Below, piece by piece: positions 1 through 64,000 of a stretch of DNA of 64,000 nucleotides. The notes beneath the pieces were generated by a model that was given only the letters and a program-made list of their open reading frames with translations, was not told the origin of the DNA and did no database searches. Each line of letters opens with the position of its first letter. The first letter of the stretch is position 1. A program made the translations under genes and the position numbers. Source of the DNA: Halovenus rubra (GTDB lineage Archaea > Halobacteriota > Halobacteria > Halobacteriales > Haloarculaceae); contig NZ_JAODIY010000013.1 of the NCBI RefSeq assembly GCF_026586665.1, positions 186,001-250,000 of the forward strand, written 5' to 3'.

Positions 1-1329
1 GCGTTCGCCGTCGGAACGACCGAGAACCTGAACCCACAGAATATCGAGCGACGTGACCATCGGGCGCGGAACGTTGATTGGCTCGTTTTCGAGCCGGTTG
101 ATGACTGTCTGGACGGAGTCGGCGTGCATCGTCGAAAATGTCGTGTGGCCTGTATTCATCGCCTGGAACAGCGTTATTGCCTCTTCACCACGAACCTCCC
201 CAACGACGATATACTCGGGCCGATGGCGCAGTGCGGACCGCAACAGGTCGTACATAGAGATATCGGCGTCACCCATCCGTTCGCGGGTGACAGAAGAAAG
301 CCAGTTCTCGTGATACAACGAGAGTTCTTTGGTATCCTCGATAGTGATAACCTTCGACCGCGGTGGGAGAAACATCGAGACAGCGTTCATCGATGTGGTC
401 TTTCCAGCTGCTGTTCCGCCGGCAAAAATGATTGATTTGTTGCTCTCGATTGCTAACCACATGAACGCAAGTATCTCCGCGTCAGCAGTGCCGTAGTTAA
501 GCAGGTCGATTGGCGTGAACGGCTCGTCAGCGTATTTCCGAATCGTAAACGCCGAACCCTTCGGCGTGACTTCTTCACCGAGTGCAAGTTCGATACGGGA
601 GCCATCCGGAAGTGTGGTCGAGACAACTGGGTCAGAAACCGAGACGTGCCGCCCGGAGCGCTGGGCCAGTTGAATGACGAAGTTTGCTAGTTCCTGTGGG
701 TCATACCGCACGCTCGTTTCAATATCGGTGTACTCGTCGTGATAGACAAACACAGGGAGGTCTGGCCCGTCGCATGAGATGTCCTCGATGTGTGGGTCGT
801 GCATCAGAGGGTCAAGCTTGCCATAGCCCTGGAAAGACCGATAGAGGTAGTAAAACAGCCGGTAGAACATCTCGTCGGTGACCTGTATCCCATACTCTTC
901 AATTCGGGATTCGAGTTCCTCGCGCAAGGCCTGTTCGGGGTCGTCCGCAACCGAGTCACGGTAGAGTAAGGGTCCACGGACATCCTCGAACAGCCGGTCG
1001 AGCAGGTCTTGCTCCAGTTCCGTGAGCGTTGGCTCGACGACATAATAGTAGTGTTTGGTGTCTTCAGGGTCGTAGTTGATGGAAATAAACGAGAACGGCA
1101 CGTTCACCCAGTAGCGGTCGACCTCTTCGTAGCCTGAGAGGCCGTCGAAGGTGACCAGTGGGTCGTGGCGTGCAGGGTCGTAGTCCGTCAACGTCACTGT
1201 CGACCCCGTCAACATTCTGGCCGTCCTGGAGAGCCAGCCCCGAATTCCTGATAGCGATTCGCCCCCGTTTTGCACCCCGGGATGCTGATGCCCCGACTCG
1301 GTACGCCCGCCATCACTCTGTTCTGACAT
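1..1329 (-). CDS. Type IV pilus/secretion ATPase (PilB/FlaI/VirB11 family), 3' part outside window
   Basis: From the ATG at 1329 the frame runs 443 codons to the window edge without a stop, so the C-terminus is missing. The protein has a Walker A motif (GGTAAGKTT, about nt 396-424), a Walker B region (VVGEVRGEEA) and the histidine box GHTTFSTMHAD, all typical of hexameric ATPases that power archaeal type IV pili, archaella or secretion. The N-terminal part, with Tyr-rich stretches about the entry to the ATPase fold, is the usual archaeal accessory domain. A TATA-like CATTTAAG sits at about 1381-1391 on this strand, giving a short leader. The membrane partner (PilC/FlaJ type) would be expected beyond position 1. 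Whether it serves pili or archaella cannot be decided here. Confidence 0.9.
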   Translation of the reverse strand, partial: MSEQSDGGRTESGHQHPGVQNGGESLSGIRGWLSRTARMLTGSTVTLTDYDPARHDPLVTFDGLSGYEEVDRYWVNVPFSFISINYDPEDTKHYYYVVEPTLTELEQDLLDRLFEDVRGPLLYRDSVADDPEQALREELESRIEEYGIQVTDEMFYRLFYYLYRSFQGYGKLDPLMHDPHIEDISCDGPDLPVFVYHDEYTDIETSVRYDPQELANFVIQLAQRSGRHVSVSDPVVSTTLPDGSRIELALGEEVTPKGSAFTIRKYADEPFTPIDLLNYGTADAEILAFMWLAIESNKSIIFAGGTAAGKTTSMNAVSMFLPPRSKVITIEDTKELSLYHENWLSSVTRERMGDADISMYDLLRSALRHRPEYIVVGEVRGEEAITLFQAMNTGHTTFSTMHADSVQTVINRLENEPINVPRPMVTSLDILWVQVLGRSDGER

Positions 1330-1710
1330 CGTTGTGTACTCAGTCTTGCCCGCTAGCTGATATTCTGTTGAGGACCCACACACTTAAATGGCACTCGGCT
1401 ATCCGGTGCTTCTCAAAACAGGACCTACATGAACAGAATCGCTGCCCCTAACTGCCCCTATTGGCGACCGAGCCGACAACTGCTATAGTCTGACCGCGTC
1501 CAGGACACCCCAGTAATCAACAGGTTTATATACACAGGCTACCTAAGTGTAAGTAGGAAGTAAAGTAAACTTTTTTCACAAGTTTTAATGCGGAGTCTCA
1601 GCTACTGATTACTCCCGGCAGAGCAGCCCTGGGTGTAAGATACGGTTAGCTGAACCGATAGCAATCGAACACTGGATAGTACGGTATATCAAATAAATCA
1701 CACATAAATC
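1330..1710. other. Intergenic region with divergent promoters and an unassigned TATA box
   Basis: No convincing coding sequence is seen. On the plus strand, TATATCAAATAAA at about 1684-1696 fits a leaderless start of the gene at 1711. A second strong plus-strand box, TTTATATACA at about 1522-1531, has no gene at the right distance. It is followed by a T-run near 1569-1575 and a short hairpin, CGGTT-AGCTG-AACCG, at 1643-1657. A small RNA is possible but not shown. Confidence 0.4.
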
Positions 1711-2274
1711 ATGTCACGTAAATACCACTACGGCGGACAGGAAAGCGACATCGACACGCAACTTTCGCTCGCGGACCCCCAGGACGTACGTTCTCGCGAG
1801 AACGTCGTTTTCGCTACCGAGACACAGGAACATGAGACGTTCGACTACTGCGCTAGCGACATCGCTGGCAATACTGTACTCGAACTCAGAAACGATGATG
1901 ACAAGCTCTTGTTGTTGATACACGATGGACACGGTATCGCGGTAGCCCCACACGGCGACGTAGAGGAGGGCGAGGATTGGGCGGCCGCGGCACGCCGAGA
2001 AATCGAGGCTGTAACAGGAATTTCGATTGCACTCGACAACATCGAGGCAGTCACAGAAGTAAACCACGTCGTCAGTGAGGACGGTAAACCGCACAGAACG
2101 ACCGAGCGTATCATTTTCTCGGGCCACCCTGTCGATGGTGAGATCCAAGACTGCAAACAGAGTGCCCAAGCGGGCAGCGACGACTGGCGAGCAGCGTGGG
2201 TCGACGGCCTCCCCGAGGATATCGAGGTCCCGCCCGGTGGCCCCGGCAACGACCTTCAATTGATTCTCGACTGA
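1711..2274 (+). CDS. Nudix-fold protein with altered Nudix box
   Basis: This 187-residue acidic protein shows the Nudix pattern at about residues 82-104: G-x5-E-x7-RE-I-x-AV-x-G-I. In the family consensus REUxEExGU the two Glu residues bind the catalytic metal; here they are Ala-Val, so normal pyrophosphohydrolase activity is doubtful. The fold is still indicated by the spacing, by the beta strands around it and by the GxAVAPHG stretch ahead of the box, which resembles the usual WxLPGG. ADP-ribose or nucleotide sensing, rather than hydrolysis, is a possible role but is inference. A TATA box 22-27 nt upstream of the ATG supports this start. The neighbouring peptidase gene begins 76 nt downstream. 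Confidence 0.7.
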   Translation: MSRKYHYGGQESDIDTQLSLADPQDVRSRENVVFATETQEHETFDYCASDIAGNTVLELRNDDDKLLLLIHDGHGIAVAPHGDVEEGEDWAAAARREIEAVTGISIALDNIEAVTEVNHVVSEDGKPHRTTERIIFSGHPVDGEIQDCKQSAQAGSDDWRAAWVDGLPEDIEVPPGGPGNDLQLILD

Positions 2275-2350
2275 CGCGCGTATCTCTCCCTGACCTAACG
2301 GAACCCCCTGACGAAACAATTACGCGGAACACTGGACGACACACGACATA

Positions 2351-4210
2351 ATGTCACAGACACACGACACAATTCAGGATGCGGACATCGAACCGGAAAC
2401 GCTCGCGAGCCTGCCATCGTTTTACGCGCCGACAGTCTCGCCGGACGGAAACGAACTCGCCTTCTTCCACGACAGGAGCGGCCGAATTGAGCTGTACACA
2501 CTCTCGCTCGACGACGGCGGGTGGACACAGTGGAGCGATGGGAACGTCCCACGGAGCCTTTCGGGCGGCATCGAGTGGGGACCGGGCGGCGAGTGCATCT
2601 ACTTCCATCGTGACGAGGACGGCGACGAACAGAACGATATTCACGTTATCACGCGCGACGGCGAGGCAGAACCCGTCGTCGAGATGGACGGACAGTCGCA
2701 CCTGATGGGCGTCGCCAGCGAGGGCACTGCGCTCGACCCTGACGGGACGTTCCTCGTCTACGTCTCGAACCACGCCGGGCAGATGAACCTCCATCGGTAC
2801 GATCTCGCCGACGACAAATCGGTACAGTTGACCGAGCACGAGGAACCGGTGTATCATCGCTCTGGTGCGCTCTCTCCGGATGGTTCCCACATGGCCTACT
2901 CGACTAACGAGACAGACGACCCGGAGAATGTGGATGCCTATATCGTCGACACGGACGGTGGCGAGCCAGGGCGGCTTGATATCGGAGAAATCGGTGCCAC
3001 AGCACGCGTCGAGGACTGGTTCCCAGACGGTGAGCGGTTGCTCGTGGGCGACGACACACCCGACCTCGAGCGTACTGGGGTCTACGACCTTCGGGACGAC
3101 AGCGTCCGATGGCTCAGCGAAGGCGAGGGCGTTGAGCGACCGTTAGCCGTCTCACAGAACGGCGACCGCGCTCTGGCCGTCCGGACGCGCGAGGCTGGGA
3201 CGGTGCCCGTCGTCTACGACGTGGAAACAGGAAAGAGTCGAGAACTCGACGTACCAACAGGGGTTGTAACCGGTGTCGGCGGCAAGTCGGGCGGCTTCGT
3301 CGGCGACGAGAGCCTGCTGTTGACGAACCAAACCGGCACCGAGCGCCAGAAACTGCTGCGGTACGAGCTCACAGAGGACGCCGTTTCGACGGTCATCGAA
3401 CCGGAGTACGACGGAATCGACCCGTCACTGTTCGTCGACCCGGAGTTTGTCACCTACGAATCTGAAGATAACCTAGATATCGGTGCACTGCTGTACGAAA
3501 CCCGCGAGGAGCCAGGACCGGCTGTCGTCTACGTCCACGGCGGTCCGGGAGCACAGACTCAGCGCGGATTCAACCTCTATCTGCAGTTCCTCGTCAGCGA
3601 GGGGTACACCGTCCTCGCGCCGAACTACCGCGGCTCGACGGGCCGCGGACGGGAGTTCCGCAATCACGTTCGCGAGGACTGGGGTGGGAAAGAGCAAATC
3701 GACGTCCGTCGTGGCGCGGAGTGGCTGGCCGAACGGGATTCGGTCGACCCAGACAGTATCGCCGTCGTCGGCGGGTCCTACGGCGGCTACTCGGCGTACT
3801 GTCAGATGACGATGCACCCCGAGCCGTGGGCCGCCGGCGTCGCCCGCGTTGGCATGACCGACCTCCTGCAACTCTACGAGGAGTCGATGCCTCAGTTCAA
3901 GTCGGGGCTGGAAGACATGCTCGGGGACCCGGAGGAAAACGAGGAGTTCTACCGCGAGCGCTCGGCTATCAACCACGTCGAGAACGTTCAGGACCCAATC
4001 TACAGCATCCACGGCGTCAACGACCCGCGCTGTCCCATCTCGCAGGCCCGACTGTTCCGTGATGCACTCGAAGAGCAAGGGCTGACCGAGGGCGAGGACG
4101 GCGACTTCGAGTACACTGAACTCGGCGAGGAAGGCCACGGCTCGACAGATATCGACCAGAAGATTCGGAGTTTCGAGTTGCTCGCCGATTTCCTCGACCG
4201 CAGGCTGTAG
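2351..4210 (+). CDS. S9 family prolyl oligopeptidase/acylaminoacyl peptidase
   Basis: This 619-residue cytoplasmic-type serine peptidase has no signal peptide. Residues about 20-350 form the TolB/WD-like beta-propeller (repeated SPDG-type blades), and residues about 370-619 form the alpha/beta-hydrolase domain. The catalytic triad is visible: Ser476 in GGSYGGYSA, Asp558 in VNDPRCP and His596 in EEGHGS. The oxyanion region is the YVHGGPGAQ segment. The family cleaves short peptides or N-acylated peptides and acts in peptide turnover. Length and domain order match typical S9C members. It is followed after 127 nt by a methyltransferase gene on the same strand; no functional link is evident. Confidence 0.93.
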   Translation: MSQTHDTIQDADIEPETLASLPSFYAPTVSPDGNELAFFHDRSGRIELYTLSLDDGGWTQWSDGNVPRSLSGGIEWGPGGECIYFHRDEDGDEQNDIHVITRDGEAEPVVEMDGQSHLMGVASEGTALDPDGTFLVYVSNHAGQMNLHRYDLADDKSVQLTEHEEPVYHRSGALSPDGSHMAYSTNETDDPENVDAYIVDTDGGEPGRLDIGEIGATARVEDWFPDGERLLVGDDTPDLERTGVYDLRDDSVRWLSEGEGVERPLAVSQNGDRALAVRTREAGTVPVVYDVETGKSRELDVPTGVVTGVGGKSGGFVGDESLLLTNQTGTERQKLLRYELTEDAVSTVIEPEYDGIDPSLFVDPEFVTYESEDNLDIGALLYETREEPGPAVVYVHGGPGAQTQRGFNLYLQFLVSEGYTVLAPNYRGSTGRGREFRNHVREDWGGKEQIDVRRGAEWLAERDSVDPDSIAVVGGSYGGYSAYCQMTMHPEPWAAGVARVGMTDLLQLYEESMPQFKSGLEDMLGDPEENEEFYRERSAINHVENVQDPIYSIHGVNDPRCPISQARLFRDALEEQGLTEGEDGDFEYTELGEEGHGSTDIDQKIRSFELLADFLDRRL

Positions 4211-4337
4211 CCACCAAGTCACTGCAATCGAGGCGGCTACACAGCAACGGCGGGCACGTACGCAAGCTAAAAGCGAGACAGTCATCGAACCGAAAACCAC
4301 GACAAAAGCACCCTTCGGACACGACAACCCAGAACCA

Positions 4338-5072
4338 ATGACAGACAACACATCGACAGCAGAGAGTACCGGAACGACACACGAAGAGACAATCGACTGG
4401 GACAGCTTCTGGAACACAGCCGACGAAGATGACCGAAACGGCGCGACACCGAGTACCCATCACGCAATCGACCTGTTACATGAGTTCTTTGCCGAGAAGG
4501 GAGTGCCAGCATCCTTTGCAGATGTCGGCTGTGGCCCGGGTGAAGTCACGTTCGAGGTTGCCACAGCGTATCCCGAGACAACAGCCGTCGGTTTCGACGC
4601 TGCCGAGTCAGTTCTGACCGAGAACCAGACCCGGGCACGCGAGCAAGCGGTCGAAAATGTCGACTTCGAACACGGCGTTTTGCCCGCCTTCGAGCCAGAT
4701 AGACAGTTCGAGACAGTGTTTTGTTTTGGAACGATGGCGTACGTCGAGGAGTCACAGCAGGCCCTTAAGCAACTGTATAACGCTGTCGAACCGGGCGGCT
4801 ATCTCATCATGAGTTATATCAACCGTAACGGGCAACGACATTACCAACATGTTGTTGACGAGCCAGAAGAACGGATTGAACGAGACCCAGGGTTCGACCT
4901 AGAGCGGTTCCAAGAGCGGTTCAAACTGGTCATTGAAGGGAGAAGTACTCTGTCGTACCGCGCGATTCAGGATGCAGTCGGCACGTGGCCTCGAAGTTTC
5001 TGGGAGGTTACTGAGAAACCAGAAGAACCGTGGGCCTGGAATCACGTCCCGTTGGTCTGGATTCCGAAGTAG
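4338..5072 (+). CDS. Class I SAM-dependent methyltransferase
   Basis: This 244-residue protein carries the SAM-binding motif I, DVGCGPGEVT (about residues 62-71), followed by an acidic motif II (GFDAAES) and the motif-IV-like region FCFGTMAYVEES. This is the Rossmann-like fold of methyltransferase family 11/25. The substrate cannot be told from sequence. The C-terminus is rich in Trp (WPRSFWEV, PWAWNHVPLVW), which is unusual for the generic fold and may shape a substrate pocket. The ATG at 4338 directly precedes an acidic, Thr-rich N-terminus common in haloarchaea. Confidence 0.88.
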   Translation: MTDNTSTAESTGTTHEETIDWDSFWNTADEDDRNGATPSTHHAIDLLHEFFAEKGVPASFADVGCGPGEVTFEVATAYPETTAVGFDAAESVLTENQTRAREQAVENVDFEHGVLPAFEPDRQFETVFCFGTMAYVEESQQALKQLYNAVEPGGYLIMSYINRNGQRHYQHVVDEPEERIERDPGFDLERFQERFKLVIEGRSTLSYRAIQDAVGTWPRSFWEVTEKPEEPWAWNHVPLVWIPK

Positions 5073-5154
5073 CGGCGTAGTGAGCCAAAGCGGGGCGACC
5101 CAGCCGTATCTGTGCTCCGGGTTTTTTATATACACTCCGTGAGGTGAGTCATGT

Positions 5155-5535
5155 ATGCGGGAAATACTTCATACAGAAGACGCACCGGCAGCGGTAGGCG
5201 CATACAGTCAAGGTGTCGAGACGGACAGTCTGGTATTCACCGCCGGCCAGATTCCACTGACGCCCGAAGGAGACTTGTTGGATGGCGCAAGTATCGACAT
5301 TCAGACTGAACAGGCATTGGAAAACGTCGAAGCTGTGCTTGCAGATGCAGGAGTCGAAATGAGTGATATTCTGAAAGTGTCGGTGTACCTCGATGATATC
5401 GATGACTTCGACCAGATGAACGAAATCTACGAGACGTTCTTCGATGAGGAGGCGCCGCCAGCACGGAGCGCAATCGCGGTCGACGAACTACCAAAGGGTG
5501 TGGGAGTCGAAATCGAAGCAATCGCGACGAAATAA
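5155..5535 (+). CDS. ridA: RidA family 2-iminobutanoate/2-iminopropanoate deaminase
   Basis: This 126-residue protein is close to the usual RidA length. It shows the signature starts AVGAYSQGV and FTAGQIPL, the ENVEAVLADAG helix, and the C-terminal region PARSAIAVDELPKG with the conserved Arg that contacts the carboxylate. The family hydrolyses reactive enamine/imine intermediates released by PLP enzymes. The sequence TTTATA at 5125-5130 lies 25-30 nt before the ATG at 5155, which supports a leaderless transcript. A GAGGTG at 5141 could also act as a ribosome site, so the mode of initiation is open. Confidence 0.93.
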   Translation: MREILHTEDAPAAVGAYSQGVETDSLVFTAGQIPLTPEGDLLDGASIDIQTEQALENVEAVLADAGVEMSDILKVSVYLDDIDDFDQMNEIYETFFDEEAPPARSAIAVDELPKGVGVEIEAIATK

Positions 5536-5554
5536 CGGGTTGCTTACAAGATAG

Positions 5555-5761
5555 ATGGAGACTCACCTCAAAAACAGCATACTGTGGGGAGTTGTCGGCA
5601 TGCTCTCCTTTCTCGTCTTGTTGCAGGGTTATCACCTGCTAGCGGGCGAGTTCGTCGGATTTGGTACCATGGTGGGTGTGGCAGTCCTTGTGTGTATCCT
5701 CACTGCTGTGTCTGCCCACCTGTTGTGGCCCAAACTTTCGGCACGGAACGAAAGGCCTTAA
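5555..5761 (+). CDS. Small two-helix membrane protein
   Basis: This 68-residue hydrophobic protein has two predicted membrane helices (about residues 9-30 and 36-58) and a short basic end, KLSARNERP. It starts 19 nt after ridA on the same strand, so the two may be co-transcribed. No family is recognised with confidence; similar short two-helix proteins are common in haloarchaea. The gene ends 27 nt before the tRNA. Confidence 0.65.
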   Translation: METHLKNSILWGVVGMLSFLVLLQGYHLLAGEFVGFGTMVGVAVLVCILTAVSAHLLWPKLSARNERP

Positions 5762-5788
5762 TCACAGCCCCGTCCTAAGGTTCGATGG

Positions 5789-5870
5789 GCCAGGATGGCC
5801 GAACGGCAAGGCGCACGCCTGGAAAGCGTGTTCCCTTTCGGGATTCTGGGTTCAAATCCCAGTCCTGGCG
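5789..5870 (+). tRNA. tRNA-Ser (GGA)
   Basis: The 7-bp acceptor stem pairs GCCAGGA (5789-5795) with TCCTGGC (5863-5869), with G5870 as the discriminator base. The anticodon stem CACGC/GCGTG encloses the loop CTGGAAA, giving anticodon GGA at 5821-5823. A long variable arm (CCC-TTTC-GGG) identifies a class II serine tRNA. The T arm is CTGGG-TTCAAAT-CCCAG. No intron is seen and CCA is not encoded. Confidence 0.97.
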
Positions 5871-5974
5871 TTCTGACGGCAACTGTGTGTGACTGAGTTG
5901 TTTCGTCCGGTTGTTCGCAGCAAAAAACACAGTTATCCGGACGCTTTTTCTCGAAGAGACACAACAATCGACTA

Positions 5975-6799
5975 ATGAGAGATGAAGTGCGGACTACTGA
6001 TAACGAACGTAGTGGCCGATACTATGACCCGGACGCAGAGCATGCGTTCCCGGACGAGCGAGTCAACGACGTACTGGACTACGTCACGGATGACGAGGAG
6101 ATTGTAGCGTACCTCGAAGCCCAGAATGCAAACCCAGTCGACCGCCTTGGCTACAACGACCACGGAACGAAACACATCGAGATTGTGTGGAACCGGGCGC
6201 TGTGCCTGTACGACCTACTTAAAAGCGGCGGCGTCGAATTCAACGGTGCTACCCAGCAGGGCCTTGATGAGGCTGATGAGCCAGTCATTATCGCACTCGC
6301 AGCACTCTTGCACGATATCGGACACGTCGCTCACCGCGACGACCACGCCTACTACTCGATTCCGCTCGCATCAGACGTCTTGGACCGAATTCTACCGGAG
6401 TTCTATGGCATCGCTGAATCAGTCCGCGTGAAGGGCGAAGTCCTTCACGCAATCGTCTGTCACCACAGCACGGAAGACCCGCTGACGATGGAAGCAGGCG
6501 TCGTCCGCGTTTCGGATGCACTCGACATGGAGCGGGGGCGCTCCCGTGTCCCCTATGAGAGCGGTGGCCGGGGTATTAACACCGTCTCAAGCCAGGCTAT
6601 CGAGCAAGTCGCGCTCGAAGCGGATGTCGACAAGCCAGTGCTCGTCGAAATCGAGATGACCAACGCTGCCGGCGTCTATCAGGTCGACCACCTCTTGAAA
6701 AGGAAAATCGAAAGCTCCGGACTCAAAGAACACCTGCGCATCGTCGCGGTCAACACCCACAGCGGCGACGATACCATCGTAGAACGCATCGAACTCTGA
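5975..6799 (+). CDS. HD-domain phosphohydrolase
   Basis: This 274-residue protein has the metal-binding HD pattern: an N-terminal His (HGTKHIEIVWNRAL, about residues 60-75), the doublet HD in LLHDIGHVAHRDDHA (about residues 110-125) and further His and Asp residues (CHHSTED; RVSDALDMERGR). The family hydrolyses phosphate esters such as nucleotides or cyclic nucleotides. The conserved GRSRVPYESGGRGIN region after the last Asp is characteristic of an archaeal subgroup. The substrate is unknown. It is a single-gene unit downstream of the tRNA. Confidence 0.85.
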   Translation: MRDEVRTTDNERSGRYYDPDAEHAFPDERVNDVLDYVTDDEEIVAYLEAQNANPVDRLGYNDHGTKHIEIVWNRALCLYDLLKSGGVEFNGATQQGLDEADEPVIIALAALLHDIGHVAHRDDHAYYSIPLASDVLDRILPEFYGIAESVRVKGEVLHAIVCHHSTEDPLTMEAGVVRVSDALDMERGRSRVPYESGGRGINTVSSQAIEQVALEADVDKPVLVEIEMTNAAGVYQVDHLLKRKIESSGLKEHLRIVAVNTHSGDDTIVERIEL

Positions 6800-6846
6800 G
6801 GACAAACCTCGAAAACTAGTTGGGGCCGGGGGTGCATCTTACGCAC

Positions 6847-7305
6847 ATGTCAGGGCTCTCCTACGAGGAATTCGAAGTTGGCGAAACAATTGTCCACGAC
6901 AAACGACGGACGATAAGCGAATCCGATAACCAACGGTTCTGTGACATGACGATGAACCAGCAGCCGCTGCATCTGGACGACGAGTTCGCGAGCGAGACAC
7001 AGTTCGGTGAGCGTATTGTCAACGGAATCTACACACTGGCACTGGCCGTTGGAATGACCATTCCGGATACGACTGATGGCACCGTCGTCGCAAACCTCGG
7101 CTACGACAATATCGAACACCCTGAGCCGGTCTATCACGGCGACACGGTCCGTGCAGAGACAACAGTACGGGACAAACGAGAAACCAGCGACGGCAAACGC
7201 GGAATCGTCACAATGGAAGTCGAAGTGTTCAACCAAGATGACGATGTGGTCTGCTCGTTCGAGCGTACTGTCCTCTCAATCAAACGCGAATTCGTTGACG
7301 AATAA
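6847..7305 (+). CDS. MaoC-like hotdog-fold hydratase/dehydratase
   Basis: The protein is 152 residues if started at the ATG at 6847 (MSGLSYEEFEVGE), which matches the family N-terminus better than the in-frame ATG at 6820. It shows the MaoC/hydratase-2 features: an N-terminal Y-x-x-FEVGE, the catalytic motif region DMTMNQQPLHLDDEFA, GERIVNG and the PVYHGDTVRAETTV hotdog strand. Members hydrate enoyl-CoA or related CoA thioesters such as mesaconyl-CoA. The single-domain length argues for a homodimer. The actual substrate cannot be read from the sequence. Confidence 0.85.
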   Translation: MSGLSYEEFEVGETIVHDKRRTISESDNQRFCDMTMNQQPLHLDDEFASETQFGERIVNGIYTLALAVGMTIPDTTDGTVVANLGYDNIEHPEPVYHGDTVRAETTVRDKRETSDGKRGIVTMEVEVFNQDDDVVCSFERTVLSIKREFVDE

Positions 7306-7397
7306 TCGGTCCGTCTATCCCAGCACAGCCACTCCAATTTTCATCGTTGGGAATAGCGAAATCGATTTTATACGCCCCCATCGCGTATCCCCGCCAG

Positions 7398-9758
7398 ATG
7401 AGCAGCGGACACTGGGCCGGCGTAGTTGAAACACGGCGTGAGAGGGCGGTGTTTCTGACTGTCGTGGTCGTCTGTGTTGTCGGCGCTCTCGCAGTGGCTG
7501 CGTCCGGAACAGTTGCGGGTGAAAACACGGCTCTACAGGCAGAGAATAACGACAGTTCGCCGCCAAGCCTCCATAGCGCCGAGAAGGTTAACACAACAGC
7601 AGTGAACATTACGCTCGTCGACGACACTGGCATTCAGCGTAACTCGATAGCTGCAGGCGACTTTCTGTTGACTGCCGGGAAGATATCACATGTGCGTGCC
7701 AAGACTGTCGGGTCAAACGCGACGGTTACAGTCGTACTGAAAGAGCCAATACAGGCTGACAAACTGACAGTAGGCCTCAGTTCCGCGAGCAATATTACAG
7801 ATATAAACGGGACACAGATTGCAGTGGACGAAGGCGAGTCAGTAACAGTGACAGGCATGGATGGTGTGCCCCCGGATGTCCTCGGAACAGATGTGACCGA
7901 TGCTCTCGGTGGCCCTGCAAAAATCGAATTTCGCTTCGATGAGCAACTCGAAACACTCGATGTCGAAATTTCCGGTCCAGAGAACGTCACACTGGACCTC
8001 GACGATTTCGAGAATCCCCGCGCAAACCAATACGTAATGGAGTACGAGCCACCCGAATCAGGGAAATACGCCGTTTCACTGGAACAAGCAACCGACACGG
8101 CCGGAAATAATGCGACTTTCTCTATAGTACGAAATATCGAGGCAGACCGCTCGGGTCCGAACGCGGTCATTGGCCTTGATTTCGGAGCCTCTGCTGGGGT
8201 TAACGTAACACTCGATGGGAGTCAGTCATCGGGAGAGCGACTTACCTATCGCTGGGACTTTGGCGACGGGACAACTGACAGCGGCGAGCGTGTTGTCCAC
8301 GAATTTACCCCCAAACAACACACGGTAACGCTGACTGTCGAAGATGAGTTTGGTAACACGGATGTCGACCAGCTTGAGCTTAACCTCACAGACGGCCTCG
8401 ACAGCGGCGAATCGGTGGTACCGGAAAACGAAACGACGGGGCCGGTAGTTATCATCGACCGGGACAATGCTGGGGGGTCACAGAGTAGTCTCGTCAGTGT
8501 CACAGGAACGCTCGCTGACGAGCGACTCAATATTGGAACAGTCAATCACAGCAAACCGCCCCTTCTCAAGCGGGACGCTATCACGCTGGACAGACTCTCG
8601 ATACTGCCAACAGTAAGCACTAGCTTCTCGGTTGCACTCTCTGCGGTCGGCGCCGGAGCAGTCCTCGATGGAGCCGCCGATAACGAGACTGCAGTTGGCG
8701 GGTTTACTCTCTTGAGTGACCTCAGACCAGCAGAGATAGCCGGTGTCGAGTTTACCTTTAGTATCGACAGCGAGCGACTGGAGACGTTAGATATCTCTCC
8801 CGAAGATATCGAACTTCGTCGAAACGTGGATGGGGAGTGGACGCACCTAGACACCACAACAGTAAACGAGACCGACAGCCAGTATCAGTTCAACGCGACG
8901 ACACCAGGCTTCTCACGGTTTGGGATTGTCGCAACAACTCCCACGACAGACGAGACGGACAGAGAGAACGGGACAGGAACAGACAACGGAACGGACACCG
9001 GCTCGACGACGATTCAGGTGACTGATGCAAGAGTCGAGACACCCGAAATTGAGGCGGGCGACACCGCTCGAGTGACCGCTACTGTCGAGAACAGCGGAGA
9101 ACAGACTGGAAGATTTAGGGCGGGCCTCGAATTGAACGGGTCAGTGTCTAACACAACAGCCGTCGACGTTGCTGCTGGTGACACAGAGACAGTGACGTTT
9201 TCGCCACGTCTCAACGAGAGTGGGTCGGTTGCAGTTGCTGTCAACGGGACCACAGCAGGTACCGTGACTGTCCAAGCCACCACTGGAAACGAAAGTGGAG
9301 GCGAAGATGAATTCGAGGTCAGCGAGGAGTTGTTCAGTGTCATCGATGTCTCGCTTAACGAGAGCAGTATCGCACCCGGAGATACTGTCCTTGTCGATGG
9401 GTCCGTTCGGAACGATGGCGAGGAGTCGGCGAATTTCATCGCGGAGTTAGCAGTTGACGGTGAAGTTGTCGATACGTCCGAGGTTCCACAGGTGCCCGGT
9501 GGGGCGGCCATTCCCGTAACATTCACGCGGCAGTTCAACGAGACGGGAACCTACAACATCAGTATCAGCGGGAACCAGAGCCAATCACAACTCGAAGTCG
9601 GACAAAGCGGCGGCCCTCTCAGCTTTCTCCCACTCGGGTTCTTACCACTTGGTATCCTACCGCTTGGCCTTTTGCAGACTGTTGTAACGTTCGTCGGCAT
9701 TCCGCTGGTGACTGTCTATCTGCTTTTGAAATCGGTTGCATTCTATCTCGGCTACTGA
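7398..9758 (+). CDS. Secreted surface protein with PKD and CARDB-like domains
   Basis: The 786-residue protein starts at ATG 7398, supported by TTTTATAC at 7366-7373, about 28 nt upstream; the alternative ATG at 7347 lies before this box. The N-terminus has Arg residues and then a hydrophobic signal segment (about residues 16-38). After it come beta-rich segments, a PKD domain (YRWDFGDGTTDSG; HEFTPKQHTVTLTVED), a Thr/Gly/Asp-rich linker with repeated TDNGT-type sequence, and two CARDB-like domains each beginning with ExGDTxxV. The C-terminus has proline- and leucine-rich repeats (LPLGFLPLGILPLG) followed by a membrane helix, probably an anchor. Many NxT/S sequons suggest N-glycosylation. The ligand or role is unknown. 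Confidence 0.85.
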   Translation: MSSGHWAGVVETRRERAVFLTVVVVCVVGALAVAASGTVAGENTALQAENNDSSPPSLHSAEKVNTTAVNITLVDDTGIQRNSIAAGDFLLTAGKISHVRAKTVGSNATVTVVLKEPIQADKLTVGLSSASNITDINGTQIAVDEGESVTVTGMDGVPPDVLGTDVTDALGGPAKIEFRFDEQLETLDVEISGPENVTLDLDDFENPRANQYVMEYEPPESGKYAVSLEQATDTAGNNATFSIVRNIEADRSGPNAVIGLDFGASAGVNVTLDGSQSSGERLTYRWDFGDGTTDSGERVVHEFTPKQHTVTLTVEDEFGNTDVDQLELNLTDGLDSGESVVPENETTGPVVIIDRDNAGGSQSSLVSVTGTLADERLNIGTVNHSKPPLLKRDAITLDRLSILPTVSTSFSVALSAVGAGAVLDGAADNETAVGGFTLLSDLRPAEIAGVEFTFSIDSERLETLDISPEDIELRRNVDGEWTHLDTTTVNETDSQYQFNATTPGFSRFGIVATTPTTDETDRENGTGTDNGTDTGSTTIQVTDARVETPEIEAGDTARVTATVENSGEQTGRFRAGLELNGSVSNTTAVDVAAGDTETVTFSPRLNESGSVAVAVNGTTAGTVTVQATTGNESGGEDEFEVSEELFSVIDVSLNESSIAPGDTVLVDGSVRNDGEESANFIAELAVDGEVVDTSEVPQVPGGAAIPVTFTRQFNETGTYNISISGNQSQSQLEVGQSGGPLSFLPLGFLPLGILPLGLLQTVVTFVGIPLVTVYLLLKSVAFYLGY

Positions 9759-9841
9759 TGTCGTAATGCTGTTACCTGCATCGCGAGGCTAAAAGCAGCA
9801 CTGAACAGGCAAGCATGTCACAAGCCGAAACGAACTGGGAG

Positions 9842-10684
9842 TTACAGCTTCGATTCGAGCCCAGCAATCAGCGACTCGTTGCCGACGAATACTGGCGTGC
9901 GGCTGTGGAGACCATCTGGGGTTTTGTCGAGTAGCGACTCTGTCCCATCAGAAGACGCGCCGCCAGCGGTCTCGATAATGTATGCCATCGGCTGCCCTTC
10001 GAACTGGAGGCGGAGTTTTCCGTTGGGTCTGTCGGCAAGCATCGGGTAGCCAAAGAGACCGCCATAGGTGACGACCTGATTTACGTCGGCCACCATCGCC
10101 CCACCATACCGGAGCTTCAGGCGCTCGTCCTCGATATCGTCGACGTACGCCCCAAACTCAGTTGGCCAGTCCGGAACCCTGCCGCCGAATCCATAGACAA
10201 CCGGGTCATCTGGAAGCTGTACATCTTCGCTCAGGACCTCGCGCTCACCGTCTTCGATTAGATACTCAGTGACACTCTCGTCAACAGCAGTGACCATCGT
10301 CGTAATTGGGCCATAGAGGACGTAGCCCGCTGCAACCAGTGCGTCACCGGGTGCCGGGAGCGGTTCGTCATAGATACCGACAATTGTCCCCATGCTGTTG
10401 TTCGATTTGAGATTCGATGAGCCATCGAGTGGATCACAAGCGACGTGATATGCACCCGTGTCAGTGCTAACGCTCTCACGTTCCTCGCTCGCATAGGACC
10501 CGACCTCGGCGAGTGCGAGTAACTCGTCTTCGAGTTGCTCGTCTGCGTACACGTCAGCTGCGAGTTGTTGTTCACCGCTCGGGTTCTCAGCTGCCTCATA
10601 AGAGCGACGGGAGCTAAGGACCGTACGTACGTCTCCCGCGGTCGCTGCAACAGTATCGAAGACCGCCTCGATTGTATCAGTCAT
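9842..10684 (-). CDS. fbp: Class I-type fructose-1,6-bisphosphatase
   Basis: This 280-residue enzyme of the FBPase/inositol-phosphatase fold carries the metal-binding motif CDPLDGSSN (about residues 83-91) and the upstream acidic EE pair (YASEERES). The C-terminal region has the third metal/substrate patch around AYIIETAGGASSDG. It dephosphorylates fructose 1,6-bisphosphate in gluconeogenesis. It starts 21 nt after the aldolase stop codon on the same strand. This aldolase-FBPase pair catalyses two consecutive steps, which strongly supports the assignment over inositol monophosphatase. Confidence 0.93.
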   Translation of the reverse strand: MTDTIEAVFDTVAATAGDVRTVLSSRRSYEAAENPSGEQQLAADVYADEQLEDELLALAEVGSYASEERESVSTDTGAYHVACDPLDGSSNLKSNNSMGTIVGIYDEPLPAPGDALVAAGYVLYGPITTMVTAVDESVTEYLIEDGEREVLSEDVQLPDDPVVYGFGGRVPDWPTEFGAYVDDIEDERLKLRYGGAMVADVNQVVTYGGLFGYPMLADRPNGKLRLQFEGQPMAYIIETAGGASSDGTESLLDKTPDGLHSRTPVFVGNESLIAGLESKL

Positions 10685-10705
10685 ACTCTGGACAGAACCG
10701 TTAGA

Positions 10706-11503
10706 CTACTTGTCAGCAGCAGCGAGTGCCGTGTCGACGGACGATTCCTCGAAGATAACCTCTTCAAGCGCGTCAAGAATGTATTCGGGGTTCTCGCGCT
10801 GGAAGATGTTCCGACCGACCGCCAGCCCCGCACCGCCTGCGTCGATAACGGCTTTGACGCTTTCGAGGAACTCGCGGTCACTCCGTTTGGAGCCACCGGA
10901 CATGATGACTTTGGTCGGCCCAGCCATCTCGATAACGTGTTCCATCGCTTCCTTGCTACCGGGGTATTTGACCTTCGCCACGTCGGCCCCGAGTTCCATC
11001 GCTTGACGTGCCGCATACGCGATGGTATCGGTTTTGGTGTCGTTTTTGACGCCTTGTCCACGCGGGTAGGCCCACACCACAACCGGCATATCATGCTGAC
11101 GGGCAGTTTCCTGAATGTCGCGGAACTCTTCGGCCATCTCGACTTCGTGGTTCGAGCCGCCATAGAGCGTAAAGCCAACCGAGTCGGCACCGACATCCTC
11201 AGCGTAATCGACCGACCAGTTGACTGCGGAGTCGTACTCGCCCATCCAGAGATTCGACGTGCCATTGACCTTCGCCAGCAGGTCGACTTCCTCCTTGTAG
11301 GATGGGTAGTACGCTTCGGCGACGCCTTTCTGTACAGCGAGGCTCGTTACAGCCGGGTGTGTCGCCACCTCAAAGACGCGTTCAGGGTCTGCGCTTTCGG
11401 GTACGTCCTCAAAGTCGACCGGTCCGTGTTCGAGGCCATGGTCGTACGCCAGGATGAGCATCTTTCCGTCCCGCGAAAGTGGTGAGTCGTCGATGGGTCG
11501 CAT
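10706..11503 (-). CDS. fba: Class I fructose-bisphosphate aldolase (archaeal DhnA/FbaB type)
   Basis: This 265-residue TIM-barrel protein is started at ATG 11503 (MRPIDDSPL). AAATAAA at 11529-11535, read as TTTATTT on the minus strand, sits 26-32 nt upstream and fits a leaderless transcript. The motif ILAYDHGLEHGP is typical of archaeal class I aldolases. The Schiff-base Lys lies in VAKVKYPG (about residue 178), and the phosphate-binding loops are MSGGSKRS and GGAGLAVGRN. It condenses DHAP and glyceraldehyde-3-phosphate. The sister function in the fold is ADH synthase for aromatic amino acid synthesis; adjacency to fbp favours the gluconeogenic role. Confidence 0.9.
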   Translation of the reverse strand: MRPIDDSPLSRDGKMLILAYDHGLEHGPVDFEDVPESADPERVFEVATHPAVTSLAVQKGVAEAYYPSYKEEVDLLAKVNGTSNLWMGEYDSAVNWSVDYAEDVGADSVGFTLYGGSNHEVEMAEEFRDIQETARQHDMPVVVWAYPRGQGVKNDTKTDTIAYAARQAMELGADVAKVKYPGSKEAMEHVIEMAGPTKVIMSGGSKRSDREFLESVKAVIDAGGAGLAVGRNIFQRENPEYILDALEEVIFEESSVDTALAAADK

Positions 11504-11735
11504 AGCTACTGTGAGATGCACGCAGTACAAATAAAGGTCTTTTGACCCTCACTGACCAGCGACAGAAATGAGAACTGCCAATTGATAACGAACCAGTTGT
11601 CCCCACACTAGCAGAAACACGACCAGTACACCGATTGTGTGTGTGTATTTGTAACGTTCTGATACTATTAGAACCACAGCCAATTCAACGGAGAGACAAG
11701 TAAGCACTTTATCGTACAGTCATAATATCAAAGAT

Positions 11736-13910
11736 ATGAATCAGAGTATTAAGATACTATATGTTGACGACGAGTCTGAATTTGCAGATTTGAGTTCGAC
11801 ATTTCTTGAACACGAGAGCCAGCAGTTTACAATCGAGACGGCGACAAGTGCTCAGGAGGGACTGACACTGCTATCAGACGAGATAGAGTGTATAATCTCT
11901 GACTATGAAATTCCCGGAAAAGATGGACTCACATTCCTTAATGAGGTCCGAGACACGTATTCTGATTTGCCATTTATTCTCTTTACCCGAAAAGGAAGCG
12001 AAGAAGTTGCCAGCGAAGCGATTTCAGCGGGCGTAACCGATTACCTCCGCAAACAGAACGGCTCAGAGCAGTACGAGCTGCTAGCCAAGCGAGTCGAGAC
12101 AGCTGTAGACCAGTATCGTGCCGAGCGAAAAGTAGATCGGCACGATTATCTCTTTTCGAAAGCGCATGAACTTGCCGATGTTGGTGTCTGGGAATGGGAC
12201 CGACAGACCGAAGACGGGTATTACAGCGACCAAGTGTATGAGATATACGGTGCCGATCCCAGCCGCGAGTGTACGCCAAAGGAAGATATTACGGAGTTCT
12301 ATCATCCTGACGACCGCGAAAGAATGCGGACTGCATTCAGAGACGCTATCGAAGCCGGCGAGCATTACGATATCGAGGCCAGAATTATCGCCGCCGACGG
12401 AACCAGAAAGTGGATTCGGACGCTTGGTGACCCCGTGTTCGAGGACGGCAGTTGTCAACGAGTCCGGGGAACAATACGGGAGATTACAGAGCGCAAGGAA
12501 CGCGAGCGCGAACTCGAACAACAACGGAAGCGACTAACAGTCGCACTTGAAGGCTCGAACGCCGGGGTCTGGGAGTGGGATCCAGAAACGGACGACGTGG
12601 TCTGGCACGAATCGACAGAGCGACTGTTCGGTCTCGAAGTAGGGACGTTCGAAGGAACGTACGAGGCGTTCGCTGAGCGAGTGCATCCTGAAGATATCGG
12701 AATACTCGAGGGTGAAATCGAAGCGGCCCTGCCTACACACGATCCATTCGAGGCAGAGTACCGTATCCAGTCAGTCGATAACGGTGACATCTGGATATAT
12801 GCGCGTGCCGAGTTCGTCGACATTGAGGGGTTATCGCCCCGCTATGTTGGTGTCATTAGCGATATCACGGAGCGAAAGCAACGCGAGCACGAACTCGAAC
12901 GGGCAAAAGAGCGTTATCGGACACTACTCGATGCAGCGCCGGATGCCATTTTCGTCGCGGATGCCGAATCGGGCGAGATTCAGCAGACAAACCAGGCCGC
13001 CTCGGAGTTGCTTGACCGGCCCCGCGAGGAAATTATCGGAATGCACCAGACAGACCTTCACCCTCCAGAACGAGCCGAAGAATACGCCGAAATTTTCAGA
13101 GACCACGTAACCTCGGGTGTTGGCCGTGCAGAGCGGCTCGGCGAAGGAACGGATATCTACGTCAAGGACGCAAACGGTGCCGAAATACCGGTCGAAATCA
13201 GCGCACGGACTGTCGAGATTGAGGGGACACATTTTATCCAAGGCTACTTCCGGGACATTACCGACCGCAAGGAACGCGAGAAAGAGCTCCAACGACAGAA
13301 TGAGCGCCTTGATGAGTTCGTCTCGGTCGTCAGCCATGACCTGCGCAACCCGCTCAGCGTGCTCTCGCTTTGGCTGGATATGATCGAAACAGAAGACCAG
13401 GACGAAATCGAACGATGCCGACGAGCAGTCACACGGATGGACCAGTTGATTGACGACCTCCTCGCGCTCGCACACCACGGCGAAACTGACTCCGATTCCG
13501 AACCTGTGTCTCTTTCCGAACTACCAAGCGAGTGTTGGGAAATCACACCAACAGGGGAGGCAGAACTCCGTGTAGAGACGGACGCCAGCGTGATAGCCAA
13601 ACGAACGCGGCTCAAACAACTGTTCGAGAATCTCTTTACCAATGCAGTCACCCATGGTGGGGAGGATGTCACTATTACCGTGGGCCACATCGATGACGGG
13701 TTTTATGTTGAAGATGATGGAGTCGGAATCCCTGAAGATGAGCGCGAACAAAGCCTTGAAGCCGGCTATTCAACCGGCGACTCGGGAACTGGTCTTGGGT
13801 TAAATATTGTCAAGCAAATCGTTCTGGCCGAAGACTGGGAAATCCACGTGATAGAAAGTGATGAAGGTGGTGCTCGTTTCGAAATTACTGGCGTCGACAT
13901 ACTGGAGTAA
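11736..13910 (+). CDS. Receiver-PAS-PAS-PAS histidine kinase
   Basis: This 724-residue soluble sensor kinase has a receiver domain at residues 1-120 with acidic pocket D11/D12 and phospho-acceptor D56 (IISDYEIPG). Three PAS/PAC domains follow (about 136-255, 265-385, 395-515), each ending in an IT(E/D)RK-type PAC tail. HisKA comes next, with the phospho-His in VVSHDLRNPLS, then HATPase_c with GIPEDE and STGDSGTGLGLNI. No membrane helices are seen, so cues are cytoplasmic (redox, light or ligand). It is a lone gene; its partner regulator is not adjacent. Confidence 0.93.
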   Translation: MNQSIKILYVDDESEFADLSSTFLEHESQQFTIETATSAQEGLTLLSDEIECIISDYEIPGKDGLTFLNEVRDTYSDLPFILFTRKGSEEVASEAISAGVTDYLRKQNGSEQYELLAKRVETAVDQYRAERKVDRHDYLFSKAHELADVGVWEWDRQTEDGYYSDQVYEIYGADPSRECTPKEDITEFYHPDDRERMRTAFRDAIEAGEHYDIEARIIAADGTRKWIRTLGDPVFEDGSCQRVRGTIREITERKERERELEQQRKRLTVALEGSNAGVWEWDPETDDVVWHESTERLFGLEVGTFEGTYEAFAERVHPEDIGILEGEIEAALPTHDPFEAEYRIQSVDNGDIWIYARAEFVDIEGLSPRYVGVISDITERKQREHELERAKERYRTLLDAAPDAIFVADAESGEIQQTNQAASELLDRPREEIIGMHQTDLHPPERAEEYAEIFRDHVTSGVGRAERLGEGTDIYVKDANGAEIPVEISARTVEIEGTHFIQGYFRDITDRKEREKELQRQNERLDEFVSVVSHDLRNPLSVLSLWLDMIETEDQDEIERCRRAVTRMDQLIDDLLALAHHGETDSDSEPVSLSELPSECWEITPTGEAELRVETDASVIAKRTRLKQLFENLFTNAVTHGGEDVTITVGHIDDGFYVEDDGVGIPEDEREQSLEAGYSTGDSGTGLGLNIVKQIVLAEDWEIHVIESDEGGARFEITGVDILE

Positions 13911-14012
13911 GTCGCTATCGGGCAACAGACGATAGCTAATCTGGACTAAAATAGTGCTAGAAACGTGTTTTTCGAGCAGTGCTATCGAGTTGACTGTAAG
14001 AAACGGCGGACT

Positions 14013-14978
14013 CTAAGCCAGCGCGATTCCCTGCTCGGCTTCGAGCAGTTCGTGATATCGGTTCCGGATAGTGACTTCAGAAATATCAGCCACTTCGCTG
14101 ACGGCAGCCTGTGTGGTCTTCTCGTTGGTCAGCAGTGCCGCTGCGTAGACGGCTGCTGCAGCGAGGCCGACCGGCGACTTACCGGAGTGAACGCCCTTCT
14201 CTTTGGCGTTCTGGAGCAGTTCGCGGGCACGACGCTCTGCCTCTTCGGAGAGGCCAAGCGAGGAGACGAACCGAGGGACGTAGCTTTCGGGGTCAGCCGG
14301 CTGGACTTCGAGACCAAGTTCACGGACGACGTAGCGATACGTACGGGCAATCTCGCTTTTCTCGACGCGTGACACGTCGGTAATCTCATCGAGCGAGCGG
14401 GGAACACCTGCCTGTCGTGCGGCAGCGTACACCGATGCTGTCGAGACACCTTCGATAGAGCGACCCGGCAGGAGATTCTCGTCAAGTGCGCGGCGATAGA
14501 TGACGCTTGCTGTCTCGCGGACGTTCTCGGGAAGACCAAGTGCGGACGCCATCCGATCAATCTCACCGAGTGCCTGCTTAAGATTACGCTCTTTGGAGTC
14601 GCGGGTGCGGAACCGCTCGTTCCATTTGCGCAGTCGCTGCATCTTCTTTCGCTGTTTCGCGCCGAGGGCGTTGCCGTAGGCGTCTTTGTCACGCCAGTCA
14701 ATGTTCGTCGACAGCCCCTTGTCGTGCATCATGTTCGTCGTTGGTGCCCCGACGCGTGATTTCTCGTCTTTTTCCTGAGAGTCAAATGCTCGCCATTCAG
14801 GCCCGCGGTCGACCGAGCCTTCTTCGACGACGAGGCCACAGTCTTGACACACTGTCTCGCCGTGTTCGTCGTCCTGTACGAGCTTGCCGCTACACTCTGG
14901 ACAGGATACTGTACTGCTCGATCGTTCCTCCGTCTCTTCGGACTCTTGCGTTCGCGTCCGTGTGTTTGAATTGCTCAT
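14013..14978 (-). CDS. tfb: Transcription initiation factor IIB (TFB)
   Basis: The protein is 321 residues from the ATG at 14978 (MSNSNTRT). The N-terminal zinc ribbon has Cys pairs CPEC and CQDC, followed by the B-reader/linker segment GPEWRAFDSQE. Two cyclin-like repeats follow (about residues 120-215 and 215-315) and the recognition helix for BRE is near the end. TFB recruits RNA polymerase to TATA-TBP complexes. An in-frame extension up to 15116 has no family support. TATA-like sequences lie at 15040-15050 and 15060-15070, so the mRNA would have a 30-60 nt leader, unlike most genes here. Haloarchaea carry several tfb paralogs; which one this is cannot be told. Confidence 0.95.
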   Translation of the reverse strand: MSNSNTRTRTQESEETEERSSSTVSCPECSGKLVQDDEHGETVCQDCGLVVEEGSVDRGPEWRAFDSQEKDEKSRVGAPTTNMMHDKGLSTNIDWRDKDAYGNALGAKQRKKMQRLRKWNERFRTRDSKERNLKQALGEIDRMASALGLPENVRETASVIYRRALDENLLPGRSIEGVSTASVYAAARQAGVPRSLDEITDVSRVEKSEIARTYRYVVRELGLEVQPADPESYVPRFVSSLGLSEEAERRARELLQNAKEKGVHSGKSPVGLAAAAVYAAALLTNEKTTQAAVSEVADISEVTIRNRYHELLEAEQGIALA

Positions 14979-15376
14979 AGGTAGTAGGGGTGGAACTACG
15001 GGCAGGATGAAACCTCCTGAAAAGTCCCGTTGATTCGGTAATATAAGTATCGGCGAAAAGTACTTAAATGTTTTGCATTCACCCTTCGAAAGTGGCGTGT
15101 TACACCACTGGGACACGGTTATTGTAGATGGTGGTGAATCGTATTAAGTGTGTTAAGTGATGACATAGTATACGGAACTGTCGAGTAATCTTGTGATTCA
15201 ACTCTGTGTCGTATACGGTTCCCGGTAGATAGCCAATAACGACCCTGTCGTTGTATGCCTGAACCTAGTTTGTATACTGTATCTCTCCTCGTTATCCAGA
15301 CAACCCGTACGGGAGGCCCACCTCAGAAGACCCGACAACACGAAAGCCCGTTAGCGGCCGAAAGTTGCTCTCTCAG
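14979..15376. promoter_or_regulatory. tfb promoter/leader region
   Basis: This 398-nt gap lies between tfb (minus) and a downstream-facing Nudix gene (minus). Two minus-strand TATA-like boxes (about 15040-15050, ACTTATATT; about 15060-15070, CATTTAAGTAC) precede tfb. An AGGAGGT complementary to 16S rRNA is at 15018-15012, but it is 33 nt from the ATG, too far for normal use. GTATACGG occurs twice as a direct repeat (15168-15175 and 15210-15217). No coding sequence is convincing. Confidence 0.45.
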
Positions 15377-15934
15377 TCACGAGTCTTGCTCTCGCCAGAG
15401 TGACAGTTGTTCGCGGTCACGAGTGTCGGCAGGCAACTCGTCGAACCACCGTGCCTCGGTAATCTCACCGTCCGGGTCCTGAACGGTCGGCTCAACTGGC
15501 GCTGTGTGTGCCTCGTACAGCGGGAGCACACCCCATGTTGTGTGGTCGTCGCACTCGAATGTGACTTTTCCCAACATACCGAGCCCGTCATACTCTGCTT
15601 TGATACCGGCTTCTTCCTGCAGTTCACGGACTGCAGCCTCGTAGAATGTCTCGTCTGTATCTGTCTCTCCGCCGGGGAGTACCCAGAGGTCAATCGCATC
15701 ATGTCGTACCAACAGGAGCGCTCCGTTCGGCCGCTGTGTGAGCGTATGAGCTCCGTACGGCGCACCGTTATCTTCGATACGAGTGGCAACGGTTCTAAAT
15801 CGGCGTCTGGAGACCTGTTTGGTCGTATTAAACTCGAGATAATCGTCGTCTCCCTGAGCAAGCCGATGGTACGTTTGTTCGGCCTGCTGTGTCGCTTCGT
15901 CGGCAAGGTACCACAGGTCGTCGACGGTGGTCAT
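15377..15934 (-). CDS. Nudix hydrolase with N-terminal helical extension
   Basis: This 185-residue protein has a complete Nudix box, G-ETDTD-E-x7-RELQEEAGI (about residues 90-112), preceded by WVLPGGE. All metal-binding Glu residues are present, so hydrolysis of a nucleoside-diphosphate-linked substrate is expected. The first 60 residues form a helical, acidic extension (LADEATQQAEQTYHRLAQG) found in haloarchaeal Nudix proteins. The substrate is unknown. Compare the protein at 1711-2274, where the same box has lost two catalytic Glu residues. Confidence 0.92.
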   Translation of the reverse strand: MTTVDDLWYLADEATQQAEQTYHRLAQGDDDYLEFNTTKQVSRRRFRTVATRIEDNGAPYGAHTLTQRPNGALLLVRHDAIDLWVLPGGETDTDETFYEAAVRELQEEAGIKAEYDGLGMLGKVTFECDDHTTWGVLPLYEAHTAPVEPTVQDPDGEITEARWFDELPADTRDREQLSLWREQDS

Positions 15935-16050
15935 CTGCCTCGGGAAAGCCTGTCAGTACAGTACGGAACCGATACCTGCAAAATCGTGTGTCTTACTCTC
16001 ATGCCTGCTCGTTTGGTTCTGTCATCAATAAGCCGTTCGGCCTGTTTCTC

Positions 16051-18717
16051 TCAACGCAAGAGACGAGCAACAGGTCGGAACGGGAGGAAGACATACCGTC
16101 GGTGTGGGTTATAGTTGATAAACGCAAGACTGTTTGACATAACAGAGACGCTTGAAGCCGCCATCGCTAGCCCGGCCAGTGCAGGGTTCAACAGTCCAAG
16201 AGAGGCAATCGGGACTAACGTCATGTTATAGATAAATGCCCAGAAGAGGTTCTGATAGACTTTTTCGATAGTTGCATCTGCCACGTTGAGTACCTTGAGA
16301 ACATCTGCCGGGTCGTCCCGCATCAGCGTCACGTCTGCACTCTCGATTGCCACGTCAGTTCCACTGCCAATAGCGATGCCGACATGTGCGCTCATCAGTG
16401 CCGGGGCGTCGTTAACACCATCACCAACCATCATCGCCCGGGTTCCATCAGCCTGAATCGCTTCGATTGCATCTGCTTTGTCGTCGGGAAGCACACCCGC
16501 ACGAACATTCTCTGGGTCGATACCAAGGTCTCCCGCGACAGCACGGGCAGTTCTCTCAGTATCACCAGTAAGCAACAGCGTATCCACCCCTCGGTCCTGA
16601 AGCGACTTAATCGTCGTTTTCGCGCTCTCGCGAACCTTGTCGGCGGTTGCGAGCACTCCCGCCAGTTCACCGTCTATTGCGACGAGCATCGCGGTTTTTC
16701 CCTCGCGTTCGAGGCGTTCCATCACCTCGGTAGCAGGGTCTGGAGCAACGTCTGCGTCTGCCAGTAGTTTCCGGTTGCCTACGAGAACTGCGCTCCCATC
16801 AACGGTCGCACGGATACCGTGGCCGGGGACATTCTCGAACGTCTCCGGTGTAGAGAGTTCGACACCACGGTTACGGGCCCCATCAACAATTGCCTGTGCC
16901 AACGGATGCTCACTGCCGCGCTCTGCACTCGCGGCGGCACCGAGCAATGCCTGGTCATCGAACTCAGCGTCAAGTGTCGGCCCACGGTCGGTCACAGCAG
17001 AATCGGTGTCGTCAGCGTTGCCAGGGGTAACCCCACCGTCGGCGCGTGGCTGGTCAAACCCTGTTGGTGTGACAACATCTGTTAGCTCCATCTCGCCGTG
17101 AGTAAGTGTCCCTGTCTTGTCGAAGACGACTGCGTCGATGCCACGAGATTGTTCAAGCACGTCCGACCCCTTGAATAAGACGCCGTTCCGGGCGCTAATC
17201 GTTGAGCCGACCATCGTCGCGGCCGGCGTTGCCAGTCCCAGCGCACAGGGACAGGCAACGAGCAATGCGCTGGCGAGGACCACCATCGAGAACTCTGTCA
17301 ATGGAACGCTAACCGCGGTCCCTGGGACTGCAACCTCCGGACCGCCACCAACGGGTTCTAGCGCTGGGATCCACGACCCAACGGTCGAGGACAGGTCGTA
17401 CATGGTTTCAGGGAACAGAAACCAGACGATTGCCCAGATGACTGCGTTGATGATGATTGCCGGAACAAAATACGCTGCTACCGTGTCGACGAGACGCTGA
17501 ACATCGGGTTGCGTGGCCTGTGCTTCTTTGACTCGTTCGACAATCTGTTGGATTGCAGTGTCTGAGCCGACTTTCGTCGCTTCAACCTGCAGGATACCGT
17601 TTTCGTTGATTGTCGAACCGATAACCTCGTCACCGTCGCTCTTTTCGACCGGTACGGACTCGCCGGTAACCATCGACTCGTCGACTGCACTTTGCCCGTC
17701 GACAACGCTGCCATCGGTCGGAATCTTCTCGCCGGGTCGGACTTTCATCACGTCACCGACAGCGACTTCTTTCAACGGAATCGTCGTCTCTTTGCCGTCT
17801 TTGATGACAGTCGCTTCCTCAGCTTCCATTTCGAGCAGTTCGCGTAGTGCATCGCCTGCACGGGCTTTCGACCGGACTTCGAGCCAGTTGCCAACCGTAA
17901 TAAACCACAAAATAAACGCGACAGCCTCGAAGTAGAGACCACCGTTAACAAGATTGAACAGGACAGTCGTACTGTAGAGATATCCCGTCAGAGTGCCGAC
18001 CGCAACAAGCGTGTCCATGTTTGCCTGTCTGTTGTTGACGAGCGCCCGGTAGGCTCCTTCAATGAACTCCCTGCCAAGTGTTGCCATCAACGCCGTTGCC
18101 AGAACAAACTCAATCCATTCAAACGAGAGCCCAAAGAGTGACTCGGGAACGAATGTGGGGACACCAGGGGCCATTTCCACCATCACGAGCATGAACGGAA
18201 CCGTCACAACGGCACCGCCAACAACCAGCCGGCGTTGCCTTCCCAGTTCTCGCTCGACAGCGCGTTCGCGCTGTTCGGTCATATCTTCATCGTCGTTCTC
18301 TTCGACGGGGTCGTACCCCGCGTCCTCGATTGCTTTGTAAAGGTCATCAAACGACGTGTCTTGTGGGTTGTAACTGACGAGTGCCTCGTCACTGGCGAAG
18401 TTGGCGTCAGCGTCAATTACCCCCGGAGCTTCGGTAAGCGCATCCTCAACGGTACCCGAGCAGGTTGCACATGACATGCCAAGCACCGTAATCGTCTGTT
18501 GTGCCTGTTCCGGTGTGTACCCCGATTCCGTGACTGACTCGTAAATACTCTTAAGCGAGACGCTGTCGGGGTCGTATTCGACATGGCCCTCATCGGCCGC
18601 AAAATTCGCACTTACGTTTATCACACCGTCGAGGCTCCCAACAGCCTCCTCGATGTTCCCCGAACACGTCGTACACGACATGCCGGATATCTCCAGTGTC
18701 GTTTTTCGTGTCTCCAT
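16051..18717 (-). CDS. copA: Copper-translocating P1B-type ATPase (CopA)
   Basis: This 888-residue ATPase has two N-terminal heavy-metal-associated domains with GMSCTTCSG and GMSCATCSG. About eight membrane segments include the ion-channel motif [11 protein letters not shown] (CPC type, Cu+). Other landmarks are the actuator TGESVPVEK, the phosphorylation site [10 protein letters not shown], the SEHPLAQAI motif of P1B ATPases and the hinge [10 protein letters not shown]. It exports Cu(I) (or Ag) from the cytoplasm. A segment inserted after DKTGTLT (negatively charged, Asp-rich) lengthens the N-domain. CTAAATAG at about 18739-18748 is a TATA-like box 22-31 nt upstream, so the message is probably leaderless. 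It faces a zinc-ribbon gene across a 139-nt gap. Confidence 0.95.
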
Positions 18718-18856
18718 TGGCTTAGTTAGGTATACGTGCTAAATAGTTATCTCCTTTTCTCCTCACTTTCAAAAGCAAAATCGAGACAAGACTTTGGAAA
18801 GAAAAGTTCAATAACCTAACAGTGGATTTTAGTTCCGGTCAATCGATAGAGTAGAT

Positions 18857-19402
18857 ATGAAACAGTGCCCGGACTGTGGGACGGAGGTTCCGGCGGACGG
18901 GAATTTCTGTCCGGAATGTGGAACTGCTGTATCCGATGAGCACAGAGAGGCGACAACTGTCCACTCATCCGGGAACAATCATACACACGAAGACAGCGAG
19001 GAGTGGAAGTATCCAGTTGACGAGCCAACGCAAACTGGGCCGCGTCCAGCAGACCACAAACTGTTACTCGGTGCCGTCATCGCACTGTCAGTCATCGGCC
19101 TATTCGAAGGGGGTGCACAGATCTTATTTGCTGATACTCTCGCCGAAATGGCTCAAGAAGATTTTGGAATCGGTGAGCAAATTAGTTCTGAGACGTTGGT
19201 GATGGCTGGTTCGTTCAGTGTCGGTATCTCGGTGGCAGTAACTGGAGTGACTGCCTACTTCTATCATGGAGGAACTCTCAAAAAGCGGTATTTCTGGGTA
19301 CTCGTTGCGGCGGGAGTCGTCGGGTTCTTGTTAGCACAGAGCCTCTTTCTCATGTTACTTACTGCCTTCGGGATATACGGGCTCATTTCCGTTATCGATT
19401 AG
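18857..19402 (+). CDS. Zinc-ribbon membrane protein
   Basis: This 181-residue protein begins with a zinc ribbon of two CxxC pairs (CPDCGTEV and CPECGTAV, residues 4-24). A polar acidic/His-containing linker follows and then three or four predicted membrane helices (about residues 68-90, 112-135 and 145-178). Such zinc_ribbon_2 plus membrane-domain proteins are common in archaea, with no assigned function. Its stop overlaps the convergent rnhB stop by 4 nt. It is divergent from copA, but no link to copper is visible beyond position. Confidence 0.75.
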   Translation: MKQCPDCGTEVPADGNFCPECGTAVSDEHREATTVHSSGNNHTHEDSEEWKYPVDEPTQTGPRPADHKLLLGAVIALSVIGLFEGGAQILFADTLAEMAQEDFGIGEQISSETLVMAGSFSVGISVAVTGVTAYFYHGGTLKKRYFWVLVAAGVVGFLLAQSLFLMLLTAFGIYGLISVID

Positions 19403-20034
19403 AAATCAGTGAGGGCGGCCTGGTCTATTTCACCGAGAATATCACGGCTTGTCTGCCAAGATTTTCGTGCACAGGCCGGGAGCTGTCCCCGCTCTTTGAC
19501 GAACTCCCGCAAGAACGTCCTCGTTGTGTCGTCGCCGGGGTACCCGCTGCCGACGGAGCCAAACTCGGCTTTGAGCGATGAAACGTGGTCTTCTCTGGCT
19601 GATTTGGCGATAATACTTGCCGCTCCGACGATTGGATACTCCTCGTCTGCACCGTGTTCAGCCCGGATATCGATAGTCGGGTTGACGCGGCTTCCAACCC
19701 GGCGTTCAAACCGAACAGCGTTGGTATCGCCGGCATCGAGATAACAGTCACAGTCACCGTCTGCGACGCCATCAAGCGCTTTCGCGTGTCCAGCGACAGT
19801 TAGCCCGTTCATGTCAGTGTCGGAGTCGTCAATGCGGTCAACCGGAATCTCGGCGACTGAGATAGCGTCGGCCTGTTTGCGGAGCTGTTCGGCTAGTTCC
19901 TCGCGCCGAGTCGGCGGAAGCCGCTTGGAGTCGTCGACGTCTGCCGGGATGTTCTCTGGGTCCGCTCGCACGGCCGCGACGAACATCGAGCCGAGCACCG
20001 GTCCCTTGCCTGCCTCGTCGACGCCAATCTGCAT
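19399..20034 (-). CDS. rnhB: Ribonuclease HII
   Basis: This 211-residue enzyme starts MQIGVDEAGKGPVLGS, the RNase HII signature with the first catalytic Asp-Glu pair. The archaeal substrate-recognition segment and conserved DAGDTN and SIIAKSARE follow, and the C-terminal helix ends in KSWQTSRDI. It cleaves RNA embedded in DNA duplexes 5' to the ribonucleotide-DNA junction. GGTTTATTA, a TATA box at about 20056-20066, supports a leaderless start. The gene converges with, and overlaps by 4 nt, the zinc-ribbon membrane protein. Confidence 0.95.
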   Translation of the reverse strand: MQIGVDEAGKGPVLGSMFVAAVRADPENIPADVDDSKRLPPTRREELAEQLRKQADAISVAEIPVDRIDDSDTDMNGLTVAGHAKALDGVADGDCDCYLDAGDTNAVRFERRVGSRVNPTIDIRAEHGADEEYPIVGAASIIAKSAREDHVSSLKAEFGSVGSGYPGDDTTRTFLREFVKERGQLPACARKSWQTSRDILGEIDQAALTDF

Positions 20035-20138
20035 ACACTACTTTGGGGACTTACCCGATAATAAACCTTGCCTGAATATCTGACAGCCGTCAGACGGTTG
20101 GCAGTCCGAACAGCCTGGAACGGTCCGGGGGAGCAGTT

Positions 20139-20720
20139 TTACGCTTCAAACCACTCCGCTGCCACTGGTCTTGCGAGGGGATGGACCAGCTGGGGGCGTC
20201 GTACGCGCCAGGCCGCCCCGTTCAACTCCCCGGGTTGGACACTGATTGACCCCCCTGCATACTCTCCCTCGAAGACGACACGGAGGTTGTGTAACACCGC
20301 GTCGTGGTCTGGACTCGTTCGACGCTCGTGTCTAGTTCCAAAGCAGTCCTCGATTGTACACTCGATACTGGTTTCCTCGCGGACTTCCCGGAGAGCAGCC
20401 TCTTCGAAGGTCTCATCCTGCTTACGACCTCCGCCGGGGATTCCCCAAGCGGTCCCGCCCCGGCCTAGTATCATCAGAACACGCTGCTGTACGTGAACGT
20501 CGTCAGACATCGACTCTGTCAGCGGATTCGCCTGTTCGGGCTGCCGGACAATCCAGACGTAACTGCTTCCAATATACCCGTTCCGTGACTTCCGTCTCTC
20601 CTCCTCGAAATCGCCCGGGTCAACAGTGACCGTCTCCGCCTCCTGATAGTCGATTCCGTACCTCTTGTCGAGACGTTCGAACCGAGACTCGACAGTGCCC
20701 TTGTTGATATGCTCGACCAT
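20139..20720 (-). CDS. Nudix hydrolase
   Basis: The ATG at 20720 (MVEHINKG) gives 193 residues; an in-frame TTG at 20753 is less likely. The Nudix box is canonical: GGGRKQDE-x7-REVREETSI (about residues 112-134), with the final Gly replaced by Ser, preceded by WGIPGG. The N-terminal 80 residues form a separate, charged domain. The substrate is not inferable. It is the third Nudix-fold gene in the window and lies between rnhB and the second copper-type ATPase, all on the minus strand but with gaps of 46-104 nt. Confidence 0.9.
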   Translation of the reverse strand: MVEHINKGTVESRFERLDKRYGIDYQEAETVTVDPGDFEEERRKSRNGYIGSSYVWIVRQPEQANPLTESMSDDVHVQQRVLMILGRGGTAWGIPGGGRKQDETFEEAALREVREETSIECTIEDCFGTRHERRTSPDHDAVLHNLRVVFEGEYAGGSISVQPGELNGAAWRVRRPQLVHPLARPVAAEWFEA

Positions 20721-20766
20721 CGGGCTCACACTGAAGACCGTCGATTGTAACAAAGTATCGATTTGG

Positions 20767-23259
20767 TTACTCGGGAAGAAGCGACCGCGAGGAGTTGGTC
20801 ACGACGAGCAGACTGCTGGCTGCCATCGCCGCCGCGGCGAACAGTGGGTTGATGTGGCCGGTTGCGGCCAGCGGTATCGCGACTGCGTTGTAACACAGCG
20901 CCCAGCCGATGTTCTGTTTCACGCGGCTGTCTGCTGCCGTTGCCAGCTCAAACACCGTTTCGAGCGAATCGAGGTCGTCGGTGACGATAGCTGCATCGGC
21001 GGCATCGGCAGCGAGAGCCGTTCCGCTGCCAAGCGCGATGCCGAGGTCGGCCTGTGCGAGCGCAGGTGCGTCGTTTGTCCCGTCACCAACCATCACAGTC
21101 TGTTTACCTGCGCCGAACTGTCGGACTGTCTCGGCTTTTGCTTCCGGTGGGACACCAGCGAAGACGTGGTCAACCCCGGAATGCTCACCATACGTCGAAG
21201 CGGCACGCTCGTTGTCTCCGGTCAGAATTGCAACTTCAATATCCCGGGCACTGAGGCGGTCGACTGTCTCGTCCCACCCCTCTCTGGGGTTATCACCGAC
21301 AACCACGATGCCGGTTGCCTCCCCATTTTCTCCGACGATGACCGGGACATTCCCTTCATCGTGTGCACGCTCTACGGTCGATTCGTACGCCGACGGTACA
21401 GACCAGTCTTGTGCTGCAAATAACGACGGGTTGCCAACCAGAACTGTTTGCCCGTCAACAGTCCCACCAACCCCCGTTGCGTAGCTTTCGAACGACGAGA
21501 CACGGCTGTCAGTGTCGGCTTTACTCTCCAGTGACCCCTCGACGGCGTCCCCTGACTGGTCGACAACACCGCCGTCCGATGCGACAGCATCCGTGTTGGC
21601 CTTACTGTCAGTTGGCTGTATATCGTACGCATCGGTAATTGCTGTTGCAATTGGGTGTGAAGAGCGCGCTTCAAGGAGCGCGGCTCGCTCGAATGTTTTC
21701 TTGTCTCCTGTGGCATCGAGAACTTCCATGTCGCCGGTCGTGAGCGTTCCCGTCTTGTCGAAGACAACCAGGTCAACATCTCGGAGTCGCTCGAAAATCG
21801 TCTCGTCGAAGACAACGATACCGCGTTCGAGTGCCTCTCGAATACTTGTCGCGATAGCAAGCGGTGTCGCCAACCCAAGCGCACAGGGGCAGGAGACAAT
21901 AAACACGGTAAGTGCTAGAAGCATCGTCTCGGAGAAACCAGCCCCGAGTAACAAAAAGTGGACGAGACCGGTGACAATCCCAAGTGTGAAGACGGTCGGT
22001 ACGAAGACAGTTGCCAGTCGGTCAGCAAGTTGCTGAATACCGTGGTTCGCGCTCTGTAAGTCCCACACCATGTCAGTGATTCGTTCGATACTGCTTTCGC
22101 TGCCCTCATCAACGGCGACAACAAGGGACCCATCGGCCAGCAACGAGCCACCAACAACTGTGTCTGTCTCACGCTTTGGGACTGGCCGGGATTCTCCGGT
22201 GACAACCGCCTCGTCGACGGTCCCTGTTCCCTCTGTAACCGTCCCATCGACAGGAATCCGCTCGCCTTTACGGACGAGGACCCTCTCACCAGCCGTCAGA
22301 GAATCAATCGGAACGGTCTCGGTTGTGTCCGAGCCGTTGTAACGTCGTGCCTCATCGACCTGAGCTTCGGTCAGGTCAGCCAACTTCTCTGTCGCTTTTG
22401 TTTTGATTTCGTTTTCGTAGTAACTGCCTGCAGTGACGACGACAACAACGCCGACCGTTACGTCGTAGTAGATGTGTGACTCGCCAAGGAAGATCGCAAG
22501 CGTACTGTAGACCCACGCCGCGCCGGCAGCCAAGGCGACGAGTAGGTCCATGTTTGGCTGTCGCATCTTCAGACTGACATACGCACCTTTTAGAATGGGG
22601 CCACCGGTATAGAAGAAGACAATACTAGTCAAGATTCCCATCACGATGAAAAAATAGGAGGCTGTAGTTGCAGCAAGCATCTCCTGTAACATTTCGGCTT
22701 GGCCCGGCGGATAGTAGAGTCCATTATCGAAGTATGTGGGATAAACAACGGCCAGATACTGCATCATCACCATCATCCCAAAGAGAACGCCGACAACAAG
22801 TCGCATGAGGATATCGTCTTTGGCTTGCCGTTCCCCAAGTGGGTCGTCACGAGCATATGCGCTGTATCCCATCCCCGTGAGGTCATCTCTGAGCGTCCCC
22901 TCGTCGACCTCATCGGGGTCATGATCAATTCGAACTGTGTCCGTGATGTAGCTAGCATCGACCGCGCCTACGTTCTCTCGGTTGCCTGCACGCTGCTCGA
23001 TAAAGGTTTCACAGGTCGTACAGTGCATTCCATCAATGCGGAGAAACGTCGTCTCGTACGCCTCCGGAACGTCGTCGTCCTCATCAAGCGAGTCCCGGAT
23101 TTCTTCGGGAGCAGCATCTGGGGAAATGTTGTCCCGTTCCGCCAGCGTCTCGTGGACACCTCGACAGCCACGACAACAAAACTGCTCACCAGCGGCATTT
23201 TCTACAGGAGGGCTTGCCACCGGAAGCTCACAGAGTGTGCATGTGTTGGAATCGGGCAT
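20767..23259 (-). CDS. Heavy-metal P1B-type ATPase, CcoI/FixI-like N-terminus
   Basis: This 830-residue ATPase has an N-terminal Cys cluster (CTLCELPV, then CCRGC, residues about 6-32) followed by one heavy-metal-associated domain (GMHCTTCET). The channel motif is [11 protein letters not shown], the actuator TGESRPVPKRE, the P-site DKTGTLTTGD, and SSHPIATAI and GDGTNDAPAL complete the set. The extra Cys cluster plus a single metal domain matches the CcoI/FixI branch, which in bacteria supplies copper to cytochrome oxidase assembly, rather than bulk detoxifying CopA. A role in metalating exported cuproproteins is therefore plausible but inferred. It is distinct from copA at 16051-18717. Confidence 0.92.
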   Translation of the reverse strand: MPDSNTCTLCELPVASPPVENAAGEQFCCRGCRGVHETLAERDNISPDAAPEEIRDSLDEDDDVPEAYETTFLRIDGMHCTTCETFIEQRAGNRENVGAVDASYITDTVRIDHDPDEVDEGTLRDDLTGMGYSAYARDDPLGERQAKDDILMRLVVGVLFGMMVMMQYLAVVYPTYFDNGLYYPPGQAEMLQEMLAATTASYFFIVMGILTSIVFFYTGGPILKGAYVSLKMRQPNMDLLVALAAGAAWVYSTLAIFLGESHIYYDVTVGVVVVVTAGSYYENEIKTKATEKLADLTEAQVDEARRYNGSDTTETVPIDSLTAGERVLVRKGERIPVDGTVTEGTGTVDEAVVTGESRPVPKRETDTVVGGSLLADGSLVVAVDEGSESSIERITDMVWDLQSANHGIQQLADRLATVFVPTVFTLGIVTGLVHFLLLGAGFSETMLLALTVFIVSCPCALGLATPLAIATSIREALERGIVVFDETIFERLRDVDLVVFDKTGTLTTGDMEVLDATGDKKTFERAALLEARSSHPIATAITDAYDIQPTDSKANTDAVASDGGVVDQSGDAVEGSLESKADTDSRVSSFESYATGVGGTVDGQTVLVGNPSLFAAQDWSVPSAYESTVERAHDEGNVPVIVGENGEATGIVVVGDNPREGWDETVDRLSARDIEVAILTGDNERAASTYGEHSGVDHVFAGVPPEAKAETVRQFGAGKQTVMVGDGTNDAPALAQADLGIALGSGTALAADAADAAIVTDDLDSLETVFELATAADSRVKQNIGWALCYNAVAIPLAATGHINPLFAAAAMAASSLLVVTNSSRSLLPE

Positions 23260-23410
23260 GGGTGAACTGAGTTTATCCGTGGTACTGCCAATCGTAGCAG
23301 GCTGATAGCCAGTCCGAAACGGCGTCGTTAGCGCGGTCTATGGAATCCACAGCAAATATCCTGTCGGTTACAGCCCCAGCCCTACAAAAACTCTCACAAG
23401 ACCAACCTCC

Positions 23411-23830
23411 TCAGTCAGTCCAATTATCCTGCCGCCCTATTGCAGACTTTACTTCCTGTACCCGTTTCGGTTGGTGAACGGCGATATCTGTCGCCGTGAC
23501 GATACCGACAAGTTCGAAATCCTCAATCAGCGGGAGCTTTTTTATGTGTTCAGCTTTCATCAGTTCCAGCGCGTGTCGTATCGACGTTTCAGGGGCAGTT
23601 GTCACCACATCTTCGCTCATTCCACGCGCGACAGGAAGCTCAGCAAGCGACTCTCCCATGGCATAGGTCGCCCTGAGTACGTCCGAGCGTGTGAGGATTC
23701 CCACGAGTGCGTTATCAACAACAAGAGTACTCCCAACGTGTTCTTCGAGCATTACGCCACTCGCCTCTCGAAGCGTTGTGTCAGGCCCAACTGTGACGGG
23801 TGGGGAGGACATAATTTCCGCAACCTGCAT
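23411..23830 (-). CDS. Two-CBS-domain protein
   Basis: This 139-residue protein consists of a tandem CBS pair: residues about 5-60 (MSSPPVTVGPDTTL, ending GILTRSDVL) and about 70-125 (ending GIVTATDIAV). Such Bateman modules bind adenine nucleotides and usually regulate a partner. No effector domain is attached. It lies 39 nt downstream of gatA in the same direction and could belong to the gatC-gatA transcription unit; no promoter of its own is obvious. Confidence 0.9.
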   Translation of the reverse strand: MQVAEIMSSPPVTVGPDTTLREASGVMLEEHVGSTLVVDNALVGILTRSDVLRATYAMGESLAELPVARGMSEDVVTTAPETSIRHALELMKAEHIKKLPLIEDFELVGIVTATDIAVHQPKRVQEVKSAIGRQDNWTD

Positions 23831-23869
23831 ACACTGAATTATTCCCGGAGGTACGTGATAGTTCCGGCC

Positions 23870-25144
23870 TTAGAGGGCGCTTCCGGCACGAATAATGTCT
23901 GTCTCGCCGAAAGCAGGGCCGACGAACTGCATGCCGACTGGCAGTCCGTCGTCGGTTTCGCCGGCAGGCACGGAGATAGCGGGCAGGTTCGCGAGATTGA
24001 CTGGTGTCGTGTTCGCGTCTGCGAGATACATCTTGAGCGGGTCATCGAGACTCTCGCCGCGTTCAAACGGCGGGACAGGCATCGTCGGCGAGGCAAGCAC
24101 GTCCGCCTCCTCAAGTGCCTCGTCGAAGTCCTGTTTGACCCACGCTCGGGCATCTTGGGCTTTCTTGTAGTACTTGTCGTGATATCCCGCCGAAAGGGCA
24201 TACGTTCCGAGCAGGACCCGGCGTTTGACTTCCGGTCCGAACCCCTCTTCGCGAGCTGTAGCGAAGGTTTCGTTCCAGTTGCCATCGTAGCCACCGGAGA
24301 CGCCGTACCGGACACCATCGAACCGCGCAAGATTCGATGATGCTTCACTCATTGCAATCACGTAGTAAGCCTCGACAGCGTGTTCAACACTCGGCAAACT
24401 CACCTCGTGATAGCTTGCCCCCTCCGCTTCGAGTTCGTCGATGGCACGCCAGAACTGCTCACGGACTGCTTTATCAGCACCCTCGACAAGCTCTGTCGGG
24501 ATGCCGATATCCATTCCGTCTACATCACCATCAGCGGCAGCAGCGTACGCAGTTTCCCCGTGTTCAGTAGCGTCTCGTGTCGTTGCGTCGCGCTCGTCGG
24601 GGCCAGCAATTACGTCAAGCAACTCGGCAGCCTCCTCGACGGATGGGGCGATTGGGCCAATCTGCTCAAGACTGTTCGCGTACGCGACCAGCCCGTACCG
24701 CGAGACGAGTCCGTAGGTTGGTTTAAGTCCAACGACGCCACAAAACGCCGCGGGACAGCGGACTGAGCCGCCAGTATCGGTGCCAAGAGCCATATCCGCA
24801 TCACCCGCTGCGACGACTGCAGCGGACCCACCAGAGGAGCCACCAGGGACGTGCCCTTGGGCCACGGGGTTTTCGGTCGCGCCGAAAGCAGATGTTTCCG
24901 TTGTTGTTCCCATGCCGAATTCGTCCATGTTGGTTTTTCCGGGGATTGTCGCGCCCGCTTGCTTGAGACGTTCGACAACAGTCGCGTCGAACGGGGGAAC
25001 GTAGGATTCGAGCATCGCCGACCCACACGTCGTCGGGACGCCTTCTGTGGAGATGTTATCCTTGACAGCGATACTTCGGCCAGCGAGTGGGCCGTCGTCG
25101 CTGCCGTCGATTCTCGTTTCGGTAATGTAGCCGTTGTAGCTCAT
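23870..25144 (-). CDS. gatA: Asp-tRNA(Asn)/Glu-tRNA(Gln) amidotransferase subunit A
   Basis: This 424-residue amidase-signature protein has the catalytic Lys in AVKDN (residue 28) and the Ser-cisSer-Lys loop GGSSGGSAA followed by LGTDTGGSVRCPA (about residues 100-128). GatA hydrolyses glutamine and passes ammonia to GatB, which amidates mischarged tRNA. It is slightly shorter than bacterial GatA (about 480 residues), as usual for haloarchaea. Its ATG overlaps the gatC stop by 4 nt (ATGA), indicating translational coupling. gatB is not in the window. Confidence 0.95.
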   Translation of the reverse strand: MSYNGYITETRIDGSDDGPLAGRSIAVKDNISTEGVPTTCGSAMLESYVPPFDATVVERLKQAGATIPGKTNMDEFGMGTTTETSAFGATENPVAQGHVPGGSSGGSAAVVAAGDADMALGTDTGGSVRCPAAFCGVVGLKPTYGLVSRYGLVAYANSLEQIGPIAPSVEEAAELLDVIAGPDERDATTRDATEHGETAYAAAADGDVDGMDIGIPTELVEGADKAVREQFWRAIDELEAEGASYHEVSLPSVEHAVEAYYVIAMSEASSNLARFDGVRYGVSGGYDGNWNETFATAREEGFGPEVKRRVLLGTYALSAGYHDKYYKKAQDARAWVKQDFDEALEEADVLASPTMPVPPFERGESLDDPLKMYLADANTTPVNLANLPAISVPAGETDDGLPVGMQFVGPAFGETDIIRAGSAL

Positions 25145-25419
25145 GAGACGTTTGGGCCTTTGAACTGGTCGTCTTCAGTCTCCGGGGCGTTTGCCAATGC
25201 ATCCTCGCGGTCGAAGCTTTCAGCAATCTCGTCCGGACGCATCACGTTCGTCAGTTCGGGTTCGCGCTCGACTTCCGGCACGTCGTCGAGTGCTTCGAAC
25301 GACGAAAGGATGTCACCGAACTGCTCAGCGAACAGTTCGCGTTCGTCCTCGTCGAGGTCGATACGCGCCAACTGGGCGATATGTTCGACCTCGTCGGTAT
25401 CGACGGGGGTGTCGCTCAT
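25141..25419 (-). CDS. gatC: Asp-tRNA(Asn)/Glu-tRNA(Gln) amidotransferase subunit C
   Basis: The protein is 92 residues from ATG 25419 (MSDTPVDTDEVEHIAQLARI). The longer frame up to 25488 has no family support. GatC features are the VEHIAQLARIDLDEDE helix, the central LEALDDVPEVE-type linker and a conserved LRxD-like (VMRPDEI) C-terminal region. It stabilises the GatA-GatB complex. It overlaps gatA by 4 nt and is the first gene of the unit gatC-gatA-(CBS protein). Confidence 0.93.
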   Translation of the reverse strand: MSDTPVDTDEVEHIAQLARIDLDEDERELFAEQFGDILSSFEALDDVPEVEREPELTNVMRPDEIAESFDREDALANAPETEDDQFKGPNVS

Positions 25420-25639
25420 GCCTGATTGGAGTGTTGTGTGGGCGGTAAGCGTTTCGATGCAACACCGAGTAGACGCTGGTGCCCCCATCTTAGTCAGTGC
25501 ACTGGCTGAGTAAACACACCGGCTCCGAACAGTTCAGTATCGTTATCACCATACGGTTTCGATTCTGGTTCGAGAGGCTGTCGAACAGCACAACATACCA
25601 AACAGCCACACTCCGACAGCAGACTGCCTACTCAGGACA

Positions 25640-27433
25640 TCACGACTGTGATTGTTCTCCGGGCGGAAGTGACAATGTGACAATAGTGCCGCGAGGTTCG
25701 TTGTCTCTTATCTCTACGTCACCACCGTAGTTGATGACGAGCCAGTGAACGTGAGCCAAACCGATGCCGCTGCTGTGTATCAACGGGTCATCTGTGCCGA
25801 CCTCAACTGCTGTTCGCTCTTGCTCTGGGACCCCCGGACCATTATCGGCGACATGGACTTTGATTGGCTCTGAGGGTCGTGTTGGCGTTTCGACAGTCAC
25901 AGTAACACAGGGGTTCTCACGGTCGTTGTGCGTAATCGCGTTGTCGATGAGTTCACGCAACAGCGTTCCAAGAGTTGCTGCATCGAGGTCAAGTTCGGCT
26001 GACTCAGCATCTACTTCGATAGACGCCTCTGGATAGCTGTCTTCGAATTCGGCGACCTGTTCAGATAACACTGCGCCGACGTTGCAGGTCACGTCGATGT
26101 CGTATCTGTCGTTGAGAGATTGGCGGACGGTGGTTATTTTCTCACTCGTGTCTGCAAGCGTCTCCGCCTGAGCGAGTATCCGTTTGAGTTTGTGTTGCTG
26201 AGGTTCGTCTACCTCTTTGAGAAGCGTCCGTGTGTACCCCTCGATTGCCGTCAGGGCGTTACGGAGGTTGTGTCGCAAGATACGGTTCAGGTCGGACAAT
26301 CGCTTCTCACGTAGTTTCCGTTCAGTAATGTCTGACTGGACAGCGACAAAGTTTGTTATTTTGCCGTCCTCGTCGGTAATCGGGGCAATCGTCTGCTCGA
26401 CGTAGTAGAGTTGGCCCGACTTGCTACGGTTGACGAGTTCAGCTTCCCAAACATCGCCGGCAAGGATTGTGTTCCAAAGGTCAGCATAAAATGCTTGACT
26501 CTGTTTGTTCGATTTGAGGATGGCTGGTGTCTTGCCAATTGCCTCCTCTTGGCTATACCCGGTATCAGCCTCGAATGCCGGATTCACGAACTCGATGATA
26601 CCCTCCTCATCGGTGATAAGTACAGAGTGGCCTGTCTGTGACACGGCTTCTCTGTACAGTTCGAGTTCGTGCTCAGACTGTTTCCGGTCAGAAATGTCGT
26701 GGATAATAGAAAATAGCAGCTCTTTGCCGTCGATTTCGATCGGTGTGGTGTATACTTCAACCGTCCGAACGTCACCGGAAGCCAAGAGATGTTCGAATTC
26801 GAAGTGATTCCGGTTTTCTTTATTTGCACGTTCTCGTTTGCGTGCTACTTCTTTTTCCGAAAGCCTGTTTATCTCCTGGACCCGCATGCTGGTCAACTTC
26901 TCGGCCCCGTAGCCATAGAACACCGTCGCAGCCTCGTTTGCATTGAGTATCTGACCCGAATCTGGTTCGATAAGTAACATCGGTGCACTGTGGGACTCAA
27001 ACATCGTCCGGAACCGCTGCTCGCGTTCTCGGAGCGTTTTCTCCATTTGCTTGCGTGTATTAATATCGCGTAACACCACAATGGCACCGGCAGGCATGCC
27101 GTCATCGTCAAGAGGTGTGATTCGTGCTTCGACGTGAATTGTCCCCTCGTCCTGTGCTGATTTGAGGTTTTGCATCGTTATTTCGACGCGACGGTCAGTG
27201 GCTTCGCCGGCCAAAACCTCTTGAATACCATCACGGAGAGAGAGAAAACCGACATCAAGAAACTCTGCAAGCTGTGAGATGTTTTCAAGCTGTTCAGGAG
27301 AGTATGCGGTAACATTGCTCAGCCGTTCGTTAAGAAAGACAATATTCCCGTCAGCATCGACGACAAAGACAGGCTCTTGGAGACTGTTAAGAACCAGAGA
27401 GTCGCCAATATCATCCGGGATGGATGTCATCAT
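25640..27433 (-). CDS. PAS-PAS-PAS histidine kinase
   Basis: This 597-residue soluble kinase has three PAS domains with PAC tails (about residues 15-130, 138-255, 265-375; tails DINTRKQ, DISDRKQ, DITERK). The dimerisation segment has phospho-acceptor His in ILRHNLRNALTAIEG, the haloarchaeal variant of HisKA. HATPase_c carries NGPGVPEQE and SSGIGLAHVHWL. No membrane segment or receiver domain is present. It sits between gatC and the 7S RNA gene, with no response regulator next to it. Its signal is unknown. Confidence 0.92.
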   Translation of the reverse strand: MMTSIPDDIGDSLVLNSLQEPVFVVDADGNIVFLNERLSNVTAYSPEQLENISQLAEFLDVGFLSLRDGIQEVLAGEATDRRVEITMQNLKSAQDEGTIHVEARITPLDDDGMPAGAIVVLRDINTRKQMEKTLREREQRFRTMFESHSAPMLLIEPDSGQILNANEAATVFYGYGAEKLTSMRVQEINRLSEKEVARKRERANKENRNHFEFEHLLASGDVRTVEVYTTPIEIDGKELLFSIIHDISDRKQSEHELELYREAVSQTGHSVLITDEEGIIEFVNPAFEADTGYSQEEAIGKTPAILKSNKQSQAFYADLWNTILAGDVWEAELVNRSKSGQLYYVEQTIAPITDEDGKITNFVAVQSDITERKLREKRLSDLNRILRHNLRNALTAIEGYTRTLLKEVDEPQQHKLKRILAQAETLADTSEKITTVRQSLNDRYDIDVTCNVGAVLSEQVAEFEDSYPEASIEVDAESAELDLDAATLGTLLRELIDNAITHNDRENPCVTVTVETPTRPSEPIKVHVADNGPGVPEQERTAVEVGTDDPLIHSSGIGLAHVHWLVINYGGDVEIRDNEPRGTIVTLSLPPGEQSQS

Positions 27434-27526
27434 GCATCGCTTACTGATACGTGAACATTAACATTCGGTCTAGGAATTCAACGAGATTGTTGTCACTGAC
27501 AGAATGCTGTGATACGGTATGAATGA

Positions 27527-27830
27527 ACGGACACCCAAGATTGCACGGCGTTCGACCGCAGGTAATCCCGCGTGCCTCCTCCACCCCGCGACCCGTCGAG
27601 CGACGGATGTCCGGCGGTCCGCTGCTCGCTTCCGCGCCTGGCGGACTGCCCCCGGTTAACCACGCGCCTGCACCCCTGCAGGTACAGTCGTGTGGACCTC
27701 CATCCCCGAAGGACGAGGCTTCGACGTTGGCTTGCGGGGCCCACGGCCGTCTACCGCACGCACCCGGAATTCGGTCCCCACTTAAGGCCACTTGTGGGAT
27801 ACGAGCGGGGCCTAACCGCCCGACCTAGTC
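27527..27830 (-). ncRNA. ffs: Signal recognition particle 7S RNA
   Basis: Read on the minus strand from about 27830, the sequence begins GACTAGGTCGGGCGGTTAGG and closely follows halobacterial 7S RNA. Helix 8, the SRP54 site, is at 27617-27646: GTCCGCCAGG, a GGAA tetraloop region and AGCAGCGGAC. The central long helix pairs GC-rich segments, for example GTACCTGCAGGGG. The length of about 304 nt matches archaeal 7S RNA. The exact ends are estimated. The RNA scaffolds SRP19 and SRP54 for co-translational membrane targeting. The very GC-rich block stands out from its AT-richer flanks. Confidence 0.93.
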
Positions 27831-27931
27831 CATATTATCCTAATTCGTGTCCCCCATAAGGGGCTTTCGGACTGGTTCGCTTCCGGGAAGCCTCCGTAAC
27901 ACCCAACAAGACAGCCCGTATACCACAGTGT

Positions 27932-28291
27932 ATGGATATTGGCGGTACCGCAAAGAAGGTTCAGCGCGTGACAAAAATCGCCGAAGAGTCGTACAAGAAG
28001 ATGCAGGCGATAATGGAACAGATGCAGGAGATGATGAAGCAGATGAAACAGCTCCAGTCCGATATGGAGACGACGACAGAGCAAGTCGGCGACATTGAGT
28101 ACGAACTGGCTGAACAGCGGGTGCTCCTCGAATCACTCGCTGAACAGCAGGGGGTCGATGTCGAGGAAGTGCTGGCGTCGGCTGACCTTCCAGAGCCGCC
28201 CCAAGAGTCAGAAGCGGACACTGAAGCTGACGAACCGGCCGACGATCTCGCAAAAAAGGCGACAAGCAAACCGTCAGCAAGCGACGAGTAA
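27932..28291 (+). CDS. Coiled-coil protein, DUF5798-like
   Basis: This 119-residue protein starts MDIGGTAKKVQRVTKIAEE. Residues about 10-75 form a Met/Gln/Glu-rich coiled coil with heptads (MQAIMEQMQEMMKQMKQ), then LAEQRVLLESLAEQQGVDVEEV, and an acidic, disordered tail from about 88. From memory it matches the haloarchaeal DUF5798 family, whose function is not known to me. It is transcribed divergently from the 7S RNA gene with a 101-nt spacer. Confidence 0.8.
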   Translation: MDIGGTAKKVQRVTKIAEESYKKMQAIMEQMQEMMKQMKQLQSDMETTTEQVGDIEYELAEQRVLLESLAEQQGVDVEEVLASADLPEPPQESEADTEADEPADDLAKKATSKPSASDE

Positions 28292-28349
28292 CGCTGAAAC
28301 CGACGAATTTACCCGACGTGTAACGTTCTCCAGAAAAGCTGCCTGTCGT

Positions 28350-28652
28350 TCAGGCGCTTTCAAGTCGGTAGGGCCAGTAATCTTTGTCTCTGAGGGCACT
28401 GCCGAGCACGCGATGGAAGTCTGGGAAGTCCTCAAACTCAGTACTCTCGTCAATCTCGTCGAAGATATCTTCAACGCTGACGACACGGTCGTAATCGATT
28501 CGGACCGGGTGGTCGCCGTACTGTTCGACGTATTCGCTCGCAGTAAACGGGAAGTCTTCTTCTTCGTCAACTTTTTTCGCCAGTACTGCGTGCCCGTATT
28601 TGCGTCGACCCTCGCTACCTTTGTCGCCATCCGGGTCGTGTGGCCAGTCCAT
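28350..28652 (-). CDS. DUF5785-like small haloarchaeal protein
   Basis: This 100-residue soluble, acidic protein begins MDWPHDPDGDKGSEGRRKYG. It contains the patches HAVLAKKVDEEEDFP and SEYVEQYGDHPVRIDY and ends in DKDYWPYRLESA. From memory this corresponds to the haloarchaeal DUF5785 family, which I cannot tie to a function. It is convergent with the coiled-coil gene at 27932-28291. Conserved Trp, Tyr and His residues suggest a compact fold rather than disorder. Confidence 0.78.
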   Translation of the reverse strand: MDWPHDPDGDKGSEGRRKYGHAVLAKKVDEEEDFPFTASEYVEQYGDHPVRIDYDRVVSVEDIFDEIDESTEFEDFPDFHRVLGSALRDKDYWPYRLESA

Positions 28653-28791
28653 ACTGGGACATTTGGAGAAGCATACAAAAATGATTCCCTCTCATGCTGA
28701 CAGCACACGTTGGAACTGAAGATATGTGTGTCGACCAATAAGATGTAACAAGACACAAAATATTTCCCTCTCTTTGCGGTACCCACAATAT

Positions 28792-29955
28792 ATGAGTCGT
28801 AGGGTACTTCCCGACAGTTTTGCGGCCGTTGAATTATCGCGTCAACGGGTAGCAGTGTTGTTGCTTGCAGTCGTTGTTTTGACTGCCGGTTGTAGCGGAT
28901 TTGTTGGTGGTGACAGCGATGCTGCCGATGATTCAGCACCGCTTGACAGCATCCCTGAGCAGGCTACCAGCGTTTCGCATATGCAGACTGCGGTGTTGAC
29001 TGACTCAGTGACAGAGTCACTCGTAGATGAGCTATCAACGGCAGAAACAACAGTAGATGACGAGTTTGAAGATCCCCAGTCATGGGACGCTATGCTCTCT
29101 GAGGTCGAAAACGAGACTGGTGTTGCTGTAGAAGACGTACACAGCATGACGATGTTCGCCGGCGCCCAGAGCGGTGAGATGGCAGATGATTACAGTGGCG
29201 TCATCGTCAAAAGTGATCTCAGCTGGGACGAGATTCGTTCGGCAGCTGAGGAAGCAGAAGCCGTCTCGGAAGACGAAGCCGACTTCGAAGATCTTCAAGA
29301 AGAGAGCTACAACGGTGTGACCGTGTACAGCAGCGAGACCGACGATGTCGAGACCACCTCGTGGATAGCTGACTTCGGAGACGGGACGTTCGCAGTTGGC
29401 ACACAGAACGTCGTCAAAGACGTAATCGATACCCGTCAAGGTGATGCACCCGGCATCAACGACGAACTTCGGAGTACGTTCGAGGGCGTCACCGATGGCT
29501 ACATCAAAAGCGCCGCCACTCTAACTGACGAGCAGGCCAACATGGTCGGCGATATCGCTGCCGGACAAGGTGGACTCGGTGGAATGTTGGTCCCGGAACT
29601 CAAAGCAGTGACGTCGAGTTACCACACAAAAAATGACGAGATGAACATGGAAGTTGATATGGTGTTGAATTCGTCGGAAAAAGCCGAGTCGTTTACCAAA
29701 CTTGCGGATACCTACACGAGCAAGCAGTCTGGTGTTGAGGACCCGACACCTAAAGAGCAGCCTACCGCTTGGCTCATCAACACGATCTCGGTCGAATCAA
29801 ACGATAACCGTGTCTCGATCGCGTTTCGTTCAGGCCCTGAAGAGCTCACCACCGCAGTAGAAGCATTTGATGAGTCACGCCTCTTCGAAGGTCTGTTTAC
29901 CGGCACAGGAGCTTCTATCCAAAGCACATCGGTTACCGCGAATGCAACTGCGTAG
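28792..29955 (+). CDS. Secreted lipoprotein
   Basis: The ATG at 28792 (MSRRVLPDSF) gives 387 residues; AAAATATTT at about 28757-28765 is a fitting TATA box. The signal segment (about residues 19-35) ends in the lipobox LTAGC, so the mature protein is lipid-anchored at Cys. An acidic linker is followed by alpha/beta segments with no motif I can assign. The C-terminal half (about 220-385) is Thr/Ser-rich and acidic. Probably a cell-surface protein of unknown role. It is followed by the cupredoxin-repeat surface protein on the same strand, 141 nt downstream. Confidence 0.82.
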   Translation: MSRRVLPDSFAAVELSRQRVAVLLLAVVVLTAGCSGFVGGDSDAADDSAPLDSIPEQATSVSHMQTAVLTDSVTESLVDELSTAETTVDDEFEDPQSWDAMLSEVENETGVAVEDVHSMTMFAGAQSGEMADDYSGVIVKSDLSWDEIRSAAEEAEAVSEDEADFEDLQEESYNGVTVYSSETDDVETTSWIADFGDGTFAVGTQNVVKDVIDTRQGDAPGINDELRSTFEGVTDGYIKSAATLTDEQANMVGDIAAGQGGLGGMLVPELKAVTSSYHTKNDEMNMEVDMVLNSSEKAESFTKLADTYTSKQSGVEDPTPKEQPTAWLINTISVESNDNRVSIAFRSGPEELTTAVEAFDESRLFEGLFTGTGASIQSTSVTANATA

Positions 29956-30096
29956 CCGCTTTCTCGACTGAGTGTACTTTTTATCGGAACCTTCCGAGAT
30001 GTAGTTTGTACGATTAGCTGGACCCAACACGACACTATCACGAATCCCTAACAAGGAAGGTACTGTGTAGTAGTAGCCGGACGGCATATACTTCGT

Positions 30097-32196
30097 ATGT
30101 CAAATCTGCCAGTTGACAGCTCGCCTCGAAGACGGTTTCTCGCTGGAGTTGGGACAAGCCTCGCTGTTGGAGTCGGTATCGGAACCGTCACAGCATCGAA
30201 ACAGCAGGCAGGTGTTCAGATAACACTGGACAACGTCAGTGTGACTGCCTGGGAGATTACTGGGGTCGAAGGCGACGAGACTGTGGGGGCTGTCGGCACG
30301 GAAAACCCAGAGTTGACCCTCCGTGAAGGAGTCCGTTACACGTTCGTCAACAACGGGGGCAGTTCCCACCCGCTTGTATTCAGAGACAGCGAGGGGGACG
30401 CGTTGTTGAGTCAGAGCGAGGACGGGTCGTTCGAAGGTCGCTCGGAGACAGACTGGGTCGACGACGGTGGAACTGTCTCGTTCACGCTCACTAACGAGCT
30501 CGCCGCTGAACTGGCGAGCTATGCTTGTACGGTCCATGGCTCGATGGCAGGCAGTATCGAGACAACACAAGCTGAAGGCGAGCCAACAGCGACAGTCAGC
30601 TTTTCCGACCAGTCAACAACGGGAACTGCTGTCGGTGTTGATTCTACTGAGCTTGCGGATGGCGGGTTCGTTACCATCCACGATAGCAGCCTGCTCGATG
30701 GGGACGCTCTGGGCAGCGTTGTTGGCGTCTCCAGCTATCTCGGCCCCGGGTCTCACGAGGACCTAACAGTCCCGCTTGATGATCCACTCGTCGAGAACGA
30801 GACACTCATCGCAATGGCTCACCGTGACACCGATGGGGACGAGGCGTACACCTTCGTCGAGAGCAACGGAGAGACAGACAGTCCCTACACTACAGACGGC
30901 AGCGCAGTCACTGACGATGCAGCTATCCAAGTCGAGAGTGCTGCCGCAGTACAGATGACAGACCAGATGACGATGGGTGGATCCGTCGTCGTCGACTTCG
31001 CGCGGCTCAACGATGGCGGGTTCGTTACCATTCACGACAGCAGTTTGCTCGATGGTGACGCGCTCGGAAGCGTTGTCGGCGTCTCTGCCTATCTCGATGG
31101 CGGGTCCTACGAAACGCTCGAAGTCTCGCTCGACGAAGAGTTGACCGAGAATGACACGCTCATCGCAATGCCCCACCGTGACACGAACGGAACCGAAACA
31201 TACGATTTCGTCGAAACTGAGGGAGGGGCCGATGGACCGTACGTGTTCGGCGGGGGAGCCGTCACCGACACAGCCCCAGTAACGGTCAAGGGGACTGCCA
31301 CTGTAACTATCTCCGACCAGCAAACCGACGGGACCACCGTCGTCGTTGAGTCTACAACCCTGGAGGATGGCGGATTCGTCACGGTTCACGACAGTACACT
31401 GCTCGATGGCGACGCACTCGGAAGCGTGGTCGGTGTTTCGGCGTATCTGGACCCAGGCAGCTATGAGGCTCTCGAAATTTCACTTGAGGAGGCAGTGACC
31501 GAAGACGAGACGCTCATCGCAATGCCCCACCGTGATACGAACGGAAACGAAATGTACGATTTCGTCGAAACTGAGGGCAGTGCTGATGGGCCATATATTT
31601 CAGATGGAGACGCAGTCGTCGACTCGGCAGAGGTGACAGTTCGTGGAGGCGCAACTGTCTCTCTGTCGGATCAAGAGACTGACGGAATGACTGTGATAGT
31701 AGACTCTACAGAGTTAGAAGATGGTGGATTCGTCACTATCCACGACAGCAGCCTACTTGATGGTGATGCAGTTGGGAGTGTGGTTGGCGTCTCGGAGTAT
31801 CTCGAACCGGGAAGCTACGAGAGTCTCGAAATTCCCCTTGACGAAGAGATGACAGCCGACGATACGCTCATTGCGATGCCACACCGCGATACAAACGGGA
31901 ACAAGATGTACGACTTTGTCGAAAGTGAGAGCGGTGCAGATGGGCCGTACCTCGGTGATGATGGCAACGCCGTCATCGATGATGCGTCGGTTACGGTCTC
32001 AGGCAGCATGGATGACGATGGAATGAGCAATGGTGGAATGGACGATGACGGCATGGATGGGGAGGTGAGCGACGATACAGAAAGCTCAGATGACGATGGG
32101 GCTGGCTTTGGCGCTGTGGGCGGTGTCGCTGGAATCGGCGGTGTCGCCGCTTACGTCTACCGGCGGTTCGGCATCGAGGCTGACGACGAGTCATAG
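30097..32196 (+). CDS. Tat-exported cupredoxin protein with four DUF7282-type repeats
   Basis: This 699-residue protein starts with a Tat signal (SPRRRFLAGVGTSLAV). Residues about 35-155 form a cupredoxin-like domain with type-1 copper ligands: His in GSSHPL and Cys, His and Met in CTVHGSM. Four repeats of about 115 residues follow, each with DGGFVTIHDSSLLDGD, SVVGVS-YL and TLIAMxHRDT; they match the haloarchaeal DUF7282 domain. A Met/Asp-rich tail (DDDGMSNGGMDDDGMDG) precedes an anchor starting GAGFG, then a helix and YRRFG. The likely location is the cell surface. Copper binding or electron transfer is inferred from the four ligands. Expression context is unknown. Confidence 0.88.
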   Translation: MSNLPVDSSPRRRFLAGVGTSLAVGVGIGTVTASKQQAGVQITLDNVSVTAWEITGVEGDETVGAVGTENPELTLREGVRYTFVNNGGSSHPLVFRDSEGDALLSQSEDGSFEGRSETDWVDDGGTVSFTLTNELAAELASYACTVHGSMAGSIETTQAEGEPTATVSFSDQSTTGTAVGVDSTELADGGFVTIHDSSLLDGDALGSVVGVSSYLGPGSHEDLTVPLDDPLVENETLIAMAHRDTDGDEAYTFVESNGETDSPYTTDGSAVTDDAAIQVESAAAVQMTDQMTMGGSVVVDFARLNDGGFVTIHDSSLLDGDALGSVVGVSAYLDGGSYETLEVSLDEELTENDTLIAMPHRDTNGTETYDFVETEGGADGPYVFGGGAVTDTAPVTVKGTATVTISDQQTDGTTVVVESTTLEDGGFVTVHDSTLLDGDALGSVVGVSAYLDPGSYEALEISLEEAVTEDETLIAMPHRDTNGNEMYDFVETEGSADGPYISDGDAVVDSAEVTVRGGATVSLSDQETDGMTVIVDSTELEDGGFVTIHDSSLLDGDAVGSVVGVSEYLEPGSYESLEIPLDEEMTADDTLIAMPHRDTNGNKMYDFVESESGADGPYLGDDGNAVIDDASVTVSGSMDDDGMSNGGMDDDGMDGEVSDDTESSDDDGAGFGAVGGVAGIGGVAAYVYRRFGIEADDES

Positions 32197-32403
32197 TATC
32201 TAAAGACCACATCGTGTGAATTTACCCGATACGTTCTAACGAGGGTTCTAAAAGGAGACATCGTTTGTTGAGACCGCGTCTGGCAGACTGGACACGGAGT
32301 AGTATCAACGTCGCGTGACGAACACACGATTACGGTCGGCAGCCGAGTTCCTCACCGAACGCTATTATCGATTAAATGACAAGAAACAAACAGCCGTAGC
32401 TGG

Positions 32404-32637
32404 CTATCGGGGACTGCCAGAGTTCATTGAACATGTATCGACGCCGATGAGAGAGTACAACCCACACGTTCCCGTCGCCGCAGTCACGAGCAAAACCAGC
32501 GAGATGATGCCGAAGATGGGAGCAAGTATCATCGGAACTGAGAAGCTTCCCGCGAGCGCCACAAGAGCGCCGATTCCGAGAACTGCACCGAGTCCGGTTC
32601 TAACACGTTTGTCTGTTGCACCTACGTTTTGGCTCAT
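32404..32637 (-). CDS. YgaP-like (DUF2892) two-helix membrane protein
   Basis: The ATG at 32637 (MSQNVGATDKRVR) gives 77 residues. A TATATA box at 32660-32666 lies 23-29 nt upstream, so the transcript is leaderless. Two membrane helices (about 15-33 and 37-56) are followed by the cytoplasmic tail TCGLYSLIGVDTC, the usual ending of DUF2892 proteins. In some bacteria this domain is fused to rhodanese (YgaP); here it is alone. The promoter carries two palindromes (32649-32659 and 32671-32690), pointing to controlled expression. A role in sulfur or redox handling is a guess from the family. Confidence 0.85.
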   Translation of the reverse strand: MSQNVGATDKRVRTGLGAVLGIGALVALAGSFSVPMILAPIFGIISLVLLVTAATGTCGLYSLIGVDTCSMNSGSPR

Positions 32638-32648
32638 ACGTGATGTTA

Positions 32649-32690
32649 GGTCTAAGACCATATATACCTTTGTATTGGGTATACAATACA
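32649..32690 (-). promoter_or_regulatory. Promoter with flanking palindromes for the DUF2892 gene
   Basis: TATATA (32660-32666) serves the minus-strand gene starting at 32637. Just downstream of it in transcription sense lies GGTCT-A-AGACC (32649-32659), a perfect 11-nt palindrome around the expected start. Just upstream, at the BRE position, lies TGTATTG-GGTATA-CAATACA (32671-32690), with 7-bp perfect arms. Both are placed where a repressor or activator would act. The regulator is unknown. Confidence 0.6.
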
Positions 32691-32870
32691 AGACTATCTC
32701 TCAAAAACAGGAATTGGACAAAAGCAGCTATGATTGCGTTTGTATGGCTATATTCGCTATATCACACATCTATATTTCTCTTGGTCTGGCAATATATTTT
32801 GTTATTTTTGTACCAGTATGTACGTTGAAACACAACGCTATTGTGCATCGAGACCGTACAAATAATCGTG

Positions 32871-33338
32871 ATGGACGACACAGATTCCACCCAGCAAGTT
32901 GTCGACCTGCTTCGAGAAGCATACGCTGACGAGATGGAGACCGTAATGAATTATCAGACGAACGCTATCGTGCTTGATGGCGTTCGGGCCGAGGAAATCA
33001 AGGAAAGTCTGCAACAAGATATTCAAGAAGAGTTGACACACGCTGAACAACTCGGACAGCGACTCAAGCAACTCGGCGCACGTCCACCGGCGTCATCGGA
33101 GTTCACCGCCCGCCAAGATTCGCTTCAGCCACCAGAAGATTCAACCGATGTCCTCGCCGTGATTAATGGCGTCTTGGATGCCGAAGAAGATGCAGTTGCG
33201 ACATACAACGGGTTGGTTGACGCCGCCGAAGCAGCAAATGACCCGGTTACTGAAGACCTCGCAGTAACGATTCTCTCTGATGAAGAAGCCCACCGGACTG
33301 AGTTCCGTGGCTTCAAGAAAGAATATCAGAACGACTGA
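32871..33338 (+). CDS. Ferritin-like diiron protein
   Basis: The ATG at 32871 (MDDTDSTQQVV) gives 155 residues. It is a four-helix ferritin-like protein with two metal-binding sets: Glu in ADEMETVMNY plus ExxH in EELTHAEQ, and Glu in DAEEDAVATY plus ExxH in DEEAHRTEF. This is the bacterioferritin/rubrerythrin-type diiron pattern without the rubredoxin domain. It may handle iron or peroxide. It is divergent from the DUF2892 gene across a 233-nt region with palindromes, so shared regulation is possible. Confidence 0.87.
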   Translation: MDDTDSTQQVVDLLREAYADEMETVMNYQTNAIVLDGVRAEEIKESLQQDIQEELTHAEQLGQRLKQLGARPPASSEFTARQDSLQPPEDSTDVLAVINGVLDAEEDAVATYNGLVDAAEAANDPVTEDLAVTILSDEEAHRTEFRGFKKEYQND

Positions 33339-33580
33339 ACCTCGCCAGAAGATAGAATCCACTGTTCAGGTTACTGTAGATTAGCTTGCGGTTGACGAGA
33401 AGGCCCAAATCAATCCAATCACTAGACTCGATGAGGTGGTCGTATTCTGGCATAGAACACTGGAAAGTACGACACCTCACTCTTATCTTAACACGACTGA
33501 TCCACCCGTCATAGCTTATTTTCCACCTCTATTCGAGGGGCCGGAGCAACTATTATGTTATCGCCAGATGACATTGGTTC

Positions 33581-34831
33581 ATGGTCTCAACAGACACAGC
33601 CGAGCAGACAGAAAATACACAGTCTGAGCTGACACAGACAGGAACGCCAGCAGACTACGAGTATTACAAGTCGGTACTTGCTGACCAAGAGTTTCCGTGT
33701 GCATTCGTTGACAGAGATCGACTGTCATCTAACGCCGACTCTATCGAAGACCGTGCAGACGGGACACAGGTTCGTATCGCTAGCAAATCAATCCGTTCAC
33801 GGGCAGTTCTCGACCGAATTCTCGATGAAAGCGACTGTTTTGATGGAATAATGTGTTACTCTGGGCGGGAGGCAGCGTATCTGGCTGCATACGGCTTCGA
33901 GGACCTACTGGTAGCGTATCCGGTGTATCAAAAGAGCGAGATTGCGGGAGTTCGTGACGCAAATGAAGCAGGTGCGACCGTCACAGTGATGGTCGATTCA
34001 GAAGATCATGTCAAACGGCTGTCTGATTTTGGTGAAGCGTTTGGCACATCGTTCGAACTCTGTATCGATATCGATTTATCGACGAAACATTTTGGAATGC
34101 ATTTCGGTGTCTACAGGTCTGGCATCCGGGATGCTGAGGCTGCACTCTCTTTGTGTGAGACAATCGACACGCTTCCCTCCGTCACACTCTCAGGGATGAT
34201 GGGGTATGAAGCACAACTTGCTGGGATTCCTGATCGGTCGCCGGCGAATGGCCGAGTCAAAAACGCCGTATTGCGTGCGCTGAAACGTCGTTCTCGCCAG
34301 CTTGTCCGCCGCCGTCGGGTTGATATTGTGGAGGCAGTTGTTGACGCGGGCTACGATCTGCAGTTTGTCAACGGCGGTGGAACCGGCACAATCGAGTTTA
34401 CAACACAGGACCCGACTGTAACCGAGATAACAGTTGGTTCTGGGTTCTATTTCCCGGCACTGTTTGATTACTATGACCGGTTTGAACACAAGCCTGCAGC
34501 TGGGTTCGCGGTTGCTGTTGCCCGTAACCCAGACTCCGGAATCTACACCTGTCGTGGTGGTGGATATATTGCATCCGGCCCACCAGACGTGGGACGGCAA
34601 CCGGCACCGTGGTTCCCTGAGGGAGTTGAACTACGCAACTCAGAGGGAGCTGGTGAGGTCCAGACACCGGTGCTGTACGACGGCACCCTGTCACCGGGCG
34701 ACCCGGTCTTTTTTAGACATGCGAAGGCGGGTGAACTCTGTGAACAGTTCGAGTCTCTGCACGTACTCTCGGAGGGAGAAATTGTCAAGACAGTCCCGAC
34801 ATACCGCGGCGACGGACGGTGTTTCTTATGA
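33581..34831 (+). CDS. Alanine racemase-fold PLP protein (D-threonine aldolase/deaminase-like)
   Basis: This 416-residue protein has the type III PLP fold, an alanine racemase/D-threonine aldolase-like barrel. The PLP Lys is probably in RIASKSIRS (about residue 68), followed by the barrel strands GIMCYSGREAAYLA and ELCIDIDLSTKHFGMHFG. The C-terminal beta region contains the metal/substrate-type motif GGGTGTIEFT and HAKAGELCEQF. Family members are annotated as amino acid deaminase/aldolase. Its TGA overlaps the next gene's ATG by 4 nt, so the two are translated as a unit. A pairing of this protein with an aldonolactone oxidase is known in Actinobacteria (Rv1769/Rv1771-type genes), from memory. 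Confidence 0.8.
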   Translation: MVSTDTAEQTENTQSELTQTGTPADYEYYKSVLADQEFPCAFVDRDRLSSNADSIEDRADGTQVRIASKSIRSRAVLDRILDESDCFDGIMCYSGREAAYLAAYGFEDLLVAYPVYQKSEIAGVRDANEAGATVTVMVDSEDHVKRLSDFGEAFGTSFELCIDIDLSTKHFGMHFGVYRSGIRDAEAALSLCETIDTLPSVTLSGMMGYEAQLAGIPDRSPANGRVKNAVLRALKRRSRQLVRRRRVDIVEAVVDAGYDLQFVNGGGTGTIEFTTQDPTVTEITVGSGFYFPALFDYYDRFEHKPAAGFAVAVARNPDSGIYTCRGGGYIASGPPDVGRQPAPWFPEGVELRNSEGAGEVQTPVLYDGTLSPGDPVFFRHAKAGELCEQFESLHVLSEGEIVKTVPTYRGDGRCFL

Positions 34832-36138
34832 AGCGCTGGCAAAACTGGTCGGGAACAGTGTCGGCAACGCCACAACAGTTCAGCCAGCCCGAAACAGAAC
34901 CAGCAATCCAATCCCTTGTCTCAACGGCCACAGAGAATGGAGATACTGTCCGGGTCGCTGGTAGCGGTCACTCCTTTACACCGGTCGTTCCCAGCAATGA
35001 CCAGTTGCTCTCACTTGAACGCTATACAGGAGTTGTCGATGTGGACCGTAATAGCATGGAGGTAACAGTCAAGGCAGGAACGACACTCTCAATGCTGAAC
35101 AGCGACCTCAGAGAGCGTGGGCTTGCACTCGCAAACCTCGGCGACATCGATCACCAGACCGCTGCAGGAGCTTTCTCGACGGGAACACACGGCACTGGAT
35201 TGCAGTTCGGTGTGTTGGCAAACCAAATTACGGCTATTCGCTTGGTAACAGCCGATGGAACTGTCGAGTGGATTCAGCCAGATGAGGAACAACGCTTTCG
35301 TGCTGCACAAGTGTCACTCGGTGCCTTGGGCGTCATTACAGCTTACAAAATCAACGTCCAGCCGGCCTATGACCTCTGTCTGCGTCGCCATCGCTTGCCG
35401 GTATCGGAGGTTCTCGACAACATCGAGCAGTTCCACGAGGACCACCGAAGCTGGGAGTTTTTCTGGTTTCCACATACTGACACTGCGATTGTCAAAACAT
35501 TTGACGAGGTGCCGCCCGGAACGAGCCCTGCCTCGACAGACGGGGCGATTGCAGAGACACTCGACAGTGTCGGAACACGTGTCGAGAACGCCGTATGGGA
35601 AGGGATTTGTCAGCTTGGAACCCGATTCCCCCAGACGGCACGTACCGGAACCAGACTTATTTCGCGGACACTATCGGAAAAAGCAGCGGTCGGTCCAAGT
35701 CACGAAATCCTTGCCAACGACCGTGAAGTGCGTTTTCGTGAGATGGAGTATGGTCTCCCTGCGGCTGTCGTACCAACCGTGTTCCGGGAGTTGCGTTCGT
35801 ACATCGAAGAGTCTACTCTTCCAGTCCAGTTCCCGATTGAGTGTCGGTTTGTCGGTGCCGACGAACCCTATCTCAGCCCTGCCTACGGTCGAGATACTGG
35901 GTTTATTGCCGTCCACGCTTATTATAAAAAGGACCTCTCAAACTACTTCGAGTTCTGTGAGCGACTGTTCTCAGAAAACAGTGGACGTCCCCACTGGGGC
36001 AAAGAACACACAAAGACCACAGAGTATCTTGCCAACAGCTATCCGGAGTGGGAGTCCTTCCAGACAGTACGAAACGACTGTGACCCCAACGGCATCTTCA
36101 CCAACTCTTATCTAAGCGAGATATTTGGAACAGCATGA
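34828..36138 (+). CDS. FAD-linked aldonolactone oxidase (ALO/GULO-like)
   Basis: The start at ATG 34828 (MKRWQNWSG) gives 436 residues, overlapping the upstream stop by 4 nt. It has the VAO/PCMH FAD domain with VAGSGHSF, where His is the covalent-flavin residue in D-arabinono-1,4-lactone oxidases. The C-terminal ALO domain has SHEI-type segments, HAYYKKD and GRPHWGKEHT near the end, where the substrate-binding region lies. The family oxidises aldonolactones, giving an ascorbate-like product. Why an archaeon would encode it is unknown. It pairs with the racemase-fold protein, possibly forming a two-step pathway. Confidence 0.87.
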   Translation: MKRWQNWSGTVSATPQQFSQPETEPAIQSLVSTATENGDTVRVAGSGHSFTPVVPSNDQLLSLERYTGVVDVDRNSMEVTVKAGTTLSMLNSDLRERGLALANLGDIDHQTAAGAFSTGTHGTGLQFGVLANQITAIRLVTADGTVEWIQPDEEQRFRAAQVSLGALGVITAYKINVQPAYDLCLRRHRLPVSEVLDNIEQFHEDHRSWEFFWFPHTDTAIVKTFDEVPPGTSPASTDGAIAETLDSVGTRVENAVWEGICQLGTRFPQTARTGTRLISRTLSEKAAVGPSHEILANDREVRFREMEYGLPAAVVPTVFRELRSYIEESTLPVQFPIECRFVGADEPYLSPAYGRDTGFIAVHAYYKKDLSNYFEFCERLFSENSGRPHWGKEHTKTTEYLANSYPEWESFQTVRNDCDPNGIFTNSYLSEIFGTA

Positions 36139-36231
36139 GACCAAGAGACAGCCAGGACCTGAACGGGGAGCGGTTCTACTCCGAAACCACGAGAGCCGAA
36201 CTATTTTGGGCTTGAATCCCGGAATGAAGCT

Positions 36232-37260
36232 ATGAAACTTTCCGCTGTTGCTCTCTCACCAGTGCCAAGCGACGGGACTGCTGCTGACGCGTACGCGAAT
36301 ACCGTCGAACTCGCTCAGCAGGCTGAATCGCTTGGTTATACGCGGTTTTGGGCTGCCGAACACCACGGGATGGCCGACACACTGGCGGGGACAACCCCGG
36401 AGGTACTGTTGGGTCACCTCGCCGCCGAGACAACGACCATCAGGCTTGGCACAGGAGCAGTGCTCCTGAACCATTACAGTCCATTCAAAGTCGCAGAGCA
36501 GTTTGGAGCGTTGGATGGGCTAGCACCGGGCCGCATCGATGCGGGGCTTGGCCGGGCCAACGGCTCACCGGCGGCTGACCGTGCGCTTGGAACGAATCGA
36601 CGGGTCGAGAACCCAGACGACGACCACGCCGAGAAAATCGAGGCTGTCGTCAACCATCTTTACGATGCGTTCCCTGCGGAACATGCTTACAGCGACCTTT
36701 CTGTTCCCCACTCAGGGGCCGACCGTCCTGTTCCATGGGTGCTTGGGTCGAGTCCGTCGAGTGCAAAAGTTGCTGCCAATCTTGGATTGGGCTACTGTTT
36801 TGCTGCCTTTATCCGACCGCAACTTGCTGAACGGTCGTTTGAGGTGTACCGGGATGAATTCCAGGCGTCGCCGCTTCCGGGAGGGTGTCAGGAACCAAAC
36901 GGAATAATAGCAATGAACGCGGTCAGCGCAGAGACTGATAAAAAAGCGGCGCGCCTTCGAGCGGTTGCAAAGGCATCGTACAAACGCATGCAACGGGGTG
37001 ATATCGGGGCACCGTCATCGGTTGCTGCGGCCATCGATGAACTCGGTTCGGTGCCGGAACCAACACCTGAACAACTTGGTGATTCGGAGTGGCCCCGAGT
37101 GGTTTCAGGAAGTCCAGAAACAGTTGCTGGCCTCCTCGAACAGCTTGCCGACCGAGTTAATGTCGACGAAGTTATGATTCAACACGTCGTTGCCGACCAC
37201 GAGGACGCGCTCCAGTCGCACGAATTACTGGCCGAGGGTGTTGGCCTCTCTGAGCGATAA
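36232..37260 (+). CDS. LLM class flavin-dependent oxidoreductase
   Basis: This 342-residue bacterial-luciferase-like barrel starts MKLSAVALSPVPSDG. Motifs are ESLGYTRFWAAEHHGMAD, RLGTGAVLLNHYSP and PGRIDAGLGRANGSP, of the MsnO8-type subgroup. It uses FMN or F420; haloarchaea contain F420, but the cofactor is not determined by sequence. A TATA-like AACTATTTTGG at about 36200 precedes the ATG. It lies 93 nt after the lactone oxidase on the same strand and may belong to the same redox group. Confidence 0.9.
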   Translation: MKLSAVALSPVPSDGTAADAYANTVELAQQAESLGYTRFWAAEHHGMADTLAGTTPEVLLGHLAAETTTIRLGTGAVLLNHYSPFKVAEQFGALDGLAPGRIDAGLGRANGSPAADRALGTNRRVENPDDDHAEKIEAVVNHLYDAFPAEHAYSDLSVPHSGADRPVPWVLGSSPSSAKVAANLGLGYCFAAFIRPQLAERSFEVYRDEFQASPLPGGCQEPNGIIAMNAVSAETDKKAARLRAVAKASYKRMQRGDIGAPSSVAAAIDELGSVPEPTPEQLGDSEWPRVVSGSPETVAGLLEQLADRVNVDEVMIQHVVADHEDALQSHELLAEGVGLSER

Positions 37261-37288
37261 GGTCACTGCCAGAGTTGGGTCTGTGTCC

Positions 37289-37714
37289 TCACGCTACCTG
37301 TGCGTGTTCTAAGCCTTTATCGGTAATCCGGCTTCGAATGTTTTCAGCACGGCTCTGTACACGAGAGACGTAACGGATGATTTTCCCGGGCTGGACACCC
37401 ATGAACGACCCGACCCACTGTTCGTCGATAGATGGCTGCGTCATAAAATAGGCAGCAAGTGTATCGCGGCCAGCCTGGATGATAACCGGTGGAACCCCTC
37501 GTTCGCCTGTTCGCGCTTCTTCAAAGCCATTGACATCGAAATAGATGTCAACGTACAGCTCAGCCTTTTCGGGGTCCGAGAAGCTGATGCCTTCGTGTTT
37601 GGGTGCTTCGAACCAATAGTTCTTCTCGTCACTCCCGAGAGATTCGAGAATGCAAACGTCCATGGGGTACTCCCGGAAGACCTGACTGTCGGTGTCAGAT
37701 TCAGCTGTAGGCAT
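37289..37714 (-). CDS. Uncharacterised haloarchaeal protein
   Basis: I do not recognise this 141-residue soluble protein. It begins MPTAESDTDSQVFREYPMD and is rich in aromatic and acidic residues. A central stretch (NYWFEAPKHEGISF, then ELYVDIYFDVNGFEE) looks beta-rich, and the end (RSRITDKGLEHAQVA) is helical. A TATA-like TTCATATAC at about 37736-37744 gives a leaderless start. It converges with the oxidoreductase gene (28-nt gap). No motif suggests a function. Confidence 0.6.
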   Translation of the reverse strand: MPTAESDTDSQVFREYPMDVCILESLGSDEKNYWFEAPKHEGISFSDPEKAELYVDIYFDVNGFEEARTGERGVPPVIIQAGRDTLAAYFMTQPSIDEQWVGSFMGVQPGKIIRYVSRVQSRAENIRSRITDKGLEHAQVA

Positions 37715-37990
37715 ACATCCATCTGACTTCTTCGAGTATATGAACTTGTGTATGAATACTATGTAAGACCATATTCAACACAGAGTTCTCTGGTTGGGTG
37801 TGTGTACATATATAGAGCGAAGGCAGAGTTAGATCGTGTCAGTCAATCGCCAACAAAGAGTGTTAGATAGTAGGCATGCCGGAGGTGGTATATAGCAGTA
37901 TAGAACCAAACGGTTCAGAGTTAACTGGCGTACCGGGATATAGCCCTATTATAAGCCCTTTTTAAGCTGATACTGGCTCTATTCAATCGC

Positions 37991-40408
37991 ATGGACCTCT
38001 CGAGACGGAATTTGATGCAAGTCTCAGTGGCCGCCGCAGTCGGTGCGGGTGCCACTGGCGCCACAACGGCACAGAAAGATCGGAGCGGCAGAGAGACCGA
38101 TGATGATGATACGCTAACGGCCCAGGCACCGACCGTTGTCGGTGATATCAAACGCTTCTCGACAACCGCGTTCGGGGCAGAGATGACCGGCCCGTTTGTA
38201 TTCAATGACGGCACGCTCTTACACAGCGTCCAACACCCAAGCCGGGAAAACCCGGACCCATGGGACAAGGCAGGTGTCGGCTACTACAAGGACTTTCAGT
38301 TCGATTTCGATGGCGGGAACGAGGACTTTACCGAACCCTCACCCCCAGAGGGGACTGAACAAGACTACCCCCGGGCCGCCAACATTGAGTTCGAGTACCT
38401 GATAACAGAGGGCGAACCAATCAATGGCGGGACTGAGCGATGGGGCATTACTCAGACCCCAGAAGGGAGAGACGTTACAGCGGATAGCTTCGCGGGCACT
38501 ACCTATGGGGAATCCGGGTATAATCCCGATGCTAACCATTTTGTTTCGACAAATGAGGAGGAGACGAAGGGATTTCTCTTTACAAATGACGAGAATAGTC
38601 CGGGCAACGTCATGCGAACACCGGTCGAACGGACCGACGACGGCAAATGGGAAGCAGACGCCGACAACGCAATCAATACGGTCAATACCACGCAGTTCCG
38701 TAAGTTAGGCGGCACACGCATCAACTGTTATGGCGACCTGAGTCCGTGGGAGACACCGATTTCCTCAGAAGAGCACTACGGTCATCCGAGAGTGGGTTTT
38801 ACACAAACCATCAGCGACATCGAGGAGGCTGGCACTGGAGCGGGACTCAGCGCGGCAGCACACTTCTGGAACCGCCCGAACCCGGTAACCATTCAGGACG
38901 CTGTCAACGCCTACGATGAAGTCGACAGCTGGTATGTCCAAGGGTACTGGAATCTTGTTGGTGTTGAACACCTTGCGTACTACCTCGGCGCTGAGACAGT
39001 TCAAGCCGGAGATGACAACCCGCGTACCCCGATTAACGAAGCCTATCCAAACCCGTACCGCTACGGATACCACGTCGAAATTCAGGACCCGGCGGCACCT
39101 GCCGACGAAATTACCCCAGTCAAACATTATGTGATGGGCCGAGCTGCCTGGGAGGCCCCTGATTTGCTTCCCGATGAACAGACAGTGTATGGCTGTTCGG
39201 ATGGTGATAGCAAAGGAGTCTACAAGTTTGTCGCCGACGAGCCAATCCCGAGCTATGATGACCCGATGGATGTTGCGGGAACGCTGTATGCTATCAGTGT
39301 CACCAACGAGGAAGCGTCCTCTGGAAAATCTCCTGCCGAGGTACCGCTTGAAGTTGAGTGGATCAAGCTCGGTCATGCGAGCAACCAAGAGGTCGAATCT
39401 TGGATCACCGAATACGACGATGTTACACAGGTAGACTATCTCGAAAGCCACACCGATTGGAGCGAAGGTGACGACGTTACCGAAGAAGTTCTCAAGCAGG
39501 CAGATCTAACAGTTATCGAGGACGGCAACCAGGATTACATCCCTCGTGAGGCTGTTCTCGAATGGGCACGTCAGTGGGAAGAAAACGGCCCCGATGGCGT
39601 CGACGAAGAGCTACGTAAAATTCCCTTCCTAGAGACGCGAGCCGCAGCCAAAGAAGCCGGCGCGTCCATCGAATTCAACAAGGCTGAAGGGGTTGACAGT
39701 GCGGATGGCGCGAAGCCAGGTGACTACATCTACTTTGGCATCTCAGAGTTTAACGATAACCTTGCCGGGCCAACCAACGATGGTGGCGACATCGCCCTAG
39801 AGCGGGTTGACGGCGGCGTCGTCTACCGGGCAGAACTCGAATCCGATTACAACGTTTCCCGGTTCGAACCGATTATTGTCGGGCCAGACTTCACCAAAGA
39901 AGAAGCAATGGCGGATGTCGATAACAGTCTTCGAAACGTTGACAACGTCTACGCGATGCGTGATGGCCGCGTGCTCTGCTGTGAAGACGGCTGGCGTGGT
40001 GGTAACAGAAGCTACCCGAATGACGGAATGTACGTCTATCAACCACCGCAACCCGATGGCTCCGATGGGTCTGCATCTCAAGAAAAACAGGAAAGCAGCG
40101 ACAGTTCAGACACCGACGACAGCAGCGACAGTTCTGACACCGATGACAGCAGCGAAGCAGACTCAGCCACTGGCAACAACAGTTCCGAAACGGACACTGA
40201 GAGCGACAACAGTTCCGAGGAACCCACAGACAGTTCCGGGGATTCAGACGACGATTCCGAAAGCACTACCAGTAACGACAAAACAGAAAGCAGTGACGAT
40301 GATGGTGCCGGCTTCGGTATCGGCGGCGGTGTTGCAGGCGTTGCCGGCGTCGGCTATCTGTTGAAAAACCGCTTCAGTGACAAAGTAGACGACAAGCCCG
40401 AGCAGTAA
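37991..40408 (+). CDS. PhoX-like (DUF839) Tat-exported alkaline phosphatase homolog
   Basis: This 805-residue protein starts with MDLSRRNLMQVSVAAAVGAG, a Tat signal. The bulk is the PhoX/DUF839 fold: NCYGDLSPWETP and SSEEHYGHP resemble the family's core GTWLTCEE region, and DNVYAMRDGRVLCCEDG follows near residue 650. The family hydrolyses phosphate esters using calcium or iron. A long Ser/Asp/Thr linker (about 695-765) precedes the GAGFG anchor. TTTTTAAG at 37959-37966 is the TATA-like box, 25-32 nt upstream. Phosphate-starvation control would be expected, but no Pho box is verified. Its catalytic residues were not individually checked. Confidence 0.85.
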   Translation: MDLSRRNLMQVSVAAAVGAGATGATTAQKDRSGRETDDDDTLTAQAPTVVGDIKRFSTTAFGAEMTGPFVFNDGTLLHSVQHPSRENPDPWDKAGVGYYKDFQFDFDGGNEDFTEPSPPEGTEQDYPRAANIEFEYLITEGEPINGGTERWGITQTPEGRDVTADSFAGTTYGESGYNPDANHFVSTNEEETKGFLFTNDENSPGNVMRTPVERTDDGKWEADADNAINTVNTTQFRKLGGTRINCYGDLSPWETPISSEEHYGHPRVGFTQTISDIEEAGTGAGLSAAAHFWNRPNPVTIQDAVNAYDEVDSWYVQGYWNLVGVEHLAYYLGAETVQAGDDNPRTPINEAYPNPYRYGYHVEIQDPAAPADEITPVKHYVMGRAAWEAPDLLPDEQTVYGCSDGDSKGVYKFVADEPIPSYDDPMDVAGTLYAISVTNEEASSGKSPAEVPLEVEWIKLGHASNQEVESWITEYDDVTQVDYLESHTDWSEGDDVTEEVLKQADLTVIEDGNQDYIPREAVLEWARQWEENGPDGVDEELRKIPFLETRAAAKEAGASIEFNKAEGVDSADGAKPGDYIYFGISEFNDNLAGPTNDGGDIALERVDGGVVYRAELESDYNVSRFEPIIVGPDFTKEEAMADVDNSLRNVDNVYAMRDGRVLCCEDGWRGGNRSYPNDGMYVYQPPQPDGSDGSASQEKQESSDSSDTDDSSDSSDTDDSSEADSATGNNSSETDTESDNSSEEPTDSSGDSDDDSESTTSNDKTESSDDDGAGFGIGGGVAGVAGVGYLLKNRFSDKVDDKPEQ

Positions 40409-40663
40409 CTGGCGCGTGACTCTGGTAAAGAAGGCGTTTTTTGAGACTATCGCTTCTTTAGAATGTACTTTCTCTTCGGAGAGTATCCGTTCCGGTGGCG
40501 GACTGAAGACACCAACACAACAGTACAGACAGACGACACTTCACAAGAGACTGCGAAGTGTCTCTTCTTTCATAGAGACGGCGTGGACCTTCCCACAGTC
40601 GTCACAGTATCTCGCAGTTGGCGAAACGAAAAGTAGTGGCGTTTCGAACTGTGAGTGGCCCCG

Positions 40664-42460
40664 TTATTCGAGCTGGTGATAATCGAGTTCGTGTCCTTCA
40701 TCAAGTGCTTCCTGGACAGCCGGGCTTGGGGTACCAACAGGTTCGGTATGGCTCGTCATACCACCAAGGTCGGCCATCTCGAAGTAGATATTCTTCTGGA
40801 AGTCAGAGTCGATTTCGGGGTAGTCACGGCGGTAGTGTGCCCCGCGTGATTCGGTACGCTGTAATGCACCACGAAGCACTGACTCCGCAATGGTAATCAT
40901 GAAGCCGATATCGACTGCAAACTCGAATGAGTCGGCTGTCATGGGCCCGACACGCATCTCTTTTGTCTGCTGTCGAACCTCTGCAAGACGGTCGAGGCCG
41001 GCTTCGAGTGTCTCTGTGTCGCGAAGAATTCCTGCGTGGTTCCACATGAGGTCCTGTATTTCGGTGAACACAGCCATAACGTCGTACTCGCCGTCGCGGT
41101 CTGCCATCTCACTCAAGTCTCCAAAATGTGGTTCGGCGACAGACCTGACGAGACGGGTAGGGACCGTGCCGGGGCCGTCAACACGCTGTGCGATTTGTTC
41201 ACCGGCGACAGCGCCGAACGCGACGGTTTCCGCGAGGGAGTTCCCGCCGAGCCGATTTGCACCGTGGACACCTGCCATAGTTTCACCAATCGCATACAGC
41301 CCGTCGACGCTCGTCTCGCCGTACCTGTCGACGGCGACCCCACCCATCCCATAATGTGCAGTCGGCGCGACTTCAACCGGCTCGGATGCCATATCGACAC
41401 CAAGCTTTTGGAACCGTTCGTACATTCGGGGGAGTCGTTCACGGATGAACGCCCGATCCCTGTGGGAGAGATCAAGATAGACGCCGCCGTTGTCGGTTCC
41501 CCGGCCGTTCGCTACTTCTTCCGCAATTGCCCGAGCAACGACGTCCCTTGCATCGAGTTCCATTTGGTCCGGTGAGTACCGTTCCATAAACCGCTCGCCA
41601 TCAGCGTTGAAAAGCCGGCCACCTTCGCCACGGACTGCCTCAGTGACAAGCCGTCCACTCCATGGCTCCCACTCGGGGTCGTTTTCATCGACAGCCATCC
41701 CGGTCGGATGGAACTGGACGAACTCCATATCCATCAGTTCGGCTCCCGCAGCGTACGCCAGCGCTGGGCCATCGCCGTTGTTTTCGTCATCGCGGGACGT
41801 GTGCCGGTTGTACGTCGCTGCGTAACCTCCTGCGGCAAGTACGACCGTACCAGCGTTGAACAACAACAGATCACCGCTTTCCATATCGAAGCCGGCGGCA
41901 CCGTGGAGCTGGTCGCCGTCGGAGAGGAGTTTGGTGATCATCACGTTTTCACGGTACGGGATTTCAAGCTCTTGTGCCCTGTCAACTAGTGTGTTAAGCA
42001 TTGATTCACCGGTATGATCGCCAGCAAAGGCGGTCCGGCGAAACGACTGGGCACCGAAAAAGCGCTGGTCGATGTCTCCACCATCAGTCCGAGAGAAATC
42101 CATTCCCCACTCGTCAAGTTCACGGAGTCGGTCGGGCATCTGTTTTGTGACCGTCTCCACTTTGTTTGGGTCGTTGACGAAGTGACCCTCGTTAAGCGTG
42201 TCAGCGGCGTGGATCGCCCACGAGTCTTCCGGGTCTCGGGTCCCAAGTGCACCGTTGATACCTCCGCGAGCCCAAGTTGTGTGAGCATCACCGTGATTGC
42301 GCTTACCTAATACGAGCACGTCGTCGACACCCCGTTCAGCAAGTTCAATGGCTGTCCGAGCACCCGCCCCACCGGCACCGATGACGAGTACCGATACGTC
42401 GATATGTTCGGATGCAGGTTCTCGGCGCTTGTCATCCGCAGTCATCTCTGAGCTACGCAT
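40664..42460 (-). CDS. Fumarate reductase/succinate dehydrogenase-type flavoprotein
   Basis: ATG 42460 (MRSSEMTADDK) gives 598 residues; CTTAATAG at about 42483-42490 is a TATA box 23-30 nt upstream. Features are the FAD-binding GAGGAGARTAIELAE, the site HTTWARGGINGALG with a His for covalent FAD possible, EFVQFHPTG, REGGGRLF-like GEGGRLF and GGNSLAETVAFG, with Arg in the catalytic region RDVVARAIAEE. The C-terminal capping domain is complete. The domain order matches SdhA/FrdA and L-aspartate oxidase. No iron-sulfur or membrane subunit is adjacent, so it may be a soluble reductase or a quinolinate-pathway enzyme. The exact role is undecided. Confidence 0.88.
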   Translation of the reverse strand: MRSSEMTADDKRREPASEHIDVSVLVIGAGGAGARTAIELAERGVDDVLVLGKRNHGDAHTTWARGGINGALGTRDPEDSWAIHAADTLNEGHFVNDPNKVETVTKQMPDRLRELDEWGMDFSRTDGGDIDQRFFGAQSFRRTAFAGDHTGESMLNTLVDRAQELEIPYRENVMITKLLSDGDQLHGAAGFDMESGDLLLFNAGTVVLAAGGYAATYNRHTSRDDENNGDGPALAYAAGAELMDMEFVQFHPTGMAVDENDPEWEPWSGRLVTEAVRGEGGRLFNADGERFMERYSPDQMELDARDVVARAIAEEVANGRGTDNGGVYLDLSHRDRAFIRERLPRMYERFQKLGVDMASEPVEVAPTAHYGMGGVAVDRYGETSVDGLYAIGETMAGVHGANRLGGNSLAETVAFGAVAGEQIAQRVDGPGTVPTRLVRSVAEPHFGDLSEMADRDGEYDVMAVFTEIQDLMWNHAGILRDTETLEAGLDRLAEVRQQTKEMRVGPMTADSFEFAVDIGFMITIAESVLRGALQRTESRGAHYRRDYPEIDSDFQKNIYFEMADLGGMTSHTEPVGTPSPAVQEALDEGHELDYHQLE

Positions 42461-42555
42461 ACTTTGCGCTAAGGAATTGGTACTTAATAGGGTTGCGCGC
42501 GTGTGCGCGCGTGTGGAACAGCGCGTTTTTGTTGCTGGGAGCACTAGCTACTGTA

Positions 42556-42807
42556 GTGACTCACGACCGGGTTCACGCACAGGAGCCAACTCACCACCGC
42601 GAGCGGTGGTCGGTTGGAGTCGTTTCAACTATTCGAGAACAAGATGGCCACTGTATCGTGACAGTCAACCCTGAAGCCGGAGGTTCTGTCGAGCTTGTTG
42701 TCACGTTGGCAGTCCGAGAGTTATTTGTAAGTCGATTAGAGATCGGAGACGAGGGTTCTCCTGTCGGAGAGCAAGTCTGGTTTCGGAAATATGGTGGGCA
42801 GTCATAG
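42556..42807 (+). pseudogene. TOBE-like domain fragment, probable gene remnant
   Basis: From a GTG at 42556 the frame gives about 83 residues, ending TAG at 42807. The end resembles a TOBE domain: GVVSTIREQDGHCIVTVN, GGSVELVVTLAVREL and LEIGDEGSPVGEQVWF. TOBE domains bind oxyanions such as molybdate in ModE regulators and ABC ATPases. The upstream half is missing, and the preceding frame runs into the flavoprotein gene, so this looks like the tail of a lost gene. A short intact TOBE protein is possible but there is no good start codon. A perfect palindrome sits inside it. Confidence 0.4.
42586..42617. repeat. 32-nt imperfect palindrome
   Basis: Outer arms CCAAC (42586-42590) and GTTGG (42613-42617) flank perfect 8-bp arms ACCACCGC (42593-42600) and GCGGTGGT (42603-42610), with a central GA. 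Only the two positions between the outer and inner arms do not pair canonically (one possible T-G wobble, one C-C). It lies within the TOBE-like fragment. It could be an RNA hairpin, a regulator site or a mobile-element trace. Confidence 0.6.
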
Positions 42808-42878
42808 AGACAAGCGACAACAAAAAGCCGGAACGCCCGAGAGCAATCGTGCGTGTCCCATTGGCTGAGCCGCTACGT

Positions 42879-43205
42879 TTAGAACGGCGGGTTATAGTTT
42901 TCGTACTCTGTCATTTCCGACATCTCATCGGTTTTTGACGGCATGACAGCTGTGTCCGTCCCGTCTGCACGAACTACGTTGACACCTTCGACACCGTCGA
43001 CGTTCTCTGGGAGACGGCTCTCGATTGCGTTCATCGTCATTGGCGCGATGCCACAGCCAGAGCAGGCACCACCGATTGCGACTGTTACGCGACCGGAGTC
43101 CATATCGACATCTTTGATCTCAACGGAGCCGCCGTGTTGCTGAATCTGTGGCACGTTATCTGTCAGGTACTGCTGGGTCTGGTGTTTGAGGTCTTGTGAG
43201 CTCAT
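42879..43205 (-). CDS. NifU C-terminal-domain Fe-S scaffold protein
   Basis: ATG 43205 (MSSQDLKHQTQQ) gives 108 residues. The NifU-like domain has GGSVEIKDVDMDSGRVTV and the CxxC motif ACSGCG. This domain carries or transfers iron-sulfur clusters. TATTTATG at 43233-43240 is the TATA box 28-35 nt upstream. The following acidic, Thr-rich tail (about 83-108) is haloarchaeal. The long frame extending upstream to 43316 is hydrophobic and not supported. Nearby redox genes make an Fe-S role sensible. Confidence 0.9.
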   Translation of the reverse strand: MSSQDLKHQTQQYLTDNVPQIQQHGGSVEIKDVDMDSGRVTVAIGGACSGCGIAPMTMNAIESRLPENVDGVEGVNVVRADGTDTAVMPSKTDEMSEMTEYENYNPPF

Positions 43206-43454
43206 TACAAATATCCATTCACTCGATAGTGTCATAAATATGTGGTTTTTTCGCATGCCCAAAAACCCAATAAGAATAGGTATTAGCGGCACATTTTCAA
43301 TATTCAGAAAGAACATGCACGAAAGCAGAACAATTTCGCACTGCCTAAACAGTTGAGTCGTCGCGGGTCTACAGTGTCAAGAGACAGAATGTCATATCAT
43401 CACAGAAGAAAATAGCTACGCAGTAGATCGTGGGTCGAGAACACCCGGTTCCGC

Positions 43455-45275
43455 TCAGTCGTCGTCTTGTTGTGGTGAGGACATTTCTGTCGGACCGACC
43501 GAGAAGACAAACTCGTGTTCTTGTTCCGTCTGGAATCGTCCCAGAATATCACGAAGCGGGCGAGCGTATCGTTGGAGTGCGTTTGCCCGTTCAGAGACAG
43601 CGTTAAGCTCGGCGGCTTGTTCTTCAGCAGCGCCGGCAACCTCTTCTGCTTCAGTCATTGTCTGTGAAGTTAATTCTTCAACCGTATCAAGCTGACCGGC
43701 TGTTTGTTCTAGCTGCTCGCTCATTTTCTGCATCTGAGTGTCGCTGTATCTGGTTTCCAACTCGGCTGCCATCGCAGCTATTCTATTGAGATCTTCGATA
43801 ATTACCTCAATTTGTTCTTGTTGCTCATAGGCATCGTCAGAGATCTTCTGGATTGAATCCGCAACCTGCTCACTTGCTTCACGGACAGTGAGAGCGCTCT
43901 GCTCAACTTCTGCGCCAGATTCTTCTACTTCATCGACGTAGCCCTGAAGTTGCCCTGTGGTCTTTTCAAGCTCATTTACCATGTCGTTGAACTCCTCGGC
44001 AATACGATCCATAGACTCTTCCCGATCACCACTCATCCGCTGGGTCATATCGCCGTTACTTACGTCTTGCATTACCTCTGAATACTCGTCAGCTTTCTTC
44101 TGGAGGTGGTTAGCAAGTTCTTCGGCCTCAACACGGGCTACTTCTGCTTCCCGCTGTGCTTTCTCAGCTTCTTCGATTCGGTCTTTCAGCTTGGTCCGCA
44201 TTGCATCGAATGTTTCGAACAGTTCGCCGAGATCGTCGTCACGTGAGCTTTGGATTTCGGTATCGAGATTTCCGTCACGTAGCTCGGCGGCATCATCGGT
44301 AAGTTCTGAGATGGATTTGACCGTAGGGCGTTCAATGACAAGAGCAAATGCCAATAGCATCAGACCGAATGCACCAAGCAAAAGGAAGAGATGTTGTCTC
44401 ACGCTTGAAGCGAGGTTATAGAGATGGCTAGGTTCTGCAAAGGAGACGACCGCCCATCCGTTTTCTGTCTGATCGTAGCTAACTACCGCTTTTTGACCTG
44501 CTCCTGCTTTATCGCCACCGAGTGTGGTGACACCACTTGTCCCATCAAGTGCGTTCTTAACCGCTGGTGACCTGCCATCTTCAACGTGTGACTTCCCAAT
44601 CATCTCTGGGTTTTCAGTGTCCAACACAACAGTGCCATCAGCATTAACGAGTCGCGTTTGCGAATCTGGAACGACGGTATCGAGTGTATCGAGGAAAGCG
44701 GTCGCAGTAAACTCTCTGACCAATACGCCGTCAGTGCCCTGATGGTCAAGTGGTGCCATAAAGACCCACGAGGATTGGTCACCGTCTTGTCTGAAAAACA
44801 CAATTGGTTCCTGTGTGTTCCATACCTGTCGTGCACCCTGATACCCCATGTTCCCAAGTTGTTTATTTCGGAACTTACCCGGGTCAGATGTTGCAACAAT
44901 CTTTCCAAAGTCACCGGCGTCAGAAGATGCACGAACCTCGCCACCAACATCTGCGTAATGCATTCGCCTGATGTCTTCATCTATCGAAAGGGCAGAAAGT
45001 TCAGTTTCTAAATTCCCAAGGTCAGGTTCAGATTCGAGGGCGTTTGCGATTTCCTCGGTAAAGCCTAACTCCTGTTGGAGATTCGTATCTGTGAAGTTGG
45101 CCTGAATCTTACTCTGTTCTTCAAGACTTGCTTCCTGGTCGGTCCGGACTTCGCTGTCGATAGTCGTAAACATGAACCCACCGACGACTGCCCCAACAAT
45201 CAGGACAGCAACGAACCCGAGCGCAACTTTACTACTGTAGCTTTTCCGTGGATCAAGTGTGGTGTTTATCTTCAT
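43455..45275 (-). CDS. Cache-HAMP transducer lacking the chemoreceptor tip
   Basis: This 606-residue membrane protein has TM1 at about residues 17-38, an extracellular Cache sensor (to about 290), TM2 at about 293-313 and a HAMP domain. A coiled coil follows, including REASEQVADSIQKISD and, after a gap, EEVAGAAEEQAAELNAVSERA, which are ordinary transducer-coil sequences. The hairpin tip DIAEQTNMLALNAxIEAARAGE, needed for CheA/CheW, is absent: about 170-200 residues are missing while the frame is intact. TTTTTATTTG at 45293-45301 gives its own leaderless promoter, 97 nt after the binding-protein gene. Export of a signal to CheA is therefore doubtful. Confidence 0.88.
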   Translation of the reverse strand: MKINTTLDPRKSYSSKVALGFVAVLIVGAVVGGFMFTTIDSEVRTDQEASLEEQSKIQANFTDTNLQQELGFTEEIANALESEPDLGNLETELSALSIDEDIRRMHYADVGGEVRASSDAGDFGKIVATSDPGKFRNKQLGNMGYQGARQVWNTQEPIVFFRQDGDQSSWVFMAPLDHQGTDGVLVREFTATAFLDTLDTVVPDSQTRLVNADGTVVLDTENPEMIGKSHVEDGRSPAVKNALDGTSGVTTLGGDKAGAGQKAVVSYDQTENGWAVVSFAEPSHLYNLASSVRQHLFLLLGAFGLMLLAFALVIERPTVKSISELTDDAAELRDGNLDTEIQSSRDDDLGELFETFDAMRTKLKDRIEEAEKAQREAEVARVEAEELANHLQKKADEYSEVMQDVSNGDMTQRMSGDREESMDRIAEEFNDMVNELEKTTGQLQGYVDEVEESGAEVEQSALTVREASEQVADSIQKISDDAYEQQEQIEVIIEDLNRIAAMAAELETRYSDTQMQKMSEQLEQTAGQLDTVEELTSQTMTEAEEVAGAAEEQAAELNAVSERANALQRYARPLRDILGRFQTEQEHEFVFSVGPTEMSSPQQDDD

Positions 45276-45372
45276 TGTATCTTATACGTTAGTTTTTATT
45301 TGCGTGACTGTTCTCGAACCCGCTTTCATCGTTGTTTCCCTGACTTCTCGGTTAGGTACACAATCCGTCCGC

Positions 45373-46572
45373 TCACGCCATGCTTGCCTGTTTGATCGCG
45401 TCTATCTCGCTTTTGAACGTCTCCCAGTTTGCCAGAATTGGCTCCCAGTCGGGGAACACCAGCTGTTTTGCCTGCTCACTGTTTGTTGGGACAATCTCCG
45501 CAAGCTCGCTGGGGTACTCGGTGTTCTGGTTGGTATACATCCCTGGGCTGCTTTTAGCCCACTTGGTCTGCGTCTCAGCACTGAGCAAGAAATTGAGGAA
45601 ATGTTCACCCATTCGACGCCGTCCGCGGTCTTCGGAACCTCGAACAACGGTCCAGTGGTTGAGAAATGCAGGCGAATTTTTCGGCGTCGTATGAGAGAGT
45701 TCTGAGCTCTGGAAGTCGATATCGTAATGAACTTGTTCCAGATACCACTGCGCAATATCAATTTGGCCGTCATCGAACATAGTCCAGATATCATTTCCGG
45801 ACGTCGCCCAGCCCGAGATATTCAGTTCAGCAAACGCATCCCACACAGCATCGATGTTTCCGTTGTAGATTTCGCTTGCTCCAGTTTCTGAGTCCATTCC
45901 GATTGCAACCGCATGCATTGGAAACGCCCAGAACCCGTAATCAAGCCCAATACCGTTGGTCCCTTGTGCGGCGGGGAAAACATCAGCCCATGTTTCAATC
46001 TCTGAATCTAAATCGCTACGGTGAACGATGGTACAGGGAGCGCCGTCAACTGGAACCCCGCGCGCTGTCGGACGGAAGTTCCGGTAATAGTCCAGAACAT
46101 TATCGAGTTGTGGAACGTTTTCTTGACGGACTGGATGAATCAAATCGTTATTTTGTGCGGTTTGGAACGTGGAACCCTCGGTAATTGAAACGTCAATTTT
46201 CTCTTCAGGGTCCGCCATCGTACCGGTGATATCATCCCAACCTGTTTTGACGTTCAACACGGCTCCTGTCTGTTCTTCGTAAAGTGGTTGGACTGTACTT
46301 TTAAACCGGTCCGCATAGTTTCCGCTCCAGATCAAGACATTCAAGCGCTTCCCGGTGAAGTCTAGTTTGTCATTACTGTCGGTTGCCTGTCCATTATTTT
46401 CTGTGGCGTCCGTCTCTTTTCCGGGGTCACTGTCGGTATTGTCGTCCGGGTCATCACTGCCACCACTAACACAGCCTGAAAGGGCCACTGCTGTCGTAGC
46501 TGCTCCTGCTAGAAATGTCCGCCGACGGACTGTATTGCTCTGGTTGCGCTCGCTGTGTTTGGTTGAACGCAT
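45373..46572 (-). CDS. Spermidine/putrescine-type extracellular solute-binding lipoprotein
   Basis: This 399-residue Tat lipoprotein has Tat motif VRRRTFLAGAA and lipobox ALSGC at the signal-peptide end. An acidic linker (residues about 40-70) is followed by the periplasmic binding fold of the PotD/SBP_bac_8 type: LNVLIWSGNYADRF, then DVSITEGSTFQTAQNNDLIHP and the C-terminal hinge DIAQWYLEQVHYD. The ligand is not determined; polyamines or related compounds are only suggested. No permease or ATPase genes are adjacent, so it probably works with the transducer downstream. TAAATATATTTT at about 46604-46615 is the TATA region. Confidence 0.9.
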   Translation of the reverse strand: MRSTKHSERNQSNTVRRRTFLAGAATTAVALSGCVSGGSDDPDDNTDSDPGKETDATENNGQATDSNDKLDFTGKRLNVLIWSGNYADRFKSTVQPLYEEQTGAVLNVKTGWDDITGTMADPEEKIDVSITEGSTFQTAQNNDLIHPVRQENVPQLDNVLDYYRNFRPTARGVPVDGAPCTIVHRSDLDSEIETWADVFPAAQGTNGIGLDYGFWAFPMHAVAIGMDSETGASEIYNGNIDAVWDAFAELNISGWATSGNDIWTMFDDGQIDIAQWYLEQVHYDIDFQSSELSHTTPKNSPAFLNHWTVVRGSEDRGRRRMGEHFLNFLLSAETQTKWAKSSPGMYTNQNTEYPSELAEIVPTNSEQAKQLVFPDWEPILANWETFKSEIDAIKQASMA

Positions 46573-46905
46573 GGGTTGTTCTCAGTAGTTGGTAATTGCT
46601 CGGTAAATATATTTTCATGTAAGATCCGTTTAAAATCAGTTACGTTGTTATTACCTTACACGGACCGTGATCTATTCATATAAGATATAAAGTATGGCAT
46701 AAGTAGTCTCTTTAAGCTGTATTCTTGGTCGGGTGTAAGATAACTAATATTTAGAACTGGTCAATAACGAAAAACACAGTAGGTTGTCATTCACTACCAC
46801 AGAATATAGACTATTCGATGTCTTTTGAGTATTGATTTTGGAAGAGGCATGCTATAACAAACGCTACTAACGGAGCGATTTTCGTGTCTGTCTGTGGACA
46901 CACCG
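46573..46905. other. AT-rich intergenic region upstream of the binding-protein gene
   Basis: This 333-nt gap before the IS element holds the promoter for the binding-protein gene at its left end. The remainder, rich in A and T (for example ATATAAGATATAAAG near 46678-46692), has no recognisable gene. With 47665-47840 it was one uninterrupted spacer before the element inserted. Confidence 0.4.
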
Positions 46906-46913
46906 TTCAAGAG

Positions 46914-47656
46914 GGCACTGTCTAGTTCTGGATGACCTCAGCTGGCGTTCGACCGTCGAGTGCTTGGTTTGGCCGTTCGTGGTTGTAGTGGTGTCTGAAG
47001 CGTTGTAACCACTGTTTCGCGCTGGATTGACTGCCCCTCCAGAAGGAGTGGAAGCGGTCGATCCGCATGGTCACAGTCTGGAACCACTTTTCGATGTGGT
47101 TCCGGATTCGGTAATCGAGCCGACCGCTCAAATCATGGCGTGAAAGGGCAGTCAGATAGCCGCCAGCATCGACGAGAAACACTGAATCGGCGACATCGTG
47201 TTTCTCGATGAGCCGGTGCAGGAACGCCGCGGCGGGGTCAGTCCCACGGCGACTGAACACGTCGATTTCGAGCAGTAATTTTGACTCTGTGTCGATCGCC
47301 GCAAACAGCCACTTCTTTTCGCCGTCAACCTTGATCTGTTTCTCGTCGACCGCGACCCGCGACGGCGACGCCGTCGGCGGGTCGCTCTGTGCTTCAGACA
47401 GTGTATGAACCCAGTTCCAGACAGCACCGTGTGACCGATCGACACCCAGTAGGTCTAAGATGGCGACCGTCTCCCTGATCGACAGCCCAGCCGTATGGAG
47501 ACGCACTCCAAACCGCCGGACGGGTGTCGGGGTGCGCTCGTTCTCCCAAACGTCTTGGCTGTCCTCCGCTAACGTTTCGTTGAGCAGGTCTGCGAGTGAC
47601 ATAGACACCGCTCACTATGACCTGCTCACTTCTCAATCCCTCAACTAGACAGTGCC
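46914..47656 (-). mobile_element. Complete IS6-family insertion sequence (743 bp)
   Basis: The element has perfect 14-bp inverted repeats: GGCACTGTCTAGTT at 46914-46927 and its complement AACTAGACAGTGCC at 47643-47656. An 8-bp target duplication TTCAAGAG flanks it (46906-46913 and 47657-47664), the usual size for IS6. The transposase reading frame fills it. Intact ends, target repeats and an undamaged gene suggest a recent insertion. The site is intergenic, upstream of uvsE. Confidence 0.96.
46922..47608 (-). CDS. IS6-family transposase
   Basis: This 228-residue DDE transposase has an N-terminal helix-turn-helix (SIRETVAILDLLGVDRSHGA), then catalytic residues in RVAVDEKQIKVDGEK (first Asp), SVFLVDAGGYLTAL (second Asp) and HHYNHERPNQALDG (Glu). 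It catalyses cointegrate-type transposition of this element. The full length matches haloarchaeal IS6 members, with no frameshift. Its coding sequence begins close to the right inverted repeat and ends inside the left one. Confidence 0.95.
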   Translation of the reverse strand: MSMSLADLLNETLAEDSQDVWENERTPTPVRRFGVRLHTAGLSIRETVAILDLLGVDRSHGAVWNWVHTLSEAQSDPPTASPSRVAVDEKQIKVDGEKKWLFAAIDTESKLLLEIDVFSRRGTDPAAAFLHRLIEKHDVADSVFLVDAGGYLTALSRHDLSGRLDYRIRNHIEKWFQTVTMRIDRFHSFWRGSQSSAKQWLQRFRHHYNHERPNQALDGRTPAEVIQN

Positions 47657-47840
47657 TTCAAGAGCGTCGTAACCACGTTCTATCATTTCACCGGCTGGGA
47701 ACGATTGACTGAAAGCGATTGTCGAGTCGTAATTGGCCTGATAGAGACATTCTAGGAGAGTATTTCCGTCCATCGTAGAGTCGAGCTATCCACGATAAAG
47801 ACAGAGGACAGAACTATTCGTGAAGAGTCAAACGACGACT

Positions 47841-48737
47841 ATGCTTGGATATCCAGCAATGAACCGTAGCCTCCGTGAAAAAGACCCGCCACGGCGGTGT
47901 AACCGCGATATGCGCAAACAGACTTGGGAACAAAAAGGACTCTCGTACGCAGGTGAGCTGGCCGAGCAGAACTTTGCTGACCTGCGGTCGATTCTACAGT
48001 GGAATCTTGCCCACGATATCGGATTTTACCGGTGTAGTTCCACGCTCGTTCCCTGGAACTCGGCGTTCGATATCGCCGACCTCCCGAATTTCGAGCGAAT
48101 CCGTTCTCTCGCTCGCGACTGTGGCAAGCTGGTGAAATCGAACGACATGCGACTAACATTCCACCCGAGCCACTGGTGTAAGCTCGCAAGCGAGTCAGAA
48201 GACACGGTCGCCCGATCGGTCGAGTCGGTCACCCACCACGGTCGGTGGCTCGATATGATGGACCTTCCGCGGTCGCCGCGATACGCTATCAACGTCCACA
48301 TCGGCGCACATTACGGGGATAAAGACGCCACGGCCGACCGCTTCTGTGATGTCATTACGGGTCTGCCAGCACGTGCCCGAGAGCGACTGACAGTTGAGAA
48401 TGACGACACAGAGTCACTGTGGGGCGTCGAAGAGCTCGTCGACAGTGTCGCAGCTCGAATAAATGTGCCAGTTACCTTCGATTACCACCACCACACGTTC
48501 ACCAGTCGCGGACTTACCTATCGAGAAGGGTTCAATTTGGCACGCAACACATGGGGAGAGATACGACCGATAACACACTACTCCGAGCCAGCATCCCTAC
48601 ACGGCGATACGTCGGCTCGTCCACAGAAACACGCTGAGAGTGTCGCTACGCTTCCAGAGTGGTTACGCAAAGAGTCGGACGTGATGGTCGAATCCAACGG
48701 GAAAGAACAGTCCGTGCTCAGTGTCCGCGAAGATTAG
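47841..48737 (+). CDS. uvsE: UV damage endonuclease (UVDE family)
   Basis: ATG 47841 (MLGYPAMNRSL) gives 298 residues and matches the UvsE N-terminus; the in-frame GTG at 47820 would add seven residues. The TIM-barrel UVDE fold has metal ligands in HPSHWCKL, INVHIGAHYGDK, TVENDDTESLW and DYHHHTF, which are His/Glu/Asp residues. The enzyme nicks DNA 5' to cyclobutane dimers and 6-4 photoproducts, starting alternative excision repair. This is useful in sunlit brines. The IS6 element ends 184 nt upstream and could affect expression. Confidence 0.93.
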   Translation: MLGYPAMNRSLREKDPPRRCNRDMRKQTWEQKGLSYAGELAEQNFADLRSILQWNLAHDIGFYRCSSTLVPWNSAFDIADLPNFERIRSLARDCGKLVKSNDMRLTFHPSHWCKLASESEDTVARSVESVTHHGRWLDMMDLPRSPRYAINVHIGAHYGDKDATADRFCDVITGLPARARERLTVENDDTESLWGVEELVDSVAARINVPVTFDYHHHTFTSRGLTYREGFNLARNTWGEIRPITHYSEPASLHGDTSARPQKHAESVATLPEWLRKESDVMVESNGKEQSVLSVRED

Positions 48738-48778
48738 TAACGGTCCTTGGTTGTCTCTTCGCGTATCGTACTGGACCG

Positions 48779-49435
48779 TCAAGCGGGGCCAAGGGCAGCG
48801 ATGTCCGCTCCAACAGTCGCTCTGGCGTCGGCTGGATTCGGCTCGCTGTCGGATAGATGTGTCCACTCGTGTTCTGGAATAGTCGAAAGCAATCCATTTA
48901 TCGCCGGAGAGTACGGCGTAACCGGCTCTGTTCTCGTGGCATTAGTCCAGATATGCTCGATGACGGTCATCGAGTCGATGCGGACTTCAATAGCTGTTGG
49001 GTTGTAGTGTGTGACCAGCGCCTGTAATCCAAGCTGGAGCGCAGCGTATTCTGCAATGTTGTTGTCAACAGGAGAGCCGACTGGCCGTCCGAGCCGAGCG
49101 ATATCGGTGTCGTTCCGTTGAATAACCGCACCCGCTCCGGCGGGGCCAGGGTTGCCACGAGAGCTTCCGTCAACATACAAGACGAGGTGTGAGTCATCGG
49201 TGTCACATTCAGACGAGATGGTTGGCGGTCCAGCAGCCAGTACCGCATCGAGCGCAGTCCATCTCTCGTCGTCGGTTGTCTGTGGAGCAAACAGGCCACC
49301 AAACCCCGGAACAGCGGCGTCGATGGCATCGATAGTTGGCGTGAGTTCGTACCCATAGAGCGCCAAGACCTCGTCAACACGCGCGGCCAGCGGTGAGAGG
49401 GTTTCGGCTGGGAGGATATCCATTGGACCTTCCAT
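48779..49435 (-). CDS. rnhA: Ribonuclease HI with N-terminal extension
   Basis: The ATG at 49435 is chosen because GGAGGC (49447-49442) lies six nt upstream, a proper ribosome site. The protein has 218 residues. The catalytic set is Asp in LYVDGSSRGNPGPAGAG, Glu in NIAEYAALQLGL, Asp in RIDSMTVIEHI and Asp in NPADARATVGAD. The first 75 residues form a helical extension, as in other haloarchaeal RNase HI. The enzyme degrades RNA in RNA-DNA hybrids. Together with rnhB the window encodes both RNase H types. It converges with uvsE. Confidence 0.92.
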   Translation of the reverse strand: MEGPMDILPAETLSPLAARVDEVLALYGYELTPTIDAIDAAVPGFGGLFAPQTTDDERWTALDAVLAAGPPTISSECDTDDSHLVLYVDGSSRGNPGPAGAGAVIQRNDTDIARLGRPVGSPVDNNIAEYAALQLGLQALVTHYNPTAIEVRIDSMTVIEHIWTNATRTEPVTPYSPAINGLLSTIPEHEWTHLSDSEPNPADARATVGADIAALGPA

Positions 49436-49586
49436 CAGCTTGCCTCCAGTTGTCTCAGCGTCACAGTATGATTATCAGACGGGTGTAAACAAAAATCCAC
49501 AGTGTAGAGTCGTTTAAGATGTGCTGATACTCGGCTAGTGCTACGACAGGTCCAACTTTACAGAGTCACTACGTAACTCCGACCAG

Positions 49587-50681
49587 ATGACCGAGTCAGC
49601 ACTGATCGTAACGCAGACCGCCAGTATAACAGATGGTCTCGTTTCGCTTGTCTCGGCTCAGGGATACGACCAGGTCAGGACGGTCGTGACCGACCGCCCG
49701 GAATACGGAGAGTACTACCTCTCACCTGCGACAATCGAACGTGTAGAAAAACAGAGTTCAGCAAAGCTGTTGCTAGTGGTTGATGGGACGCTCCATCCGG
49801 GCCAGGCTGTCGATTTGGGAGCGCGGCTTCCGCAGGTGACACTCCGGGACAAACGCAGCACAGTCTGGGAACACCTGAGCGAGGAAAATCCAGTTGCAAG
49901 AGCACGGTTCGCGTTACGGCAGGCCCGTCTTACACGCCGTAAAGTGGCCACGGCACAGCGAGATGGAGCGACGAAGAGCCCAACAGGTACAAGCGGTCGT
50001 CTTGCCACACGAGAGCAGCAGGTTCAGGAGTGTCAAACGTCGCTCGAAACACAGCAAGAAACAGCCCGCGAACGTGTGGAATCGACCTACAACAGTGTCG
50101 ACGGCAGAGTCGTGTTGCTCGGGCGAATTGGTTCCCCGACAACTAAACTCTGGAACAGGCTTACTGGGTCCAACGAACCCGCTGGTGCCGGTCGCCCGGC
50201 ACAGCCAACAACAGCGACAGCAACGGTCGGGCCACATACGCTTGCTGTTGTCGACACACCCGGAATACCGGGGAACGACGACTTCCCGGACTGGTTGCTC
50301 GAAACTGTCCCTGGACTGATGGCCTCGGTAAAGCAAGCAACGTGTGTGCTCGGTGTCGGTCACCGCTGTACAGCACTTCATGATGCAGTCTGTGACCAGT
50401 TTGCTGTCCAGTGGCGCTCGGTCGAGTCCGCTACGGCGGCTGCAGCCCGTGACGCAGTTCGAGATTGCTTCGAGACAGTAACGTACGCGGTTCAACTGCC
50501 ATACAGCGATGCTGCACACGCTCTTATAGCTGACCTTCACGACCGAACAACAGTCCACGAAATCGAGTACGGTGATAAAATACAGTTGTGTATCGAAATC
50601 TCGCAGACATGGACAGACGAACTCGGCCGTCGAGTATCAACAGTTGGTGGCGAGAGACAGCGCCTCGACGAAGCCAAATGA
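49587..50681 (+). CDS. HflX-like protein with degenerate GTPase P-loop
   Basis: This 364-residue protein resembles HflX in layout: an N-terminal nucleotide-binding-like region (to about 115), a helical linker with ARARFALRQARLTRRKV and a long coiled coil, a G-domain-like part, and the C-terminal YGDKIQLCIEI strand of HflX. The P-loop reads GRIGSPTTKLWNRLTG rather than HflX's GxxNAGKSTLFN, so the Gly-Lys-Ser/Thr needed for nucleotide binding is lost. The switch I-like TTATATVGPHTLAVVDTPG is kept. A non-GTPase ribosome-associated or regulatory role is plausible but inferred. Whether an authentic hflX exists elsewhere is unknown. Confidence 0.65.
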   Translation: MTESALIVTQTASITDGLVSLVSAQGYDQVRTVVTDRPEYGEYYLSPATIERVEKQSSAKLLLVVDGTLHPGQAVDLGARLPQVTLRDKRSTVWEHLSEENPVARARFALRQARLTRRKVATAQRDGATKSPTGTSGRLATREQQVQECQTSLETQQETARERVESTYNSVDGRVVLLGRIGSPTTKLWNRLTGSNEPAGAGRPAQPTTATATVGPHTLAVVDTPGIPGNDDFPDWLLETVPGLMASVKQATCVLGVGHRCTALHDAVCDQFAVQWRSVESATAAAARDAVRDCFETVTYAVQLPYSDAAHALIADLHDRTTVHEIEYGDKIQLCIEISQTWTDELGRRVSTVGGERQRLDEAK

Positions 50682-50872
50682 GAACTTATGTAGCGGGTTA
50701 CAGTAGGTGTCACTGGACAGCTACCACCGCTGTTGAGTCACAGCAGTAACTGGACCTATCCAAAATAGGAATTAAAACCCAAAGGAGTGAGCGAATCGAT
50801 GCTTTGGCTGAGGTATGATGTCTGGAATCCAATGGTGATAGACCTATGTATCTTCATCCAGTAGTGGTACGT

Positions 50873-51358
50873 ATGACGGAACACGAACACGATGTCGCAG
50901 TCGAGACAGAGCCGAAACCCACAGCGCTCTCGTTCGTTGGTGGGTTTGTCGGCACAGTCACGGGTCTCAAGCGTAAGGGCGTTTCCGGGGCGGTAGTTGG
51001 CGGTCTCATCGGCGGGACTGTCGGCTACGTTAGCGGTATGGCCCTCGGCAATGAACCACCAACCACGACGGCTTCAAACGAGACAGAGCCAATCAGTGTG
51101 GGCGTCTCCGACACGGATGACGATGACCACACGACCGACGAGGAGACAGAGACCGACAATGGAGACCATGCGGCCGACGATGACGACTCCGAGGAAACGG
51201 TCACGGATGAAGACGACGGCAACGGAGACTTTGAGGAAACTGACACAGATGAAGACGACGGCAACAGTGACTCCGAGGAAACGGTCACGGATGAAGACGA
51301 CGGCAACAGTGACTCCGAGGAAACTGACACAGACGAAGACGACAGTGACGGCGAATAG
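50873..51358 (+). CDS. Glycine-zipper membrane protein with acidic repeats
   Basis: ATG 50873 (MTEHEHDVAVETE) gives 161 residues. A hydrophobic Gly-rich segment (FVGGFVGTVTG, then GAVVGGLIGGTVGYVSGMALG) is a glycine zipper that may insert in a membrane. The C-terminal third is four acidic 14-residue repeats based on EETVTDEDDGN, encoded by a 42-bp tandem repeat (51185-51352). No function is recognised. The tail is nearly all Asp, Glu, Ser and Thr, so it is likely disordered. Confidence 0.75.
   Translation: MTEHEHDVAVETEPKPTALSFVGGFVGTVTGLKRKGVSGAVVGGLIGGTVGYVSGMALGNEPPTTTASNETEPISVGVSDTDDDDHTTDEETETDNGDHAADDDDSEETVTDEDDGNGDFEETDTDEDDGNSDSEETVTDEDDGNSDSEETDTDEDDSDGE
51185..51352 (+). repeat. 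Four tandem 42-bp repeats
   Basis: Each unit begins GACTCCGAGGAAAC or a variant and codes for 14 acidic residues. Units 1 and 3 (with Val at the variable site) resemble each other more than units 2 and 4 (with Asp), so the array probably grew by doubling an 84-bp unit. A 19-nt copy of the end, GTGACGGCRAATAGGACTA, recurs at about 51379-51397, outside the gene. Confidence 0.85.
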
Positions 51359-51524
51359 GACTAATTAAACGCCGTGACGGTGACGGCAAATAGGACTACC
51401 CGAAGTCCACAAAGTACAAAAAACAGCAAAGCAGCTATTATTCGAGAATCTTGACGATAGTCACTGTCGCTCGCGGCTACTCGACTGGCTTCTTATGATT
51501 GGGATTGTGTGGTCAGCTTGATAA

Positions 51525-51890
51525 CTCGATGCGATACAGAATCAGGGAGAGGGTGCCCTCAAGGCCATCAATGAGCTTGACCGCTGGATGGTACAGATTA
51601 CGGACATTGTCACGTGTATGACCGCGATTGCCGACCAGACAAATATGCTGGCAGTTAACCCAAACATTGAGACTGCCCGTACTGGCGAAGCCGGCGAAGG
51701 GTTCGCTGTTGTTGCAAAAGAAGTTAGGTCAGTTGGCAAAGAGACACGGGGCGCTGTGGCCGACATCGTCGATATTCTCTAAGAAGAACAGGAGACTACT
51801 GAAGCGGCCGTCACAGACATCGACGAGATGAGCAAGCGAGTCGGCGACGGCAGCGAGGCTATCACGCAGGCATTGGACTCGCGCAGCTGA
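51525..51890 (+). pseudogene. Decayed methyl-accepting chemotaxis protein tip
   Basis: From 51525 the frame reads the tip of a transducer: QITDIVTCMTAIADQTNMLA, then IETARTGEAGEGFAVVAKEV. An in-frame TAA at 51780-51782 interrupts it, and after it the frame continues as EEQETTEAAVTDIDEMSKRV to a TGA at 51888-51890. The conserved NASIEAARAG has changed to NPNIETARTG. No N-terminal sensor or membrane part is present. The piece is a remnant, not a working receptor. Confidence 0.85.
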
Positions 51891-52021
51891 GAGTGGTAAT
51901 CTGTCCGGCGTTCGTACCGGTATCGATACTCACGTTGTCGATAGTGGTAGTATGCCTCGACAGAATGTTGTCTCTGCTGAATTAACTCTACCGCACGATC
52001 AGACGGATTTAGGGAGAAAGG

Positions 52022-52384
52022 CTACGCATCGTATTTCTGTAATTCTACGATAAAAACACTGCCTTCTGGGTCGCTTTCGGTAAGTTTGATCGATCCGTGG
52101 TACATTTCAACGAGTGTATCGACGAGAGAGAGAGTCCGATTCCCGAACCAGAGCTTTCAATGCCCATTTCGCCTCGGCCGAAGATTTTCTTCTTTCTGAC
52201 TGTCTGGAATTCCTGGCCCGTTATTGGCAACTTGGATAGTGACCACGTCCTCGTTTTCCTTAATTCGGACTGCCACCTCCGATTCTGTTTTGTCGTTGTG
52301 GACGACCATGTCAGGGTATCGGAAATCGCTTCGCTGGCAGTTGGTTCAACAGAGTCATCGACCAGAGTAAGCCCGAAACGTGTG
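52022..52384 (-). pseudogene. Frameshifted C-terminal tail of a histidine kinase
   Basis: Read on the minus strand, three pieces of an HATPase_c domain follow one another in different frames: an N-box-like DMVVHNDKTESEVAV with NNGPGIPDSQ; then KIFGRGEMGIESSGSGIGL; then VDTLVEMYHGSIKLTESDPE, ending at TAG (52024-52022). At least two frameshifts are needed to join them. It sits directly behind the intact kinase gene at 52385, which carries a similar domain, so it may be the remains of a further copy. Confidence 0.8.
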
Positions 52385-54262
52385 TCAGATCCAGCCATTG
52401 GCGGTGGGCAGTTTGACCACGAACACAGCACCTCCGCAGTTCTCATGCTCCCGTCCAGATTGGTGCTGTTCTCTGTCCTTGACCCAGACCTCTCCCCCAT
52501 AGCTCTGCGTGAGTTGATTGACCAGATAGAGGCCGATACCAGTTCCCTCACTTTCCATTCCGCGCTCACCTTTTCCAAATATTTTGTCTTTCTGCTCGTC
52601 TGGAACGCCGGGTCCGTTATCGAGAACACACAACTGGGCAAACTCATCATCCTGCTCAAGTTGTACTGTCACCGTCATCTCACCGCGGTTGTGCTGGACA
52701 GCGTTGTTTAGGAGGTTCCGAACCACAGACGACAACGTTCCGTTGGCTGAAACCACAGTATCGGTGAGTGACCCGTCGACAGTCAATTCCGCTTCTGGAT
52801 ACCGTGACCGAGCACTCTCTAGCTCGCTTCGTACAATCTCGTCCAGATGAACCGGATTGGTTTTGAGTTCTCCCTGCGTGAGTGTCTGGATTAGCGCTCC
52901 GCTGTTCTCAGTCAGTTCCTGAATGTGCTTGTTGGTCTGTTTTATTCGTCGCACTGTCTCCTGGTGGTCTTCTGACAGCTCGTTCTGGATTTCCTCGGTC
53001 CACAACTGTATCGTCTGCGTGTCGTTCTGGATGTCGTGTCTGAGGATGCGATTGAGAACTTCGAGTTTCTCGCTGAGGTTCTGTAGTTCCTGTTCACGCT
53101 GTTTTCGTTCGGTAATGTTCCGGATTATACCAGTGGTGCCTTCGAAGCGCTCGCCATCGTCGTCCCACAGCAGCGTCAAGTGGTCTTCGGCCGGAAATTC
53201 GCTGCCATCGCTCCGTTGTATATCCAATTCAAGAGTTACTTCGGCGTCTTCATGCTCGTCAAAGATCATTGACCGGACTGTTGACTCGGCCCGCTCAACC
53301 ACTTCGTCGGACTTGATATAGCTCGTGTGCTCCCCGAGTAGCTCTTCGGTATCGTACCCTGTGAGTTCGGTCATTGCGTCGTTCACAAGCTCAAAGTGGC
53401 CCGTTTCATCGAGAACATAGACACCGTCATCGACAGTCTGGATGATCTTCCGATGGCGTTCCAGTTCTTGTTCGCGCTCTTTTCGTTCGGTGATGTCCTG
53501 CATGGTGCCGTTTGCGCCGACCATTTCTCCGTCCTCGTAGAGGGGATCACCGATTGTCCGAACCCAGCGAATGTCGTCGTCGGGTACGTCGATGCGCAAC
53601 TCTAGGTCGTACGGTTCTCCCTCTGTGATGAGACGGTCGAACGCCTCTCTGATCGTGTTCTGATCTTCTGGGTGATAAAAACCGAATCCATCTTCGCCTA
53701 TCGGGTCCGCGTTCTGTGACAGTCCGTGTATCCGGTACATTTCATCAGTCCACTGCTGTGTGTCTGTCCGAAAGTTGATTTTCCAGCCACCGATAGCTGC
53801 GACTTCCTGGGTCTGTTTCAGAAACTCTCTGTTACGTTCGAGTTCACGCTGTCGCTCCCAGCGCTCGACGGCGTACCGGACTGCCCTGATCAGATTCCGT
53901 TCGTTCAATGACTGTTTGTTCAGGTAATCTTGGGCTCCCCTATTGAGTATCTCGACGGCAGCTTGGTCGTCGTCGAGATTAGTCAACACCACGATCGGGA
54001 CATCAGGAAAGCATTCGCGCGCCCGATTGTACGTCTCTGTCCCCTCTGATTCTGGGAGCCCCAAGTCTAACAAAAGCAGATCTATTGCATTATCAGCCAG
54101 AATTGTCACGCCCGCATCGAGTGATTCGGCGTGATGGAAGTTCACGCTATCGGGCAGGAGAGACGAGGAGCTTTCGGTCAGGTGCCTCCGAATTAACCGT
54201 TCGTCGTTTGGGTTGTCCTCCACGAGGAGAACACGCAACGGTGATTCCAGGGACGTTTTCAT
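52385..54262 (-). CDS. Receiver-PAS-PAS histidine kinase
   Basis: The start is taken as ATG 54262 (MKTSLESPL); a GTG at 54271 overlaps the upstream stop and is possible. About 625 residues. A receiver domain (residues 1-130) with VLLVEDNPND and acceptor Asp in LLLLDLGLPE is followed by two PAS domains, a HisKA-like segment with His in ILRHDIQNDTQTI and HATPase_c with NGPGVPDEQ and SEGTGIGLYLVN. It is the third member of the second kinase/regulator module. The upstream receiver gene ends inside its start region. Remnant kinase sequence follows its stop. Confidence 0.9.
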   Translation of the reverse strand: MKTSLESPLRVLLVEDNPNDERLIRRHLTESSSSLLPDSVNFHHAESLDAGVTILADNAIDLLLLDLGLPESEGTETYNRARECFPDVPIVVLTNLDDDQAAVEILNRGAQDYLNKQSLNERNLIRAVRYAVERWERQRELERNREFLKQTQEVAAIGGWKINFRTDTQQWTDEMYRIHGLSQNADPIGEDGFGFYHPEDQNTIREAFDRLITEGEPYDLELRIDVPDDDIRWVRTIGDPLYEDGEMVGANGTMQDITERKEREQELERHRKIIQTVDDGVYVLDETGHFELVNDAMTELTGYDTEELLGEHTSYIKSDEVVERAESTVRSMIFDEHEDAEVTLELDIQRSDGSEFPAEDHLTLLWDDDGERFEGTTGIIRNITERKQREQELQNLSEKLEVLNRILRHDIQNDTQTIQLWTEEIQNELSEDHQETVRRIKQTNKHIQELTENSGALIQTLTQGELKTNPVHLDEIVRSELESARSRYPEAELTVDGSLTDTVVSANGTLSSVVRNLLNNAVQHNRGEMTVTVQLEQDDEFAQLCVLDNGPGVPDEQKDKIFGKGERGMESEGTGIGLYLVNQLTQSYGGEVWVKDREQHQSGREHENCGGAVFVVKLPTANGWI

Positions 54263-54267
54263 ACAAC

Positions 54268-54723
54268 TCACTCCTCGTTCGGTAGTTTCACAACTCTGAA
54301 CCAGAACGACTCCACCTCACGTACTGTTTCTTGGAAATCTTTGTACCCCACTGGCTTGGTCATGTATGCATTCGCGTTGTGTCTGTAGGACTCGATTATG
54401 TCCCGTTCTGCTTCTGAGGAGGTCAGGACGATAACGGGTATCGGCGACAGTTCGGGGTCGTCTTCGAGGTCCTCAAGAACTTCCTTGCCGTCTTTCTGTG
54501 GCATCTCCAGATCCAACAGGATGATGTCTGGTCGTGGTTTGTCCGCGTATTCGCCCTCCTGACGGAGGAATTCCATCGCCTCGATTCCGTTATTGACGAC
54601 GTGGAGATGGTTGACAAACTTGCCTTTATCGAACGCCCGTCGGGTCATCTCTACGTCGTTTGGGTTGTCTTCTGCAAGCAGTATCTCGACTGGCTCCTCG
54701 TTCTCAGCGGCTGTGTTACTCAT
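54268..54723 (-). CDS. Stand-alone receiver (Rcp1-like response regulator)
   Basis: This 151-residue receiver domain has ILLAEDNPNDVEM, phospho-acceptor Asp in IILLDLEMPQKDG, Thr/Ser in VIVLTSSEAERD and Lys in AYMTKPVGY. It lacks an output domain, like the cyanobacterial phytochrome partner Rcp1. It likely shuttles phosphate between the kinase upstream (14-nt spacing) and the hybrid kinase downstream (overlapping). Its sister is at 58323-58763. Confidence 0.93.
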   Translation of the reverse strand: MSNTAAENEEPVEILLAEDNPNDVEMTRRAFDKGKFVNHLHVVNNGIEAMEFLRQEGEYADKPRPDIILLDLEMPQKDGKEVLEDLEDDPELSPIPVIVLTSSEAERDIIESYRHNANAYMTKPVGYKDFQETVREVESFWFRVVKLPNEE

Positions 54724-54737
54724 TGGTTACTATGTGA

Positions 54738-56087
54738 TTAAGTTGCATCTTCTTTGTCTTTACTGATGGTGAAAACGAATGTTGCACCGTCGTCAAGTTC
54801 GGATTCCACCCAGATTTCGCCACCGTGACGCCGGACAATATTGTCACAGATGGCGAGGCCGAGTCCCTTCGCCTGACTCTGGGTCTGGTACTGTTCTCCA
54901 CTCTTGAAGATGCGGAATATTTTCTCTTGCCGGCTCTCTGCGATTCCAGGGCCGTCGTCTTCGACCTCGAACCTGTACTGGTTTGGTTCCTCGCTTCCCC
55001 GTATCTCGATGGTAGCAGGGTCCTCTCCAGAGTGTTCGAGCGCGTTCTTGACGAGATTCTGAAACACCTGATGCAACTGGTTACCGTCTGCCTCGACGGT
55101 AGGAAGGTCTCCAGTCTCGACTGTCCCATCGTGTTCGTCAAGCATGATTTCGAGGTCGGCTACGGTGTCAGCGATCACCTCCTCGGTCTCCACCGGTTCG
55201 AACTCACCACCGCGCGTCGTTACTCGAGAGTAATCCAGCAGGCCGTTTATCATCGACTGCATTCGTTCGCTCCCGGTCACGACAACGTCGATGAACCGCT
55301 GTGCCTCTTCATCTAGGTCCTCGGCGTAATCCTCCGCGAGTATCTCTGTATAGTTGGAAATAGTCCGGAGTGGCTCCTGGAGGTCGTGAGAAGCGACATA
55401 CGCGAACTGTTCGAGTCGTTCGTTCGATTCCCTGAGTTGCGATTCACGCGTTTTCTGTTCAGTAATATCCTGAAAGGTCCCGCGGACACCAACGATTTCA
55501 CCGTCTTCGTATCTGGGTTCGCCTCGCGCTCGCGTCCAGCGGACTTCGCCGTCTGGCCTGACGATGCGGACTTCCTCGTCGTACGGTTCGCCTTCAGTCG
55601 TCGCTTGCTCGACCGCGTCTTGCATCGTTGCCCGGTCCTCAGGGTGATACAGGTCGATAGCCTCCTCGACAGTTGGCTCGAAGTCGGTGTCGACGCCGTG
55701 AATTCGGTAGACTTCTTTTGTCCACCGGAGTGAGTCCGATCGCAAATCAACCTCCCACCCGCCGACATCGGCGACTTCTTGTGTTTCCTTGAGAAAACGG
55801 CTGGTCCGTTCAAGATCAAGCTGAGCCTGTTTTGATTCCGTGATATGTTGTTGGAATCCAGCAAAATGCGTTACTTCGCCATCTTCAGTGGTGACCGGTG
55901 AAATGGAAACACGATTCCAGAATTGGCTACCGTCTTTACGATAGTTGCGGAGCTCAACGGTCACAGAATTAACAGAATCAACGGCGTTTCGCATCGCGGC
56001 GACTGCTTTTTCACTCGTGTCGCTTCCCTGGAGGAATCGACAATTGCGGCCGAGTGCTTCATCTTTGGTATAGCCCGTCATTTCCAC
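54738..56087 (-). CDS. LOV/PAS histidine kinase, downstream part after an in-frame TGA
   Basis: Read from a GTG at 56087 this part has 449 residues, but it starts in the middle of a LOV domain, whose first strand KAPIGITISDPQQDDN lies upstream. The LOV core has GRNCRFLQG, with the photoactive Cys, and NYRKDGSQFWN and HFAGFQQH near its end. A PAS domain, HisKA (SHDLQEPLRTISN) and HATPase_c (DGPGIAES) follow. The frame is the same as that of 56172-56912, separated only by the TGA at 56174-56172. The kinase core is intact. It is either a pseudogene half or needs reading through. Blue light is the family cue. Confidence 0.75.
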   Translation of the reverse strand: MEMTGYTKDEALGRNCRFLQGSDTSEKAVAAMRNAVDSVNSVTVELRNYRKDGSQFWNRVSISPVTTEDGEVTHFAGFQQHITESKQAQLDLERTSRFLKETQEVADVGGWEVDLRSDSLRWTKEVYRIHGVDTDFEPTVEEAIDLYHPEDRATMQDAVEQATTEGEPYDEEVRIVRPDGEVRWTRARGEPRYEDGEIVGVRGTFQDITEQKTRESQLRESNERLEQFAYVASHDLQEPLRTISNYTEILAEDYAEDLDEEAQRFIDVVVTGSERMQSMINGLLDYSRVTTRGGEFEPVETEEVIADTVADLEIMLDEHDGTVETGDLPTVEADGNQLHQVFQNLVKNALEHSGEDPATIEIRGSEEPNQYRFEVEDDGPGIAESRQEKIFRIFKSGEQYQTQSQAKGLGLAICDNIVRRHGGEIWVESELDDGATFVFTISKDKEDAT

Positions 56088-56171
56088 ATATTCCTCATTG
56101 ACATAGATGAGTGGATTGTCGTCCTGTTGTGGATCAGAAATCGTGATTCCAATTGGGGCTTTCTCAATTGC

Positions 56172-56912
56172 TCATGTTTTGTACTCAAGTTCCTGCTCTC
56201 GGTCTTTGCGTGCAGAGATATCTTCGATTATTCCAATGACATACTTTTCATCCTCAATTTCTATAACTTCGGCCGTCGCTGATCCCCAAAACGTCTCCTC
56301 TTGGAACGTTGTGAATTGGGCTTCGTATTGTTCGACCGACCCCGAGTGCTGTAGTTGATCAATGAACTGTTCCCATTCATCTGAGTTTGCATAGAGGTCG
56401 CTCGGAGAGAGCTCCTGAAACGCAGACTTAGATTCCGCATTAAACATCTCTACTGCGGCCTGGTTGATGAAATCGAACCGCCCATCCTCGCCTAGTGTAT
56501 TAATCCCAACGGTCACTGGGAGCGATTCGATTACCTGTTCATACTTTTGAAGTTCTTGTTCTCGGTCTTTGCGTTCACTAATATCCGTGAAAATAATCGA
56601 GTATCCATCCTCATCAGGATAAATCCGAACTTCGAACCACCGATCAATTTCCTCATTGTATCGCTCGAATATTTGCTGTTGACCGGTCTCAGTTGCTTCC
56701 TGAAGTTTGGTTTCTGCAATGGAATTTTGACCTTTAGGAAACGCATCCCAAATATATTCTCCAAGAACAGTCTCTTCAGTCGTATCGAGCAATTGCTCCG
56801 CCCGGGGGTTGATATACGTGTATTCTAAGTCGGCGTTCAGACTGACAACCCCATCGGAAACACGCTCAAGCGCCTTGCTACGGCGTTTCTCTTTTTGGCT
56901 TCCCCCCTCCAT
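56172..56912 (-). CDS. PAS-PAS protein, upstream part of a TGA-interrupted kinase
   Basis: ATG 56912 (MEGGSQKEKRRSK) gives 246 residues to the TGA at 56174-56172; the GTG start at 56960 is less likely. Two PAS domains (about 10-115 and 120-235), with the tails TDISERKDREQ and EDISARKDREQ, precede the stop. The last residues, QELEYKT, run in frame into AIEKAPIGITIS, the start of the LOV domain. On its own it would be a sensor without any output. Confidence 0.7.
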   Translation of the reverse strand: MEGGSQKEKRRSKALERVSDGVVSLNADLEYTYINPRAEQLLDTTEETVLGEYIWDAFPKGQNSIAETKLQEATETGQQQIFERYNEEIDRWFEVRIYPDEDGYSIIFTDISERKDREQELQKYEQVIESLPVTVGINTLGEDGRFDFINQAAVEMFNAESKSAFQELSPSDLYANSDEWEQFIDQLQHSGSVEQYEAQFTTFQEETFWGSATAEVIEIEDEKYVIGIIEDISARKDREQELEYKT

Positions 56913-57230
56913 TGATAATCTATCATGTGTGTAAGTCTGTGACGTAGAAAAAACCCACACTCCAGTCTACGACTTGATTTGTCTGTCCGGTAAGACAAGT
57001 TGCACCACAAAGACAGTTAACATCAAACAGTCTGTTGGAATAAGGAATGTAACCGAAATATCCGGAGTAAAAGTGTAATAAGCAATATTTCCGTAGTCTG
57101 GCTGTTCTCACGTTCGCTGGCTCTGGTGAATCGCCGTACGTGAGTTACCTTTGGTGGGTGATAGCTTGTTTGATGTTGTAGACGGGACAGATCAAGACAG
57201 AGACACTGCTGACCCAACTGCCCACAGGTA

Positions 57231-58322
57231 TCAGGCCGCGTCGAGTTCGAGTACGAACCGGGCCCCCTCTGGGTCGTTGTCCTCGACGTGTACCGCTCCC
57301 CCGTAGGTATCGACCATCAGGTCGACGAAAAACAGTCCGAACCCTGTCCCAGACGAGGATTCACCAGACTCGCCGCGGTTGAAGATTGCTTCCTTGCGTT
57401 CCTTGGGAATCCCGGGACCGTCGTCGGCAACGACGATTTCGACGGTGTCTCCCTGACGCTCAGCAGCAATCTCAACCGAAACTGGGTCAGGCTTCGTGTG
57501 TTCGACGGCGTTGACCAAGAGATTCCGGAGCACATCTAACAGGAGGTCATCAGCAAGTACCTGTATGTCCGAAGCACAGTCTATCGACACAGATACGCCA
57601 TTGCGCATCGCCTCAGCCTCATCGACCAGTTCCGTGACGATATCGGCGACGACAACCTTGTGGATGTCCGGTGTCTCCTCTTCGGTGAGGGTATCCAGCA
57701 CGTTCCTGACCTTCTGAGTCAGATCGACTATATTTTCGCTCCAGTTGAGGACAGTCTCCGCATTTTCACCGTGCTCGCCCTCCAAGTCATCCGCAAGCAT
57801 TCTAGAGTGGACCTGGATCACTTCCATCCCATTCAGCAGGTCGTGACGAAGAATATTATTAAAGAACTCCATTTGGTCGCGCTGGCGGCGAACTTGGCGC
57901 TCGTTTCGTTTCCGCTCGATAGCGTGACGCATCGTCCGAACGATTGTCTTCGGTGTCGTATCGCTTTTAACGAGGTAGTCCTGCGCGCCCGATTGGATGG
58001 CCTCGAGAGCGACTTCATTGTCTTGCAACCCGGTCAGGATGATAACTGGGACATCAAATCCTTCCTCAGCAAAACGGTCGACTGTTTCAGTGCCATTAGA
58101 GTCTGGCAGCCCCAAGTCCAGAAAAACAGCGTCGAAGTTACTTCCCGAGCAGATATCGATAGCTTCAGCGAGTGAGTTGGCACGTGTCAGCTCGATTTCG
58201 TCGACGAAGGCGTATTCAACGCCTTGCTCAAGATCACGACGTACAAACAAGGCATCGTCGTCGTTATCCTCGACAAGGAGCACATCTGCTACCGACAGAT
58301 TGTGGCTCGGCGAACCAGACAT
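57231..58322 (-). CDS. Receiver-histidine kinase hybrid without PAS
   Basis: This 363-residue protein has a receiver domain (LLVEDNDDDALFVRRDL; acceptor Asp in AVFLDLGLPDSNG) at residues about 10-125. A histidine kinase core follows with His in ILRHDLLNGMEVI and HATPase_c with DDGPGIPKER and SSGTGFGLFFVD. Its ATG follows the receiver gene's TAG stop directly. It is the third gene of the first module and parallels 52385-54262, but lacks PAS domains. Confidence 0.92.
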   Translation of the reverse strand: MSGSPSHNLSVADVLLVEDNDDDALFVRRDLEQGVEYAFVDEIELTRANSLAEAIDICSGSNFDAVFLDLGLPDSNGTETVDRFAEEGFDVPVIILTGLQDNEVALEAIQSGAQDYLVKSDTTPKTIVRTMRHAIERKRNERQVRRQRDQMEFFNNILRHDLLNGMEVIQVHSRMLADDLEGEHGENAETVLNWSENIVDLTQKVRNVLDTLTEEETPDIHKVVVADIVTELVDEAEAMRNGVSVSIDCASDIQVLADDLLLDVLRNLLVNAVEHTKPDPVSVEIAAERQGDTVEIVVADDGPGIPKERKEAIFNRGESGESSSGTGFGLFFVDLMVDTYGGAVHVEDNDPEGARFVLELDAA

Positions 58323-58763
58323 CTATGTTGGAAGTTTCACAAAACTTACCCAAAAGTGCTCGATGCTGTCGACGACATTCAGAAATCCATCGAAGTCCAC
58401 GGGTTTTGTCAGATATGCGTTGGCATTCAGTTCGTAACTACGGACGACATCTTCTTCTGCCTCCGATGAGGTCAGCACCACAACGGGTATCGTCTTGAGG
58501 TCGTCGTCTGCACGCATTTTTTCGAGGACTTCGTCCCCGTCCATCTTCTGCAGGTTCAAATCCAACAGAACGATATCGGGCCGCGGAGCATCGGTGTACT
58601 CACCTTCCCGGCGGAGAAACTCCATCGCGTCTACCCCATCTCTGACGATATGGAGATTGTTTGTTACTTTCTGTTGTTCGAATGCTTTCTTCGTGAGGAA
58701 AACGTCGTCTTGGTCGTCTTCGACAAGGAGTATTTCGACCATCTGCGCGTTTGAATTGTTCAT
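58323..58763 (-). CDS. Stand-alone receiver (Rcp1-like response regulator)
   Basis: This 146-residue receiver domain has ILLVEDDQDDVFL, acceptor Asp in IVLLDLNLQKMDG, VVLTSSEAEED and Lys in AYLTKPVDFDG. There is no output domain. It lies 27 nt downstream of the large PAS kinase and abuts the receiver-kinase, so it probably links them. It is closely similar to 54268-54723 in length and motif order, for example VTNNLHIVRDG and FVNHLHVVNNG. Confidence 0.93.
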   Translation of the reverse strand: MNNSNAQMVEILLVEDDQDDVFLTKKAFEQQKVTNNLHIVRDGVDAMEFLRREGEYTDAPRPDIVLLDLNLQKMDGDEVLEKMRADDDLKTIPVVVLTSSEAEEDVVRSYELNANAYLTKPVDFDGFLNVVDSIEHFWVSFVKLPT

Positions 58764-58790
58764 GATAGTGTGTACTGCGCTGCCCCTGCT

Positions 58791-61700
58791 TCACCTAGTA
58801 TATCGTTTCGGAAGCGTAAAGTTAAATCTTGACCCGTTGGCGTCCGATTCGACCCAGATGTCTCCGTGGTGGCGGGAGACAATGCGCTCACAGATTGCCA
58901 GCCCGATCCCGGATTCGCCGCTGTCGTCTCCCTTATCGGTTGCTTGCTGGAATATCTCGAAGATGCGGTCCTGTTGTGCTTCGGGAACACCGGGTCCATT
59001 GTCGCTGACACTGAATTGCCAGGCGTCGCCGATATCCTTGCAGTGTATATCTACTTCTGGTGGACTTCCACCGTGATTAATCGCGTTTTTCACCAAGTTC
59101 TGAAACACTTGTCCAAGTTGATCTTTGTCGGCAGTGACTCTCGGGAGCGAGTCGTAGTCGATGTCGGTACCGGATTCGTCAATGAGGACACCAAGCCCGT
59201 CCAGCGTTTTTTCGACCACCTCTGTTGTGTCCACCTCGACGAACTCGCCGCCCTGGGATTCGACTCGGGAGTACTGCAGGAGAGCACTTATCATCGATGA
59301 CATCCGTGACGCGTTGTCTTCGGCGCGTTCGATGTAGAACTGCCCCTCTTGATCTATCTCGTCGTGATACTCTGATTCGAGAAGGGCCAGATAGCTAGTC
59401 ACGCTTCGGAGCGGTTCCTGCAGGTCGTGAGAGGCGATGTAGGCGAACTCTTGGAGGTTCTTGTTCGACTCTTCGAGTTTGTCCTTGTAGGTTTCGAGCG
59501 CTTGCTCGCGCGTTGCCCGCTCGAAAGCAGCCTCGGCGTTGCTGGCGATAATCGAGATGAGGTCCTCATCTGTGGAATCGAAGCTATCGGGTTGCATGCT
59601 AGCTACGATCAGCATCCCAAACTTGCCAATCGGAACCATCACGCACCCCCGTAGTGGTTCCCCTGGTGCACCGGCTTCATCAAGTAACTGGTAATTCTCG
59701 ACCAGTTTCGACTCGCCGCTCCGGAACACAGCCATCTCCTCTGTTCCGGACGGGATCGCCGGGAGGCTGTCGAGCGCATCACCACCTGTCTGTTCCAGTA
59801 CCTGTCCTGTCGCTGCCCACGGAACTAGCTTGTCACTGTCGTCATCGTACCTCGAAACCGCGACCAGCGGTACGCCAAGTGACTCATTAGCGATATCAAC
59901 GACAGACTCCGCTACTTCCTCGGTCGTTTTCGCATAGGAGAGTTTTTCGAGCGCCTCGTTGATCATCTCCAATTGCCGTTCTCTCCGCTTCTGGCCGGTA
60001 ATGTCGGTAACGATTCCGACCATCTTTTGTGGACCGTCTCCTTCCACGACTTCACCACTTGCATAGCCCCAGCGTTGTTCGCCGTCGTCGCGCTGAATGC
60101 GGTACTCCGTTTCGTATAGCTCGTCGTTCTCGGCAGCCGTCTCGAGCGCCCTCTCGACGCCAGGCCGATCTTCCGGATGCACGCGTTTGGCGAACGCCTC
60201 AAGCGTTCCCTCGAACGTTCCCGGTTCCAGACCGAACAACTGCTTCATCGATTCGGTCCAGGTTAACTCGTCAGTCTCTATATTCCACTCCCAAACACCA
60301 GTCTCGGTTCCCGCCAGAGCGAGGTCTAGCCGGTGTTTGGCTTCACGTAGTTCGCGTTCACGCTCCCTGCGTTCGGTGATATCCCGAGACGAAGCGACGA
60401 CAGAAACGACCTCGCCGTCGTCGTCACGCACCGGCCGGAACGACCCACTGACAATAATTCGTTCGCCGTCACCGAGGGAATGTTCCGACTCGAACTCAAC
60501 GTACTCACCAGCAACCGCCCGGTCAATCCACTGTTCAACGTCGTTCTGGAGGGCAGTATCGTGGTTCCACCATGGCGTCTCCGAGAAGAGTATTCCCTCG
60601 ATTTGTTCACGAGTTGCTGGCACGGAGTCGACTGCCGTTTTGTTTACTCGCTGGACGACCCCCTCAGTGTCGAGAACGCCGACCAACATCTGCGGATCGT
60701 TAAATACGGCACCGAACTGCCGCTCACTACGCTTCACGTCGAGTTCTGCCTGCTTCCGGTCATCGATATCGATATGGATGCCGGCAGCCCTCGTAGGCTC
60801 TCCGTCGTCGTCCCGTTCGACGACCTGGCCGGTAGTCCAGACCCACTTCCAGTTCCCTGATTTCGTCTGCATCCGAATCTCACTCTCGTAAAACTCCGAC
60901 TCGCCTCTCATATGAGCCTCCAGTGCCGCAGTCGCTGTCTCCAGATCTGTGGGGTGGACGAGCTGTTCCCATATCTGGAAATCAAACTCTAACTCGTCTC
61001 TGCGATATCCAAGCATCGATGCCCACGCTTCGTTGAAAATCACCTCATCTGTCTCAATATCCCAGTCCCAGACTCCAATTCCGGCACCATCGACGGCAAG
61101 GTCGAGTCGCTCCTGCAGTTTCTTTAGACGCTGCTCGCGCTCTTTGCGCTCGGTGATGTCTCGGGCGTGACTGAGAAATCTGTCTTTTTCATCTGTTTCC
61201 AGTGGCGTGACGCGGACATCAACTGGATACGTGCTGCCGTCCGAACACTGATGGCGACCCTCAATCTCAATCGTCTGTCCGTTGGATTTGACCTTCGAGA
61301 GGAGTTCCTGTGCGTCGTCTTGGTCGACATTTGCGTCGATCTCTGCGGCCTCCATCTCCAGAAGTTCCGCACGGGAGTAGCCCAGCTTCTCTGCTGCCTT
61401 TTCGTTTACATCTGTGAACTTCCCAAACTCATCCTGGACGAACATCGGATCGGGTGCCTCGTCGAAGAACTGCTCGTCCCATTCTGGTTCCGGCTCACTC
61501 CGCTCGGTTTTCTCTCCCGCAACGATAACTGCACCTGTGGCGGTTCCTGTCTCACAGGGCGAAAAGCGATATTCTCTGGTGGCCGTCCCAGTCTGAAGCG
61601 AAACATCGAGTTCAACTTTCACCGGGAATTCTGTTTTTGCGGTCTCGTTGTAGACTGTCTCCAATGCCTGCTCAAATTTTGTAGGACCCTCGTCATCGGT

Positions 61701-61901
61701 GGCGATTTGCTCTACCAAATCCATTATGTGCCCGCCACGGACCGTCTCCAGTGAGACAGCAGGGTGCTGAAGCGACGACTGGTTGGTATAACACAGATCC
61801 TGATCGCTATCGAGAAGATATGCCACTTCAGAAATACTATCTACTATTGGTTTGTATTGGCTCGCGTCTGGTGTTTGTCCACTATGTCCTTCTGCAGTCA
61901 T
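58791..61901 (-). CDS. Five-PAS, GAF histidine kinase
   Basis: ATG 61901 (MTAEGHSGQT) gives 1036 residues; GTTTTATTAC at about 61925-61934 is the TATA box. Five PAS domains follow in series (YKPIVDSISEVAYLLD; EWDEQFFDEAPDPMFV; RLDLAVDGAGIGVWDW; FGAVFNDPQMLVGV; RLDLALAGTETGVWEW), then a GAF domain (about 655-800). HisKA (SHDLQEPLRSVTSY) and HATPase_c (DNGPGVPEAQ; DSGESGIGLAI) end it. It is soluble, with no membrane segment. It heads the first three-gene module of the signalling island. PAS domains 3 and 5 are closely alike, suggesting internal duplication. Confidence 0.93.
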   Translation of the reverse strand: MTAEGHSGQTPDASQYKPIVDSISEVAYLLDSDQDLCYTNQSSLQHPAVSLETVRGGHIMDLVEQIATDDEGPTKFEQALETVYNETAKTEFPVKVELDVSLQTGTATREYRFSPCETGTATGAVIVAGEKTERSEPEPEWDEQFFDEAPDPMFVQDEFGKFTDVNEKAAEKLGYSRAELLEMEAAEIDANVDQDDAQELLSKVKSNGQTIEIEGRHQCSDGSTYPVDVRVTPLETDEKDRFLSHARDITERKEREQRLKKLQERLDLAVDGAGIGVWDWDIETDEVIFNEAWASMLGYRRDELEFDFQIWEQLVHPTDLETATAALEAHMRGESEFYESEIRMQTKSGNWKWVWTTGQVVERDDDGEPTRAAGIHIDIDDRKQAELDVKRSERQFGAVFNDPQMLVGVLDTEGVVQRVNKTAVDSVPATREQIEGILFSETPWWNHDTALQNDVEQWIDRAVAGEYVEFESEHSLGDGERIIVSGSFRPVRDDDGEVVSVVASSRDITERRERERELREAKHRLDLALAGTETGVWEWNIETDELTWTESMKQLFGLEPGTFEGTLEAFAKRVHPEDRPGVERALETAAENDELYETEYRIQRDDGEQRWGYASGEVVEGDGPQKMVGIVTDITGQKRRERQLEMINEALEKLSYAKTTEEVAESVVDIANESLGVPLVAVSRYDDDSDKLVPWAATGQVLEQTGGDALDSLPAIPSGTEEMAVFRSGESKLVENYQLLDEAGAPGEPLRGCVMVPIGKFGMLIVASMQPDSFDSTDEDLISIIASNAEAAFERATREQALETYKDKLEESNKNLQEFAYIASHDLQEPLRSVTSYLALLESEYHDEIDQEGQFYIERAEDNASRMSSMISALLQYSRVESQGGEFVEVDTTEVVEKTLDGLGVLIDESGTDIDYDSLPRVTADKDQLGQVFQNLVKNAINHGGSPPEVDIHCKDIGDAWQFSVSDNGPGVPEAQQDRIFEIFQQATDKGDDSGESGIGLAICERIVSRHHGDIWVESDANGSRFNFTLPKRYTR

Positions 61902-62278
61902 TCGAAATGTTACGTGCTCTACCGGTAATAAAACCAATCCTGGGACTAGGTGTCAGATCCACATTCTTTGCAATGGCCGATTGATTACTGGTGTGGAACG
62001 TCTCCTGAATGTAGTGAACCACGGGACGGAACCACCGCGCGTCAAAATCGCTCGGTTTCCGAACGAAAGCACCAACATTGCAGGAGCGACGCCATAAAAT
62101 AGGATTAGAGGCCCTCTAAGTGAGTGTTTGGAGCGTAAAATGTAGCATGGGCGCTGCAGGCTTGCGTTCGAGCGTCGAACGAATCGACCTTTTGGCCGTG
62201 AGGCGGCCGAATTCGGGCGCCAGAGTGCGCGATTCGAACCCGAAAATATGTCGTCTATACCGAGGCTGAAATCACTGA
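61902..62278. other. Intergenic region with stacked hairpins, kinase promoter at left end
   Basis: No gene is seen in this 377-nt gap. The minus-strand kinase promoter is at 61925-61934. At 62167-62244 a GC-rich block has three stems: TTCGA-GCG-TCGAA (62167-62179), GGCCG-TGAGG-CGGCC (62194-62208) and TTCGGG...CCCGAA (62212-62244) enclosing GCGC-CAGAGT-GCGC (62217-62230). It may be a terminator or a small structured RNA. Confidence 0.45.
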
Positions 62279-62635
62279 TCAGAACGTGATAATCTCGTAG
62301 TCGTCGTCCACGGGAGACCGAATACTTGGATGTCCGTCGTGGTCGTCAAGTGTCACGACCCCAGCGTCGTCGATAGCCTCGTCGACGCCGAAGGCTCCCG
62401 CACAGAAGTCACAGGCAGATGCCTCGTCTCGGACAGATTGATAGAGGTCGTGGTAATCGTGGAATTCGTCTTCGAGTTCTGGAATCCACTGCGTCCCAGC
62501 GCCATCGAAGATGAGTTCGACTTCGTCGCCCGCTGTTTTGGCGAACTCCCGTGCTGTTTCGAGGCCGTTGACCAGGCGGCCACTGTCTGCGTGCGATTCC
62601 GTTCCTGCGAGGATGACGACTGCTGCTTTTGCCAT
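62279..62635 (-). CDS. DsrE-like protein
   Basis: This 118-residue protein starts MAKAAVVILAGTESHADS. It has the DsrE/F-like alpha/beta fold (VILAGTESHADSGRLVNGLET; EVELIFDGAGTQWIPEL) and a cysteine motif, ACDFCAGAFGV, typical of haloarchaeal members. DsrE-type proteins move sulfur between carriers or act as peroxide-linked redox proteins; the partner is unknown. It lies near the partial flavoprotein gene (83-nt gap), on the same strand, which suggests a redox link. Confidence 0.85.
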   Translation of the reverse strand: MAKAAVVILAGTESHADSGRLVNGLETAREFAKTAGDEVELIFDGAGTQWIPELEDEFHDYHDLYQSVRDEASACDFCAGAFGVDEAIDDAGVVTLDDHDGHPSIRSPVDDDYEIITF

Positions 62636-62718
62636 TGCACCTATACGAAGTACCTCGATGGAAAAAACTCCGAGCGAACTCTGGCGTAAGGGAGTAAAAC
62701 CAGTGTTACTCCAACAAA

Positions 62719-64000
62719 TCAGTGCTGGTGATGGTGGTGGTCCGACCCACCACGCGTAAACTTCCCGCCAAACGTTCTGTCGACGACTTCCGGCAGTGCC
62801 GGGTGGATGTGGACCGCCTCGCGAATGTCACTGACGGTTCCCGAACCCGACTTCATCGCGACGACGACTTCCTGAATCAGCGTCGACGCGTCAGGACCGA
62901 CGATGTGACAGCCCAGAATCTCGCCTTCGAGGTCCATGAGTGCTTTCACGAAGCCGTCAGTCTTCATCGCGTCACCGCGGGCGGTGTCGGCGTAGTCGTA
63001 CGTGTTCGTCGCGTACTCGCGGCCAGCCTCCTGAAGTTCTGCCTCTGTCGCTCCGACACCCGCAACCTCCGGCGAGGCGAACACCGCGTACGGCATCGCC
63101 GTGTAGTCGACTGCGTTCAGGCTATCGCTGAAAATGTTCATCGCGGCCGTACGCGCTTCGTGGTTGGCGTTGTGCTTCAACAGGTACTCACCGACGATGT
63201 CACCGAGCGCCCAGATGCCGTCGGCGTCCGTTCGGAGGTACTCGTCTGTTTCGACGAAGCCCGCGGGGCCGGTCTCGACGTTGGTCGCGTCGAGGTTCAG
63301 CGTGTCGGCGTTCGAGCGGCGTCCGGCGGCAACGAGCAGTTCGTCGCCAGTCACCGTGATTGGGTCCTCGTCTTCGACGATACCAGCATCCTCACCGTAC
63401 TCGTAGGGGTACGCTTCGACGGAGACTGTCCCTTCGTCTTCAGAGACTGCCGTGACCGAATGGCCAGTGTGGACAGTAAAGCGGTCAGCGTATGTCTCTG
63501 TGAAAGACTCAGCAACCTCATCATCGGTCGTCGGTAGCAAGTTTGGCCGTCGTCCGACAATCGTCACGTCGCTCCCGAAGGTCCCGAAGAAATGGCCCAT
63601 TTCGGCGGCGATGTAGCCGCCACCGACGACAATCAGGTGGTCAGGTGGCGTCTCCAACTGGAGTGCGTCGGTGCTGGTCAGGTAATCGACCGATTCGATA
63701 CCGTCGATGGGTGGGATTGTAGGGCGCGACCCCGCCGCAAGGAGAATTGTTTCGGCGCGCAGTCGCGTTCCGTCGCCCTCGCCGCTGGAGATTTCGAGCG
63801 TCTTGTCGTCGACGAACCTGGCCTCGCCATCGAAGAGCGCGTGGTCCGATGAGGATTCGAGTCCCCGCCGAATCGAGTCGGCGTCTGCCGAGACTTCCTC
63901 GTTGACCTCGCTGACGATGTCGGCGAAACCGACGCCGTCGACGGTCACGTCAATGTTGAACTCGCTGGCACGCTCAACCGTTTCGAGGATGTCAGCGTGG
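62719..64000 (-). CDS. Dihydrolipoamide dehydrogenase-type flavoprotein, N-terminus outside window
   Basis: The frame is open from the window edge to TGA at 62721-62719; about 426 residues are present. It is a class I pyridine nucleotide-disulfide oxidoreductase: NAD(P)H-binding VVGGGYIAAEMGHFFG, GDIVGEYLLKHNANHE near the FAD site, and the C-terminal dimerisation domain with HIHPALPEV, which contains the catalytic His-Glu arrangement. The redox-active Cys pair lies in the missing N-terminus, so mercuric reductase, lipoamide dehydrogenase or mycothione-type functions cannot be separated. The tail SDHHHHQH is a natural His cluster, perhaps binding metal. Confidence 0.88.
   Translation of the reverse strand, partial: HADILETVERASEFNIDVTVDGVGFADIVSEVNEEVSADADSIRRGLESSSDHALFDGEARFVDDKTLEISSGEGDGTRLRAETILLAAGSRPTIPPIDGIESVDYLTSTDALQLETPPDHLIVVGGGYIAAEMGHFFGTFGSDVTIVGRRPNLLPTTDDEVAESFTETYADRFTVHTGHSVTAVSEDEGTVSVEAYPYEYGEDAGIVEDEDPITVTGDELLVAAGRRSNADTLNLDATNVETGPAGFVETDEYLRTDADGIWALGDIVGEYLLKHNANHEARTAAMNIFSDSLNAVDYTAMPYAVFASPEVAGVGATEAELQEAGREYATNTYDYADTARGDAMKTDGFVKALMDLEGEILGCHIVGPDASTLIQEVVVAMKSGSGTVSDIREAVHIHPALPEVVDRTFGGKFTRGGSDHHHHQH

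Follow-up and report, generated by a model that had tools for sequence, protein, structure and literature searches.

A single in-frame TGA before the LOV domain probably disables a PAS/LOV sensor histidine kinase gene of Halovenus rubra

In the genome of Halovenus rubra, a gene for a PAS/LOV sensor histidine kinase is interrupted by one in-frame TGA just before its LOV domain, and this is probably a recent nonsense substitution, seen so far in this genome alone, in one of the many such kinases of haloarchaea. Loss of the intact light-sensing kinase is the outcome with the best support. The window (the whole 64,000 nt stretch that was analysed) lies on contig 5 of a draft assembly of 48 contigs (3.57 Mb, 98.7% complete), and the features referred to below, all on the minus strand, are the following.

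54738–56912, minus strand: interrupted gene, PAS-PAS-(TGA)-LOV-PAS-HisKA-HATPase, 724 codons if read through, ending at TAA 54738–54740
56175–56912, minus strand: open part 5' of the TGA; 246 aa with two PAS domains and without an output domain
56172–56174, minus strand: the in-frame TGA, a sense codon (mostly Arg) in relatives
56088–56171, minus strand: 28-codon stretch from the TGA to the first downstream GTG, where the LOV domain begins; protein identity to the closest relative 71%
55810–56171, minus strand: LOV domain with GRNCRFLQG (Pfam and PDB matches)
54738–56087, minus strand: downstream ORF with LOV remnant, PAS, HisKA and HATPase; start GTG, or ATG at 56081
54268–54723, minus strand: single-domain response regulator directly downstream of the kinase gene, its likely partner
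52385–54271, 57231–58322 and 58791–61937, minus strand: PAS histidine kinases or regulator-kinase hybrids
54268–54723 and 58323–58763, minus strand: single-domain response regulators of the same run

The TGA (56174–56172) is the sole stop within an otherwise open frame (56912–54741), and ORF translation from the ATG at 56912 to the final TAA revealed neither frameshifts nor further stops. Across the TGA the translation reads ...REQELEYKT-(stop)-AIEKAPIGITISDP..., so the original prediction of a single in-frame stop ahead of the LOV domain, with both pieces sharing a frame, was borne out, although the upstream piece as it was delimited there (56172–56912) took in the TGA itself. Pfam places two PAS domains 5' of the TGA and a PAS/LOV domain immediately 3' of it, followed by a further PAS domain, HisKA (5.5e-14) and HATPase_c (3.7e-28), the last two being the hallmarks of a sensor histidine kinase. 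The LOV core had been described as kept, and GRNCRFLQG does match the photoreceptor motif GXNCRFLQG with its adduct cysteine; the NY...FWN...GFQ residues are also retained, and the domain is a putative blue-light photoreceptor. Its top PDB matches are YtvA-type LOV photoreceptors (E about 1e-32). YtvA has a STAS output domain and no kinase. The LOV domain of YtvA (PDB 2pr5) and that of the Halovenus rubra gene are alike in sequence and signature residues. No kinase or photoreceptor equivalog of NCBIfam scored above its cut-off. The haloarchaeal PAS/LOV sensor histidine kinases of Lake Diamante (PMC12202551) likewise carry a LOV domain among several PAS domains on the N-terminal side, a C-terminal histidine kinase and GXNCRFLQG, but the Halovenus rubra gene differs from them in being broken by one TGA directly before LOV.

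The closest relative found is a gene of another genome of the same family (G131, contig 6; L131:6793-9789), which shares the PAS-PAS-LOV beginning and can be aligned from its own ATG, which coincides with the ATG at 56912, straight through the TGA to residue 368 (63% identity, one single-residue gap). It has no stop, continues after LOV with other sensor domains and another kinase part, and shares no neighbourhood that we could see. At the position of the TGA it has Arg (CGC), and a sense codon is present in 28 of 28 aligned LOV rows, which were taken from the loci compared and include a few near-duplicates: 19 have Arg, two of them as CGA, and the others Gln, Glu, Asn, Lys, Gly or Thr. The guess that relatives would have a sense codon such as Arg at this position is therefore supported, and the codon ancestral to the stop may have been one for Arg. 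Comparison with orthologs had been recommended, and neither the closest relative nor any of the 28 LOV rows has a TGA at the equivalent position. Since relatives align straight through the stop, the split frame is not a matter of chance. Apparent shared TGAs in matches from two other genomes (G007 and G003) were rejected, as the frames concerned (L052, L054) end normally past the kinase domain. A full-length ortholog was found in none of 18 genus, 146 family and 391 class genomes, the family and class searches having used only the first three domains as query and the class genomes being an even draw from a larger group, cut at 1e-60. A virus scan found no relative, and a plasmid search returned partial relatives only. 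The gene thus carries an in-frame stop that is absent from relatives and removes essential domains, and no difference is evident from prokaryotic single-nonsense pseudogenes, which have the same one in-frame stop, intact frame and sense codon in relatives.

Both sides of the stop have been conserved to the same degree. Compared with the G131 relative, dN is 0.265 on the 5' side and 0.261 on the 3' side, and over the 28-codon gap that separates the TGA from the first GTG 3' of it, protein identity is 71%; synonymous sites are saturated (pS about 0.76–0.79), so these distances are blind to any relaxation of selection since the stop arose. The equal dN values and the conserved gap indicate one continuous chain under long-term selection, and they also argue that no independent second gene has evolved 3' of the TGA. 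This bears directly on a reading, which we regard as improbable, in which the locus now specifies two proteins, one of them PAS-PAS and the other a separate PAS-kinase, begun in the former LOV domain and uncoupled from light. The ORF that had been delimited from GTG 56087 does retain PAS, HisKA and HATPase_c, and a GAGG lies five bases 5' of that GTG, with ATG 56081 as an alternative start. However, these starts, the first on offer, lie inside the LOV domain, 28–30 codons past the TGA, the codons before the GTG are conserved like the remainder, and at this place the closest relative (ERFEEITGY) lacks a start codon. The GAGG is also no more than part of the codons GAG GAA, and an ATG overlapping the stop (ATGA) gives an out-of-frame reading of only three codons. 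In terms of LOV structure, a kinase begun at GTG 56087 or ATG 56081 is without the first LOV strands, and such a product could therefore not be a normal light sensor.

Under a nonsense substitution, translation from ATG 56912 would end after the two PAS domains, giving a protein of 246 aa with no kinase, and the LOV domain and kinase would then not be made; alternatively, the kinase part might be made weakly from the internal GTG or ATG, without a working light sensor. Most likely the gene has become a pseudogene or, at most, encodes a PAS-PAS piece together with a PAS-kinase that is poorly started. What speaks against loss by a nonsense substitution is that the sequence 3' of the TGA is free of further lesions, with its LOV and kinase motifs preserved, a state that readthrough or a sequencing error would also explain.

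An error in the consensus sequence or assembly, with the gene intact in the organism, would require one base difference only in a frame that is otherwise perfect, and the assembly is a draft. A codon-usage scan for stops flanked in-frame by coding-like sequence was run over 743 kb (contig 5 and most of contig 34); it requires 80 codons on each side and is insensitive to frameshifts and short genes. Among its four candidates only the TGA at 56174–56172 lacks a near start, and within those limits the scan revealed no second in-frame gene interruption, which argues against error; we judge this explanation possible but unlikely, and the stop is probably real in the cell. The three other candidates proved to be ordinary adjacent genes with a new start within 3–7 codons, which from their sequences we take to be prefoldin-like and FtsY-like genes, RNA polymerase A' and A'', and aldolase and fructose bisphosphatase. 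At about position 10708 of the window (contig 5, 196708), the site of the last of these pairs, genes for a class I aldolase-like and a fructose-1,6-bisphosphatase-like protein lie in the same frame with one TAG between them; a split gene was rejected there, the new start being 7 codons past the TAG.

Loss, splitting and readthrough had been offered without ranking, and the evidence now favours loss and makes two well-formed proteins unlikely, while readthrough gains no positive support. Programmed or leaky readthrough of the UGA, yielding a small amount of full-length light-sensing kinase, would suit the intact frame and motifs 3' of the stop, and prokaryotic in-frame stops have been argued in a survey to be often read through, if short-lived (PMC7918605). 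Against this, no relative shares the TGA, a local stem-loop was rejected because folding at the stop lies at the shuffled mean (z 0.09), and the G that follows the TGA is what most often follows real TGA stops in the sampled genome too (44/124). UGA does not appear to be reassigned, as TGA is the commonest stop among 273 scored ORFs (TGA 124, TAA 101, TAG 48). No UCA anticodon and no suppressor tRNA was found among the tRNAs typed by ARAGORN at 42 of 43 tRNA places; the remaining place (L173) received no call and is perhaps an intron-bearing tRNA-Trp, a tRNA otherwise missing from the typed set. Selenocysteine had been thought unlikely, and this holds all the more since its synthesis machinery was not detected: SepSecS was not found in the genome by a search that does detect that of Methanocaldococcus jannaschii, and tRNA-Sec models matched only below cut-off, at the places of ordinary tRNAs. 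A review of archaeal recoding describes how stops are redefined for selenocysteine and pyrrolysine (PMC8211752); neither it nor the survey lends this TGA special support. We therefore consider readthrough very improbable, and a haloarchaeon that makes a little full-length blue-light kinase by leaky UGA readthrough, beside a PAS-PAS fragment, is more improbable still.

The affected gene is probably a mosaic, redundant sensor kinase. Its best matches differ by part, being the G131 relative for the first three domains, a second genome (G011, 81% DNA identity) for the third, non-LOV PAS domain and a third (G031, 73%) for the kinase; third-position GC is 0.44–0.47 in PAS-PAS-LOV and 0.62–0.63 in the PAS-kinase. 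This jump and the part-wise matches suggest that domains have been shuffled near 55800. The G131 relative is flanked by IS110-type transposase-like and TnpB-type-like genes (L131:5490-6488 and 10059-11204), hinting at mobility of such kinases. In Halovenus rubra, the response-regulator gene begins 14 bases downstream of the kinase gene, and both belong to a minus-strand run (52385–61937) in which PAS histidine kinases or regulator-kinase hybrids alternate with single-domain response regulators. Other LOV-domain genes occur in the same genome (L002, L007), so the loss may be tolerated.

A nonsense substitution that is probably recent, with function likely lost, is most likely an event of an ordinary kind, in which a spare gene is disabled or shortened; nothing specific was found in the literature on stops in haloarchaeal kinases. 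If the full-length protein were made, the case would carry greater weight, as UGA read as a standard amino acid is not among the archaeal cases given in those passages of the recoding review that were consulted (PMC8211752). Otherwise the gene illustrates, at most, how light-sensing kinases come and go in haloarchaea, where many similar copies are present.
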